Source: Candidatus Curtissbacteria bacterium RIFOXYA1_FULL_41_14
GTDB taxonomy: Bacteria; Patescibacteriota; Microgenomatia; Curtissbacterales; GWA2-41-24
Direction of reading: 5' to 3'
Assembly (NCBI GenBank): GCA_001775095.1
Contig: MFCA01000021.1
Span: 1-32,071 of the forward strand
Length of the DNA: 32,071 bases
Part shown: one piece after another, positions 1 to 32,071 of the stretch
Position numbering within the stretch: the first letter of the stretch is position 1
Layout: the number at the start of each line of letters is the position of its first letter
The notes under the pieces: generated by a model
The model's input: the letters and a program-made list of their open reading frames with translations, nothing else
Told to the model about the DNA's origin: nothing
Databases searched by the model: none
Made by a program: the position numbers and the translations under genes

Positions 1-1212
1 CCCGCGGCCAGGGCCAGAGATAGCGGCAGACTCTATGATTCAGACAGGTTAAGGAAAAATCTGGAGATTTATCGCTCTGAGAATGACAAGTACCCGGAGT
101 CAGATGAATGGAAAAAGTTGGAAGACGATGCCAAAGACCGGGGACCTTTTTACAGCGCGATGATTACCTATCTCAAAAATATTCCCCAGGATCCCCTCTA
201 TGATAAAAATGAAGATTATGGCTTCTATTACAAAACAACCAACAATGGTGATTGTTACAAAATCCACATCGAAATGGAAAAACGAGATCCTTATGAAATC
301 TCCGGAGCTTGTGGCGGCGATATTGCCTATGTTGCCCCCGCACCATCCGGCGGTGGACCATCTTCATCTCCAGGACCATCTGGGGGAGGAGCATCTACTT
401 CTCCAGGACCATCAGGCGGAGGAAGCAGTCCGAGTCCCTCGTCCACACCTGCGCCACCTTGCCAGTTGCCGCCGGGGTATGCTTTATCTTTTGCGCCGGG
501 AGTTGATGATAGAGTCCATGTACCTTCGTCTGCAAGCCTAAATATTACCGAAGATCCAGGACTTACCCTGGAATTCTGTGTCAAGGCTTCAACTAACGGC
601 TCATCATTCAAGTATGTCATCGATAAATGCGCCGATGATATTGGAGGTTATTGTTATGCATTTACGGGGACAAGCCCCGCATATGAGGGTGTGCAATGTC
701 CTACTGTGGTCTTTGGAGGTGATTATCAGCCAAATGGGATGTGGCTTACATGGAGCGAAACTTGCCAAACAGGACCGGATATTGGTACCTGGACCCACTT
801 GGCAATTACCTATGATTCTTCGCATAATCTAACGATGTACAAAAATGGCATGGTAATCGATTCGGGTACTCTCGGTTCCCTGGATATTTCCCTCCCTTCA
901 GGTGGAACTCCGCCGTCCTCACCTGAACCTAAAATACTACCTAGTCTACCCAAGGATCTTGATATAGGATGGAACATGAAAGATGCTATATTAGATGAAG
1001 TCAGAATATACGCAAAAGCCTTGCCGCCAAATTTAATCGCAGCCCATTCTGCCAGTGATTATTCCCAAGATAGCACTGGTTGCAGCGGCAGCTGCGATTT
1101 GCGGGGTGCCTGGCACTTCGATGAAGGCTCGGGAACAACTGCTATTGATTCTTCAGGTAACGGCAATACGGGAACATTGATCAATAACCCGACTTGGGTT
1201 AGTGCGCCATAA
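1..1212 (+). CDS. Pseudopilin fused to LamG-like lectin domain (5' partial)
   Basis: The frame is open from base 1, so the start and the pilin leader lie outside the window. The visible N-terminal part (ARDSGRLYDSDRLRKNLEIY, then SENDKYPES) has the look of a type II secretion/type IV pilus pseudopilin (GspG-like) globular domain, ending near base 310. A Pro/Ser/Gly linker built on repeated GPSGGG units follows (about 330-460). The rest resembles a concanavalin A-like LamG fold: LSFAPGVDDRVHVP at the start, then LTLEFCVKAS, WTHLAITYDSS, LTMYKNGMVIDSG, ILDEVRIYAKALPP and a final GAWHFDEGSGTTAIDSSGNG. The known role of such folds is binding glycans or proteins. The inference is a minor pilin or surface fibre subunit that displays an adhesion domain. 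The small gene at 1218 follows after 5 bases. Confidence 0.8.
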   Translation, partial: PAARARDSGRLYDSDRLRKNLEIYRSENDKYPESDEWKKLEDDAKDRGPFYSAMITYLKNIPQDPLYDKNEDYGFYYKTTNNGDCYKIHIEMEKRDPYEISGACGGDIAYVAPAPSGGGPSSSPGPSGGGASTSPGPSGGGSSPSPSSTPAPPCQLPPGYALSFAPGVDDRVHVPSSASLNITEDPGLTLEFCVKASTNGSSFKYVIDKCADDIGGYCYAFTGTSPAYEGVQCPTVVFGGDYQPNGMWLTWSETCQTGPDIGTWTHLAITYDSSHNLTMYKNGMVIDSGTLGSLDISLPSGGTPPSSPEPKILPSLPKDLDIGWNMKDAILDEVRIYAKALPPNLIAAHSASDYSQDSTGCSGSCDLRGAWHFDEGSGTTAIDSSGNGNTGTLINNPTWVSAP

Positions 1213-1217
1213 AACTT

Positions 1218-1415
1218 ATGAATGCAAAAAGAGATTTAAAACCTGCTTTTTTAAGTGTATTAGTTATTATATTGCTCCTCGTTATCATAATCGCGGGGAC
1301 AGTTGTAGCCGTCATTTTTTTGAAAGACAACTCGACTGACGATAAATCGGTAGTTAAAAAAGAATCTAAAATACAATTACGTGAAGTAGAATCTTGGCCT
1401 AGATCATCAGAATAA
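1218..1415 (+). CDS. Small single-helix membrane protein
   Basis: This is a 65-residue protein. A short basic N-terminus (MNAKRDLKP) is followed by one strongly hydrophobic helix (about residues 11-35, with LSVLVIILLLVIIIAGTVVA) and a charged tail of about 30 residues. It starts 5 bases after the lectin pseudopilin gene in the same direction, so it is probably co-transcribed with it. It ends one base before the convergent ferritin-like gene. No family is recognised. It could be an anchored partner of the upstream surface protein. Confidence 0.55.
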   Translation: MNAKRDLKPAFLSVLVIILLLVIIIAGTVVAVIFLKDNSTDDKSVVKKESKIQLREVESWPRSSE

Positions 1416-1416
1416 C

Positions 1417-1701
1417 TTACTCTCCGACCAGTTCTTCTACCTCTTTTTTACCTTTTGCGTTCTCTTTAACTTGCTCGCGGTCAAGCATAAGAAGTAAAGT
1501 TTCAAACTCGCCGACATGGGTTTTTTCTTCTTTGGCAATATCCAGAAAAACTTTTTTAATTTTTGCGTTAGTTGTTGCCGCAGCTAATTGTTCATAAAGA
1601 CTAACGGCATCAAGTTCCGCAATCATCCCAACTCTTAAAACCTCCCGATCCAAATGTGCCTTATTAACTTTTGCGAGATTAACAGGGATTGTCGATAACA
1701 T
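1417..1701 (-). CDS. Small ferritin-like protein (encapsulated-ferritin type)
   Basis: About 94 residues make two helices. The first carries AELDAVSLYEQL and the second AKEEKTHVGEFETLL. The E, Y and ExxH spacing (E, +7 Y, +30 E, +33 H) matches the ferroxidase residues of encapsulated ferritins (EncFtn E32, Y39, E62, H65), in which two half-ferritin chains form a di-iron site. Likely role: iron oxidation and storage, or peroxide protection, in the cytoplasm. Two starts are possible. A GTG at 1710 lies inside the GGAGGGAGG ribosome site, while the ATG at 1701 sits 8 bases after it and is preferred. No encapsulin shell gene and no encapsulin-targeting tail are visible. A rubrerythrin-like half-protein is the alternative. 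Confidence 0.75.
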   Translation of the reverse strand: MLSTIPVNLAKVNKAHLDREVLRVGMIAELDAVSLYEQLAAATTNAKIKKVFLDIAKEEKTHVGEFETLLLMLDREQVKENAKGKKEVEELVGE

Positions 1702-1719
1702 CTTTTGCACCTCCCTCCG

Positions 1720-1754
1720 GTTAAGGATTAAGTATTAAGGATAAAGGATAAATT
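1720..1754. repeat. Heptamer tandem array (ATTAAGG-like, 5 units)
   Basis: Units at 1720, 1727, 1734, 1741 and 1748 read GTTAAGG, ATTAAGT, ATTAAGG, ATAAAGG and ATAAATT. The period is exactly 7 with point differences. The array lies directly upstream of the ribosome site of the ferritin-like gene, within its leader or promoter. Confidence 0.8.
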
Positions 1755-1819
1755 TATGAGGACGGAAGCCTTCATCCTTAGAACATTGTTAAGATTAGAT
1801 TTTACCAGACTTGGGGAGT

Positions 1820-1963
1820 TCATTTTTTCAATAAATGATATGCGCCAAGACCTACTAAGGCAAAAACGGCAACGGTCATTGATATTCTCGGATCAAACAT
1901 GGCGGAAATTAGCACAAAAAGTGCTGCTGCTATAGAAATTATGCCTTCTATTTTATTACTCAT
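1820..1963 (-). CDS. Small two-helix membrane protein
   Basis: This is a 47-residue protein starting MSNKIEGIIS at the ATG at 1963. Two hydrophobic segments (about residues 6-20 and 26-43) are joined by a short loop with DPR, and the protein ends LLKK. The frame is open further upstream, but that part runs through the tRNA-Ser gene, so the internal ATG is the sensible start. Hydrophobic composition and the lack of a frame break support a real gene. No family is recognised. Confidence 0.5.
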   Translation of the reverse strand: MSNKIEGIISIAAALFVLISAMFDPRISMTVAVFALVGLGAYHLLKK

Positions 1964-2004
1964 ATCAAGTGACAAGTCTAACTTGCCAGCCGAGTTTGAC
2001 TCGG

Positions 2005-2089
2005 CGGAGGGTAGAGGATTCGAACCTCTGTAGGCCTTACGACCCGCGGTTTTCGAAACCGCTCCGTTTGTCCACTCCGGCAACCCTCC
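2005..2089 (-). tRNA. tRNA-Ser (anticodon CGA)
   Basis: The acceptor arms GGAGGGT and ACCCTCC pair fully, and the discriminator is G. The anticodon stem GCGGT/ACCGC encloses the loop TTCGAAA, giving anticodon CGA. A long variable arm and the T-arm AGAGG-TTCGAAT-CCTCT identify a class II serine tRNA. CCA is not encoded. It reads UCG codons. Confidence 0.95.
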
Positions 2090-2114
2090 AGTTAACTCTG
2101 AATCTAGCGACGGG

Positions 2115-2188
2115 CGCGCCCAAAGGGACTCGAACCCCCAACCGCAACCTCCGCAAGGTTGTGCTCTATCCAATTGAGCTATGGGCGC
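2115..2188 (-). tRNA. tRNA-Arg (anticodon GCG)
   Basis: The acceptor arms GCGCCCA and TGGGCGC pair, with discriminator G. The anticodon stem CAACC/GGTTG holds the loop TTGCGGA, so the anticodon is GCG and reads CGC and CGU. The D-loop has the A20 expected of arginine tRNAs. CCA is not encoded. Most bacteria use ACG, deaminated to ICG, for this box, so GCG is unusual. It lies 25 bases upstream of tRNA-Ser(CGA) on the same strand. Confidence 0.9.
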
Positions 2189-2224
2189 TTATCGTCATGC
2201 AATTATATCAAGAATCAACAGTTC

Positions 2225-2251
2225 ATTTGAAATTTGAAATTGGAAATTCTA
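2225..2251. repeat. Heptamer tandem array (ATTTGAA-like)
   Basis: Units ATTTGAA, ATTTGAA and ATTGGAA, followed by a degenerate ATTCTAG, run with period 7 between tRNA-Arg and the 3' end of the PH-like gene. Confidence 0.65.
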
Positions 2252-2824
2252 GTCAAAGTTTATCCGCTTTTGAAGAGTATGGGCCCACTTATCAAAAAGG
2301 GTGTGCACCGGGCCGGTATGATAGTGCAGGTGTTTCTCAATTAAATCCAAGAGCGTCCTTTCGGAAACTTTTGTTAAAAGAATAATTAAGCGCGTTGGGA
2401 AATGAAGTTCTGTTTGCACTATCAAAAGCCGGTCATCACCTTTCCTGTCAAACCAAAAAGAATCCAGCTCCTCCCACAAAAAAGCCCGCCCGCCGGAGAT
2501 TATTCCCATATTTGTTATCTTGTGCTCAATAACTTGGGGTGCTACCGTTGCCAAAACATAGACAACAAAAACTACAGCAATAATTACACCAACCAGGAAA
2601 AACTCGCCAAAAGCAATGGCCGCCAAAACAAAAATCAGTCCGTATAGAGCAACTTTGGTGAAATACTTCCTAGACCGGCTCTTGAAAATCCGCTCCGGAG
2701 ATTTCCAGGTAATAAGTGCTTTTGCCTCAAGAGCCGCTTCATGTTTGGCATCTAATTCTTCTTTGGAAAGAATCCGGCCTGTGTGGTGATCTATATGATG
2801 AGTGCTCTTTCTGAAGTTTGGCAT
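2249..2824 (-). CDS. Membrane protein with C-terminal PH-like domain
   Basis: Starting at the ATG at 2824 (MPNFRKSTHH) gives 191 residues. The frame is open 45 bases further up, but a TATAAT lies only 9 bases before this ATG. A charged cytoplasmic N-terminus (about 1-55) precedes two hydrophobic helices (about 57-95; YFTKVALYGLIFVLAAIAFG, then a second stretch). A beta-rich C-terminal part follows (VIEHKITNMGIISGGRAFLW, ELDSFWFDRKGDDRLLIVQT), which resembles the bacterial PH-like domain of small membrane proteins. The C-terminus is histidine-rich. Its role is unknown. Such proteins are common in Patescibacteria and may sense or organise the membrane. Confidence 0.7.
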   Translation of the reverse strand: MPNFRKSTHHIDHHTGRILSKEELDAKHEAALEAKALITWKSPERIFKSRSRKYFTKVALYGLIFVLAAIAFGEFFLVGVIIAVVFVVYVLATVAPQVIEHKITNMGIISGGRAFLWEELDSFWFDRKGDDRLLIVQTELHFPTRLIILLTKVSERTLLDLIEKHLHYHTGPVHTLFDKWAHTLQKRINFD

Positions 2825-2830
2825 TACATT

Positions 2831-2858
2831 TTGATTATAGCAAAGATTCTGATAAAAT
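2831..2858 (+). promoter_or_regulatory. Promoter of the tRNA-Ser pair
   Basis: TTGATT (2831-2836), a 16-base spacer and TAAAAT (2853-2858) end 17 bases before the tRNA-Ser(GCU) 5' end. The element overlaps the divergent promoter of the PH-like gene. Confidence 0.5.
2834..2839 (-). promoter_or_regulatory. -10 element of the PH-like gene, near-leaderless
   Basis: TATAAT on the minus strand ends 9 bases before the ATG at 2824. No Shine-Dalgarno sequence fits between them, so the mRNA would have a leader of 0-3 bases. No good -35 is seen. Confidence 0.45.
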
Positions 2859-2875
2859 TTAGCTTGCAATAATCA

Positions 2876-2967
2876 GGAGGAGTCGCATAGCTGGTCCATT
2901 GCACGGGTTTGCTAAACCCGCGAGCCTCAATTGGCTCACGTGGGTTCGAATCCCACCTCCTCCGCCA
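2876..2967 (+). tRNA. tRNA-Ser (anticodon GCT)
   Basis: The acceptor arms GGAGGAG and CTCCTCC pair, with discriminator G and encoded CCA. The anticodon stem CGGGT/ACCCG with loop TTGCTAA gives GCT. A long variable arm (GAGCC...GGCTC) and the T-arm GTGGG-TTCGAAT-CCCAC make it a class II serine tRNA reading AGC and AGU. The next tRNA starts two bases after its CCA, so both are processed from one transcript. Confidence 0.95.
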
Positions 2968-2968
2968 A

Positions 2969-3055
2969 GGAGGCGTCGCATAGTGGACTAGTGCGGTCGT
3001 CTTGAAAACGACTACCGAGGAAACTCGGTCGCAGGTTCGAATCCTGCCGCCTCCG
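2969..3055 (+). tRNA. tRNA-Ser (anticodon TGA)
   Basis: The acceptor arms GGAGGCG and CGCCTCC pair, with discriminator G. The anticodon stem GTCGT/ACGAC with loop CTTGAAA gives TGA. The variable arm ACCGAG...CTCGGT and the T-arm GCAGG-TTCGAAT-CCTGC are clear. CCA is not encoded (CCC follows). Its last 16 bases plus the 5 that follow are duplicated at 3191-3211. Confidence 0.95.
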
Positions 3056-3211
3056 CCCTTCGACAAGTCATTCGACTCTGAGGGATGAGTCCTCAGGCTC
3101 AGACTCGAAGAGCTCAGGACGTCGGCTTGAGATTGGCGAAGTTTGAAGAGAGGATGAGAAGTTTACCCTGAGGAATGAAATGACGAAGGGAATCCTCCCG
3201 CCTCCGCCCTT
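3040..3211. repeat. Duplicated tRNA 3' end flanking a dispersed repeat
   Basis: Bases 3040-3060 (AATCCTGCCGCCTCCGCCC, then TT) recur at 3191-3211 with one mismatch in 21. The 130 bases between them are not coding. They contain pieces of the dispersed TTCGACAAG...CTCAGG...CTCGAAGAG family also found at 14875-14946. The arrangement resembles either an attachment-site pair left by integration at a tRNA gene or a target duplication around an inserted repeat. The right copy overlaps the stop of comF. Confidence 0.7.
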
Positions 3212-3884
3212 ACCCAAGCGCGACGGCCATGGCCCAGACTTGTCCGGCTCCGGCTTTTTTCAGAACTTTGGCACACTCGGCCATTGTTGCCCCGCTGGTA
3301 AAAACATCATCAACTAAAATTATATTCTTGCCGCTCACTCCGGTAATAATTTTACGAAGAGCAAATGCTCCTTTGACATTTTCTTTACGATCTTCTCTGG
3401 ACAACCCCACTTGCGGTTTTGTCTCTATGAATCGATTCATTAAATCAAAATAGGGAACATTAAATTGTAAAGATAAAGATTTAGCCAAAATTTCTGCCTG
3501 GTTAAAACCCCGCCATTTTTTGCGCTGGCTATACAATGGAACTGGAACCAAAATTAAATCAGCTGGCAGGTTAAATTTCCAAAACCGCTGGGAAAGTAAA
3601 TCGACAAATATTTTTTCAATATCATAAATCCATTTATATTTAACCTTAATAATTGCCGTCTTAACCGGCCCGCGATATCTTGCCGCAACCACCAAGCCGT
3701 CTAGTCGATATCGTCCTTTGCAGCCTGGATGTGTTTTGCCTTCAACTGCTTGTCTTTGGCAAACAGGACAAACCGGATTTTTTATAAATTCAATTCTGGA
3801 AAAACACTTTTTGCAAATATACGAACCTATTTTCCCGCAAGAAACACAGCGCTTGGGAAAAAGAAGATCAAGGATAACATTCAT
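3210..3884 (-). CDS. comF: ComF-family phosphoribosyltransferase-like protein
   Basis: The protein has 224 residues, the usual length for ComF/GntX. N-terminal zinc-binding cysteines lie at C13-x2-C16, C24-x2-C27 and C39-x2-C42. The C-terminal half is a type I phosphoribosyltransferase fold with the ligand-binding loop IILVDDVFTSGAT (about residues 187-199) and the conserved LVPVPL and RGFNQAEILAK segments. ComF is needed for DNA uptake in naturally competent bacteria, acting in the cytoplasm on incoming single-stranded DNA, and it is widespread in Patescibacteria. The start is the ATG at 3884. A second in-frame start is not needed. Confidence 0.93.
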   Translation of the reverse strand: MNVILDLLFPKRCVSCGKIGSYICKKCFSRIEFIKNPVCPVCQRQAVEGKTHPGCKGRYRLDGLVVAARYRGPVKTAIIKVKYKWIYDIEKIFVDLLSQRFWKFNLPADLILVPVPLYSQRKKWRGFNQAEILAKSLSLQFNVPYFDLMNRFIETKPQVGLSREDRKENVKGAFALRKIITGVSGKNIILVDDVFTSGATMAECAKVLKKAGAGQVWAMAVALG

Positions 3885-3934
3885 CTAATCTAATGATAGA
3901 CTAAATGGGGATTAGGGCTGTATTATCCATTTTT

Positions 3935-4002
3935 GTCATTCTGGCTTGACCAGAATCTTTTTTCTAGTTTGATTCTGGAGTCGCTTAGCTCCCCAGAATG
4001 AC
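3935..4002. repeat. Nested inverted repeat (dispersed palindromic element)
   Basis: GTCATTCTGG (3935-3944) is the exact inverse complement of CCAGAATGAC (3993-4002). Inside it, CCAGAATC (3950-3957) pairs with GATTCTGG (3971-3978). The element lies between comF and the next gene and looks like a small mobile or regulatory palindrome. It is not a T-tailed terminator. Confidence 0.7.
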
Positions 4003-4020
4003 AACCGGAATTATTGATGG

Positions 4021-4239
4021 TTAAACAGGTTGGCGGATGAAAGTACGACGTCCTCTTATACCTCGATCATCCCTACATCTTTTAGCGAATGGAAGAAAAA
4101 GGGTATTCAGACGATGGATCACACTTTCTTTTATTCTATTACTGGTATTCCTATCATAAACTAGATTTCCCTCCTCGTTAGTTGTTACAGTAACAGCATA
4201 TCGAGAACTTGATTCTGGTGGATTTTCTATCCTACTCAT
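4021..4239 (-). CDS. Small orphan protein
   Basis: The protein has 72 residues, starting MSRIENPPESSSRYAVTVTT and ending with an arginine-rich segment (CRDDRGIRGRRTFIRQPV). It has no membrane segment and no recognised domain. It is called because a near-consensus promoter (TTGACG, 16 bases, TATAAT) points at its ATG with a predicted leader of only 7-8 bases. The same promoter could instead make a small RNA covering 4247 down to about 4020. Confidence 0.45.
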   Translation of the reverse strand: MSRIENPPESSSRYAVTVTTNEEGNLVYDRNTSNRIKESVIHRLNTLFLPFAKRCRDDRGIRGRRTFIRQPV

Positions 4240-4253
4240 ATCATCTAGCGTAA

Positions 4254-4281
4254 ATTATACACACAAGAACCCGAACGTCAA
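4254..4281 (-). promoter_or_regulatory. Strong sigma-70-type promoter
   Basis: On the minus strand, TTGACG (4281-4276), a 16-base spacer and TATAAT (4259-4254) are seen. It is the closest match to consensus in the window. It reads toward the 72-residue gene, with the ATG 14 bases after the -10. Confidence 0.65.
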
Positions 4282-4287
4282 GTTTAC

Positions 4288-4504
4288 GTTTTCGAGCTTG
4301 CTGAAAACCCTCATTGTTCGAGCCCTTCGTTAAAACTCAGAACGAGAACAACATGCTTTGCATATTGTTCGAGCGTAGGAGAGTACCGTCTGATACTCTC
4401 CGTAGCGAGAACTATTAGACTTCTCACTTTGTTCGAAGAATAACAAGGCCTTGAAGCAGACTAGTTTTCAAACTTGGCTACGTGTGTAGCCGCGTTTAAC
4501 GCGG
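4288..4504. other. Hairpin-rich non-coding stretch beside tmRNA
   Basis: No gene is seen here. There are five hairpins in 217 bases: GTTTTC/GAAAAC (4288-4308); GAACAA-ATGC/GCAT-TTGTTC (4346-4370) with one internal mismatch; GGAGAGTA/TACTCTCC (4378-4401), perfect over 8 pairs; GGCTAC/GTAGCC (4476-4491); and CCGCGTT/AACGCGG (4490-4504). The motif TTGTTCGA recurs three times (about 4314, 4365, 4433). It lies immediately 3' of the tmRNA on the minus strand, so part may be its terminator or trailer. None of the hairpins has a clear T-run. A separate small RNA is possible. Confidence 0.45.
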
Positions 4505-4902
4505 TGGAGATGCCGGGTTTTGGACCCGGGTCCAAGAAAACAAAATAAAAACATCTACAAGCTTAGTCAATCTTTAATATCTCGCTTGAATCTTTAGTCG
4601 ATTGACAAACGAAATCCAAACAAAGATCAAAGTTTCGTCTCGTCCATTTGATCAATATGGACGGACAATCCCGGCTAAATTGTTGCCTTTAAAGCCTCAC
4701 CGAGAAAAGACTAAAAAGACAAGCTCATGCTTTGCTTATGCAGCAAATGCTAGAGCTGCTGGCTGTCTAACACCAAAAATGGCATCAGCCAGTTGTGCAA
4801 GTTTGTTCTTTGCACGTAAGTTTGATTCAAAGTTTACGCACTTTAGAATCGTGTTCGGCTTGCAGTTTTTAAAGTGCCATCCTGTCGAAACGATACATCC
4901 CC
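4505..4902 (-). ncRNA. ssrA: Transfer-messenger RNA (tmRNA)
   Basis: The 5' end on the minus strand reads GGGGATG, followed by the tmRNA signature TTTCGACAGG and then TGCAAGCCGAAC. The 3' end CATCTCC pairs with GGGGATG over 7 positions (one G-U), preceded by a T-arm CCGGG/CCCGG, and the discriminator is A. CCA is only partly encoded (CCG). An internal reading frame near 4813-4736 ends PAALAFAA and then TAA, the typical degradation-tag ending. If it resumes at the GCA at 4813, the tag is about 25 residues, which is on the long side. tmRNA rescues stalled ribosomes with SmpB, whose gene lies 2 kb away. The T-loop TCCAAAA departs from the usual TTCRANY at its second base. Confidence 0.9.
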
Positions 4903-5068
4903 TCGTCGGAACAAAGCTCGCTTATCGGTTTTACTTTTTAACAAAAGGCAAAACCTTATCACTCACTTGTTCCTCCTCTTCCAAAATCCAAAGGATTTTG
5001 GGTTTAAACGCAAAAGCAATTTTAGCAAGAAATGTGGCCGAAAGCAAAAATTAATGTAAAATGAAAAA

Positions 5069-6532
5069 GTGACAAAAAACTCACTTGTCAAAATCGGTCT
5101 ATTCACGTTCATTTTTTTTCTCTCACTTAAGGTTGTCGTGGACACTGATTTAGGTTGGCATATCCAAGTAGGAGAGTACATTGTAAAGACATTAAGCGTT
5201 CCAAAGGCCGACTTATTTTCTTTTTCCCAACCGGATTATCCCTATGTTTACCACTCTTGGGCAACAGAGGTTTTGATTTTTGTAAGCTACAAATGGCTAG
5301 GGCTATGGGGGGTCACAATTTTTTATGCGTTAGTTATAACGCTGAGCGTCTTTTTTATCTATAGAACCAGTATTCTTTTAAGCGGAAAAGTCAACTATCT
5401 TCTTTTTCTTTGGTCGGCTCCCTTGGCGTTTATCTTTGCCGGAGGAAGAACTAGAGCTATGGGTTTTCTTTTGCTTGCCGCTTTCTATTTTCTATTTACC
5501 AAATTCCAGCTTAAAAATTCCCGGGCGATTTGGCTTGCGCCCCCCCTCTTTTTTTTGTGGGTGAATCTTCATGGTTCATTTATTCTGGGTATTGGAGTTT
5601 TTGCCGTTTTGACTCTGACTTTGCGATTTTTTTCGAAAGACCGAAGTGCAAATTTTAAGACTCTTTTGATAATTTTCTTTTTGTCGCTAGTTAGCACACT
5701 TTTGAACCCTTATTTCTTTGGTGCATGGAAACAGGCAGTCGTTATGACTTTAAATTCTACACTGGCTTTGAGGTCTGTTAATCTGGACTGGAGATCTCTA
5801 GTTGAGCCATCCAGCGGGGGTTTGATTTTTGCCACGATAGTAGCAATGGTAATTTTTCTTTTGTTTTTTGGCAAAAACAAAGTTAGCAAAATCCAGAAAT
5901 TTTTGCTACTTTTATTTTTCATTTTGTCGCTTTTAACGGCAAGATTTGTACTGCCCTTATTCGTTTTCTTTGTACCTGTTGCCAATCAGACTCTTGAAGA
6001 TCTAAAGTCAAGAATAAATAAACAGGTTCAGAGTTCAATATCAGTCAAAGGTTTTATACTGGTCCTTTATTTAGTTTTATTACTTACCGCACTTTCTAAT
6101 TTTTTGGAAACTAATGTTGCCAACAGATCCCTCAGGCAGTACAGTTATTTTTTAGAGAAATTCTCACTAACTCGACTTTTATATTCACCATGGCCATACG
6201 AGGCCAACCTTTTTATCAAAGAAAATTTACAGGGAGGGAGAATTTTTGCTGAAGCCAACTGGGGCAGTTACATGATCTGGCTTAATCCTGCGCAAAAGGT
6301 CTTTTACTGGGGAGCAATGGATAATTTTATAGTTAATGGCCGCTCTTTTGTTTTTGAATACCAAGATATCGTCAACGCCAAACCAAGTTGGGAAGAAAAG
6401 CTAAACCAATATAAAATTGATGCTGTGTTTTTGCCGAAAGAATTCCCCCTGGTTGCTGTTTTGAATTTAAGAGAAGATTGGCAGAAAGTTTACGACAAAG
6501 AGGATGCGGTTATTTTCACAAAAAGAAACTAA
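5069..6532 (+). CDS. Polytopic GT-C-like membrane protein
   Basis: The protein has 487 residues. About ten hydrophobic helices span residues 8-365, with a soluble C-terminal part of about 110 residues. The early loop has DTDLGWHIQVGEYI followed by ADLFSFSQPDYPYVYHSWAT, the layout of GT-C glycosyltransferases (ArnT/PMT/STT3-like) with acidic residues in the first outer loop. Later LNPYFFGAW and GSYMIWLNP are also typical of this uncharacterised group. Probable role: moving a sugar from a polyprenyl-phosphate carrier onto a lipid or protein at the outer face of the membrane. This is inferred from fold type only. The start is GTG; the nearest upstream in-frame codon of note is a stop at 5057. 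TAAAAT ends 6 bases before it, so the transcript may be leaderless. The 3' end overlaps smpB by 4 bases. Confidence 0.7.
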   Translation: MTKNSLVKIGLFTFIFFLSLKVVVDTDLGWHIQVGEYIVKTLSVPKADLFSFSQPDYPYVYHSWATEVLIFVSYKWLGLWGVTIFYALVITLSVFFIYRTSILLSGKVNYLLFLWSAPLAFIFAGGRTRAMGFLLLAAFYFLFTKFQLKNSRAIWLAPPLFFLWVNLHGSFILGIGVFAVLTLTLRFFSKDRSANFKTLLIIFFLSLVSTLLNPYFFGAWKQAVVMTLNSTLALRSVNLDWRSLVEPSSGGLIFATIVAMVIFLLFFGKNKVSKIQKFLLLLFFILSLLTARFVLPLFVFFVPVANQTLEDLKSRINKQVQSSISVKGFILVLYLVLLLTALSNFLETNVANRSLRQYSYFLEKFSLTRLLYSPWPYEANLFIKENLQGGRIFAEANWGSYMIWLNPAQKVFYWGAMDNFIVNGRSFVFEYQDIVNAKPSWEEKLNQYKIDAVFLPKEFPLVAVLNLREDWQKVYDKEDAVIFTKRN

Positions 6533-6966
6533 TCTCGTGCTTTGAGTTCCCTTTCTATATCCCGATTAATTGTTTGTTTTTTAAGGCTGGCTCTTTTGTC
6601 AAACTTTGCTTTAGTTTTGGCCAGGCATAGTTCGACTTTGGCTAAATTTCCTTTTATATAAATTGAAAGAGGAACCAGGGTTAAATTACCGCCGGCCATT
6701 TTGCCTTGCCAGGCCAGAATTTGTTTTTTGTGGAGTAAAAGTTTGCGCTGGCGCCGTTCGTTTGAAAATTTTTGCGATCCCATCCAGGGATTGATATGCG
6801 CATTAAAAAGAAAAACTTCCCCGTCTTTTATTCTGGCAAATGATTCTGATAGATTTGCGCGGCCGGCCCGGATTGATTTTATTTCGGCGCCGGTCAAAAC
6901 TATACCTGCTTCAACCTTTTGGAGAATTTGATATTTATGTCGGGCACGACGGTTAAGGATTCGCAT
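6529..6966 (-). CDS. smpB: SsrA-binding protein SmpB
   Basis: The protein has 145 residues, close to the family norm of about 150. Diagnostic segments are NRRARHKYQILQKVEAGIVL, TGAEIKSIRAGRANLSESFA, the GEVFLFNAHI strand, and a C-terminal KFDKRASLKKQTINRDIERE tail that acts as an anticodon-mimicking helix. SmpB binds the tRNA-like domain of tmRNA and carries it into stalled ribosomes. Its RNA partner is encoded at 4505-4902. The gene converges on the GT-C-like gene with a 4-base overlap. Confidence 0.97.
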   Translation of the reverse strand: MRILNRRARHKYQILQKVEAGIVLTGAEIKSIRAGRANLSESFARIKDGEVFLFNAHINPWMGSQKFSNERRQRKLLLHKKQILAWQGKMAGGNLTLVPLSIYIKGNLAKVELCLAKTKAKFDKRASLKKQTINRDIERELKARD

Positions 6967-6979
6967 GTAGTTATTAAAA

Positions 6980-7115
6980 TTCTAAACTCTAGGTTCTAAA
7001 CTCTAAACAATATCAAAATTCAAATGTTCAAAAAATAAATTATTCCAAAGGCTGTTTTGAATTTTGTATTTTAGTAATTTGAATTTGTTTAGGATTTAGG
7101 ATTTAGAAATTAGGA
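6980..7115. repeat. AT-rich intergenic heptamer arrays in inverted orientation
   Basis: The left array has units TTCTAAA, CTCTAGG, TTCTAAA and CTCTAAA (6980-7007). The right array has TTTAGGA, TTTAGGA, TTTAGAA and ATTAGGA (7088-7115). The two are roughly inverse complements, so the stretch could fold back on itself. Similar sequence recurs at 27190-27310 and 31997-32071. It fills the whole gap between smpB and the next gene. Confidence 0.65.
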
Positions 7116-7121
7116 TTTTTC

Positions 7122-8948
7122 TCACAGCTCTGCTTCCAGAATCTTATCCCCAACAGCCAGATAAACCTTGCTCTCATTATCGTTTACTACTAGATCGCTT
7201 GCTCTTGCAAATTCCTGGGACTCGTAAGCTTTTTGATAAAGTCCGTCTTTGTTAATAACCAGAAGTGCGGAGTTTTTCCTATCTATAACATAAAGTGTGT
7301 CTAAATCGGCATTGGTATAAATAATACCCAATTCTCCGATAGAACTTAGTCCAGAGATTTCAAAATTTTGATTTTCTCCTCTTAACAACTTAAGTATTTT
7401 GGAGCCATTGGTTATCCAGACATTCCCGTCAATTGCAAATCTTGACCAGCTAGCAAAATTTGTTTTTTCATTTAAGTAATCAATACCTTCAGCATAGCCA
7501 TTTTCAATAGGTGAAAATTTAACAACTTGATCCTTACCAAGTAAATAAACATTGCCGATAAAAACCACGATATCAAAACCCTCTCCATTTTCAATGATCT
7601 TTTCTATCTTGCTACTTGCCAAGTCGACTCTATGAACCTTGCTATCTGCCAGAACAAATGCTTTGTTATCATAGACAAATCCGGAGACTGCACTTTCCAA
7701 ACCTTCTGTCTCGTCGATTGATTTGCTATCGGGGTCAACTTCCACGATTCTGTCAGCGCCAACACCAACTATTTTTTTACCTCTTGTCGACAGTGAACTT
7801 ACAGGTTGCGAAAGTTCGGATAATACCTGAAAGCTGATATTTTCCTGAACTTCTGTTTCTTTGAGTTTTTGGGAAATATCCGAAGCGAGTTTATTTGCCC
7901 TTTCATTGTCAGAGTCAATTGCCTGGGCGCTTTTTACATTTCCTTGGGCATCAATTAAAACTTCCCGCGCCCGTATCTTGTTAAGCTCGATAATTGCCTC
8001 AGCTTCGCTATATTTAGCTGATGCTTGTGCCAAGTAGTCGTTTACCTGAGACATTTTCTCCCGCTCGTTTTTCTGCCTAATAGTGAAAATTGCGGAACCA
8101 GCTAATATAAACAAGATTACAACTGCAACGATAGCCATGTTTCTTCGCAAACGCAGAATCGCCCTAAGATCACCTTTGGTCAGTTTTTTTGCCTCAGAAA
8201 AAACTGCCGTTAAAACCAACGGCAGAGGATTTTTAACCCGGATTGGAAAGGACGTGCCTGCGGTTGCAGGCTCCTCTGTCTCTCTTGTCTCTTCTTTTGT
8301 TTCCTGTGGCTCCTTTGGCTCTTCTGTCCCATCTGACTCTTGTGGCTCTTTACTTTTGACCATTACCATTGCTGCTCCAATTTCACTTTGATCATCGCGG
8401 GCAGATATTTCCGTTGCTAAACCATCAATAATTTCCTGGAGATCAACCTCTTGGTTATCTGAAAAAATTGAGCTGTCGAAAATTGGAAGAAATTTTTCGG
8501 TTGCAATTAAATAAATTTGGCCGGGTTTTAGCGGCCCGGATCCTTCTTCAAACTTTATTTCAATCGATTTGGGTGGTTCAAAGACAAAAATTTTAATCTT
8601 ATCAGCGTGTCTTGCGATATAGCAGGCGCTTTCGTAAAAAAATGCAAGTACAAAGCTGACTTTAAGATTCTTTTGATTATCCTGCGCGTATTGACGGCAG
8701 GCATCGTGAGCGACTTTAACAGCCTTAAGAGATCCGCCCTGGGAATTTTCTAACTTTTTAGTGGAAAGCTCAAAAATATCACGAAGAAGATCTCCGGCGT
8801 CATTGTCTGCACCTTCTGCCAGAATACAACTGACCAGTGTCCCTAGCGTGCCATCGCCAAGAGTAATTCTCCCGACAAAAACACCGCAAGCGGCATTTTT
8901 TTGCCCGATGCCTGTTATTTTTTCGATCTGTAAAATCGGTTCGTCCAT
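7122..8948 (-). CDS. PP2C-like / beta-propeller single-span membrane protein
   Basis: The protein has 608 residues. Residues 1-200 resemble a degenerate PPM/PP2C phosphatase fold (GIGQKNAACGVFVGRITLGD, then ARDDQSEIGAAMVMV at its end), but the usual metal-binding aspartate motifs are not clearly present. A Glu/Pro/Thr linker with EPQE-type repeats spans about 200-228. A single membrane helix lies at about 270-290, followed by a coiled-coil or tetratricopeptide-like segment (about 295-365). The C-terminal 230 residues are beta-rich with propeller-like blades (KIVGVGADRIVEVDPDS, KIEKIIENGEGFDIVVFIGN). It is the last gene of a three-gene operon, one base after the previous stop. The likely layout is an inner sensor or scaffold with an outer propeller. 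Enzyme activity is uncertain. Confidence 0.65.
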   Translation of the reverse strand: MDEPILQIEKITGIGQKNAACGVFVGRITLGDGTLGTLVSCILAEGADNDAGDLLRDIFELSTKKLENSQGGSLKAVKVAHDACRQYAQDNQKNLKVSFVLAFFYESACYIARHADKIKIFVFEPPKSIEIKFEEGSGPLKPGQIYLIATEKFLPIFDSSIFSDNQEVDLQEIIDGLATEISARDDQSEIGAAMVMVKSKEPQESDGTEEPKEPQETKEETRETEEPATAGTSFPIRVKNPLPLVLTAVFSEAKKLTKGDLRAILRLRRNMAIVAVVILFILAGSAIFTIRQKNEREKMSQVNDYLAQASAKYSEAEAIIELNKIRAREVLIDAQGNVKSAQAIDSDNERANKLASDISQKLKETEVQENISFQVLSELSQPVSSLSTRGKKIVGVGADRIVEVDPDSKSIDETEGLESAVSGFVYDNKAFVLADSKVHRVDLASSKIEKIIENGEGFDIVVFIGNVYLLGKDQVVKFSPIENGYAEGIDYLNEKTNFASWSRFAIDGNVWITNGSKILKLLRGENQNFEISGLSSIGELGIIYTNADLDTLYVIDRKNSALLVINKDGLYQKAYESQEFARASDLVVNDNESKVYLAVGDKILEAEL

Positions 8949-8949
8949 T

Positions 8950-9186
8950 TTAAAAAGCCCCGATTACCACAAACAAAAGTCCCAGAGAAATACCTATTTG
9001 AACAATGCCAATAAATTTTAACCAGGGACTTAAAGATGTAGGTAAAGTTTTGGCCATTATTTGAATTTGTCTGAATATCATCAGACTGAAAATAGCATAG
9101 AAAAGAATAAAAAGAATTAAGAAAGCCTTAGTTATATAAACAGCATCAATTTCAATAAAGCCGAATAGTCCTTCTTCAAGATACAT
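8950..9186 (-). CDS. Small two-helix membrane protein
   Basis: The protein has 78 residues with two hydrophobic helices (about 17-40, AFLILFILFYAIFSLMIF, and 57-77, FIGIVQIGISLGLLFVVIGA). They are separated by a short polar loop (RQIQIMAKTLPTSLSPW). It resembles the small uncharacterised membrane proteins found beside PH-domain genes in Microgenomates (possibly the DUF5657 group; not verified). It lies 5 bases after the PH-domain gene and 1 base before the PP2C-like gene, so the three are one operon. Two-helix topology also recalls the VirB2-like pilins, but the pilin motif around SGGD is absent. Confidence 0.65.
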   Translation of the reverse strand: MYLEEGLFGFIEIDAVYITKAFLILFILFYAIFSLMIFRQIQIMAKTLPTSLSPWLKFIGIVQIGISLGLLFVVIGAF

Positions 9187-9191
9187 ACCAA

Positions 9192-9809
9192 TTAGGCTAC
9201 TACTCCCGGAGGCTCCGCCTCTTCCTTTCTAACTTCTACAAGTATTTCATCAGCTACTTCATTTGGTCTGGCTACCTGATGAAATTCAAATTCCGGTTTG
9301 TGGGCGGCTGTTTGAATAAAGACATCACCAAAGTGAAAAAAAGTACCAAAAAAACCAATTGTCTTGGGTGATACATCCTGGATTTGCCCTAAGGGAGCAT
9401 AGGAGGTTTCTTTGTGCAAGATTCCCCTAAAATCGAAGTCGATTATGCGCTCATTTGTTAAAAGATAAATATTGAAATACCAAAATATAAACCGATAGAA
9501 ACTGTAGGCAAAAATAAACATATACCAAACTAAAGTGAGTAAAAAAGACTGGATAAAATTTAAAGATTGTCTAAAGTCGATACCTAAAAGACCTAAAAAG
9601 GGGACGACATAGACCGGTGCCAAGAGCAAAACAATTATTATAAAAAGTGCCGGAACTAAAGTTATCAAATGGGGACGAAGTAGAAGGATTATTTTTTCAT
9701 CTTTCTCCTGACCGGCAAAACTAACACCTTCCGGCTGATGTGCGAATACTGCAAAAGGATTTTTGGAGTGCGTTTGGTGAATATTTCCCGATATTGGCTC
9801 TTGGGGCAT
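9192..9809 (-). CDS. PH-domain membrane protein (YdbS/bPH2-like)
   Basis: The protein has 205 residues. A cytoplasmic N-terminus (about 1-47) is followed by two long hydrophobic hairpin helices (about 48-75 and 85-115). A bPH2-type domain follows: YLLTNERIIDFDFRGILHKE, TSYAPLGQIQDVSPKTIGFF, GTFFHFGDVFIQTA. TNERI and the Q-I-QDV stretch are hallmarks of this family. The tail is acidic (EEAEPPGVVA). The role is unknown; such proteins may organise membrane complexes. It heads the three-gene minus-strand operon. TACAAT ends 7 bases before the ATG, so the message is probably leaderless. Confidence 0.85.
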   Translation of the reverse strand: MPQEPISGNIHQTHSKNPFAVFAHQPEGVSFAGQEKDEKIILLLRPHLITLVPALFIIIVLLLAPVYVVPFLGLLGIDFRQSLNFIQSFLLTLVWYMFIFAYSFYRFIFWYFNIYLLTNERIIDFDFRGILHKETSYAPLGQIQDVSPKTIGFFGTFFHFGDVFIQTAAHKPEFEFHQVARPNEVADEILVEVRKEEAEPPGVVA

Positions 9810-9816
9810 CTATTCA

Positions 9817-9822
9817 ATTGTA
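9817..9822 (-). promoter_or_regulatory. -10 element, leaderless, of the PH-domain operon
   Basis: TACAAT on the minus strand is followed by 7 bases (TGAATAG) and then the ATG at 9809. Transcription would begin at or within a base or two of the start codon. Confidence 0.45.
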
Positions 9823-9833
9823 ACGCAAAAGAA

Positions 9834-11495
9834 CTACTTTTTTTCTATATTAAACAACCCCGACTTCAATGCTATCCTCCCGGGAGCCCGCAAATTAAAT
9901 GCCTTATAAAAATCATTACCATTAATAGTCACGCTCCCTTTATTGGTTTGAAAAGTCACATTCGCCGTTGCTCCGCTTTCTGAATAACTCACGCTCACCC
10001 CAGACACGTTTGTATAACCCCCTATGGACTGTAATTCACTTATACTATAAGGGTTCCCTCCCCAGCAGGACCCTTGGGGTGTCACCTTAGAACTGTCACC
10101 CCCGCCTTCAAAAAGAACCTTCCATCCATTCAAAATATCTGCCATTTCTTCGCTGGTCAACCAGGGATGACTTCTTCCACAACTATCCCCACTACGGCTC
10201 CTATACCACCCTTTATAAAACCACGGACTTCCCGCAGTTTTCTCATAGGCTTGGCTCGTCCACCCACTTCTACCGCTGGGTGTATCCCAGAAGCCCGGCG
10301 TTGAGTAACCATTACTGCTATACGATTCCTGATATCCGCCACTCGTTGAGGCATACAATGTAGAGACTGGCGCCCCGTTTGCATAAACGACTTTCCCCCT
10401 CGTCTGATTTACTGCTTCTTCCCAATTGCCACCCTTGGGACTTGGTTTAAATACTTGACAACTTTCAGTTGCGCAAATCGACCCGCCGCGAGCTAAAGCA
10501 TAGCTCCTCGCTGCCACCGCTTGTGCTTTGAGAGCTTCCATCCCTTTTTCATCGCCCCACGATCCGGGCATCTCGTAAATCCGTTTTGCATATTCCTCAA
10601 GTGAATACGTCCCATACCCTTCTACGTTTATTTGCGCGTCGGGGTTATGTTCTTTGATTTCAACTCCTCCTCCGTAATACGCCCTCAGGATCTGTTCATA
10701 ATTTTGCCCTTGCTTTGCTCTTCCAAACGCTCCATACTGACTCATACCTTTAAAATGCGGCGCCCCGAAAGAGAATGCCGCAAATGCCGGCGAAAAACCA
10801 GGATTATAATCTGGTCGAGAGTTAGGATCATCAGCCAACGGCACATCTCCTACCGAAGTTTGAAACGTACCAGACTTTTCCGCCAATATCTCTTGCTGGC
10901 GAGCTGTCAGTGCCGCAATTTTGCCCTCTAACTCTGATTGGAACGACTTGGCAGAAGCGATCTCGCCTTTTAGGAATTGAGACTGTTTGTTAATTTGCGC
11001 TTGGGCTGACGCTAATCTCTTTTTATCATCGGCAAGCTTTGACATCTTTTCGGAAATATCTTTAATAACGCTTCTGTCCTGTTTACTTGTCTGGGCCTGA
11101 AAGGCGATAAGTTTTAAAGTTTCAGAGGCGTCACCGGAGGCAAAAAGGGTCAAAAGGGGAATATCAATAAAACTGCGGATATAAAAAGAACGGACCGTTT
11201 TTGCTAAAATTTGCTTTTGATAGTCCAAATCTTTTTCACTTTCTGCCAGATCTTTTTGGATAGCAACAAGTCTGGCGCTAATCGCTTCAAGCTGGCCCTC
11301 CAGCGATTTAACCTCTGATTCCAGGGGCGTGGTGGCGTTTTTAGAAAGCTCAAGCTGATCTTGAAGGTCGTCAATCTGTTTTTGAATATCTTCAATCTCA
11401 TCGGCACGAACAGGCAGTGATAAGTGATAAGTGATAAGTGATAAGTGAAGAGTTAAAAACACCAGAACTAAAAAAATCTTTAAGAGGTTTTTCAT
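9834..11495 (-). CDS. Secreted coiled-coil protein with SpoIID/LytB domain
   Basis: The protein has 553 residues. The signal peptide is residues 1-31 (cut near VRADE), and its coding sequence contains a heptamer tandem array. Residues 33-215 are a long coiled coil of the PcsB/EnvC/CwlO type (IEDIQKQIDDLQDQLELSKN). A short Pro/Asp linker leads to a SpoIID/LytB domain: SFGAPHFKGMSQYGAFGRAK, ILRAYYGGG, EALKAQAVAARSYALARGG and VSTLYASTSGGYQESYSS. SpoIID proteins cleave or help cleave glycan strands; the coiled coil usually positions or regulates the enzyme. Likely role: cell-wall remodelling outside the membrane, for division or for placing the adjacent secretion system. The usual GHGVGMSQ is altered to APHFKGMSQ. 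A TATAAT 15 bases upstream and an AGAGGA ribosome site support the ATG at 11495. Confidence 0.88.
   Translation of the reverse strand: MKNLLKIFLVLVFLTLHLSLITYHLSLPVRADEIEDIQKQIDDLQDQLELSKNATTPLESEVKSLEGQLEAISARLVAIQKDLAESEKDLDYQKQILAKTVRSFYIRSFIDIPLLTLFASGDASETLKLIAFQAQTSKQDRSVIKDISEKMSKLADDKKRLASAQAQINKQSQFLKGEIASAKSFQSELEGKIAALTARQQEILAEKSGTFQTSVGDVPLADDPNSRPDYNPGFSPAFAAFSFGAPHFKGMSQYGAFGRAKQGQNYEQILRAYYGGGVEIKEHNPDAQINVEGYGTYSLEEYAKRIYEMPGSWGDEKGMEALKAQAVAARSYALARGGSICATESCQVFKPSPKGGNWEEAVNQTRGKVVYANGAPVSTLYASTSGGYQESYSSNGYSTPGFWDTPSGRSGWTSQAYEKTAGSPWFYKGWYRSRSGDSCGRSHPWLTSEEMADILNGWKVLFEGGGDSSKVTPQGSCWGGNPYSISELQSIGGYTNVSGVSVSYSESGATANVTFQTNKGSVTINGNDFYKAFNLRAPGRIALKSGLFNIEKK
11417..11448. 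repeat. Heptamer tandem array (GTGATAA x4) in a signal peptide
   Basis: Four perfect plus-strand units of GTGATAA (11417-11444) are followed by a partial unit GTGA. The array lies inside the signal-peptide coding sequence of the SpoIID-type protein and encodes LSLITYHLSL. Gain or loss of one 7-base unit would shift the frame. Confidence 0.9.
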
Positions 11496-11510
11496 CAGAA
11501 CTGTCCTCTT

Positions 11511-11516
11511 ATTATA
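11511..11516 (-). promoter_or_regulatory. -10 element of the SpoIID-type gene
   Basis: TATAAT on the minus strand lies 15 bases before the ATG at 11495, with AGAGGA (a ribosome site) between them. No convincing -35 is seen. Confidence 0.4.
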
Positions 11517-11542
11517 TCAGCATTCAGCTCTCTCGAATCTGA

Positions 11543-11574
11543 TATATCAGGGTGCGAAGCGACCTGCTGATATA
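11543..11574. repeat. Hairpin in the divergent intergenic region
   Basis: TATATCAG (11543-11550) pairs with CTGATATA (11667-11674 minus 100, that is 11567-11574), with GGT/ACC continuing the stem inside. The palindrome CTGATATATCAG (11539-11550) overlaps it. There is no T-run, so it is an operator or dispersed repeat rather than a terminator. The 197-base gap it sits in contains no gene. Confidence 0.45.
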
Positions 11575-11651
11575 CCCGAACATGTCGTTTGGGGTCGTAT
11601 AGCAACGAAGCCCGTTTCGTAAGGCGGTTATGTTTAGTCGTTAGTGGTCAG

Positions 11652-11681
11652 TTGTCAATTGTCTTGCTAAGGGTTTACACT
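11652..11681 (+). promoter_or_regulatory. Promoter of the pilin cluster
   Basis: TTGTCA (11652-11657), an 18-base spacer and TACACT (11676-11681) are seen, with the ATG at 11693 only 11 bases later and no ribosome site between. The -35 lies in a short GTCAGTT/GTCAATT run of period 7. Confidence 0.5.
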
Positions 11682-11692
11682 GAAATTAAAAG

Positions 11693-12757
11693 ATGAATAT
11701 TGGTCCAGTGAAACTATTAGTTTCGTTTTTCATAACAATATTGCTTTCTTTTGCTTTCATTTTCACTATAAGTTCTACTAGTTCATCTGTCGTTGAAGCG
11801 GGATGCGATTCAATTCAAGTTCAAGTTTCGCCCAGCGAACCAACAAAGAACGAGTCGATTACGGTTAGATTCGGCGCAACTCTTGATGGTGAATACTCAA
11901 TGTATATAGTTGATGACGATGGTGACGAGCTTTGGAATAAAAACTTAGGCGAATTAGATATTGACGTTTATACAGAGGACATTGACCTTGGCACTATATC
12001 CGGGCTTGAAATTGGAAAACATTATAATGCACAAGTTCGTTCATCCACAGGCATGGGGAGCGGGTGTGGGCAGGCCGGTTTTACTGTCCGTGATTCAACT
12101 ACTCCTCCCTCGAATGAGCATTTCGAGGCGCCTTCTGGAGACTTTCCAATGGGAACAACTATCCTGCCAAGTATACGTGTTGCTGATGTGAATCCCGGCA
12201 CTACCTATCGGCTTAGACTACACGGCAGGGGTCATTGGTCTGGCTATATTGAGGACGAAAATGATCATGTGATGGACTTTACGCCGAGCGGCAATGTGAT
12301 TGGAGTTAACAACATCTGTGAAAATGGAAATTCTAACCGGACCAATTGCACGGATGAATTCGATCCGGGTACTTACGATGTTGAGCTTGTGATCGCAAGT
12401 AATAATGATGTCAAAGCGCGGACAACTTTTACAGTGGCGGGCGGCGGCGGCGAACCTGGTAAAAATCCCTGTACTGAGGAAGGATGCGACACAGCTCTTG
12501 GAAATATTTCAACATCCGTGGGCGGTTTTGCCCAAAGGGTACTAAATATTGCTATTGGTCTGGCCGGAGGAATTGCGCTTATCTTGATGGTTATTGGTTC
12601 GATAAGGGTACTAACTTCTTCCGGTGATCAACAAAGGCTTGCCGGCGGCCGTGATATGATCGTGGCTGCAATCGCCGGCCTTTTGTTTCTAATATTTTCG
12701 GTTTTGGTCTTACGTTTTATTGGAGCAGAAATACTGGATATTCCATTCTTTAGATAA
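11693..12757 (+). CDS. VirB2/TrbC-like pilin domain with large secreted N-terminal region
   Basis: The protein has 354 residues. The signal peptide is residues 1-36 (cut near VVEA-GCDS). Residues 37-265 form an extracellular beta-rich region with two Ig/fibronectin-like halves (IQVQVSPSEPTKNESITVRF; NPGTTYRLRLHGRGHWSGYI) and several cysteines. The C-terminal 90 residues are the two-helix pilin module shared with the next four genes: a first helix at about 284-308, the turn SSGDQQRLAGGRDMIVAAIA, and a second helix to about 346. TrbC/VirB2 proteins polymerise into conjugative pili. Here the added region suggests a tip or adhesive subunit. It is first in the operon-like series; the next start is 4 bases after its stop. 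Confidence 0.8.
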   Translation: MNIGPVKLLVSFFITILLSFAFIFTISSTSSSVVEAGCDSIQVQVSPSEPTKNESITVRFGATLDGEYSMYIVDDDGDELWNKNLGELDIDVYTEDIDLGTISGLEIGKHYNAQVRSSTGMGSGCGQAGFTVRDSTTPPSNEHFEAPSGDFPMGTTILPSIRVADVNPGTTYRLRLHGRGHWSGYIEDENDHVMDFTPSGNVIGVNNICENGNSNRTNCTDEFDPGTYDVELVIASNNDVKARTTFTVAGGGGEPGKNPCTEEGCDTALGNISTSVGGFAQRVLNIAIGLAGGIALILMVIGSIRVLTSSGDQQRLAGGRDMIVAAIAGLLFLIFSVLVLRFIGAEILDIPFFR

Positions 12758-12761
12758 GATT

Positions 12762-13163
12762 ATGTTTAAAATTATTAAAATTTATTTTAAATTTTTAACC
12801 GCAATTATTGGTTATTGTTTATTCTTAGTCCCTAACGTCCATGCAGTTGTACCGGGTGGTGGGGTCGGCGACTTACCGAAATCTGATGCGGAAACCTTCG
12901 GCAGGTTTACTTACTCCGGCCTTATTGGCCAAATTATTTCAAGGTTTTTGGATCCTATTTTGATTATTGCCGGTTTTGTGACTGTTATTATCATTATCGT
13001 CTCAGGTATACAATTTGTGACCTCAGGCGGTAATCCGGAAGCAGCGGCTGCAGCCCGAGGGAGGCTGACTTTTGCCATCATTGGCTTTGTGATTATTGTT
13101 TTGGCCTATGCCATATTGCAAATAGTCGATAAGGTATTTTTAGGGGAAAGCGGAGTCGTATAA
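12762..13163 (+). CDS. VirB2/TrbC-like pilin
   Basis: The protein has 133 residues from the ATG at 12762. The frame is open further up inside the previous gene, but this ATG begins a clear signal peptide (residues 1-28, cut at VHA-VVPGGG). The mature part has two helices: ILIIAGFVTVIIIIVSGIQF, then the turn TSGGNPEAAAAARGRLTFAI and a second helix, IIGFVIIVLAYAILQIV. Substrate and role: a membrane-inserted filament subunit of the type IV secretion-like system. No Shine-Dalgarno sequence is seen and the gap to the previous gene is 4 bases, so translation may be coupled. A heptamer array follows its stop. Confidence 0.8.
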   Translation: MFKIIKIYFKFLTAIIGYCLFLVPNVHAVVPGGGVGDLPKSDAETFGRFTYSGLIGQIISRFLDPILIIAGFVTVIIIIVSGIQFVTSGGNPEAAAAARGRLTFAIIGFVIIVLAYAILQIVDKVFLGESGVV

Positions 13164-13166
13164 AAA

Positions 13167-13201
13167 TTGAGAATTGAAAGTTGAAAGTTGAAAATTGTTT
13201 T
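13167..13201. repeat. Heptamer tandem array (TTGAAAG-like)
   Basis: Units TTGAGAA, TTGAAAG, TTGAAAG, TTGAAAA and TTGTTTT run with period 7 between two pilin genes. They sit exactly where the signal peptide of the next pilin would be expected to be encoded. Confidence 0.8.
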
Positions 13202-13206
13202 GGGTT

Positions 13207-13506
13207 ATGAATGTCTACGCTGACTTTGAAATCGAAACTGTTTTCACTCCTGCCAAATGGGGTGACTTTGGCCAGTTAGCTTCAGCCATCGTGACTATTT
13301 TAATCAGTTTTGCCGGGGCTATCTCAATTATTTTTATCGTCCTTGCCGGTATTAAGTTTGTGACTTCTTCGGGTGACGAGAAGAAGCTGGCAAGCGCGTC
13401 AAGCTCTTTAACTTATGCTATTATTGGATTAGCAGTCACAATTTTGGCCTTTGTGATCTTGCAAATTGTCCAGCACTTTATTGGGTCAAAAGTGCCGATT
13501 ACATAA
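13207..13506 (+). CDS. VirB2/TrbC-like pilin with truncated leader
   Basis: The protein has 99 residues from the ATG at 13207 (103 from a TTG at 13195). The mature part is a normal pilin module: a helix at about 24-45 (IVTILISFAGAISIIFIVLA), the turn VTSSGDEKKLASASSSLTYA, and a helix with IIGLAVTILAFVILQIV. The N-terminus is odd. Only the tail of a signal peptide is left (LFWVMNVYA-D from the TTG), with an in-frame stop at 13189 inside the heptamer array. Either the leader was lost or is frame-shifted, or the protein inserts by its first helix. The next gene begins immediately after its stop, in the same frame. Confidence 0.75.
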   Translation: MNVYADFEIETVFTPAKWGDFGQLASAIVTILISFAGAISIIFIVLAGIKFVTSSGDEKKLASASSSLTYAIIGLAVTILAFVILQIVQHFIGSKVPIT

Positions 13507-13854
13507 ATGATGAATTTTCTTGCCCAAAACATCGGTAGAATTGAACCGCCTACGGGCACGGTTCAGGTTACCGGCGATCCATCGAGCTTTGTAGCCACTC
13601 TGATTCGCAATGGCCTGACTCTTCTTATTATCACGGCCTTCATTGTTGATCTTATCTGGACCATTTTTGCCGGATACCGCTTTATTTTCGCCGGAGGCGA
13701 GAGTAAAAATATCTCAAGCGCCTGGAGCCAAATTTACTGGGGACTTATAGGTATGGTCGTAATTCTGGGTTCTTTTGCTATAATAAAATTGGTACAGACC
13801 TTTTTTGGGGTCGACCTGCTCACTACGTTCAGTATACCCGCAGGGTCCCAATGA
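13507..13854 (+). CDS. VirB2/TrbC-like pilin, leaderless form
   Basis: The protein has 115 residues. The ATG follows the stop codon of the previous gene with no gap and in the same frame. It lacks a signal peptide; MMNFLAQN resembles the end of one. Two helices (about 33-60 and 80-105) flank the turn FAGGESKNISSAWSQIYWGL, a divergent version of the SGGD-K turn in the neighbours. Tryptophans replace the usual small residues. It may be an inner-membrane platform or minor pilin. The amino acid composition and continuous pilin pattern support a real gene. Confidence 0.72.
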   Translation: MMNFLAQNIGRIEPPTGTVQVTGDPSSFVATLIRNGLTLLIITAFIVDLIWTIFAGYRFIFAGGESKNISSAWSQIYWGLIGMVVILGSFAIIKLVQTFFGVDLLTTFSIPAGSQ

Positions 13855-13878
13855 GGAGGTGAGAAGAAGTTTAAAAAG

Positions 13879-14283
13879 ATGATTAAAAAAACTAAAAAGA
13901 TTATAGCCTTTATTTCTTTGCAATCTGCCTTTATGGCTCTTCCGGTTGCTGTACTGGCTAATGATAATAGTATCGTACCCCCGGACACCCTTGGTAAAGT
14001 CACTGACATTGTCGCTATCATTCGGGCAATTGTCCAGTTTATTCTGGTTGTGGCCTTCGTTCTGGCCTTTATTATGCTTTTAGTCGGTGGCATCCGCTGG
14101 ATTACGGCCGGCGGTGACGAAAAGGGAGTAGCTGGTGCCAGAAATATGATTACAGCCGCCTTAATCGGACTGGTAATTGTTTTGGTTGCCTATGCCATTA
14201 TTCTTTTGGTCGAAAAATTCTTCGGCATCTCGATCATTAGCGGAGGCATAGAAATACCAACAGTTAGCCAAACAGGTACTTAA
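13879..14283 (+). CDS. VirB2/TrbC-like pilin
   Basis: The protein has 134 residues with a basic signal peptide (MIKKTKKIIAF..., cut near VLA-NDNS at residue 27). The mature part has a helix IVQFILVVAFVLAFIMLLVG, the turn TAGGDEKGVAGARNMITAAL, and a second helix IGLVIVLVAYAIILLVEKFF, then a short hydrophilic tail. The GAGGAGG at 13853-13859 is about 19 bases before the ATG, too far for ideal use, but the frame has a stop at 13852 so no earlier start is possible. The next pilin starts 4 bases after its stop. Confidence 0.8.
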   Translation: MIKKTKKIIAFISLQSAFMALPVAVLANDNSIVPPDTLGKVTDIVAIIRAIVQFILVVAFVLAFIMLLVGGIRWITAGGDEKGVAGARNMITAALIGLVIVLVAYAIILLVEKFFGISIISGGIEIPTVSQTGT

Positions 14284-14287
14284 ATCG

Positions 14288-14629
14288 ATGAGGATAATCA
14301 GTGCAATCTTGTTCTGGTTGGTAGCGGCGTTTTTTTTGCCGGTTTACGCCCTTGACGATCCTGCCAAACTTTCCAGTATCGTAGAAATCTTGGAAAATAT
14401 CATTTCGCTGTTGGCGCCTGCTGCCGGTATTGCTTTTTTTATTATGATGCTGGTCGGCGGCTTTCAGTTTTTAACCTCTGGCGGTGATCCCAAGGCGGCT
14501 GGAGCAGCGCGCGGGACTTTAACTTACGCAGTGATTGGCATTGTTTTAGTCATTGTTTCCTGGCTAATTCTTGTTCTAATTCGCGACATCACCGGCGCCA
14601 GCGTCACCACAGTTAAATTTCCGGAGTAA
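14288..14629 (+). CDS. VirB2/TrbC-like pilin
   Basis: The protein has 113 residues. The signal peptide is residues 1-21 (cut at VYA-LDDPA). It has two helices around the turn TSGGDPKAAGAARGTLTYAV, which is the closest to the shared consensus of the five paralogues. The last residues are beta-like (GASVTTVKFPE). It is the fifth and last pilin of the series. A non-coding stretch of about 200 bases with its own repeat and -10-like element follows, so the operon may pause here. Confidence 0.8.
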   Translation: MRIISAILFWLVAAFFLPVYALDDPAKLSSIVEILENIISLLAPAAGIAFFIMMLVGGFQFLTSGGDPKAAGAARGTLTYAVIGIVLVIVSWLILVLIRDITGASVTTVKFPE

Positions 14630-14921
14630 CCGAAGTCTCCACATCTCTTTAACTCACCTCCGGGCTGGCTTTTCAAATTTACAATTTACAATTTTCAATT
14701 TGCATTGAATTTTTAAGGACCAAATTAAAAATTAGTTAGCCTCCCACTTCCCACTTCAAATGCTATACTTAAATTAGCCCTCCTCCGTCCTTCGGGAAAC
14801 TCAGGACTTGGGGCGGGTAAACCTGCATTAAATGAAAATCGCTGTCCGATTTTTGCCTGTTGTCAGTTGTCATCCATTCGACAAGCTCAGGCCTTCGGCT
14901 CTGAGGCTCAGGCTCGAAGAG
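14630..14921. other. Intergenic stretch with repeats and a weak promoter
   Basis: No gene is seen between the pilins and the preferred start at 14922. It holds the heptamer array at 14677-14704, a TATACT -10-like box at 14764-14769, a GTCCT...AGGAC fold-back at 14787-14807 related to the dispersed CTCAGG family, and the left part of the larger repeat at 14875-14946. The frame of the next gene stays open from an ATG at 14832, so initiation there cannot be excluded. Confidence 0.5.
14677..14704. repeat. Heptamer tandem array (ATTTACA-like, 4 units)
   Basis: Units ATTTACA, ATTTACA, ATTTTCA and ATTTGCA run with period 7 in the gap after the fifth pilin gene. Confidence 0.8.
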
Positions 14922-14946
14922 ATGACCCTGAGTTTACTGAAGGGTC
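14875..14946. repeat. Dispersed palindromic repeat reaching into a gene start
   Basis: The left end CATTCGACAAGCTCAGG and right end CCCTGAGTTTACTGAAGGG are imperfect inverse complements, with CTCTGAGGCTCAGGCTCGAA between them. Related sequence lies at 3061-3190, 14787-14807 and 18771-18791. Its right half supplies the ATG at 14922 and the first residues of the next gene. Confidence 0.65.
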
Positions 14947-17051
14947 AATTGTCAGTTGTTATCTTCTTCGTTTTTCTCTTCTCTCTATTCACTATTCACT
15001 CACTATTCACTAATGAAGTCCTTGCCGCGCCCGGTGATGCCCCCAATCCCAAACCTTGCGAAAATGCACTCAACGCTAATTACACTATGAATGCCCTTGA
15101 TCCTATAAGCTTCACTGTTTCGGAAACGGCTAGCCCCGGAACTGAGGTTACGGCGGAGAAAACAGTTTATTTTAATGTTGATTTTTCCAAGCTCCAGGCT
15201 GTTTTTGGGAAACCAAGCTCCGATTACCTGGAATCCAGATTCCAGGATGAGCCGCATCGCGAAATCGACATACTCAGCTTAGAAAGTGCGGACTTTAATA
15301 AATTCCACGGACCAAATCAAAAAATTACACCCAAATCTCTGATAGATCCCGAGCGGGTAAAGTATGTGGAAGATGTTTACAATAAACCCGAACTTGCGGA
15401 ATCAGCCAATAAATTCTCAGACATAAACGGCGAAAATCCTCATACAATTTATGAATTAATTCATGATCTTGGCTTCCCTTATCCCCCTAACCCCCCTGAA
15501 GGTGATGAGGACAGAACCGAGTGGCTTAGAACCTGGGGTCGTTATTGGGAAAAAATCCCTACGGCTGTTTCCGAATTTAACTATGGGCGCCTGCTTTTTT
15601 TGCCTGTTTCGGGGCAGTCTAATATCCAGCAGCATGAACAAGGACAAGCTGGAACTTGTCCGATACCGTTAAGAACAATCTATTTTGTTCTGCCGGAATT
15701 TGCCAGAACCACCAGTATTTCCAGCCAGGCCAATCGGGTAGTCGTACCAAAGGCTGCTCAATCGGTTGAAAAGAGTCTGCTTGCTAAAGCCGGCGAAAAT
15801 ACTAAAGAGGCTTTTTCCAAAATAACAAAGAAATGTTTTGACGCCTTCTTGCAAACGCCGCTTTCAAAAGTCCTAAAAAAAGCGGTTAAAATCACTCTGA
15901 ATTTTCTTGGACCGGTCAAAATTGCTTATGCCAAAGACCCGGCATGTGAGTTAGGTGTATTACCTGACGACAAAAAAGGCACGGCTCCTTTTTGCGCCCT
16001 GCCAGCAGTTGATCCGGACACTAATCAGCCGCAGCTTCAGGCCGGCGACATATGCAGGGATGTGAATGATCCCAACAAACTCGACAAAAATAATCCTAAT
16101 GTGAACTGTACTTTTAAATTGGATTGGACAAGACGCGGTTTGATAATCGGGCAAACAGGACCGGAGCAATGGGATAGATGTGACCCGGTTGATGAGGACA
16201 CTGGTGAACAGACCTGTTATCTCGACGTTAAAATCTGGCCGACATTTCTTATTCCGTGGCTTGCCGAAATCTGGAACAACACTACTTATTCTGACGAGGA
16301 TGAGAGTAATTATGTATTGAACACAAAGCAAAAAACCGGTAAACCCGGAGTTTACACTCTATTTAAACCTAAATCGACAGACGAAACTGTTTTCCCGAAA
16401 GGGAAAAATTTACCGGGAAAACAGGCAAATCCGGACCCTAATGATTTAAAACAAAGATTTCTTGGCGCCTCCAAATGCAATCTAGATTTTGACCGCGATA
16501 TTGCTCTAAAACCCAAAGCTTTGCAGGAGGCTAATGGGATTCAAAGCGCTGAGTGTAATCTTTTGGCCGCCGTTCCTCCCGGTCCAGGTCAGGGAGGTGG
16601 TCCGGAACCACCGAATGTTCCACCAAATTCAAATGACTGCAGCGACTCCCCTGTCGGACCCTACGAACTTACTAATCCATTGGGTAATTTTGGTGATCCT
16701 AACTGCGATTTTAGTATATCAGAACTGGCTGATTTACTCGATCAATACGACCCCGCAAATGCACTTAAATGGATAGCAATAATCGGGATGGAGAGCGGTT
16801 ATAATCCAAATAGTTATAATCCCGGTTCAACCGCAGGTCAGGCCTTTGGACTTGTCCAAATGGGACATGCGGCTTATCCGGAATACGGACTTGATTACCA
16901 GATAGCCGACCCGGGTACTGAATATGACCGTGGTGATGTCGAGTGGCACCTTCAAGTCTATAACGCTATTCACTACAATAATGAGATAATCAGCGGCAGT
17001 TTCTGTTATTGGGAGGCTGCTATAATTTTAGGGATCGCCCGAGGATGTTAA
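14922..17051 (+). CDS. Large secreted protein with C-terminal lytic-transglycosylase-like domain
   Basis: The protein has 709 residues from the ATG at 14922, which gives a compact signal peptide (MTLSLLKGQL..., cut near VLA-APGD). An ATG at 14832 would add 30 residues that are a translated dispersed repeat. Residues about 36-570 are a secreted region of unknown fold with scattered cysteines (CPIPLRT, CELGVLP, CFDAFLQ), including a lysine-rich amphipathic segment near the middle. After a Pro/Gly linker, the last 110 residues resemble a goose-lysozyme/SLT fold: WIAIIGMESGYNPNSYNPGS and GQAFGLVQMG, with the glutamate of MESGYNP (residue 624) in the catalytic position. VirB1-type enzymes cut peptidoglycan for type IV secretion. 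The domain ends early, so it may be minimal. Confidence 0.78.
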   Translation: MTLSLLKGQLSVVIFFVFLFSLFTIHSLFTNEVLAAPGDAPNPKPCENALNANYTMNALDPISFTVSETASPGTEVTAEKTVYFNVDFSKLQAVFGKPSSDYLESRFQDEPHREIDILSLESADFNKFHGPNQKITPKSLIDPERVKYVEDVYNKPELAESANKFSDINGENPHTIYELIHDLGFPYPPNPPEGDEDRTEWLRTWGRYWEKIPTAVSEFNYGRLLFLPVSGQSNIQQHEQGQAGTCPIPLRTIYFVLPEFARTTSISSQANRVVVPKAAQSVEKSLLAKAGENTKEAFSKITKKCFDAFLQTPLSKVLKKAVKITLNFLGPVKIAYAKDPACELGVLPDDKKGTAPFCALPAVDPDTNQPQLQAGDICRDVNDPNKLDKNNPNVNCTFKLDWTRRGLIIGQTGPEQWDRCDPVDEDTGEQTCYLDVKIWPTFLIPWLAEIWNNTTYSDEDESNYVLNTKQKTGKPGVYTLFKPKSTDETVFPKGKNLPGKQANPDPNDLKQRFLGASKCNLDFDRDIALKPKALQEANGIQSAECNLLAAVPPGPGQGGGPEPPNVPPNSNDCSDSPVGPYELTNPLGNFGDPNCDFSISELADLLDQYDPANALKWIAIIGMESGYNPNSYNPGSTAGQAFGLVQMGHAAYPEYGLDYQIADPGTEYDRGDVEWHLQVYNAIHYNNEIISGSFCYWEAAIILGIARGC
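14986..15010. repeat. Heptamer tandem array (TATTCAC) in a signal peptide
   Basis: The array has units TATTCAC, TATTCAC, a shortened TCAC, and TATTCAC. It encodes part of the hydrophobic core (FTIHSLFT) of the transglycosylase-like protein's signal peptide. Confidence 0.8.
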
Positions 17052-17566
17052 CACTTACTAATATTCAACCAAGACTCAAGATAATACTTTTTGCCGGAAT
17101 TGTTGGCATCATACTTATTATCGTTATCGGCATCGTTCTGGCTTCACTTCCGAGTCAAAAATTGCCTTCCAAAAAGCCGAGCACAATTGCTTCTTCACCG
17201 ACCCCGATTACTAATCCGGAAGTTATTATTCCGCCTAAGGAAGAAAGAGAGAAACTACCGATTGATGTCAAGACCATCAGAAAGAAAATCATTGATTCAA
17301 AAATTGACGAAAGAGGCGGAGATGTTATTCTGTACGAATCATCAGCGCACCGAATAATCTATGTTCCAAATATTGATATCTTTTTCGTGATGATTCTTGA
17401 AGATCCGGCGGCTGAAATTAAAAAAGAGGCCCAGCTTTGGTTTTTGAATTTTGGCCTTGAACAGATCGATCTTTGCGACCTACCAGTTCGCTTTACCCTT
17501 TTTAACCAACAGCTCAAGAAAACTAATCCTAATTTCAATATCCTTCCGGATGGTTGTACGGCTTGA
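17045..17566 (+). CDS. Single-span accessory protein of the secretion cluster
   Basis: The protein has 173 residues from the ATG at 17045, which overlaps the end of the previous gene by 7 bases and has GAGG just before it. A short N-terminus is followed by one membrane helix (about 15-37, IILFAGIVGIILIIVIGIVL), a Pro/Ser linker, and a soluble domain (about 85-173) with VILYESSAHRIIYVPNIDIF and EAQLWFLNFGLEQIDLCDLP. No family is recognised. The overlap implies translational coupling, and the topology suggests a periplasm-side partner of the transglycosylase-like protein. Confidence 0.7.
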   Translation: MLTLTNIQPRLKIILFAGIVGIILIIVIGIVLASLPSQKLPSKKPSTIASSPTPITNPEVIIPPKEEREKLPIDVKTIRKKIIDSKIDERGGDVILYESSAHRIIYVPNIDIFFVMILEDPAAEIKKEAQLWFLNFGLEQIDLCDLPVRFTLFNQQLKKTNPNFNILPDGCTA

Positions 17567-17596
17567 CAAACATTTGCTTTTTGAAAGAATTTGAGT

Positions 17597-17614
17597 TAAA
17601 ATCCGACCTATAAT
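17597..17614 (+). promoter_or_regulatory. -10 candidates of the lipoprotein gene
   Basis: There are two overlapping possibilities. TAAAAT (17597-17602) has TTGCTT 17 bases upstream. TATAAT (17609-17614) lacks a well-spaced -35. An AGGGAG ribosome site lies 6 bases before the ATG at 17627, which favours the first, since the second would start transcription inside it. Confidence 0.4.
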
Positions 17615-17626
17615 AGGGAGAACAAT

Positions 17627-18316
17627 ATGCCTGGACCTGAGAGAAAATGGATTGCAGCCAGAATTGCGTTCGGAGTGCTTGGTTTTACAGGTTTACTTAC
17701 CGCAATCGGTTGTAATGGCGAACACAGGTCAACTGAGCCGGAAGCAGAACCTATCCGTCAGGCCGATCCTCTAATTCCTCCAGGAAATTCGAATGCTCGG
17801 GCTAATCTTCCCGGGCAAAATAATATTGAACCAAGCACAGGTATATCGTCTCCTAAACCCGAGAATTCAGCTGATAAAAGATTTCTGTCCGAGGGAGACG
17901 AAGTACCTGATTACGTACTCTATGATCTTGACGGAAAAGAAGTTAATCTCGGAAGTTATCTTGGAGAAGGACCAGTGGTCTTAGGCATCTTTATGATTGG
18001 TCCTCCAGTTACTCAGGGAGCACCCAAGGTCATCGAAGAAATCGGGCCGGGTTTGCAGGGAGACAACATCGGGTTTTTAAATGTAGCAGTTAGTTCATTT
18101 AGTGGTGATGTACGTCAGTACGTTGAGGAAAACGGTTCGTACGGTACAGTTTTAATGGATTTCTCACCGACCTCCGAACTTGCCAGAATGCTTGGAGTTG
18201 ATAATATACCTGGCTATGTGATAATTGACCGTGACGGACGAATCGCAAGGGTAATTGATTCGCCAATAGCAAAAAAGCAACTATCCGACACGATCCAACA
18301 AGTTCTAGCGCAATAG
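17627..18316 (+). CDS. Thioredoxin-fold lipoprotein lacking redox cysteines
   Basis: The protein has 229 residues. The signal peptide ends in a lipobox LTAIGC (Cys29), followed by a disordered Pro/Asn/Ser region to about residue 88. The rest is a redoxin/AhpC-TlpA fold: GDEVPDYVLYDLDGKEVNLG, GPVVLGIFMIGPPVTQGAPK, LMDFSPTSELARMLGVDNIP and GYVIIDRDGRIARVI. The cis-proline loop (NIPGYVIID) is intact. The active-site position, normally W-C-x-x-C, reads MIGPPVTQ, so both catalytic cysteines are missing. It can hardly be a thiol oxidoreductase; a binding or chaperone role outside the membrane is more likely. It has its own promoter, a good ribosome site and a terminator at 18320-18345. Confidence 0.8.
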   Translation: MPGPERKWIAARIAFGVLGFTGLLTAIGCNGEHRSTEPEAEPIRQADPLIPPGNSNARANLPGQNNIEPSTGISSPKPENSADKRFLSEGDEVPDYVLYDLDGKEVNLGSYLGEGPVVLGIFMIGPPVTQGAPKVIEEIGPGLQGDNIGFLNVAVSSFSGDVRQYVEENGSYGTVLMDFSPTSELARMLGVDNIPGYVIIDRDGRIARVIDSPIAKKQLSDTIQQVLAQ

Positions 18317-18319
18317 ATT

Positions 18320-18345
18320 CTCCCGGCTTGAAAGCTGGAGTTTTT
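18320..18345 (+). terminator. Intrinsic terminator after the lipoprotein gene
   Basis: CTCCCGGCTT folds on AAGCTGGAG (one bulged C, one G-U pair) with a GA loop, followed directly by TTTTT. It starts 3 bases after the stop codon. Confidence 0.7.
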
Positions 18346-18516
18346 CCGCTCGGAATAAAATTCTCCTCTTGATTCACCAAAACAAACAATGCTAGTCTAA
18401 TAATAGTTTGTCTTCGCGGGAAATCCGGTGTGAATCCGGAACCCTGTCGGATACCGAATGGTATTTGACAGGGTCGGGTACCGAATGGTACCTGACTGTG
18501 CCGCAACGGTAAGTAC

Positions 18517-18589
18517 CGGAAATCGGAAGCCGGAGATCGGAAATCGGACACTTGTCTGAAATCCGAAATCTGATATCTGAAATCTGGTA
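18517..18589. repeat. Two heptamer arrays inside the riboswitch
   Basis: The first array (18517-18551) has units CGGAAAT, CGGAAGC, CGGAGAT, CGGAAAT and CGGACAC. The second (18555-18589) has TCTGAAA, TCCGAAA, TCTGATA, TCTGAAA and TCTGGTA. They are partly complementary, so they can form a long imperfect peripheral arm. Confidence 0.85.
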
Positions 18590-18712
18590 ATGAGTCCGAA
18601 ATCCGCGAACAACAATCCTCCGTCGCATAAAGCTATGGAGGACAAGTCCCGAGCAGGATACCCGCCCAATAAGCGGATTCCCGTACCAAGTGGTGCAGGA
18701 TAGGAATTTAGG

Positions 18713-18738
18713 CCTTCTCGGGAACGAGGAGGTTTTTT
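18713..18738 (+). terminator. Riboswitch-controlled terminator overlapping the ribosome site
   Basis: CCTTCTCG pairs with CGAGGAGG (8 pairs, one G-U) around a GGAA tetraloop, followed by TTTTTT. The 3' arm is also the Shine-Dalgarno sequence of the gene starting at 18740 (7-base spacing). One hairpin could therefore stop both transcription and translation. Confidence 0.8.
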
Positions 18739-18739
18739 G

Positions 18740-20113
18740 ATGGCCGAACGTAGCAGCCGGTTCACAGTTGACCCTTCGACTTCGCTCAGGGCAGGTAGTT
18801 CACAGCTCACAGAAACTACAGACAATCTCGGAGGCGGGTCACTTGCCCAGGAAGTATCGCAAATCAGACAAAACTGGGCTGATCAACAAAAACCGTGGTA
18901 CCTTCTGCCGGAAACTGGTTTTAATGTCAGACTACAAATTGATCAGCTTGAGCGAGACCTAGAGCATGGCCGAAAACTTGGGGAAACAACAGAGGAAATA
19001 CTTCAAGAAAGCTTCCAGAAAATAGAGCAGGATATCCAAGGCTTTAAAGTCGAATACCTCTGTGAAGGACTGGTATTACCTATCGTACTAGATACAGATG
19101 TAGTTGACGGACAAAAACGGGTAATTGCGCCCCTGTATAATTCCAAGCTGCTAGTTGAAACAGTTTCAGAACAGGAAAGACGAGGTGCAGTTAAACAGTC
19201 TTTAATCCAAGTTGAGGATTTTCTTCTTAATGCCCCACCAGGTTCTAGCGCCATTATGACCAGCCCGCCTGGTCCAAGCGGTTTTGAGGGTATCACTTAT
19301 TTGGATTCCCAAACTTACATCTGGCAAATCCAAGAAGGCGGTAAGCCCCGCGGTTTCACAATAAGAACAAACATGAACCTTGAAGAAAATCAGAGATTGC
19401 TTATTTCTCTTGGCATTGACGAGAAAAATCTTGGCGCAGATTCACTGGAGGATAAGTTAACAAGAATTGCTGTAAATCCCGTCTTTATCCGGCATGATCC
19501 AGGACAAAAAAGTTGGCGGGTAGAGGATGTCGTTAAAATAATTAGATATGTAAGAGGGTCAGATATCGCTTACAAGGGCAGGTCATTTGCAGAAATTTAT
19601 CAAAATTTAGAAAATCCCCAACATCTTTGGACTCTTGATGAAACTACAAAAAGACTGACGGACCAGCTAAAAACATTCTTTTTAGAACAGATGGCAAGCG
19701 GTCGTTATGTAAGACGGGATTTAGAAATAGCTTTAGGAATTACAATTCTTAAACTTGCAAGATCAATAAGAAAGCCTTTAATAGATTCTGGTCAAGTCTT
19801 CGACCGTGAGGCTCAGACCGAATCGGCCAGAATGACAATAAGCAGTACTGATGTGACTCCAACCGCGGATTATAAAGCAATACTGTTTCAGGTCCAGCAG
19901 CTGCCTGGTTGTAACGGAGGCGGAACAACTAATAATCACGAAGGCTATATCTTTACAGGAACAATCTCTCCCCGCCATGCTGAAATCTCAACCTCAGGAG
20001 AAAAAACCCTGAATTGTATATGTCCATTCTGTAAAAACCGAGTCAATGCAATCATCTCCAATAACACAATAACCTGCCCCATATGTAATAGTTCGGCACC
20101 ATATCACTGCTAA
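18740..20113 (+). CDS. Orphan zinc-ribbon protein under cobalamin control
   Basis: The protein has 457 residues from the ATG at 18740, placed 7 bases after GAGGAGG. Residues 10-20 (TVDPSTSLRAG) are a translated dispersed repeat. The body is soluble and mixed alpha/beta with no recognised fold; it contains RLQIDQLERDLEHGRKLGET and a region GSSAIMTSPPGPSGFEGITY, then IWQIQEGGKPRGFTIRTNMN. A C-terminal zinc ribbon has C-x-C-x2-C (CICPFC) and C-x2-C (CPIC), ending HC, preceded by LPGCNGGGTTNNHEGYIF. No B12 transport, synthesis or B12-dependent enzyme motif is seen. The riboswitch implies a B12-linked role, such as replacing or handling a B12-dependent function. It lies inside the secretion cluster but is probably a separate unit. 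Confidence 0.75.
   Translation: MAERSSRFTVDPSTSLRAGSSQLTETTDNLGGGSLAQEVSQIRQNWADQQKPWYLLPETGFNVRLQIDQLERDLEHGRKLGETTEEILQESFQKIEQDIQGFKVEYLCEGLVLPIVLDTDVVDGQKRVIAPLYNSKLLVETVSEQERRGAVKQSLIQVEDFLLNAPPGSSAIMTSPPGPSGFEGITYLDSQTYIWQIQEGGKPRGFTIRTNMNLEENQRLLISLGIDEKNLGADSLEDKLTRIAVNPVFIRHDPGQKSWRVEDVVKIIRYVRGSDIAYKGRSFAEIYQNLENPQHLWTLDETTKRLTDQLKTFFLEQMASGRYVRRDLEIALGITILKLARSIRKPLIDSGQVFDREAQTESARMTISSTDVTPTADYKAILFQVQQLPGCNGGGTTNNHEGYIFTGTISPRHAEISTSGEKTLNCICPFCKNRVNAIISNNTITCPICNSSAPYHC
18771..18791. repeat. Dispersed CCCTTCGAC...CTCAGGG repeat inside a gene
   Basis: CCCTTCGACTTCGCTCAGGG is an imperfect palindrome of the family at 3061-3190 and 14875-14946. It is read in frame as DPSTSLRA near the N-terminus of the zinc-ribbon protein. 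Confidence 0.6.
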
Positions 20114-20192
20114 CTCTGCCCTCGATACTCTTGTAACTTGTGATACTTTTACAAGTGGTGCTACTATTAAATTAGGAATTCGAGTTTCTTTG

Positions 20193-20218
20193 TCCTCCGA
20201 AGCCTCGGCGAAGGAGGA
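20193..20218 (+). promoter_or_regulatory. Hairpin masking the ribosome site of the VirB6-like gene
   Basis: TCCTCC (20193-20198) pairs with GGAGGA (20213-20218). Symmetric GAA/GAA mismatches follow inside, then GC-CTCG-GC. The right arm contains AAGGAGG, the strong ribosome site 8 bases before the ATG at 20226. It looks like a dispersed palindrome recruited as the leader. Confidence 0.55.
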
Positions 20219-20225
20219 AGTCTGC

Positions 20226-21767
20226 ATGAAAAAAATAGCCTGCTTAACGCTTAACGCTAAACGCTTGACGCTTCTTGCAATAACCTTCTTGTTTCTTGTT
20301 TCTTGTTTCTTGTTTCTTGTCAGAAACGCTCTTGCCGGAGAGTGTGATGTAACTGGAGATCTTACCGCTCAAGAAGCAGTCAATGTGTTTAATAAGTGTG
20401 CTATTGAGAAGAATGTTTATGATGATAAGATCTTCAATCTCAATCAAATTGCCGGCACAGTTGACAGTCTTTACACCCTGCTTCTCGGAGAATCGCAGCT
20501 ACATCCAGAAACTAATGCAGCCACCAGGGGGGGTGGGGCGTTAGCAGCTTCAGGCAGAATGGTCGCTGCCCTCTATAGCGCTGAACCAGTTTCCGGAGTA
20601 AATTATTTTGCCAGCAAGATTCAGGACTTTAACCCGGTTCAACCGGTCTATGCACAGGAAGGGAAGGGCTTTGAGCTGCTTGACCCTGTACAGGAAATAT
20701 GGGGCGCATTTAGAAATGCCGCCTACGTTGGCTTTGTGATTGTTTTTGTGATTATGGGCTTTATGATTATGTTTCGCGCCCATATCTCCCCACAAGCTGT
20801 GGCCACTGTCCAGGATTCAATTCCCAGAGTTGTTGTCGCATTGATTCTTGTCACCTTTAGCTATGCCCTTGCCGGCCTGATGCTTGATGTAATGTTTTTA
20901 GCCATTAATATTGTAATGAATTTCCTGCCAGGCATCACGATATCCGACACTGAGAACTCTGCCCAAAATGTTTTTAAAGAGAGTATTTTCGGTGTGATCA
21001 CTGGATCGTGGAAAGATATTGTATCGAATGTTGGTGGTGCGATCAATGACCTTATTCATGAAACAATATCAGATTCCGGAATACCAAACTGGGTTAATGA
21101 TCTAATTGGCTTTATCGGCGGCTCGATAGCCGGGCTGGTTGTCGGTATAGCTGTCCTTTTTGTGATGTTTCGTATATTCTTTATGCTTTTAATGGCCTAC
21201 GTAATGATCATCATTCTTACAATCGTTGCGCCTTTCTTCTTTTTAATCCAAGCCCTTCCCGGCAATAATGGAGCCAAAGAATGGTTCAAGCAAATGGCAG
21301 CAAATGTCGCTGTTTTTGCAACCGTAGCGATTATGCTAATTTTTGCTGCCTTGATAGGCGGCATACAACATTTGGGAGGCCCTACGGAGAGTCCACTTAA
21401 AGGGGAAATTACTTATTTCCCTCTTCTAACTGGCGGGATGAGTGTTACCGCTATTGGTAAATTAATTGCCTTAGGATTTATTATGATGACTCCTTCTGCT
21501 GCCGATATGGTTAAGAAATTCATCGGCGCTCAAGGCCTCGGCGGTCCAGGCGGAGTCGGCGCAGCTGCCGGAGCGGCCTTAGGTGCCGGAGCAGCAACGC
21601 TCGGCAGACCATTGGCAGCCCCGTTCCGTCCAATGGTTGAGGCAGGACGTTGGAGAATGGGACAGGCAGTCGTAGGAAGAATGCTTGGCGAACGCCCGGG
21701 CCCGACCAATTCAACAGATCAACCTACATCTCAGGTAGAACCCCCACCAAGTGTGAGGGGACGCTAA
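20226..21767 (+). CDS. VirB6/TrbL-like polytopic channel protein
   Basis: The protein has 513 residues from the ATG at 20226, chosen for the AAGGAGG 8 bases upstream. The signal peptide (1-37, cut at ALA-GECD) is encoded almost wholly by two heptamer arrays. A secreted loop (about 38-160) contains a second AxA-like site (PVYAQEG). Hydrophobic helices follow at about 165-185, 205-240, 295-350 (several), 370-390 and 415-430, and the soluble tail is rich in Gly/Ala then Pro. The helix pattern and the GxxAxW amphipathic segment (NNGAKEWFKQMAANVAVFAT) fit the TrbL/VirB6 channel of type IV secretion systems, which passes substrate through the inner membrane with VirB4 and VirB3. Confidence 0.78.
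   Translation: MKKIACLTLNAKRLTLLAITFLFLVSCFLFLVRNALAGECDVTGDLTAQEAVNVFNKCAIEKNVYDDKIFNLNQIAGTVDSLYTLLLGESQLHPETNAATRGGGALAASGRMVAALYSAEPVSGVNYFASKIQDFNPVQPVYAQEGKGFELLDPVQEIWGAFRNAAYVGFVIVFVIMGFMIMFRAHISPQAVATVQDSIPRVVVALILVTFSYALAGLMLDVMFLAINIVMNFLPGITISDTENSAQNVFKESIFGVITGSWKDIVSNVGGAINDLIHETISDSGIPNWVNDLIGFIGGSIAGLVVGIAVLFVMFRIFFMLLMAYVMIIILTIVAPFFFLIQALPGNNGAKEWFKQMAANVAVFATVAIMLIFAALIGGIQHLGGPTESPLKGEITYFPLLTGGMSVTAIGKLIALGFIMMTPSAADMVKKFIGAQGLGGPGGVGAAAGAALGAGAATLGRPLAAPFRPMVEAGRWRMGQAVVGRMLGERPGPTNSTDQPTSQVEPPPSVRGR
20242..20320. repeat. Two heptamer arrays in the VirB6-like signal peptide
   Basis: The first array (20242-20276) has units GCTTAAC, GCTTAAC, GCTAAAC, GCTTGAC and GCTTCTT. 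The second (20288-20320) has four perfect CTTGTTT units plus CTTGT. Together they encode LTLNAKRLTLL and FLVSCFLFLV. Confidence 0.9.
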
Positions 21768-21779
21768 GAATAATAAATA

Positions 21780-24700
21780 TTATTTACCAGCCAGTTGCGC
21801 CTGTACTTGGCCAAAGGCCTGCTTGAAAAATTCCAAAATGTATAAAAAGGGCAAAGTCCATGACCCTTTACCAACTTCCAGGGTTGCAACATGCGCAGCT
21901 TCTGCCCAATCCCTCAAATGCCTGACTGTCCAACCTCCTTGCCCTAGAACTGGGATCCAGCTTGGTCCCCAGCCTAAATGTTTTATTTTCAGCTCATGGT
22001 GATATTTCGCGTCTATCCTATTAGTCTGGGCCGAATAGTCCACTACTTGTTCTTTTTCCGCATGGGACATATTGTAGGGCAGCTTATACCATTTTCTCCA
22101 CCATTTGCCGATTTCGAAATGAGCCGGCATTACCAGTTTCATCCAGGGCTTAAGCCGGATCTCCCGCTTAGAATAAAAATTCTCATCGCTGTTGACTTCA
22201 AAAAATTGCTTGGTGTTGGGTGTCTGAAGGTATCTCTGCATCATGTTTGGTGCGAAAGCCTTACCAGTCGCCATACGGTCGAACCACCAGTCACCCATAT
22301 TGAACTTGCTGATATTAGGGTCGTCAACATCAAAAACTTCGCTCCAGTGGACATTCTCAAATGAAACATCACCAAAATCAATCAACTCGGCTGTTGCCCA
22401 ACCCTTGGCGAAACCTCTATCGTCTCCAGCACCATGATCCCAAGTTTTTAAATCTCCACTAAGGGTCCCGATATCCAAACTCTCGTGATTTTCCAGGTTG
22501 GCGATTTTCTGATTGATCTGTTTCTCAAGTGTTAAATCGTTGCCGGTCATGTCAAGAGAAAGCTGATATTTCTCGTTACTCAAATTATCATTGATCAATT
22601 TGACCAGCAGACGATTATTAGGCAGAATATTCCGTCTTTTACCCATCATATGCTTTTGCAAGATATAATTGGTATCCAGATTCCTGCCGAAACGGCCGGC
22701 ACGTCCCCGGGGTTCAAAATGCAAAAACTCGGCATAATGGTCAACGTGCCAGCCCCACCAGCGCCGTGAATCCTGACTTTTGACAACCTCCCCCAGTCTT
22801 TTGCGTCCGCCGAACCAGTTTTTTTCCCGATCCCAAATCCTGATGATATCGTATTCGGAAAATGCTCCCATAGCAAAGGTTAAATTATAGGCATTATTGG
22901 TTACCTGTTTCAATAGTCCCGACTGCTCAAATTCTTCGATCCTCCGGGTAAGCTCTTGTGTTTGTGGCAAAAGTCCTTGGATTCCTTTTTTAAGCTCAGC
23001 TATCAATGCTTCCCGCAGTTCGACTCTTCGTAAATCCAACAAGTCCCGGCTATTATTGTCGACTCCATGGGCGCCCAGAAGCGTATTCTGGCGATACCAT
23101 TCGGCGATTGCTTGTTCCGTATGTGCCATGTTCCTTCCCCATTCTTTTTTAAGATCATAGCCACGTGTTTGCATCCAATCGGCAATCCATCTCTCATCTT
23201 GATCGGCGGAATTCGGATCTAATTCTCCAAGTGTCAACTCCTCAATTTTATTCATCCTGAGTCTTTCTTCTCTAAACCTTTTGAAATACATTGACATTGC
23301 TTTATCCAAAAGATTGAATTGTTGGCCTTGGTGGTCAGTAAATTCGCGATCAAGATGATCTTTGGCAAATCGCTTGAAATAATATTTAAAGGTGACATCT
23401 TTCCAGAGCGGACTGCCAAAGGTGGCTAAAACTTTCTCCGGATTCATTGATTCTCCTTCCATGGTAGTGCGCCAATTATAGATTGCTACCACCGAGTCTT
23501 TATATTCATTGATATCTTTGAGCATATTTTCAGCCTTTTCTTTATCATCACCCTCGAGTTTTGGGATTTGGGCCGTCAAATCATCGGCGATACCAACAAC
23601 CCGCCTAATGGCATCCTCAATCTGCGCTGATGGGGCGTCCTGCGATTCGATAAAGAGCAAATTGCGTTTGGTATTAGTCATCGCTTCCTTCCAATCAAGT
23701 GGTGTCGCCCTTTCATAACCGGCCTGATGCGATCTTCTCATATTTTCAATTTGAACTACGGCCCGCCACGCCAAAAGTCCTTGTTCGCCGCGTAATAACT
23801 CCCGATGGCTTTCTCTGGCTACAGTCTCAAAAGTTTTTTGTTCAGCCTCGGCTATATCCGGCCACCAGCCACTTTGCAGCGACTTATAGTAGGCCGCCAA
23901 ATTCTGCTCTAAAGTTACATATAACTTTGCCAATCCTTGGGGATCTTCATCCTGTTTATCTTTTTCTTTTTGTTTAAAATAGCCATTAATCTGATCACGC
24001 AAGTTAGAGATTTCAGTTCTATCATTGGGATCTATGATACTATCAATGAGGTCCATCTGTCCCGAACCCTCAGCCCTTGCGACGAAATCTTTGATGGTTT
24101 CATCGAGGTTAAAAACAAAACGAGACTCAAAGACCTCGAACTTGGGATGAGTAGAATCGCCGCATTCCCTAGCATGCTCGAAAAGAAACTCTAATGCTTT
24201 CTTCATACCGGAATCACCCGGATTACGAATCAGCCTTTGAAGAATCTCATTGGGTCTGCCTGTCTTCAGGTTCCGTAGGTGTTCTACTAATTCTTCCATA
24301 TCAGATTCCCACTTCTTAGTGTGGAAATTAACCGGGTTAGCCTCCTTTTCAGCATCCAATTCTTTGAGACGTTCGCCGGCTGTATGAGCATCTACCAGAT
24401 AATTGTTTGGCCATTTCGCACCGCCGATGGCAAGTCCTGTTGTTACTTCAAGGTTGGCCGCTTCTTTATACCATTGAATTTTTTGCGCAGGACTTTTTTG
24501 CCGCCAATCGTCGGGCTCTGCCAAATCAACATCAACCCCTGCTTTTTCGAGGAACGTTTTAACCGTCTCCGGCTCCAAATCATCTAGACCATAAAGCTGA
24601 TAACCGTCCTCAACTTTGACAACAGCCGCATTATGCTCGTCATCTTTGTACAAGACGTCTGACTCTGGGAATTGAATTGTTTCCAAAATTTGATTCTTTT

Positions 24701-25181
24701 CCAGCCACAACCTGCGTTTGACAGGACTCCATGGGTCCCAATCAGAAGGTGGTGATTTTCTTACCCCTTGGGAATTAAAAATCTCAGCGACCTCATCTCG
24801 GGACAAAAATTCCAAGGGTTTGTCGGGGTATGAGACTATCGTTGGTCCTTCGGTGTGTTTGACTTCCGGAGCTGCTTCGCGTTGTTTGACCGATTCCCCA
24901 GCTGCTCTCTCTATTATGGCCGTTGCTTCTCTGACCGCCTTTGCCGTGCTTATTGTTGATTCTTTTAATTCCCTCTCTAAATCCCGAACTCGGCGTTCTT
25001 CTTCCTCCCTGCGTCTCGAAGGTTCATGGTCGTGTTTTCTCTCAACTTTTTTATGTTCTTTGTGCGGAGACTTTGACTTCTCAGCTATTCTTTTAGCCGT
25101 GACAACTTCGGGCACGTTATCTGCCTCCCTAACTTCAGGGTATAAGCTTTGCCTGTTAATTGCAACAAAATGTTCGTTCAT
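21780..25181 (-). CDS. Giant unknown cytoplasmic protein on the opposite strand
   Basis: The protein has 1133 residues. The N-terminal 125 residues are very charged, with a predicted coiled coil (REEEERRVRDLERELKESTI, ATAIIERAAGESVKQREAAP). The main body is alpha-helical and rich in Trp, Arg and Glu (DWRQKSPAQKIQWYKEAANL, WWGWHVDHYAEFLHFEPRGR, MLKDINEYKDSVVAIYNWRT). It has no signal peptide and no clear internal membrane segment. The C-terminal 30 residues are amphipathic (WTLPFLYILEFFKQAFGQVQ). No catalytic motif or family is recognised. It converges on the VirB6-like gene with a 12-base gap and sits between two halves of the secretion cluster. It could be a cytoplasmic partner or a substrate of the system; this is inference from position. 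Confidence 0.75.
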   Translation of the reverse strand: MNEHFVAINRQSLYPEVREADNVPEVVTAKRIAEKSKSPHKEHKKVERKHDHEPSRRREEEERRVRDLERELKESTISTAKAVREATAIIERAAGESVKQREAAPEVKHTEGPTIVSYPDKPLEFLSRDEVAEIFNSQGVRKSPPSDWDPWSPVKRRLWLEKNQILETIQFPESDVLYKDDEHNAAVVKVEDGYQLYGLDDLEPETVKTFLEKAGVDVDLAEPDDWRQKSPAQKIQWYKEAANLEVTTGLAIGGAKWPNNYLVDAHTAGERLKELDAEKEANPVNFHTKKWESDMEELVEHLRNLKTGRPNEILQRLIRNPGDSGMKKALEFLFEHARECGDSTHPKFEVFESRFVFNLDETIKDFVARAEGSGQMDLIDSIIDPNDRTEISNLRDQINGYFKQKEKDKQDEDPQGLAKLYVTLEQNLAAYYKSLQSGWWPDIAEAEQKTFETVARESHRELLRGEQGLLAWRAVVQIENMRRSHQAGYERATPLDWKEAMTNTKRNLLFIESQDAPSAQIEDAIRRVVGIADDLTAQIPKLEGDDKEKAENMLKDINEYKDSVVAIYNWRTTMEGESMNPEKVLATFGSPLWKDVTFKYYFKRFAKDHLDREFTDHQGQQFNLLDKAMSMYFKRFREERLRMNKIEELTLGELDPNSADQDERWIADWMQTRGYDLKKEWGRNMAHTEQAIAEWYRQNTLLGAHGVDNNSRDLLDLRRVELREALIAELKKGIQGLLPQTQELTRRIEEFEQSGLLKQVTNNAYNLTFAMGAFSEYDIIRIWDREKNWFGGRKRLGEVVKSQDSRRWWGWHVDHYAEFLHFEPRGRAGRFGRNLDTNYILQKHMMGKRRNILPNNRLLVKLINDNLSNEKYQLSLDMTGNDLTLEKQINQKIANLENHESLDIGTLSGDLKTWDHGAGDDRGFAKGWATAELIDFGDVSFENVHWSEVFDVDDPNISKFNMGDWWFDRMATGKAFAPNMMQRYLQTPNTKQFFEVNSDENFYSKREIRLKPWMKLVMPAHFEIGKWWRKWYKLPYNMSHAEKEQVVDYSAQTNRIDAKYHHELKIKHLGWGPSWIPVLGQGGWTVRHLRDWAEAAHVATLEVGKGSWTLPFLYILEFFKQAFGQVQAQLAGK

Positions 25182-25184
25182 ATA

Positions 25185-25211
25185 GTTAGTGACTAGCCAC
25201 TAGTAGTTAGG
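25185..25211. repeat. Heptamer tandem array (TAG-centred)
   Basis: GTTAGTG, ACTAGCC, ACTAGTA and GTTAGGA follow with period 7 just upstream of the giant gene's start. Confidence 0.55.
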
Positions 25212-25290
25212 AGACTAGTTATAGTGGCAAGGCCATTTGGGGGAATTTTAAAATTAAAGGTCGCTGTTCGTCTTGATATTTAGATAACAA

Positions 25291-25320
25291 TTGGCTTACA
25301 ACAAGACTACGTTCTATAAT
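25291..25320 (+). promoter_or_regulatory. Promoter candidate of the S23 gene
   Basis: TTGGCT (25291-25296), an 18-base spacer and TATAAT (25315-25320) are seen. Transcription would begin inside the octamer array, about 35 bases before the ATG at 25361. Confidence 0.45.
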
Positions 25321-25770
25321 TGTTAAATTGTTGAATTGCTAAATTGTTATATTGTTTAGTATGGCTGAACAAAAATACTTACAGCTAAGTGATATCAGTT
25401 GCTACAAGAAAGCCTTAGCATTATCAAATTATGTCTGGGATATTGTTATTAAATGGGATTGGTTCGCCAAAAGAACAGTTGGGATACAGTCTGTCACAGC
25501 GATTGATTCAATATCGGCAAACATAGCTGAGGGTTTCGGAAGGTATAGCAAAAAGGATAAGATTAAGTTTTACTATTACAGTTTTGGCTCTGTTAAAGAA
25601 AGTTTTGATTGGGACGAAAAGTCGAATATCAGAAAACTCTTAACCAAAAAACAATATGAGCATATTTTAAATGAACTCCAAGCCTTGCCTAAAGAAATTC
25701 ACCAGCTAATAAAATTCACAATGGAGAAACTTAAGGAATAACAATTTAACAATGTAGCAATATAACAATT
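25318..25770. mobile_element. S23 gene bounded by inverted octamer arrays
   Basis: The left array (25318-25357) has units AATTGTTA, AATTGTTG, AATTGCTA, AATTGTTA and TATTGTTT. The right array (25739-25770) has TAACAATT, TAACAATG, TAGCAATA and TAACAATT. Read from their outer ends, the two form 32-base inverted repeats with 27 matches. The unit encloses only the S23-type gene, whose stop codon lies in the right array. No transposase is present. The ends are unlike ordinary insertion-sequence ends because they are tandem arrays. Confidence 0.55.
25361..25741 (+). CDS. Four-helix-bundle protein (S23/IVS, bAvd-like)
   Basis: The protein has 126 residues from the ATG at 25361, the usual length of about 115-130. 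The family signature is clear: SCYKKALALSNYVWDIVIKW, then SVTAIDSISANIAEGFGRYS, KKDKIKFYYYSFGSVKESFD and a last helix NELQALPKEIHQLIKFTMEK. Relatives are encoded in intervening sequences of 23S rRNA in spirochaetes and Coxiella, and a related fold, bAvd, helps diversity-generating retroelements. The stand-alone version in Patescibacteria has no known job. No reverse transcriptase, template repeat or rRNA lies nearby. See the unit at 25318-25770. Confidence 0.9.
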   Translation: MAEQKYLQLSDISCYKKALALSNYVWDIVIKWDWFAKRTVGIQSVTAIDSISANIAEGFGRYSKKDKIKFYYYSFGSVKESFDWDEKSNIRKLLTKKQYEHILNELQALPKEIHQLIKFTMEKLKE

Positions 25771-25775
25771 ATTTT

Positions 25776-27044
25776 ATGATTATTTTCGAATCCACATTCC
25801 CAACTGACTACCGCCGGAGGGAAATCAAACAAATATTAGACTATCTAATAACTGGTAAATTCTGCCAAATTGTCTCTATCTCTGGCGCCGGAAAAGCCAC
25901 AGTTTTGCGGCTTCTTGCCCATAACCGCAATTTACTAAAGTTCCATCTGGGAGAAAAAGAAAAGCCAATTCGAATTCTGGACTTAAATTTGCTTGAACTT
26001 ATAAACTATGATCAGGAACAACTCGCCAAGTTTTTGCTTCTGGCACTTGAGGAAAAAGTACCAAATACCCACGATTATTTGGTTCTGACAAAACAGTTAA
26101 ACGAAGCTGTTGCCAAACTTGCCCTTTCCAAACAAACCTTGATTTTTCTCTTTGATCATTTTGACGAATATCAAAACCGTCTTTCTCGGTCATTCTTTCA
26201 ACTTTTAAGAAGCCTTAGAAGTATTGCCAAATATAAATTTGCGACTGCCTTTGCAACCAGGAGAGATTTGATAGAACTTGTTGATCCTGAGATTTTGAAA
26301 GATTTCTATGATTTTTTCATCGGCAATACTATTTATCTAAAGATCTACGATGAATCTGCCACCCATTTCCTCTTCTCCCAAATTGAGGGGGTTTTTGAAA
26401 AAAAGCTTTCCCAGGCAGATAAAAAAAACATCATAGCCGTCAGCGGCGGTCATATCAAACTTACCAAAATTTTAGCAGAAGCTACTCTTCGAGAAGACAT
26501 TGCTCTCAAAAAAGAAACCCTTCTGGCAACACCAATTGTAGCGGCTACCCTCTTTGAGATTTGGCTCGCCTTAACCGCCCAAGAACAACAAGCCCTCCGA
26601 TCAATTGCCCAAAATAAAGAACCAGCTAAAGATGCCTTGGAAAATCTTATCAAGTTCGACTTGCTAAAAGGAACCGAACAATTTAGTTTCACTATCCCAT
26701 TGTTCAAAGAATTTGTGCTTGCGACAATCCCTACTCTTATACAAGAAAAACTTACATTTAATCAGGACACTAAAGAGATAATGAAAGGGTCAAATGTCAT
26801 CTCTGATTTACTTTCTCCTGCGGAATATCGTCTGTTGCGATTTTTAATTGCCAATCAAGGCCGCATTATCCAGCGTGATGAAATCGTCAAAGCTGTCTGG
26901 CCGGACGCTCAAGTCGTTGCGGGTATCAGTGATGAAGCAATTGACCAACTGGTTTACCGCTTACGCAAAAAAACTGAGGATGATCCTAATAACCCTCAAT
27001 ACACACAAACAGTGAAGGGGCAGGGTTTCCGCTTCCAGCCATAA
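25776..27044 (+). CDS. NTPase with C-terminal OmpR-type winged helix
   Basis: The protein has 422 residues. The N-terminal part (about 1-250) is an AAA/STAND-like NTPase. The P-loop region reads SISGAGKATVLR (34-45), where the usual first Gly is Ser and the Ser/Thr after Lys is Ala. Walker B is LIFLFDHFDE (122-131). A helical segment leads to an OmpR/PhoB-type winged helix (about 340-422): LLSPAEYRLLRFLIANQGRI, QRDEIVKAVW, IDQLVYRLRKKTEDDPNNPQ and TVKGQGFRFQP. Such proteins are ATP-dependent transcription regulators. It may control the adjacent secretion genes. The start is 5 bases after the right octamer array, which therefore lies in its leader. Confidence 0.85.
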   Translation: MIIFESTFPTDYRRREIKQILDYLITGKFCQIVSISGAGKATVLRLLAHNRNLLKFHLGEKEKPIRILDLNLLELINYDQEQLAKFLLLALEEKVPNTHDYLVLTKQLNEAVAKLALSKQTLIFLFDHFDEYQNRLSRSFFQLLRSLRSIAKYKFATAFATRRDLIELVDPEILKDFYDFFIGNTIYLKIYDESATHFLFSQIEGVFEKKLSQADKKNIIAVSGGHIKLTKILAEATLREDIALKKETLLATPIVAATLFEIWLALTAQEQQALRSIAQNKEPAKDALENLIKFDLLKGTEQFSFTIPLFKEFVLATIPTLIQEKLTFNQDTKEIMKGSNVISDLLSPAEYRLLRFLIANQGRIIQRDEIVKAVWPDAQVVAGISDEAIDQLVYRLRKKTEDDPNNPQYTQTVKGQGFRFQP

Positions 27045-27158
27045 TTTTACCGTAAAATGACCCAGCCGCCTCACGTAACGGGCATCGTTACCGTCAAACG
27101 TTAGACAGTTTCAAGTGTGAAAAAAATCTACTTTCACCCTCTTGTTTCATATGGTATG

Positions 27159-27185
27159 GTGACTTTAGCCTAAAGCTAAAGTCAC
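27159..27185. repeat. Perfect 11-pair hairpin
   Basis: GTGACTTTAGC pairs with GCTAAAGTCAC around CTAAA. No T-run follows on either strand, so it is a dispersed palindrome or a rho-independent-like block without tail. Confidence 0.75.
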
Positions 27186-27189
27186 AAAT

Positions 27190-27310
27190 ACTAAGCACGA
27201 AATACGAAATTCTAAACAAATACAAATGATCTAAACTCAAAATTCTAAACGTTTTGAGCTTTGAAAATTTGAATTTAGAATTTATTTGGGATTTGGAATT
27301 TGGATTTTAA
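27190..27310. repeat. AT-rich dispersed repeat with period-7 runs
   Basis: The left part repeats TAAAC/CTAAAC words (CACGAAATACGAAATTCTAA). The right part repeats GGGATTT, GGAATTT and GGATTTT. Left and right are roughly inverse complements, as at 6980-7115. The end of the window (31997-32071) has a third relative. Confidence 0.6.
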
Positions 27311-27316
27311 GATAAT

Positions 27317-28900
27317 ATGGAACAACATTCTGTCCCGCAACATATCGCTTCCTTCGAATTTAAACTCTTCGGCAACTTAACAATCAGGCAGTTCGTGACC
27401 TTAGCGATTCCCATGGGAATCGCTCTTTTAATCTTTTTCTCACAACTTCCTGCGATTATCCGTTTGCCGCTGGCCTTGATCTTTGGTTTATTGGGTTTAT
27501 TTGCCTCTTTAGTTCCTATCGGCGGCAGACCATTTGATAAATGGATTGTTGCTTTTGCAAAATCAATACTTTCGCCAACTCAGAGAGTTTGGATAAAAGA
27601 ACAAAAACTACCTGAATTTTTAGATATTGTGGTTGCCCCGCCACCAAGTGAAGGAAAAATTCCCGAAACAATCACAGCACAGGGAAGGGAGAGACTTTTT
27701 GCTTATCTGCGATCGCTGCCTAAAGGAGAATTTTCGCCATTTGACGTTAAAGAGCAAGTAGCTCTTCAAAGATTGGATTTGGAACAGCCTGCACAAATAG
27801 CCGGTCAGGGTCAATTGCCAAAGCCAATTATCTGGCCAACTTCCTCATATCAGGAGAAAAGGCCAGTGTTTGCTTCGGAAGCAGCTGGATCGGTCTACGC
27901 ACAAGCATCGCTACCGCAAGTAGCTAATGTTCCCCAAGTTTCGATGGCTCAATCTGTGCCAGCCCGGGAATTTGGAGAAACACTTAAAGAATCTTTGCCA
28001 ACACTAGATACTGGGCCAGTAGGAACAACTGGGCGTATTTCTCCCCATGCCAAGCCATATATCCTCTCAGGACTGGAACAAAAATTGAGAGAATCGTTTG
28101 GAGAAAAAAGGGGGCCTGTTGAGCTGATTAAAACTCCTATTGCTCAGTTGGCTTCTGAAACGAACTTCTCTATCGAAAATATTATCCCTATTCGGATTTC
28201 TAATAAGCGACTTAAATTCCTGGCTCAAGTCGGCAAAACCAGAGTTAGAAAACTTCATTTTGCGCCTCCTGAGAACTTTGACCTTACTAAACTACCCATT
28301 CGCGGAGAAAGAACATTTGAAATATCCCAGGAGTTAAAGCGGCAGATGCATTTTTTGGACAATGAGCCCCTCGAACCAAAACCGGAGACTTCAAAGGCCC
28401 AAGAGATATCAAGAAAAGAACCGGCAACGCCTCATTTGAAGGCAGTACCAAGAGGAGTCCATCTTGTGCCAAAACCAACACATAGCCTCAAAGCTCCGGA
28501 GGGAGTCTTTCTAAAACCAAAACAGGGAGAACTTGTGGACTCAAGAGTTTCCATCAGCAAGTCAAAATCTGTCCACTTTCCGCGATTAACAATTTTACCT
28601 AAAGCCCAGATTGTCCCATTGACTAACAGGCCAAATGTAATCTCCGGTTTAGTCTCCGATGCAAGCGGTACTCCTTTGGAAGGCGCCATTATTATTGTCC
28701 GCGATCAAAACGGAATTCCACTGCGCGCTTTAAAAACTAATAAACTTGGGCAGTTTCTATCGGCAACATCACTTGCCAATGGTACTTACTCAATCGAAAT
28801 TGAAAGCGACTTTGCCAAATTTGATCTGGTAACTATTACCTTGACGGGCCAAGTTTTAGCGCCAATGGAAATAAAAGCGAATAAACAGTTAGAGAGCTAA
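27317..28900 (+). CDS. PrgI-family (VirB3-like) protein fused to a carboxypeptidase-regulatory-like domain
   Basis: The protein has 527 residues. The N-terminal 110 residues are a PrgI module: MEQHSVPQHIASFEFKLFGN, LTIRQFVTLAIPMGIALLIF, then a second helix and RPFDKWIVAFAKSILSPTQR. PrgI is the VirB3 equivalent of Gram-positive and Patescibacterial conjugation systems and pairs with VirB4 at the inner membrane. A long low-complexity Pro/Gln/Lys-rich middle follows. The last 85 residues form a beta-sandwich of the carboxypeptidase-regulatory-like type (VISGLVSDASGTPLEGAIII, NKLGQFLSATSLANGTYSIE). Such a tail is unusual for PrgI. Two membrane helices would put it on the cytoplasmic side with the N-terminus. 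The next gene starts 16 bases later. Confidence 0.85.
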   Translation: MEQHSVPQHIASFEFKLFGNLTIRQFVTLAIPMGIALLIFFSQLPAIIRLPLALIFGLLGLFASLVPIGGRPFDKWIVAFAKSILSPTQRVWIKEQKLPEFLDIVVAPPPSEGKIPETITAQGRERLFAYLRSLPKGEFSPFDVKEQVALQRLDLEQPAQIAGQGQLPKPIIWPTSSYQEKRPVFASEAAGSVYAQASLPQVANVPQVSMAQSVPAREFGETLKESLPTLDTGPVGTTGRISPHAKPYILSGLEQKLRESFGEKRGPVELIKTPIAQLASETNFSIENIIPIRISNKRLKFLAQVGKTRVRKLHFAPPENFDLTKLPIRGERTFEISQELKRQMHFLDNEPLEPKPETSKAQEISRKEPATPHLKAVPRGVHLVPKPTHSLKAPEGVFLKPKQGELVDSRVSISKSKSVHFPRLTILPKAQIVPLTNRPNVISGLVSDASGTPLEGAIIIVRDQNGIPLRALKTNKLGQFLSATSLANGTYSIEIESDFAKFDLVTITLTGQVLAPMEIKANKQLES

Positions 28901-28916
28901 AAAGGACAGCACTAAA

Positions 28917-30173
28917 ATGGTTAATTATTCGAAAATTAAAGCTTCGACTCAGGAGCATCTGGACATCGAAGATATCACCGACGACCTAGTTATTATGAAA
29001 ACAGGTTGGGTTGCTCTTGTTATGACTACGACTGCAATTAACTTTGACATCCTCTCTGAAGCAGAACAAGATGCCACTATTTATGCTTATGGAGCCCTTT
29101 TAAACTCGCTTTCTTTCCCGCTTGAAATCCTTATTAGATCTAAAAAGGCAGATATTACTTCTTATTTTCAAAGCTTAACTGAGGCGGAAAGAAAACAGAC
29201 AAATCCGGATCTAAAGCGGCAAATTCAAAAATATCAGGATTTCATTCAGTCTACAGTCCAGCAGAAAACCGTATTGGATAAAAAATTTTATTTGATAATC
29301 AAATTTTCTCCACTTGAACTCGGTTTCAAAGGAGTCAAAGGCGCAAAACCCACAAAAGCCAAAAGTAAGGCTTCTTTAATTTCCGATGCTAAAATTGCGC
29401 TACTACCCAAACGTGATCACCTGATCAAGCAAATGTCACGGCTTGGTCTTAATGCCAGACAACTAACTACCCAGGAATTAATTGAACTTTTCTATGATAT
29501 TTATAATCCAGCGCCTTTGGGTACTCAGAGAGTCATTTTAGATTCCCAATCCTACACTACCCCTCTTGTTGAACCAGCCGTAGAAGTCCCTGTTCCTGCT
29601 CCTTCTAGACCGGAGGCCTTCCAGACCGGAGGCACCTCCGGGCAAGAGACCATTCCTCGAACCGGAGGTTCCCAGGAACCGGAGGTACAACTCGCCAGTC
29701 CTTCCGGGCCAGAAGCCGTTCGAGCCGGCGGCCAGATACCACCAGCACCCCAGTCTGCCCCGATGAGTAGTAACCAGATACCTGATACCAACTTGCGGCC
29801 CGTACCTCCTCAGTCAGCTCCACCTGTTACTACCCAAACTTCTCTAAACCAACAGCCGATTACAGCCACTATGCCAGCATCTGGCTTTGCCGTACAAGAT
29901 ACAGGTGGACAGAGCCCAGGTAATGTCCCGCAGGCTCAGTTTCAAATGACACAAGGGCAGACTCCACCCCCAACCTTTACCGGGCAATCTCCGCACCAGC
30001 CAGTGACGGGGCAAGCCCCTCAGTCGGGACAGGCAACAAGTCAGACTGAGGCTCTGCAGAAATTGCAAGAGGCTACGGCCAGGGCTGCCGGATTTGTTAA
30101 TAGCACGCGACAAGTCAATCAACAAACGAGCTTAGCTAGCCCAGGTGGGCAGGAGGGGGAAGAGAGATTCTAA
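28917..30173 (+). CDS. VirB4 N-terminal-like domain with disordered tail (split VirB4)
   Basis: The protein has 418 residues, with AAAGGA 10 bases before the ATG. Residues 1-210 resemble the N-terminal domain of TraC/VirB4: IEDITDDLVIMKTGWVALVM, INFDILSEAEQDATIYAYGA, LNSLSFPLEILIRSKKADIT, and QELIELFYDIYNP near the end. The remaining 200 residues are a Pro/Gln/Gly/Ser-rich disordered tail with repeated GQ and TGG motifs and no predicted fold. There is no P-loop; the ATPase part is the next gene, overlapping by one base (TAATG), so the pair is translationally coupled. The tail may tether it to the PrgI or pilin partners. Confidence 0.82.
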   Translation: MVNYSKIKASTQEHLDIEDITDDLVIMKTGWVALVMTTTAINFDILSEAEQDATIYAYGALLNSLSFPLEILIRSKKADITSYFQSLTEAERKQTNPDLKRQIQKYQDFIQSTVQQKTVLDKKFYLIIKFSPLELGFKGVKGAKPTKAKSKASLISDAKIALLPKRDHLIKQMSRLGLNARQLTTQELIELFYDIYNPAPLGTQRVILDSQSYTTPLVEPAVEVPVPAPSRPEAFQTGGTSGQETIPRTGGSQEPEVQLASPSGPEAVRAGGQIPPAPQSAPMSSNQIPDTNLRPVPPQSAPPVTTQTSLNQQPITATMPASGFAVQDTGGQSPGNVPQAQFQMTQGQTPPPTFTGQSPHQPVTGQAPQSGQATSQTEALQKLQEATARAAGFVNSTRQVNQQTSLASPGGQEGEERF

Positions 30174-31996
30174 TGGCTTTATTTAACCTTTTTGGATCAA
30201 AAGCAACATCGGGAGGGCAGTTAACTGCCAGTCAACAGCGCTGGGCTCAAACACTCTCCGCGGGAGTAGTTTCTGTTAAAGATATTATTGCTCCGCCGGC
30301 GATTGAGGTTGATTTCGACTACATAAAAATTGGTTCAGCGTATTTTCGGACGCTTTTTGTTGTTGGTTACCCAAGATTTGTACAGGCTAATTGGCTGGCT
30401 CCTTTAATTAACTTTGAGCACACCCTGGAAATTGCCATGTACACTTATCCAGTTGAAGCAAAAGGCGTTCTTGATGATTTAAGGCGCAAAATTACCGAAA
30501 TGGAAGCAACTATTTCCACTGATATCCAACACGGGCGAAGCCTTGACCCTGCGGTCCAAGCAGCTTTGGGAGATGCTCAAGTTTTACAGGAAGAATTAGT
30601 TAAAGGCCAAGAACGTTTTTTTCAATTTGGCCTCTATATCACGATACCCGCCGATTCCCAGGAAGAACTTGATACCATTACAAAACAAGTTGAATCAATC
30701 CTAGGCTCACTGCTTTTAGTTCCTAAGCATGCAACGTTACAACAGGAAGAGGCTTTTAAAACAACCTTGCCGCAGGGAACCGACCATATTTACATCCCCC
30801 GAAATATGGACACAACTTCACTGGCTACGACTTTTCCCTTCACCTCTTCATCACTAACCTCAAATACCGGCGTAATGTACGGTATCAACGAACATAACGG
30901 CTCCCTTATTATCTTTGACAGATTCAGTCAGGAAAATGCCAATTCTGTTATTTTTGCAAAAAGCGGCGCGGGCAAATCATACATGGTTAAGCTGGAAGCT
31001 TTGCGTTCTTTGATGTTTGGCACTGAAATCCTTGTTATCGATCCTGAAGATGAGTACAAGAATCTCTGTGAGGCAATTGGTGGGGAATATATTACTTTTA
31101 GTTTTAATTCACCTGCCAAAATAAATCCTTTCGATCTTTCCGGTGTCTATGAAGAGGGCGAAAATGAATTAGGTTTAAAAATTCTCTCACTTCATGGGCT
31201 TTTCAGAGTAATCATGGGACAATTAACACCCACTGAGGACGCTCTTCTGGACCGAGCTTTGGTCGCAACTTATAAGGCCAAAGGAATTACACCCGACCCT
31301 GCTACACAAAAGAATGAACCGCCTTTAATGGAAGACCTCTATAAAGCCCTTCTTGGTATGGAAGACCCTGCGGCCAGAAGTTTAGCTGACAGAATTGAAA
31401 AATTTGTGAAAGGATCGCTAATTGGTATTTTTAATCAGCAAAGCAATATTGATATTAGAAATACTTTCACGGTCTTCTCGATTAAGGATCTGGAGGATGA
31501 ACTTCGGCCGATTGCCATCTATTTAATTTTAGATTTTATCTGGACACGGATCAAAAATGATATAAGAAAGAGGCTTCTTATTGTTGATGAGGCTTGGTAC
31601 ATGATGAAATATCCGGATAGTGCCTCTTTCATGTATTCAATTGCCAAGAGGGCCCGTAAATATTTCTTAGGTTTGACAACTATTACCCAGGATGCCGAGG
31701 ATTTTCTCGGTACCGATTACGGTAAGGCTATTGTTACTAATTCTTCTATCCAGATTCTTTTGAAACAATCCCCGGCCGCGATTGATCGCGTTAGTGAAGT
31801 TTTTTATCTCTCCGAAGGTGAAAAGCACTTACTTCTGGCAGCTGACATAGGTGAAGGTATTTTCTTTGCCGGGCCTAATCATGTAGCCATCCGCGTAGTT
31901 GCATCAGAAGATGAACACATGCTGGTTACTTCTAATCCCCAAGAGCTTCTGGAAATGCAGAAAAGGCAAGCAGCGGTCCTAACTAAATTCCAATAA
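30173..31996 (+). CDS. virB4: VirB4/TraC-family conjugation ATPase
   Basis: The protein has 607 residues. Residues 40-230 are the second part of the VirB4 N-domain (AIEVDFDYIKIGSAYFRTLF). The motor domain follows: Walker A AKSGAGKS (262-269), ILVIDPEDEYKNL (286-298), Walker B LLIVDEAWYMM (468-478) and the TITQD motif (503-507), with arginine-containing RARKYFLG between. VirB4 hydrolyses ATP at the inner membrane to drive pilus assembly and substrate transfer. Its partners here are the PrgI and VirB6-like proteins. The N-domain is split over two genes. No VirD4 coupling protein or relaxase lies in the window. Confidence 0.95.
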   Translation: MALFNLFGSKATSGGQLTASQQRWAQTLSAGVVSVKDIIAPPAIEVDFDYIKIGSAYFRTLFVVGYPRFVQANWLAPLINFEHTLEIAMYTYPVEAKGVLDDLRRKITEMEATISTDIQHGRSLDPAVQAALGDAQVLQEELVKGQERFFQFGLYITIPADSQEELDTITKQVESILGSLLLVPKHATLQQEEAFKTTLPQGTDHIYIPRNMDTTSLATTFPFTSSSLTSNTGVMYGINEHNGSLIIFDRFSQENANSVIFAKSGAGKSYMVKLEALRSLMFGTEILVIDPEDEYKNLCEAIGGEYITFSFNSPAKINPFDLSGVYEEGENELGLKILSLHGLFRVIMGQLTPTEDALLDRALVATYKAKGITPDPATQKNEPPLMEDLYKALLGMEDPAARSLADRIEKFVKGSLIGIFNQQSNIDIRNTFTVFSIKDLEDELRPIAIYLILDFIWTRIKNDIRKRLLIVDEAWYMMKYPDSASFMYSIAKRARKYFLGLTTITQDAEDFLGTDYGKAIVTNSSIQILLKQSPAAIDRVSEVFYLSEGEKHLLLAADIGEGIFFAGPNHVAIRVVASEDEHMLVTSNPQELLEMQKRQAAVLTKFQ

Positions 31997-32071
31997 TCAA
32001 GCACCAAACTCCAAACAATTACAAAATTAAAATACTCTAAATTCAAAACGGTTTAGGGATTAGTATTTTGA
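31997..32071. other. AT-rich intergenic repeat at window end
   Basis: There is no gene. Words such as CACCAAACTCCAAACAATT and a closing GGTTTAGGGATTAGTATTTT match the style of the arrays at 6980-7115 and 27190-27310. It is cut by the window end. Confidence 0.5.

What the first reader, a model, noticed from the sequence alone, without database searches (positions are those of the whole stretch)
18405..20113. Cobalamin riboswitch controlling an unknown zinc-ribbon protein
The riboswitch core, B12-box-like segment and a terminator that also masks the ribosome site are all visible. The gene under control matches no B12 transporter, synthesis gene, methionine synthase or ribonucleotide reductase. 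Patescibacteria generally cannot make B12, so a B12-sensing switch on an orphan gene inside a secretion cluster points to an undescribed B12-linked function, perhaps sensing host or community supply.
Basis: partly seen in the sequence, partly recalled or inferred. Interest (0 to 1): 0.82.

Follow-up and report, generated by a model that had tools for sequence, protein, structure and literature searches.

The report
B12 riboswitch controlling unknown Patescibacteria protein
A vitamin B12-sensing RNA switch, enlarged here by inserted repeat hairpins, controls an undescribed zinc-ribbon protein, and the same switch-protein pairing recurs in about half of the sampled genomes of a whole class of ultra-small bacteria that need B12 to make DNA building blocks but appear to rely on others for it.

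Summary
The window copy scores only 10.1 bits with Rfam Cobalamin (cut-off 31.5), because short palindromic repeats are inserted into the aptamer. Leaders of orthologous genes in 8 related genomes pass Rfam cut-offs (Cobalamin or AdoCbl-II). A model built from 19 relatives finds the window copy (24 bits) as the only such switch in its genome. The leader folds into the cobalamin architecture and ends in a terminator that contains the Shine-Dalgarno sequence, directly before the ATG.

The pairing is lineage-wide. In class Microgenomatia, 68 of 100 such riboswitches control a member of one very divergent protein superfamily (usually a C-terminal zinc ribbon plus an E...SPPG core); 14 control B12-binder-like DUF4430 proteins and one controls CobQ. 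Conversely, 33 of 37 family genes found by protein search have the riboswitch upstream. The switch often sits next to the B12 adenosyltransferase PduO and the B12-dependent ribonucleotide reductase NrdJ; 27 of 68 family loci also lie beside type IV secretion genes.

Most likely this is an AdoCbl-repressed B12-limitation gene. What the protein does is unknown; a secretion-linked role in B12 acquisition is my leading but weak guess. Pfam, NCBIfam and PDB fold searches give no assignment.

The parts
18323..18338 (+). Terminator-like hairpin of the preceding redoxin-like gene, followed by TTTTT; separates the riboswitch transcript from upstream genes
   Evidence: consensus match only; shuffles give 0.7 on average
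18408..18419 (+). P1/P3 5' strand (TTGT.TTCGCGG) of the aptamer
   Evidence: MFE fold pairs it with 18603-18613
18424..18440 (+). P4 hairpin with the L4 loop GTGTGAATC
   Evidence: P4 covaries across 19 relatives
18443..18496 (+). Insertion of two adjacent hairpins exactly between P4 and P5; without it the canonical CCGGAAC-TGTGCCGC junction is restored
   Evidence: part of it recurs elsewhere in the genome
18497..18513 (+). P5/L5 and start of P6: TGTGCCGCAACGGTAAG
   Evidence: near-invariant in alignment A3
18514..18591 (+). Enlarged P6 hairpin built of the interspersed CGGAAATCGGA/TCCGAAATCCGA repeat
   Evidence: fold; shared with G005 at 85% identity; copies elsewhere in G000
18592..18613 (+). 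B12-box-like J6/3, P3 and P1 3' strand: GAGTCCGAAATCCGCGAACAAC
   Evidence: matches AGTCnGAAnACC of relatives and closes P3/P1. R1 itself aligned an alternative box at 18525-18540
18647..18653 (+). TCCCGAG, candidate antiterminator 5' strand, part of the conserved TCCCGAGCAGGA element
   Evidence: CCGAGC occurs within 200 nt after the core in 57/100 riboswitch loci, against 2/100 in an upstream control
18713..18738 (+). Intrinsic terminator CCTTCTCG-GGAA-CGAGGAGG-TTTTTT; CTCGGGA (18717-18723) can pair instead with 18647-18653; GAGGAGG (18726-18732) is the Shine-Dalgarno sequence
   Evidence: -14.1 kcal/mol; 19 riboswitch loci share the terminator + SD-in-stem + start design
18740..20113 (+). 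Gene for the 457-aa riboswitch-controlled zinc-ribbon protein (ZR superfamily)
18989..19408 (+). Core domain of ZR (residues 84-223) with near-invariant E105, R147 and S175-P176 (SPPG)
   Evidence: 77 sequences; AF2
20021..20110 (+). C-terminal zinc ribbon, C428/C431/C446/C449/C457

Best explanation
The 18404-18740 leader is a cobalamin-clan (B12) riboswitch of the OFF type. With AdoCbl bound, P1/P3 is closed, the terminator with the Shine-Dalgarno sequence in its 3' arm forms, and the gene is silent. Without ligand, TCCCGAG can pair with CTCGGGA, the terminator is broken and the downstream protein is made. The target belongs to a class-wide, fast-diverging superfamily (ZR) that is switched on when AdoCbl is scarce, in bacteria whose DNA synthesis depends on the AdoCbl-dependent ribonucleotide reductase NrdJ. 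SHOWN by computation: the riboswitch architecture and homology, and the conserved pairing of riboswitch and gene family. INFERRED: ligand identity, OFF direction and the antiterminator. WEAKLY INFERRED: the protein's job. My leading guess (about 0.35) is help with B12 acquisition in concert with the type IV secretion apparatus.
For: Rfam Cobalamin/AdoCbl-II above cut-off upstream of 8 orthologs. RNAalifold recovers P4 and P6 unaided. Named structure: 93.1% of cells paired against 72.3% shuffled, covariation 0.558 against 0.136, and slid controls at 31-43% paired. R1 finds the element in 109/139 relatives, usually one per genome. NrdJ and riboswitch co-occur (99/15 against 10/15, p=3e-6). The riboswitch lies just 3' of PduO in 37 genomes, and PduO lies under it in 6, of 80 with both. 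Other targets are B12 genes: 14 DUF4430 and CobQ by inspection. Targets: 68/100 ZR directly or after PduO; profile control 0/1240 shuffled. Reverse test: 33/37 ZR genes have the riboswitch upstream. T4SS genes near 27/68 ZR loci.
Against: The window copy itself is far below the Rfam cut-off and carries two insertions, so it could be impaired. TCCCGAG:CTCGGGA is only one of two predicted folds, and the terminator fold is favoured by about 4 kcal/mol in isolation. No experiment shows ligand binding. Eight of 32 non-ZR riboswitch loci also lie near a VirD4-like gene, so part of the T4SS linkage may be inherited gene order. The window protein shows no predicted fold match.
Confidence: 0.8

Rival explanations
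1. ZR is an intracellular B12-handling factor: a cob(III/II)alamin-processing protein, reductase partner or cobalamin chaperone that feeds PduO and NrdJ, made when AdoCbl is low.
For: ZR lies next to PduO in 31/68 and next to NrdJ in 25/68 loci. A conserved Cys (C391) sits in a Gly-rich loop and a Cys-rich ribbon follows. No signal peptide or membrane segment is obvious in the window protein.
Against: No flavin, corrinoid-binding or reductase family match. In the window's own family ZR is separated from PduO/NrdJ and sits in the T4SS cluster. Very strong divergence is unusual for a cofactor chaperone.
Confidence: 0.3
2. ZR is a stress regulator (for example a nucleic-acid- or ribosome-binding brake, by its zinc ribbon) that slows growth or replication when AdoCbl and hence dNTP synthesis fails.
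For: C-terminal zinc ribbons resemble eL43 ribosomal-protein ribbons in a sequence search of the PDB (best E=8.5e-4). The class II RNR is the main AdoCbl user found.
Against: The ribbon match is short and generic. The core domain has no match. Association with T4SS genes is unexplained.
Confidence: 0.2
3. The window's aptamer is a decayed, non-functional riboswitch broken by repeat insertion.
For: Two insertions, one between P4 and P5; Rfam score of 10.1 bits.
Against: Inserts fold as self-contained hairpins and the MFE keeps P1/P3, P4 and P6. Core nucleotides, B12 box, terminator and SD are intact. The P6 repeat is shared with G005.
Confidence: 0.2
4. The RNA is cobalamin-like but binds another ligand.
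For: No binding data; lineage-specific features.
Against: It associates with PduO, CobO, NrdJ, CobQ and transcobalamin-like DUF4430 genes, and core conservation is at Rfam level.
Confidence: 0.05

Closest known systems
Cobalamin riboswitch clan CL00101 (RF00174 Cobalamin, RF01689 AdoCbl-II, RF01482 AdoCbl)
   Same: P3-P4-P5-P6 core, L4 GTG..AA.TC, L5 GCCGC, B12-box AGTCnGAAnACC, OFF-type terminator platform; relatives pass curated cut-offs
   Different: The window copy is below cut-off, with palindromic repeats inserted at the P4/P5 junction and in P6; the target is an orphan protein
Described cobalamin riboswitch regulons (B12 biosynthesis, B12 and cobalt transport, B12-independent isozymes; PMC3766115)
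   Same: Elsewhere in the phylum the same element controls DUF4430 B12-binder-like proteins, a DUF6580/ECF-like membrane protein, and CobQ
   Different: The commonest target in Microgenomatia, ZR, falls in none of those recognised categories
PduO-type ATP:cob(I)alamin adenosyltransferase plus class II ribonucleotide reductase NrdJ operons
   Same: ZR and riboswitch often lie in the nrdR-nrdJ-pduO cluster
   Different: ZR is not an adenosyltransferase or reductase by any family search
Generic C-terminal zinc ribbons (for example eL43, Zn_ribbon_3)
   Same: CxxC...CxxC pattern
   Different: Only the last ~35 residues resemble them; the ~400-residue remainder is unassigned

Membership tests
Cobalamin riboswitch clan | Score above Rfam gathering cut-off | tested here: not met
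   Window 10.1 vs 31.5 bits. Met by orthologous leaders in 8 genomes, so filed as a derived copy of a member element rather than a canonical Rfam member
Cobalamin riboswitch clan | Conserved core (L4, L5, B12 box) and P3/P4/P6 pairing | tested here: met
Cobalamin riboswitch clan | L5-L13 kissing interaction | tested here: inconclusive
   Conserved CCGAGCAGGA follows the aptamer but the exact partner of L5 was not established
Cobalamin riboswitch clan | Cobalamin binding | not testable with these tools
   Needs in-line probing or calorimetry
OFF riboswitch with terminator platform | Terminator and mutually exclusive antiterminator | tested here: met
   Both folds exist: terminator -14.1 kcal/mol, forced antiterminator region -31.1 vs -34.8. 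Direction of the switch is inferred
ZR superfamily (this report) | E105, S-P at 175-176, Gly-rich Cys loop, C-terminal CxxC...CxxC, cobalamin riboswitch upstream | tested here: met
Known B12 transporter, synthesis enzyme or B12-independent isozyme | Match to any Pfam/NCBIfam family | tested here: not met
Type IV secretion substrate | Export by the T4SS | not testable with these tools
   Only genomic linkage

The most novel reading that the evidence does not exclude
ZR proteins are an undescribed, phylum-spanning B12-acquisition or B12-starvation system of Patescibacteria, exported by or acting on the type IV secretion apparatus, that lets an episymbiont obtain cobalamin (or make up for failed AdoCbl-dependent ribonucleotide reduction) from its host or surroundings, and that stands in for the DUF4430/ECF-like uptake system in the same riboswitch slot.
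Probability: 0.25. Interest if true: 0.92.

Novelty: new variant of a known kind. Interest (0 to 1): 0.74.

Why it matters
Patescibacteria are thought to live off other cells, and how they get cofactors and how they regulate genes is little known. A one-per-genome B12 riboswitch conserved in most of the Microgenomatia genomes sampled (109/139), tied to the B12-dependent ribonucleotide reductase, shows that cobalamin is a sensed resource for them. Its commonest target is an unknown protein superfamily, a short and testable list of candidates for how these bacteria cope with B12 limitation. The conserved switch is also a natural candidate for an inducible expression tool, which is said to be lacking for the group (PMC11665869).

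Tried and rejected
Rfam at gathering threshold on the window: no cobalamin hit. Dismissing the element on that ground was rejected after orthologs were examined. AlphaFold2 plus Foldseek on the full protein and on the core domain: no PDB match with E<=0.001; weak PAS/GAF/Cache/longin-like topology only; viral library nothing. PDB sequence profile: only zinc ribbons. The search for related loci with the broad alignment failed for lack of conserved stretches; the narrower one gave 5 named relatives. Literature searches for cobalamin riboswitches in Patescibacteria, CPR, Parcubacteria or Microgenomates found no prior report in the held library. I considered and dropped the idea that ZR is a disguised PduO, CobO or NrdJ fragment (no similarity), and that the leader is only a repeat cluster (the core is independent of the repeats and conserved without them in relatives). 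Mutual exclusion of ZR and DUF4430 was tested: a significant but incomplete negative association (14/67 vs 16/27, p=5e-4).

Full report
CHECK OF THE OBSERVATION. Rfam at curated thresholds finds nothing cobalamin-like there, and a relaxed scan gives RF00174 only 10.1 bits against a cut-off of 31.5. The reason is visible once relatives are read. Upstream of orthologs of the protein the same element is compact and passes the cut-off for AdoCbl-II in three genomes (49.7, 47.4 and 41.4 bits) and for Cobalamin in five (35.8-46.8 bits). In the window two hairpins (18443-18496) are inserted exactly between P4 and P5, and P6 is lengthened by an interspersed palindromic repeat. Several of these segments recur elsewhere in the genome, and the P6 stretch is 85% identical in a second genome of the family.

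A 19-sequence alignment of cores from relatives (window not included) shows 21 invariant columns. RNAalifold recovers P4 and P6 on its own. Counting the named structure gives 93.1% paired cells (shuffled 72.3%), 52 cells with double changes (shuffled 14.5) and a covariation score of 0.558 (shuffled 0.136); sliding the partners drops pairing to 31-43%. Related sequences inflate the shuffle test, but the slid control does not suffer from that. A covariance model from this alignment finds the window copy with 24.0 bits at E=1.6e-6 in the window and as the only hit in its genome at 6e-5. R1 aligned an alternative B12 box at about 18525. I prefer GAGTCCGAAATCC at 18592 because it closes P3/P1 and P6 in the minimum-energy fold and corresponds to the box in G005.

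EXPRESSION PLATFORM. The minimum-energy fold of 18404-18739 (-147.6 kcal/mol) contains P1/P3, P4, the two extra hairpins, the long P6 and a terminator with stem CCTTCTCG/CGAGGAGG and six T, followed one base later by ATG. The 3' arm GAGGAGG is the Shine-Dalgarno sequence. The 5' arm CTCGGGA can pair with TCCCGAG at 18647, which would break the terminator; enforced, this fold of 18640-18739 costs -31.1 against -34.8 kcal/mol. The CCGAGC element occurs within 200 nt after the core in 57 of 100 loci against 2 of 100 in an upstream control, and 19 loci share the design of a terminator with SD in its stem right before a start codon. In several relatives the element TCCCGAGCAGGA itself holds the SD directly before ATG, suggesting a translational version of the same switch. 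OFF direction is inferred from this anatomy and from known cobalamin riboswitches.

WHAT THE TARGET IS. The window protein has no Pfam or NCBIfam family above cut-off. Named relatives are Curtissbacteria, Levybacteria, Roizmanbacteria and Gottesmanbacteria, i.e. the Microgenomatia group of Patescibacteria. R1 finds riboswitches in 109 of 139 relatives, nearly always one per genome. I took the DNA around 100 of them and classified the first gene: 62 belong to one superfamily with the window protein, 6 are PduO followed by such a gene, 14 are DUF4430, one is CobQ, 17 are other or none. The profile was iterated on riboswitch-proximal genes, so circularity was tested in three ways. It hits only 8 non-proximal of the 689 open frames in these loci, six of them the genes after PduO. 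It hits none of 1240 shuffled sequences. Independently, of 37 family genes in the relatives found by protein profile alone, 33 have the riboswitch upstream on the same strand, and two of the other four lie at contig ends. Outside the class the riboswitch mostly controls DUF4430 proteins with membrane partners; at least three clear family members (G632, G512, G539) and a few weaker ones also occur there.

Across 77 sequences the conserved features are E105 (99%), S175-P176, a Cys in a Gly-rich loop (C391, 84%), E421, and the C-terminal C428/C431/C446/C449/C457. AlphaFold2 gives a usable model (pLDDT 70.9 whole, 80.7 core), whose core has the element order helix, two-three strands, helix, three strands, helix. 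Foldseek finds no significant match; scattered PAS, Cache and longin hits hint at a profilin/PAS-like topology, no more.

CONTEXT. The window genome encodes PduO and class II ribonucleotide reductase NrdJ but no DUF4430 or DUF6580. NrdJ and riboswitch presence are associated (99/15 against 10/15, Fisher p=3e-6; genomes are related, so this p is optimistic). The riboswitch lies just 3' of PduO in 37 of 80 genomes with both and upstream of PduO in 6. In G099, G058, G032 and G108 the order nrdR-nrdJ-pduO with riboswitch and family gene is intact (confirmed by NCBIfam for examples). In G031 the same slot reads nrdJ-cobO-riboswitch-DUF4430-DUF6580. DUF4430 is a domain of transcobalamins (PMC4350170), so this slot is used for B12 capture there. 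Having the family gene under the switch is negatively associated with DUF4430 anywhere in the genome (14/67 against 16/27, p=5e-4). Independently, 27 of 68 family loci lie beside T4SS components, in two different arrangements; the window cluster has T4SS pilins, PrgI and a VirB4/TraG ATPase.

INTERPRETATION. Shown by computation: a cobalamin-clan riboswitch, conserved with one protein superfamily and with the AdoCbl/RNR module. Inferred: AdoCbl or a related cobalamin is the ligand and represses the gene. Weakly inferred: the protein helps the cell meet B12 limitation, perhaps in concert with the T4SS (about 0.35), perhaps by handling cobalamin inside the cell (about 0.3), perhaps as a stress brake (about 0.2). 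Described cobalamin regulons contain synthesis, transport, cobalt uptake and isozyme genes (PMC3766115); this family fits none of them by sequence. No earlier report of cobalamin riboswitches in these bacteria was found in the held library, which lacks most subscription journals and all preprints.

Noticed in passing
window 18443-18591; copies in G000 contigs C10, C20, C27, C28: Short interspersed palindromic repeats (CGGAAATCGGA...TCCGAAATCCGA and GTCGGGTACCGAATGGTACCTGAC) are inserted inside the aptamer; related copies occur across the family, some near or inside other genes.
   Followed up: partly
L097, L100, L118, L122, L210, L227 and similar: A DUF4430 (transcobalamin-like) protein plus a DUF6580/ECF-like membrane protein recur under the B12 riboswitch: candidate B12 uptake system of Patescibacteria; L122 also has a prenyltransferase-toroid protein reminiscent of transcobalamin.
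   Followed up: partly
L206, L207, L212, L213, L214, L229, L232 (other classes): Riboswitch-controlled, low-complexity proteins of about 390-860 aa, most ending in ...AA (degron-like), directly upstream of a ClpC/ClpB-like AAA+ gene.
   Followed up: no
L185 (G102): A CobQ-like cobyric acid synthase follows the riboswitch, with a family member about 2.4 kb downstream.
   Followed up: no
G032, G035, G052, G053, G054, G092, G102, G104, G112, G136 NrdJ genes: Class II RNR reading frames are interrupted near profile position 282 by long in-frame insertions, probably inteins.
   Followed up: no
window 4502-4902 (-); 2005-3055: tmRNA and a cluster of four tRNA genes near the start of the window.
   Followed up: no
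window 25776-27041: AAA/STAND-like protein with a C-terminal OmpR-type DNA-binding domain inside the T4SS cluster, conserved next to the cluster in relatives.
   Followed up: no

Follow-up and report, generated by a model that had tools for sequence, protein, structure and literature searches.

The S23 (four-helix-bundle) gene in the 32,071-nucleotide stretch of Candidatus Curtissbacteria bacterium RIFOXYA1_FULL_41_14 analysed here (the window; contig C21 of genome G000) is carried in a short unit enclosed by inverted tandem octamer arrays, and this unit belongs, as the member that bears S23, to a MITE-like family of hairpins dispersed in the genome. Comparison of filled and empty sites indicates that the arrays and the S23 gene arrive together, as one block, in intergenic gaps. 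It is fairly probable that the unit represents a mobile element consisting of one gene and two inverted-array ends, which enters as a block, with S23 acting on the arms and the enzyme being supplied in trans.

The components of the unit and its surroundings are compiled in Table 1. The two arms (25316–25350 and 25738–25772) extend over 35 nt with 86% complementarity, and in a second register over 31 nt with 87%, close to the earlier count of 27 matches in 32; the description in the initial annotation of octamer arrays that enclose the S23 gene as reverse complements of each other is thus borne out, as is the placement of the unit directly before the next gene, whose ATG (25776) begins 4–6 bases past the end of the right array. 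The inverted flank score of the window S23 gene (25.5) was reached by none of its mispairs with the downstream flanks of other S23 genes. The S23 ORF has an alternative start codon, TTG, at 25352. No transposase is present within the unit.

Table 1. Features of the S23 unit and its neighbourhood (positions in the window)
Feature	Position	Strand	Basis
Whole unit, ~457 bp (left arm, S23, right arm)	25316–25772	+	Inverted arms and end-to-end RNA fold
Left octamer array (AATTGTTA)n, 4.9 copies	25318–25356	+	TRF, period 8
S23/four-helix-bundle gene, 126 aa from ATG	25361–25741	+	PF05635, 5e-18; TIGR02436 match
Right octamer array (TAACAATT)n, 4.0 copies, overlapping the S23 stop codon	25739–25770	+	TRF, period 8
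Conserved stretch 5′ of the −10 box, direct repeats ~11 bp apart	25274–25300	+	Seen in 7 of 7 orthologous loci
−10 box TATAAT in the promoter of the downstream gene; the left arm overlaps it	25315–25320	+	Read by eye, sequences L184–L190
Downstream gene, C-terminal Trans_reg_C domain and AAA-like part (below Pfam cut-off)	25776–27044	+	Pfam
Upstream divergent gene, 1133 aa, no Pfam match	21780–25181	−	ORF list and Pfam
S23-less hairpin of inverted heptamer-like arrays, arms 58 nt, 72%	6976–7119	+	Found in the same window
Hairpin without S23; its heptamer arrays are similar to the arms of a different S23 unit in the genome (L005)	18513–18590	+	TRF and comparison

The unit is placed in the 5′ leader of the Trans_reg_C regulator gene, and the −10 box of that leader is found in relatives both with and without the unit. 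The conserved stretch ahead of the −10 box is probably the operator/−35 region of the downstream regulator. It resembles an autoregulatory operator, with direct repeats spaced by ~11 bp ahead of a gene for an OmpR/PhoB-type DNA-binding product, and is kept in seven genomes.

Inverted flanks are shared by most S23 genes. Genes from the window genome, its family and its class, together with a named collection, gave 196 ORFs in 183 loci, from which 178 were kept after removal of 18 (9 with short flanks, 6 with N, and 3 duplicates), and the 95th or 99th percentile of mispaired upstream and downstream S23 flanks served as threshold. An inverted match above the 95th percentile was found in 142 of the 178 genes (80%), and above the 99th in 88, with a mean score of 19.4 for true flank pairs versus 10.1 for mispaired ones; in the direct orientation, only 33 and 19 genes, respectively, exceeded these thresholds, and 21 of 346 non-S23 ORFs of the same loci (6%) passed the 95% threshold. 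The expectation that other S23 genes carry such ends was therefore confirmed for most of them, and the contrary outcome considered in the initial annotation, other S23 genes lacking them, is not the general case. Among loci collected later, 28 of 38 distinct S23 entries passed the same threshold. The repeat unit varies from gene to gene, and yet the left array matches the reverse complement of the right one; the best period across the 142 arm pairs is 7 in 110, 8 in 13, and 9 in 13.

The window genome contains eight PF05635 matches, seven of which have inverted flank scores of 16–27, each with its own repeat unit, and the eighth (L006) a score of 12.0; in this scoring, 2 of 36 loci were left out as too short. 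S23 genes occur in 14 of the 15 genomes of the family and in 84 of the 109 genomes of the class (77 above the family cut-off). Inverted S23 flanks are also present in isolates, namely Chryseobacterium sp. YIM B08800 (26.5), Aquimarina agarilytica (22.5), Thiocapsa imhoffii (19), and Marinilabilia rubra (18.5), and the surveyed metagenome-assembled genomes are labelled in their records as Planctomycetota, Firmicutes, Acidobacteria, Elusimicrobia, Omnitrophota, SAR324, and others. No significant inverted match was detected for 36 of the 178 genes; S23 flanks without a match include those in Verrucomicrobia (L135 and L154), Lentisphaerae (L153), and Anaerophaga (L137). We rejected the idea that the armless S23 genes are rRNA intervening sequences, as none of the 20 loci scanned has S23 inside an rRNA gene. 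In three loci (L232, L230, and L217) the direct-orientation score beats the inverted one, and an outer inverted arm is discernible by eye in L232. A tblastn search of a phage collection gave no match to S23.

Several loci showed features of their own. In one S23 locus of the window genome (L008, contig C18), 9-mer arrays extend into the S23-like coding sequence and are translated as NLS-like repeats. On cyanobacterial plasmids, three S23 genes (L232, L251, and L246) lie within CRISPR operons, twice in the cas6/cas4 gap, where the two S23 genes are not closely related, and once in a cas10/cmr3-type gap. In genome G004 (contig C24, L070), inverted arrays are missing (score 8.5) around an S23-family gene that lies ~300 bp away from a reverse transcriptase, and this gene is possibly the Avd gene of a diversity-generating retroelement (DGR).

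Sites that are filled in some genomes and empty in others reveal the extent of the inserted block. Site A, on conjugative plasmids of Nostocales, is filled in Trichormus (L231) and Scytonema (L237) and empty in Aulosira (L233), Nostoc linckia (L234), and Microchaete (L235), with flanks ~97% identical. The empty sequence reads AAAAAGTAATTAACAAAT, and the filled one AAAAAGTAAT followed by the unit and GTAATTAACAAAT; arrays and S23 are inserted together, as one block with GTAAT on either side, and no array is left behind in the empty sequences. The same place is occupied by a left array and a truncated S23 gene in Nostoc C052 (L236), and by an S23-less hairpin in Brasilonema (L242). Site B is filled in L225 and L226 and lacks S23 in L239–L241, L238 having inverted arrays without S23. 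Site C is filled in L223 and L224 and empty, with no array, in L247–L249, and site F is filled in L244 and L245 and empty in L262 and L273. Among Patescibacteria, a locus within a single genus is filled in G050 and G030 and empty in G065. (Positions 2975–3300 of L204, also from G050, fall partly into a repeat that occurs dispersed, in dozens of copies, in that genome.) The locus of the window unit itself is filled in the window and in G003 and empty in G001, G004, G007, G008, and G009, in all five of which the promoter is conserved and neither array nor S23 is found.

Empty sites, anticipated in the initial annotation, were thus found at sites A and C, at the Patescibacteria locus, and at the window's own locus; the opposite case that it had allowed for, flanks present at syntenic loci without the gene, was not encountered, since the five gene-less syntenic sites carry no array. 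These empty sites show that the arrays belong to the S23 gene. For the site duplications expected alongside, the picture is mixed: GTAAT at site A is the single clean target duplication, none is seen at sites B and C, the candidate at site F (TTCTA) overlaps the array, and the relatives of the window locus are too diverged from it for a duplication to be read. Recent identical copies at two unrelated places were not found, and movement is accordingly deduced from the patchy presence of the unit. The two S23 genes found at this locus, in the window and in G003, have no close kinship within the family (rank 211 and 212 of 215), which indicates that the leader has been occupied twice or re-occupied.

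The octamers of the window unit recur elsewhere in the genome without S23. A three-octamer pattern has 28 matches in the genome, versus 9 for the reversed control, and besides the S23 unit these octamers form six S23-less inverted pairs of ~65–80 bp (L291, L292, and L294–L297) and two solo arrays (L293 and L298). On account of these six hairpins and two solo arrays, the unit is assigned to a dispersed hairpin family, which also supports the mobile-element half of the initial annotation. Since these ends also occur without S23 at scattered places in the genome, they appear to be what moves, with S23 as the gene of the full-length copies. Plasmids of Nostoc and Aulosira likewise contain S23-less inverted arrays (L275, L276, and L278) and solo arrays (L277, L279, and L280), and AGTCAGG arrays flank related S23 genes in differing surroundings (L243, and L244 and L245). 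To the eye, L276 and L278, both S23-less with AGTCAGG arrays, have an inner sequence in common, which would fit a further, non-coding family with the AGTCAGG ends. Around the second S23-less hairpin of the window (Table 1), the RNA of 18405–18640 has a very stable predicted fold (z-score, −8.65); we take these surroundings to be reminiscent of a cobalamin riboswitch, and an Rfam scan of the segment gave no match up to an E value of 1.

The sequence of the arms is free, and their complementarity is kept. In several pairs of units from one site, the two arms of a unit match each other but not those of the other unit. In the comparison of arms at the same site, for which 216 of 240 ORFs were retained with the filters of the 178-gene survey, the units L200 and L201 have self-match scores of 20 and 16 and cross scores of 14 and 9, with neighbouring sequences 90–95% identical and S23 genes that are reciprocal best matches at 62% identity. 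This pair, together with L204/L205, suggested concerted evolution of the arms in place, but many S23 genes at the same site are not each other's closest relatives. Much of the divergence between arms may come from the exchange of whole units at a site, and, as other same-site S23 genes are clearly unrelated, replacement and in-place change are equally possible. Occupancy of the same site by unrelated S23 genes, which would fit a hot spot of insertion, may stem from a scarcity of tolerant gaps. The S23 gene itself is under purifying selection: dN/dS was 0.02–0.22 in 10 of the 12 pairs that yielded a ratio (17 tried; 5 gave none), the exceptions being L231/L237, with almost no change, and a pair with the truncated L245. 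The term non-autonomous, used in the initial annotation, therefore fits in that no transposase is present, but it sits less well with a gene that is under such selection and looks like the element's own.

The existence of a mobile, hairpin-ended element emerges from these comparisons, whereas the action of S23 on the arms and catalysis in trans are proposed. In the model that we favour, a 7–9-nt unit repeated in tandem forms the two inverted ends, which are free in sequence and each kept as the reverse complement of the other, and this complementarity would let the element close into a hairpin or cruciform. An S23 oligomer is assumed to bind the arrays of the element that encodes it when these are paired, in DNA or RNA form, and may protect them or present them to a host enzyme that cuts and joins. 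Integration would leave a short duplication of ~5 bp, and the S23-less hairpins would be dependants of the S23-bearing element.

Alternatively, the unit may function at the RNA level as an intervening sequence (IVS), with the arms pairing in the mRNA and the unit being cut out or insulated, for example by RNase III, so that the hairpin makes insertion into an operon tolerable. We regard this as rather unlikely, although the RNA of the window unit (25312–25776) is predicted to fold end to end (z-score, −3.84), and the arms span from the upstream stop codon (left arm start, median −4 nt, n = 140) to the next ATG (right arm end, median 5, n = 122; both among 170 armed units), the units thereby filling the gap between adjoining genes. 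A like plan is described for the Coxiella 23S rRNA IVS, which has 428 nt, an S23 ORF, a 28-bp terminal stem, and excision by RNase III (PMC4990558). On the other hand, G·U-type mismatches in the arms are no commoner than A·C-type ones (231 versus 239), which lends no support to a sense-RNA hairpin as the selected feature; nor is a preference for insertion in the sense orientation seen, since co-orientation with the neighbours (148 of 166 and 128 of 156) shows no excess over control pairs (261 of 308). The Rfam matches in the window comprise tmRNA and tRNAs only, and no rRNA. Of the two possibilities raised in the initial annotation, a mobile element or an RNA hairpin, the former is thus supported by flanks, empty sites, and dispersed hairpins, while for the latter the stable fold is offset by the mismatch counts. 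The IVSs of Coxiella and Leptospira do resemble the unit in having a single S23-family ORF, a length of ~430–460 nt, and a patchy distribution (PMC4990558). Their terminal inverted repeats are able to form a long stem, comparable to the 35-nt, 86% complementary arms of the window unit, whose ends pair in the fold. They differ from it in that the window unit lies outside rRNA genes, has tandem 7–9-mer arrays without fixed sequence as its ends, and belongs to a type with many units per genome and S23-less hairpin derivatives. Because of its location outside rRNA, we consider the window unit a variant of the IVS and not a member.

Equally doubtful is a reading of the unit as a conventional MITE-like repeat that has captured S23 as a passenger and owes its movement to some host transposase unrelated to it, such as one of the Y1/RAYT type. 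The excess in the window genome of S23-less hairpins over the S23-bearing copy (6 to 1) would be accounted for in this way, and the numbers of S23 and Y1_Tnp genes correlate across 109 genomes of the class (Spearman 0.37, p = 9e-5, kinship uncorrected). Y1 transposase is present in 79 of these genomes; however, its presence is not significantly associated with that of S23 (p = 0.13), and it is absent from 3 of the 33 genomes with at least five S23 genes, leaving dependence on Y1 with a weak count correlation only. Furthermore, the association of S23 with such ends in 142 of 178 genes is unexpected of a passenger, and ends that share a layout but no sequence make a single sequence-specific transposase unlikely. 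Repeats mobilised by IS200/IS605 or RAYT systems have fixed-sequence end hairpins recognised by the Y1 transposase; the arm sequences here, by contrast, vary from unit to unit, and co-occurrence with Y1 is weak. As for MITEs in general, the unit is like them in its short length, inverted ends, dispersed S23-less copies, empty sites, and absence of a transposase, and is unlike them in that its ends share no conserved sequence between families, its full-length copies contain a gene on which purifying selection acts, and a clean target duplication is seen only once.

It is very improbable that the unit is retroelement-like, with S23 as the partner of a reverse transcriptase (RT). S23 and the DGR accessory protein Avd have a kinship of fold, the four-helix bundle, and RT-bearing genomes have somewhat more S23 genes (5.11 versus 2.84 in the others; Spearman 0.21, p = 0.03). 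RT is, however, found in only 19 of the 109 genomes and absent from 22 of the 33 with at least five S23 genes, and its presence is not associated with that of S23 (p = 1.0), so that dependence on RT is unsupported by co-occurrence. Unlike Avd, the window S23 gene has no RT beside it, the only RVT_1 match of the genome being on another contig (C5). Neither RT nor Y1 is therefore convincing as the mover. Finally, the notion that the arrays are common microsatellites between which S23 happens to lie has next to no probability in spite of the frequent heptamer-like arrays without S23 in the window, since it is refuted by the far lower values for mispaired flanks, direct orientation, and control genes, by the inverted flanks where insertion into a pre-existing array predicts direct ones, and by empty sites that contain no array.

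Two kinds of known intergenic repeat resemble the arms in part. The STRR heptamers of cyanobacteria resemble the S23 arms as intergenic heptamer arrays in Nostocales, here arranged as inverted pairs around S23; their period is 7 nt, unlike that of the window unit (8 nt), and the cyanobacterial S23 arms are mostly of 7 nt by eye. To our knowledge, STRRs are described as single arrays with no assigned origin. In a literature search made mostly outside subscription papers, no publication came up that connects S23 genes to tandem arrays. The TAACTGA repeats of marine Beggiatoaceae and cyanobacteria are also intergenic 7-mer arrays of suspected mobility; in contrast to the S23 arms, almost all of them are direct, and the text of the source mentions neither S23 nor "four helix" (PMC4679880).

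Many bacterial genomes contain annotated S23/four-helix-bundle proteins to which no function is attached, and intergenic heptamer repeats, too, have so far lacked an assigned origin; the present analysis ties the two together, as gene and arrays come as one block. The puzzle of S23 thereby becomes testable, in asking whether the protein binds its own arrays and whether the unit moves, and a possible source is offered for STRR-like repeats. As a wider reading, which we put forward tentatively, free-standing S23 genes across bacteria may be the single gene of widespread, transposase-less mobile elements with ends defined by layout alone, as inverted 7–9-nt arrays of any sequence that stay complementary. 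The S23 oligomer may recognise these arrays once paired, and copies that have decayed or lack S23 may be the source of much of the intergenic heptamer repeats of cyanobacteria and Patescibacteria. The 23S rRNA intervening sequence, so far an oddity of some rRNA genes, would thereby be extended to a broadly distributed element.
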